Shown in pieces: positions 1 through 5,008 of a DNA stretch of 5,008 nt. How positions within the stretch are numbered: the stretch's first letter is position 1; each line of letters opens with the position of its first letter. The position numbers were made by a program, and so were the translations under genes. The notes under the pieces were generated by a model that saw only the letters and a program-made list of their open reading frames with translations, searched no databases and was not told the DNA's origin. Source of the DNA: an uncultured bacterium (GTDB taxonomy: Bacteria > Patescibacteriota > Minisyncoccia > Phycocordibacterales > UBA1006). The stretch covers positions 1 through 5,008 of the forward strand of contig CAIQMU010000001.1 in assembly GCA_903873095.1 (NCBI GenBank), written 5' to 3'.

Positions 1-1666
1 GACATATTTTGCGATGTCGTATCCTCGCATTCTTTCCAGTGGCTGGCTTGCACCCATCGTAAACCTCGACAAAGTATTTGATGTTTCAATCCACATCAAC
101 CCAATTGATACTTCCGAAATTCTTCGCGACTTCCAGAAAAAAGTAGCCGAGGTTGAATCACAAATCATCAACCGTCAAAATCAAGGGATGGTACGTGATC
201 CGCAACTCGACGCAGCATATCAAAACCTTGAAGATTTGCGCGATAACTTGCAACAGGCAACAGAAAAAATGTTTGATGTTGGTTTATATATTACGATTTA
301 CGCAACTCATGAAAACGAACTCTTGAAACTTGAAAATGAAATTCGTAGCGAGCTTGAAGGGAAACAAATTTATTTAAAACCTGCATTATTCCAACAGGAA
401 CAAGGTTTTCGAACCGTTATTCCAACAGGAACCGATGAGCTTAAAATTCTTTCAAAATTAAACTCGGGACCACTGTCATCATTTTTCCCATTTATTTCAT
501 CAGAACTTACTGATAATAAAGGAATCTTGTATGGCGTGAATCGACAAAATGCAGGACTTGTTATTTTCGACCGTTTCTCGATGCCAAACTACAACTCGGT
601 AATTTTTGCACGATCAGGAGCAGGAAAATCATATGCAACAAAACTTGAAATTGTTCGTACGATGATGTTCGACACTGATGTACTTGTGATCGATCCAGAA
701 AATGAATATCAGTATTTAGCCGAAGCAGTCGGCGGACGATTCTTCAAAGTATCCCTTTCAAGTAACAGTCACATCAATCCATTTGATCTTCCAAAACCAC
801 TTCCTGATGAATCACCGTCTGATGTACTTCGATCAAACATTACATCACTCATTGGATTATTTAGAATTATTCTTGGCGGGCTCAAGCCAGAAGAAGACTC
901 TATTATCGATCGGGCAATTACAGAAACATACGCACTCAAAGACATCACGGCGGAAAGTGATTTCACAACAATTCCACCACCACTTCTTTCAGATTTTGAA
1001 CAAGTACTCGCATCCATGGAAGGATCTGAATCACTTGTCGAACGTTTGAAAAAATACACCAAGGGAACATGGTCAGGATTCATGAACCAAGCAACGAACG
1101 TTGATATCGATCAAAAACTTGTCGTGTTCTCGATTCGTGATATGGAAGATGAACTCAAGCCCGCCGCGATGTACATCATCACACACTTCATTTGGAACGC
1201 AGTGCGCAAATCACTCAAGAAACGATTGCTTGTTGTAGATGAGGCGTGGGTGATGATGCAAAATGAAGAAGCTGCTGCATTCTTGTTTGGAATGGCAAAA
1301 CGAGGACGAAAATATTTCCTTGGACTTGCAACCATTACTCAAGACGTGGGTGACTTCGTAAAATCACGTTACGGTGTCCCAATTATCACCAACTCGAGCT
1401 TGCAAATGCTTCTTGGACAATCACCAACAGCGATTGATACCTTGCAAGAAGTATTCAACCTGACCGATGGTGAAAAATATGCATTGCTCGAATCTGGAGT
1501 AGGGGAAGGAATATTCTTTGCTGGAAAACAACACGTTTCCATTAAAATTATTTCAAGTTACACCGAAGACCAAATCGTCTCGAGTGACCCACACCAAATT
1601 CTTGCGCTTCGCAAAGCAAAAGACGACCAAGCTGCCGCAAACGCACAAGGGCAATTTGTAAACTAA
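1..1666 (+). CDS. virB4: VirB4/TraC-family T4SS ATPase, 5'-truncated by window edge
   Basis: This is the C-terminal part of a VirB4-type ATPase, the cytoplasmic motor that powers assembly and transport in type IV secretion systems. The frame is open to the window edge (first full codon at 2, reading TYFA before the Met at 14). That Met has no Shine-Dalgarno and lies inside what looks like conserved domain sequence, so the true start is upstream. Residues below are counted from the Met at 14. Residues 34-86 form a charged helical stretch, and 153-188 (PLSSFFPF...GVNRQNAGLVIFDRF) match the VirB4 region before the P-loop. Walker A is ARSGAGKS, 199-206, with K205; its first position is Ala instead of the usual Gly. 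The DPENEY motif is at 227-232, Walker B is LLVVDE with D409/E410, and a TQD motif has Q443. VirB4 proteins usually have 600-850 residues, so some 50 or more N-terminal residues are missing. The gene ends on TAA, directly in a terminator. A VirB3/PrgI-like gene would be expected upstream. The family call is secure; which substrate it moves is unknown. Confidence 0.93.
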   Translation, partial: TYFAMSYPRILSSGWLAPIVNLDKVFDVSIHINPIDTSEILRDFQKKVAEVESQIINRQNQGMVRDPQLDAAYQNLEDLRDNLQQATEKMFDVGLYITIYATHENELLKLENEIRSELEGKQIYLKPALFQQEQGFRTVIPTGTDELKILSKLNSGPLSSFFPFISSELTDNKGILYGVNRQNAGLVIFDRFSMPNYNSVIFARSGAGKSYATKLEIVRTMMFDTDVLVIDPENEYQYLAEAVGGRFFKVSLSSNSHINPFDLPKPLPDESPSDVLRSNITSLIGLFRIILGGLKPEEDSIIDRAITETYALKDITAESDFTTIPPPLLSDFEQVLASMEGSESLVERLKKYTKGTWSGFMNQATNVDIDQKLVVFSIRDMEDELKPAAMYIITHFIWNAVRKSLKKRLLVVDEAWVMMQNEEAAAFLFGMAKRGRKYFLGLATITQDVGDFVKSRYGVPIITNSSLQMLLGQSPTAIDTLQEVFNLTDGEKYALLESGVGEGIFFAGKQHVSIKIISSYTEDQIVSSDPHQILALRKAKDDQAAANAQGQFVN

Positions 1667-1692
1667 AACCTCCACACTTTTGTGGGGGTTTT
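1665..1692 (+). terminator. Rho-independent terminator after virB4
   Basis: The arms AAAACCTCCAC (1665-1675) and GTGGGGGTTTT (1682-1692) pair over 11 bp with a single T-G wobble, around a 6-nt loop (ACTTTT). The descending arm ends in four T. The left arm starts inside the virB4 TAA stop codon. The hairpin separates virB4 transcription from the next two genes. The T-run is short, so some read-through is possible. Confidence 0.8.
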
Positions 1693-1698
1693 AGTATG

Positions 1699-1714
1699 TG
1701 ATATACTTTTACAC
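1699..1714 (+). promoter_or_regulatory. Extended -10 promoter giving a probable leaderless transcript
   Basis: TG (1699-1700), one A, then TATACT (1702-1707) forms an extended -10 box. Only 7 nt separate it from the ATG at 1715, so transcription would be expected to begin at or next to the ATG itself. No Shine-Dalgarno is present. TTGTGG (1680-1685, 16-nt spacer) is a weak -35 candidate and lies within the preceding terminator hairpin. The same TGATATACT...CACATG arrangement recurs at 4791-4808, which supports this being a real signal. The sequence shows the elements; the start site is inferred. Confidence 0.65.
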
Positions 1715-2860
1715 ATGAAACGACTTGTATCTCTTGGATTAACGATTGCTGTACTTGGTATTTTTTTCATGCAACCAGTACATGCCCAAGTTGCCGATGG
1801 AACAACTACTCCTGATGCAACTATTGATTCCCAAGGAAATCCTATAATACCCTCAACAACAGATGCCACATCGACTGGTACAGCTACTAATGGGGCTACC
1901 ACAAGTACAGATCAAATCCCTGCTGATCTTTCAAGTTACGACTCATCAACCAACGCAAGTGATATTGATGCAAATGTAAACCCACCTAACCCAGGGTCAT
2001 TCACAACGATTACTGTAACACTTGATAGTAATATCGTGGATCTTCGTCGCTACATGATAAATTGGTATGTCGATGGAGCATCAGTTGGAGGAGGAATAGG
2101 AAAATACACACTTCTTGCAAAGACAAAAAATTATGGACAGACAACCAACATTCGTGCAACCATCGCCCTTGATACAGGAATAATCACCAAGGATGTTTCT
2201 TTGACCCCTGAAGATATGACTATGATGTGGGAAGCTGTTGATGCATACGTTCCACCATTTTATCAAGGGAAAAAACTACCCGGGCGTGAATCTATTATCA
2301 AAGTAGTAGCCATTCCAAATTTTATTTCAAATAACACAACCATTGACCCGTCAAATGCTGTTTACAATTGGCAACGAAATGGAAACGTTGTTGAAAATGC
2401 GAGTGGATATGGAAACGATACGTTATTGATTAAACAAAACATGCTTAATGCAAACGAGCAAGTCGAAGCAACAGCAAGTGATGTTACGGATAATATTCAG
2501 GCCACCGGAGATATTACCGTTCCTATATTTAATCCAAAAGTTTTATTTTATTCAATAGATCCAATGACTGGCATCAAATCTTCTATTGCACAATCAACTA
2601 TTAATTTTAATACTCCTTCCACTAATATTGTTGCTGAGCCTTATAACTTCTCAGTCCTTAATAATAATCCCAACAGTCTTTCATTTACCTGGACAATGAA
2701 CGATAATCCTATTACGATTGCCGATGCAAAAAATCAAACACTTCTTGATTTACAAAATCCAGGAACGTCTGGGTTTGCAACAATTGGTGTTTCTGCAACA
2801 AATCCACGAACACAGTTTCAAGAGGCTGAAAATTCACTGAGTGCGATATTTAATCAATGA
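1715..2860 (+). CDS. Secreted protein with three Ig-like repeats, T4SS-locus associated
   Basis: I do not recognise a named family. The 381-aa product has a clear signal peptide: KR at 2-3, a hydrophobic core 4-19, and VHA at 22-24 followed by Q25. Residues 26-88 are a Thr/Ser/Ala/Asp-rich, probably disordered linker. Three Ig-like (beta-sandwich) repeats follow. Each has a core Trp before a turn (INWYVDG W117, YNWQRNG W219, FTWTMND W326) and, 15-17 residues later, the tripeptide TLL (132, 236, 342), then a last strand such as VEATASD. The Trp spacing of 102 and 107 residues sets the repeat length. There are no cysteines, no second membrane helix and no sorting signal, so it is probably released or held by protein contacts outside the membrane. 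The frame is open back to a GTG at 1682, but that lies in the terminator arm; the ATG at 1715 starts directly at the signal peptide. It ends on TGA, 18 nt before the next gene, with which it probably shares an mRNA. A role as adhesin or pilus scaffold is inference. Confidence 0.85.
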   Translation: MKRLVSLGLTIAVLGIFFMQPVHAQVADGTTTPDATIDSQGNPIIPSTTDATSTGTATNGATTSTDQIPADLSSYDSSTNASDIDANVNPPNPGSFTTITVTLDSNIVDLRRYMINWYVDGASVGGGIGKYTLLAKTKNYGQTTNIRATIALDTGIITKDVSLTPEDMTMMWEAVDAYVPPFYQGKKLPGRESIIKVVAIPNFISNNTTIDPSNAVYNWQRNGNVVENASGYGNDTLLIKQNMLNANEQVEATASDVTDNIQATGDITVPIFNPKVLFYSIDPMTGIKSSIAQSTINFNTPSTNIVAEPYNFSVLNNNPNSLSFTWTMNDNPITIADAKNQTLLDLQNPGTSGFATIGVSATNPRTQFQEAENSLSAIFNQ

Positions 2861-2878
2861 TTATTAATGTATTAAATT

Positions 2879-4711
2879 ATGACTAAAAAAAAATACATAC
2901 TATCAATAGCCTCGTTTCTGATTATATTTGTTGGTCTTTTAGGTTTTTTGCGAGTTGTTCATGCGGGGGGTGTTGGTGGTAGTTGGGCTGATAACGCGTG
3001 CCAAGTTACATCAGCAACATTTGATGCAGGGTCTACACCACCAGGACTTACGTGGGGGCAAAAAATAACTATCAAAGGAGTACAATATGATTATTGGCCT
3101 AAGTATTTTCCCCCATCACCCTTAGTGATTAATATCGCAACACAAAACTGTGCAGGTAAAAGAATTTTTGTCCAATTATTTTCTGATTTCGACAACAGTA
3201 CACACGCACCGCAACGTTTAAAGATCGAAGGGGTTCCTGATGATTCCGATGCTAGTAATATTGGAGACGGTCTCGGTGGAGCAATGAAATTTATCGTTCC
3301 TTCCAATGAGCAATTTTATATTAATCTTAAAACCGGTAACACTCTTTGTAACACTCTTGGTAAATCTCCTGACTGCTCCTACTATATTGGAGCAGGACCA
3401 GTACTTCCAACCATGGAAGAAGCAGATGATGGTAGTTTTAATATCAGCCCTGATGATTATTATTCAAAGTACTCTATAACACCAAACAATGGGAAAGTTC
3501 CCATTTCTAATGGAAAAATTGCCTACAACTGTACCTTGGATTCTACTGGATTAACTTGTGCTAATGGTTATCCTTGGCAATATGTTTCTGATACGAGCGA
3601 TCATTCTGGTAACACAAACAATGTTACACTCCAAGGAAAAGGTACAACTGACTCTTGTACAGGAAAAACGGGAGATTGTTACCAGCTCTATGGTGGTCTA
3701 ACTGATATTTTTGGTGCACTTGGTACAAAATTATCAAGTATCACCCAAGCAAACGATTTAGGATCATTCCTAAACGCAATTATTGCAATTGCAATTGGTG
3801 TTGCTGGTGTCATTGCCGTACTTCGTATTATGTACCTCGGTGTTATTTACATGCGTAGTGACAAGGTAACTGAAAAATTAAGTGTTCGTGGTGCGATTAT
3901 TCAAACAGTCGGTGGATTTATTCTTCTTTTGTTGGTGTACACAATCCTGCGAACCATTAATCCGGATTTGTTGAATTTAGTACCGAATATTAATGCTATT
4001 TCTGTAATCTCCCCGGCTCAATACCAAGCAATAACGGGACAACCCGTACCAACAGCTTCACAATTATCACAAGATGCAAACGCAGCAGCCACAACAGCAG
4101 GTGTTCCTCCTTGTGCAATCCAAGCGATTATGCAGCACGAATCTAAGGGTCAAGCAAATGTTATTGGTAATGATGCAAACGCATGGAGTGTACCAAACAT
4201 TGCTTCGCGTAAAGCGTTTGTATTGTCAGGTATAAAATATAGCGGAACGACATTTACTCCAAATATCAGTTTGTATGGCGATAAAAATACCAATGATGAT
4301 GATGCCTTAAATGCGGCTGCAGCAAATCCTTCCGACAAGAATCTTACAGGATTAGACTGGCGATTCAGTCATGGTGTTGGCGCATTACAAATAACATTTT
4401 ATCCTGCGGATTATCCCAAAACCTATGCTGCTAACTGGAATCCTCCCATGTCAGAAAAAGATACACCCCCTGCACCAAGAAGTCTTGGGGGTTCACAGCC
4501 TTACTATCCCGCAGACATGCTTGATCCCGTGAAAAACACGGAGGCTGGTGCATATCTTCTTGCGCAAGGAATAAAGACATGTGGTAATTTAACTTCTGCG
4601 TTTGAAACATTTAACTCCGGAGGATGCGGATCCTCATCATCACCATCAGCATACGTACAAAATATCACCCAATCGTACAATACTTGCTTAGCAGGTCAAC
4701 CAAGTAGTTAA
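2879..4711 (+). CDS. Exported fusion: Cys-rich domain, VirB2/TrbC-like helix pair, lytic-transglycosylase-like domain
   Basis: The 610-aa product has a signal peptide (KKK at 3-5, hydrophobic 7-24, VHA at 27-29). Residues 30-280 form an unrecognised, probably beta-rich domain with eight cysteines (41, 91, 157, 166, 218, 227, 260, 267). Two membrane helices (about 299-325 and 339-357) flank a basic loop (MRSDKVTEKLSVRG); this resembles VirB2/TrbC-type pilins. Positive-inside logic puts the loop in the cytoplasm and both flanking domains outside. After a Gln/Ala/Thr-rich linker (about 383-407), the C-terminus resembles SLT (VirB1-like) lytic transglycosylases, which cleave the glycan strands of peptidoglycan: AIMQHES with candidate catalytic E421, GVGALQI (499-505) in place of GxxGLMQ, LDPVKNTEAGAYLL (548-561) and FNSG (578-581) in place of YNAG. 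The segments between these motifs are longer than usual. Four more cysteines (412, 568, 583, 603) lie here. No Shine-Dalgarno precedes the ATG; an 18-nt gap to the Ig-repeat gene suggests one operon. The helix pair and SLT motifs are visible; pilin polymerisation and enzyme activity are inferred. Confidence 0.85.
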   Translation: MTKKKYILSIASFLIIFVGLLGFLRVVHAGGVGGSWADNACQVTSATFDAGSTPPGLTWGQKITIKGVQYDYWPKYFPPSPLVINIATQNCAGKRIFVQLFSDFDNSTHAPQRLKIEGVPDDSDASNIGDGLGGAMKFIVPSNEQFYINLKTGNTLCNTLGKSPDCSYYIGAGPVLPTMEEADDGSFNISPDDYYSKYSITPNNGKVPISNGKIAYNCTLDSTGLTCANGYPWQYVSDTSDHSGNTNNVTLQGKGTTDSCTGKTGDCYQLYGGLTDIFGALGTKLSSITQANDLGSFLNAIIAIAIGVAGVIAVLRIMYLGVIYMRSDKVTEKLSVRGAIIQTVGGFILLLLVYTILRTINPDLLNLVPNINAISVISPAQYQAITGQPVPTASQLSQDANAAATTAGVPPCAIQAIMQHESKGQANVIGNDANAWSVPNIASRKAFVLSGIKYSGTTFTPNISLYGDKNTNDDDALNAAAANPSDKNLTGLDWRFSHGVGALQITFYPADYPKTYAANWNPPMSEKDTPPAPRSLGGSQPYYPADMLDPVKNTEAGAYLLAQGIKTCGNLTSAFETFNSGGCGSSSSPSAYVQNITQSYNTCLAGQPSS

Positions 4712-4738
4712 ACTTGAGAGGTATTAGATATATAAAAT

Positions 4739-4769
4739 AAAAATACGAGGGATTCCCTCGTATTTTTTT
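4739..4769 (+). terminator. Strong Rho-independent terminator
   Basis: A perfect 13-bp inverted repeat, AAAAATACGAGGG (4739-4751) with CCCTCGTATTTTT (4755-4767), closes on a 3-nt loop (ATT) and continues into a run of seven T (4763-4769). It lies 27 nt after the TAA of the transglycosylase fusion and ends the two-gene unit. The A-rich left flank means it could also act on the minus strand, but no minus-strand gene needs it. Confidence 0.92.
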
Positions 4770-4790
4770 GTGGTGAAATAAAAAAGAGGA

Positions 4791-4805
4791 TGATATACTA
4801 ATCAC
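4791..4805 (+). promoter_or_regulatory. Extended -10 promoter giving a probable leaderless transcript
   Basis: TG (4791-4792), A, TATACT (4794-4799) is the same extended -10 box as at 1699-1707. It is followed after 6 nt by the ATG at 4806, so the transcript would begin at or beside the start codon. AGAGGA (4785-4790) is Shine-Dalgarno-like but lies upstream of the -10 box, too far from the ATG to act. TGGTGA (4771-4776, 17-nt spacer) or TTGTGG (4768-4773) are weak -35 candidates just after the terminator. Confidence 0.62.
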
Positions 4806-5008
4806 ATGATGCCGAATGAACCACGTTATAGTTTAAAAAAAATAATTATCGGTGGAATTATCTTGATTATTATTGCCATTATTGTTGGAATTGTTTTGAT
4901 GAAACGATCAGAAAATCAACTTAATACCAACCAAGGGAAAAATTTATTTCCCTATGGAACAACATCAACAGGCGGAACAAGTAATTCACCAAGTGGACAA
5001 CAAGGAAC
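4806..5008 (+). CDS. Small N-terminally membrane-anchored protein, 3'-truncated by window edge
   Basis: An open frame of 67 full codons runs off the window, starting MMPNEPRYSLKK (two adjacent Met codons, either could start). A very hydrophobic Ile-rich helix spans residues 13-32, flanked by KK at 11-12 and KR at 33-34. After it come a polar stretch (about 35-48), LFPYG (47-51) and a Gly/Ser/Thr/Gln-rich, probably disordered tail. There is no signal-peptidase-like site, so this is more likely an uncleaved anchor than a signal peptide. It has its own promoter after a strong terminator, so it is a separate transcription unit next to the T4SS-like genes. The family is not recognisable from this fragment. 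An accessory envelope component of the same machine is possible but unproven. Confidence 0.75.
   Translation, partial: MMPNEPRYSLKKIIIGGIILIIIAIIVGIVLMKRSENQLNTNQGKNLFPYGTTSTGGTSNSPSGQQG

Follow-up and report, generated by a model that had tools for sequence, protein, structure and literature searches.

In Patescibacteria, genes for VirB2-like pilins lie near virB4, arrays of 2-11 pilin genes occur, and few VirB1 homologues are found (excerpts of a 2025 survey, PMC12102498); in the same excerpts the VirB2 pilus was inferred to need no VirB1, and other glycosidases were allowed for. T4SS genes, predicted pilins included, were essential in Southlakia epibionticum, the one patescibacterium tested (excerpt of PMC10633639), and the role of the T4SS in Saccharibacteria was called completely unknown in an excerpt of a 2024 review (PMC11665869).

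The 610-aa protein described here (the fusion protein) resembles known proteins of several kinds. Like VirB1, EtgA, TraG of pIP501 and PrgK (T4SS or T3SS), it has an SLT fold and an ES-motif Glu and is exported, and its gene lies near virB4 within a T4SS operon. The known VirB1-type enzymes are separate proteins, either soluble or carrying other wall domains, whereas the enzyme of the fusion protein forms a tail on a VirB2-like helix pair and varies in type among relatives. With the VirB2-like pilins of Patescibacteria (PF18895) it shares the helix pair, the basic loop, the phylum and the gene neighbourhood; the VirB2/VirB1 section of PMC12102498 mentions no enzyme domain on pilins, in contrast to the 610 aa with an enzyme found here. 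The helix pair was also matched weakly (E=6e-4, below the curated cut-off) by NCBIfam NF045849, the Mbov_0395-family pilin-like conjugal transfer protein of mycoplasma ICEs; this model has 80 positions and so describes a small protein, unlike the fusion protein.

A constant chassis with an exchangeable tip that meets the partner cell is found in the PilV shufflon (IncI plasmid R64) and in phage tail lysins. PilV belongs to a type IV pilus, as a minor pilin whose tips are adhesins, whereas the fusion protein joins a T4SS-type helix pair to enzymes. A pilin-hydrolase fusion was named in none of the titles or abstract openings listed by the literature search (supplements and subscription papers were beyond the scope of this search).

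The contig and the fusion protein

The window (the whole stretch of 5008 bp that was analysed) is one entire contig of a patescibacterial genome of 656,782 bp (122 contigs, 91% complete). Its features are specified in Table 1. The operon fits the Patescibacteria T4SS (MPF-FATA-like): the VirB4 encoded beside the fusion gene is of that clade and scores above the CD1110-family cut-off, and PrgI is encoded in homologous loci. Pfam and NCBIfam searches returned no family above cut-off for ORF2, which is as constant an operon neighbour as the fusion gene. A second, non-identical copy of ORF4, also with PG_binding_1, was found at the start of another contig of the same genome (C118) and is followed by dnaA; where it overlaps positions 4872-5008 of the window (137 nt), the DNA identity is only 82%. 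Two strains, or two copies of the operon, may be present in the bin.

Table 1. Features of the window (all coordinates in nucleotides of the 5008-bp contig)
Feature	Coordinates	Strand	Basis or remark
VirB4, C-terminal part, truncated by the contig start	2..1666	+	NCBIfam CD1110-family VirB4-like ATPase, 355.4 bits (cut-off 325); PF19044
ORF2, exported protein, operon neighbour	1715..2860	+	helix-pair ORF directly next in 34/41 loci with a homologue
Fusion ORF, 610 aa	2879..4711	+	beside virB4
Signal peptide, residues 1-29, likely cleavage after VHA	2879..2965	+	sequence; helix 2-23 in the model; cleavage site judged by eye
Exported N-terminal domain, residues 30-293, 8 Cys; ~40-218 Ig-like in the model	2966..3757	+	
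VirB2-like / T4SS_pilin-like helix pair, residues ~294-360	3758..3958	+	weak profile matches, homologues, model helices 294-326 and 330-360
Basic inter-helix loop, residues 326-337 (RSDKVTEKLSVR), predicted cytoplasmic	3854..3889	+	sequence; positive-inside rule
Motif ILRTINPDL, residues 356-364, most conserved stretch of the family	3944..3970	+	alignments
Lytic-transglycosylase-fold domain, residues 391-610	4049..4708	+	
Predicted catalytic Glu421 (IMQHESKG)	4139..4141	+	aligned with the ES motif of MltE
ORF4 start, membrane protein with a single hydrophobic helix, first 67 codons, truncated by the contig end	4806..5006	+	homologues in L008 and L185 with PG_binding_1

An earlier note, made from the sequence of the window, had proposed that a VirB2/TrbC-like helix pair and a VirB1-like enzyme are combined in a single polypeptide. 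The Pfam searches and the structure model agree, and it is confirmed that the 610-aa ORF joins a VirB2-like helix pair and a domain of lytic-transglycosylase fold. As in the note, both large domains are predicted to lie outside the membrane.

Of the traits of VirB2-type pilins, the fusion protein has the signal, the two helices and the basic loop; its size is 610 aa vs ~100. Against T4SS_pilin (PF18895) it scored 15.7 bits (E=0.016), below the curated cut-off of 26.6, and 21.6 bits in the genome search. Homologues scored above this cut-off (P0010, 29.9; P0016, 39.4; L012, 31.2; L013, 36.0; L014, 36.3 bits), and T4SS_pilin was matched at E<=0.01 by 31 of the 35 proteins that occupy the same operon slot (see below). 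The fusion protein had no Pfam match to VirB2/TrbC (PF04956) at E<=1; this family matched 7/35 slot proteins at E<=0.01 (best 6e-4), and its match in the genome of the fusion gene sits on contig C106, below cut-off. By way of these homologues the helix pair is grouped with T4SS_pilin, and not with an unrelated membrane family. Contig C106 (L001/L003/L004/L006) carries three tandem T4SS_pilin matches, two of them above cut-off, in exported proteins of 150-586 aa; these proteins are without the TINPDL-type core of the fusion protein.

Residues 391-610 scored above the cut-off of the SLT profile and have a lysozyme-like fold, as the earlier note had expected of the C-terminal part. The fusion protein is the sole SLT-family match in its genome (91% complete), with a modest score of 20.4 bits in the genome-wide search. 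Glu421 aligns with the ES motif of MltE, whose Glu is the catalytic residue of that enzyme, and is the predicted catalytic residue of the fusion protein; a long insertion separates it from the GALQI motif. The ES/ET-motif Glu was kept in all the SLT-type slot tails inspected.

Tails of the family across the phylum and in the operon slot

The relatives of the fusion protein were collected as follows: a search of 5.8 billion proteins returned 20 rows, the fusion protein itself included. Among these the helix pair with ILRTINPDL was constant; the N-terminal part was repeated in some and absent in others, and several rows had an SLT C-terminus, with NlpC/P60 at the C-terminus of P0017 and P0020. 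Residues G346, I356, L357, T359, I360, N361, P362 and L364 were invariant in alignments of 16 and 17 rows, and the same columns were also invariant in the 23 rows from which a core profile (A2) was made. Of the 379 Patescibacteria genomes searched, 366 had a match to this profile with E<=1e-5 (motif IL[RK]TINPDL). In an order-wide search, a profile of the family matched 195/297 genomes at E<=1e-15; among the matches listed, near-full coverage was obtained only for the genome of the fusion gene and for the same-genus genome G570, and the match of G599 spanned the core and the SLT domain.

For the analysis of tails, 100 regions were taken from the top of a ranking by likeness to the core alignment (the best core match of each of 100 of the 365 other matching genomes) and 20 further regions were the top matches of the order-wide search, so that both samples are biased towards likeness to the window. 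The 100 regions gave 89 core ORFs with a tail of at least 120 residues, 83 of which matched T4SS_pilin (Pfam, E<=1e-3) and 50 of which matched NF045849 (E<=0.01). Their tails matched SLT (8), Peptidase_C39_2 (4), SLT_3 (2), NlpC/P60 (2) and M23 (2), counts that may overlap, with one each of GH18, Amidase_2, Amidase_5, M15, GDSL lipase and others (Pfam, E<=1e-3); many of the 89 long tails had no Pfam family at this threshold. An H/D/H zinc-ligand pattern was found in 20 of 99 tails. A profile made from these 20 tails matched hedgehog N-domains in the PDB (E=1.8e-8), whose fold is common to DD-peptidases, and in the alignment of these LAS-like tails the H/D/H ligands were invariant, except in one row at the last His.

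Some single loci are recorded here as well. In L069 (8844-10412) a core ORF has a tail that was assigned by eye to GH18-like glycoside hydrolases (one GH18 was counted among the 89), and L055 (5284-13397) holds three big tandem core ORFs (768, 844 and 1012 aa) with repeat-like tails, the first of which matches PKD. The NCBIfam family 'CPR_pilus_PamR, pilus system RbmA-like protein' matched 2/89 core ORFs; a paper on CPR_pilus_PamR was not found in the literature search.

Gene order was read by script in 135 loci, 56 with VirB4 and 41 with an ORF2 homologue (L019 and L054, which lie on one contig and are both without ORF2, are both among the 135). A core ORF was found directly after ORF2 in 34 of these 41 loci; L184, which is the same contig as L008, was left out of the slot count. 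The common order, judged by eye in many loci, was: VirB6-position protein, PrgI, a ~210-aa protein, VirB4, ORF2, core protein and ORF4, followed in many loci by yidC, rnpA, dnaA and dnaN. The ~210-aa protein was placed as TrsD, a name taken from its position and from excerpts of PMC12102498. In L185, Pfam confirmed PrgI, YidC and the PG_binding_1 of ORF4; the large VirB6-position protein had no Pfam match.

Typed by Pfam and by eye, the tails of 35 slot proteins (window included) were SLT-type (10), NlpC/P60 (4), LAS zinc-peptidase-like (9), NPGN-type (1), short (8), other (2) or cut by the contig end (1). By Pfam only (E<=0.01), the counts, which may overlap, were SLT 7, SLT_2 2, SLT_4 1, NlpC/P60 4, M15_4 1, VanY 1 and Extensin-like_C 1. 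Membership of the LAS class, and in part that of the SLT class, therefore depends on motifs; in 10 of the 34 labelled loci the LAS or other type was given from motifs judged by eye. In the comparison of fused and split versions that the earlier note proposed, 24/35 slot proteins carry a likely wall hydrolase as a fusion, with the typing partly by eye. Around the eight short-slot loci, 102 neighbouring ORFs matched 42 Pfam families, the first 25 of which included no wall hydrolase.

The gene 3' of the fusion gene (ORF4; L008 11751-13322, L185 7484-8971) encodes one helix and PG_binding_1. With a profile made from these two, PG_binding_1 was detected in 9/32 ORF4s: 9/23 at loci with an enzyme tail, 0/8 at short loci and 0/1 at the other type (Fisher p=0.04, the loci being related and their kinship uncorrected).

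The note had further suggested a membrane platform that replaces several T4SS subunits. This is not supported: PrgI and other T4SS genes are still present in the homologous operons, the genome of the fusion gene has the three more T4SS_pilin matches of C106 (two above cut-off), and in 8/35 cases a short helix-pair protein without a large tail fills the same slot. The fusion gene is better described as a pilin-type gene with an exchangeable enzyme than as several merged subunits.

Enzyme exchange, rates of change and tandem genes

Identities were compared between operons with closely similar VirB4. Between the window and L008 they were 95% for VirB4, 69% for ORF2, 42% for the N-terminal domain, 82% for the core and 38% for the tail; between the window and L010, 93% for VirB4, 44% for ORF2, 35% for the N-terminal domain and 54% for the core. 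The tail is SLT in the window vs NlpC/P60 in L010, despite the 93% identity of VirB4. Similarly, L189 and L190 (one genus) have VirB4 proteins of 86% identity and tails of SLT plus NlpC vs VanY-like. The DnaA encoded on C118 is 85% identical to that of L008. The exposed parts change much faster than VirB4. Other exposed proteins are fast too (L008 vs L010: ORF4 47%, VirB6-position protein 35%), with YidC at 70%, so that what sets the fusion protein apart is its change of enzyme type and not its speed. Any surface protein is expected to change fast in its exposed domains (e.g. under phage pressure), which is by itself no pointer to a host wall.

The distribution of tails was compared with a VirB4 tree of 33 loci, in which only 10 of 30 inner branches were starred; the tree omits L009 (contig without VirB4) and L192 (cut slot gene). 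The numbers of changes were 8 for SLT (shuffled mean 8.1), 4 for NlpC/P60 (3.9), 7 for LAS (8.2; as low in 108/500 shufflings) and 5 for the short form (7.4; as low in 10/500). For all groups jointly, 16 changes were counted; the shuffled mean was 19.3, and 6/200 shufflings gave a value as low. Enzyme type is therefore nearly scattered over the tree. The short form clusters, which is the main reason why the tails taken together depart from a random distribution.

In genome G535 (L189, 7055-11562), two tandem slot genes are identical over 1566 nt (522 aa), with similar bases upstream, and then diverge into SLT (E=1e-6) vs NlpC/P60 (E=9e-6). Core pairs of at least 90% identity were found in 10 genomes (L189, L194, L107, L108, L204, L205, L206, L213, L214 and G465, i.e. 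L221/L222), and these are not a random sample, because regions were chosen for like-scored matches within one genome. An extra pair (L019 and L054, one contig) is cut by the contig end. The tails differ in 9 of the 10 genomes, the exception being G465 with two similar short tails. Both members of the pair were typed as wall enzymes in four genomes (L189, L194, L108 and L214), each with a glycan cutter and a peptide cutter, the glycan cutter of L214 being a weak match (E=0.0043, below cut-off) and three of the four peptide cutters being typed by motif only. Four cases are no proof that the paired enzymes are complementary.

Probable placement and target of the enzyme

The enzyme is fused to the helix pair, the gene lies beside virB4, and the C-terminal domain is exchanged among relatives. 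The reading that we prefer, at a probability of about 0.45, is that of one exported membrane protein by which a wall cutter is held at the T4SS and opens host peptidoglycan at the contact site. The signal peptide would export the N-terminal domain; the helix pair would then insert with its basic loop inside, so that the enzyme emerges outside and both large domains probably lie beyond the membrane. Like VirB2, the helix pair would dock in the channel or pilus of the T4SS. Gene order is most naturally read as a sign that wall opening is tethered to this machine, as the earlier note had proposed. If the T4SS recognises the conserved TINPDL-bearing chassis, whichever enzyme follows, glycan cutter or peptide cutter, would be placed where the machine meets the wall, and both cuts would be available wherever tandem genes combine one chassis with two different enzymes. 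The likely target is the wall of the host: in favour of this are the swapping of enzyme types among operons whose engines are almost the same and the dependence of cultured Patescibacteria on hosts (excerpts of PMC10633639 and PMC11665869). The PG_binding_1 domains of ORF4 homologues and the status of the fusion protein as the sole SLT match of its genome also count for the preferred reading. Several points weigh against this reading: the T4SS_pilin match of the fusion protein itself is below cut-off, and pilus building by PF18895 proteins is itself putative; a 610-aa subunit misfits an ordinary pilus lattice unless special pleading is used; and the tails are jointly non-random on the VirB4 tree.

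Use on the cell's own wall is a real rival, and ranks close behind host-directed use. Here the enzyme would be a VirB1 in cis that opens the cell's own peptidoglycan for T4SS building, and the helix pair would just hold it there. This possible explanation matches the known job of VirB1-type enzymes (excerpts of PMC12102498), the status of the fusion protein as the only SLT match of its genome, and the PG_binding_1 domain encoded by the next gene in relatives; alone, however, it accounts neither for the switch of enzyme between operons whose VirB4 proteins are 93% identical nor for the eight of 35 slot proteins that have no enzyme tail and near which the first 25 Pfam families (of 42, from 102 neighbouring ORFs) included no wall hydrolase. 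We consider it unlikely that the protein is an ordinary Gram-positive VirB1-type enzyme encoded after virB4, anchored in the manner of PrgK or TraG, with a helix pair that only resembles a pilin. The PrgK gene does lie directly 3' of the VirB4 gene, and the pilin score of the fusion protein, below cut-off, would suit such an anchor. Gram-positive T4SS also have VirB1-type hydrolases with extra domains (excerpts of PMC12102498). Yet the conserved part is the helix pair and not the enzyme (core 82% and tail 38% between the window and L008), in 8/35 cases the slot is taken by the helix pair on its own, in a short protein, and 31/35 slot proteins match T4SS_pilin at E<=0.01. That the exposed domain is a dead enzyme, an adhesin which binds wall sugar or peptide and does not cut it, is very improbable: the long insertion between Glu421 and GALQI, the modest SLT score (20.4 bits) and several tails at other loci with no recognisable enzyme would fit, but the ES/ET Glu is present in every SLT-type slot tail inspected and the H/D/H ligands of the LAS-like tails are invariant save for the last His of one row.

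A broader version of the host-directed reading is doubtful at present: T4SS would carry exchangeable wall-cutting tips on one VirB2-like chassis, with glycan and peptide cutters swapped by recombination within operons and matched to the host wall, tandem genes would deliver both cuts, and the tip set would help to decide which hosts can be breached.

A T4SS pilin-type gene with an exchangeable wall enzyme would give the T4SS of these bacteria a concrete, testable job: wall opening at the contact site. An enzyme hidden on the pilin would also be an alternative answer to the inference, made in the excerpts of PMC12102498, that VirB2 pili need no VirB1.
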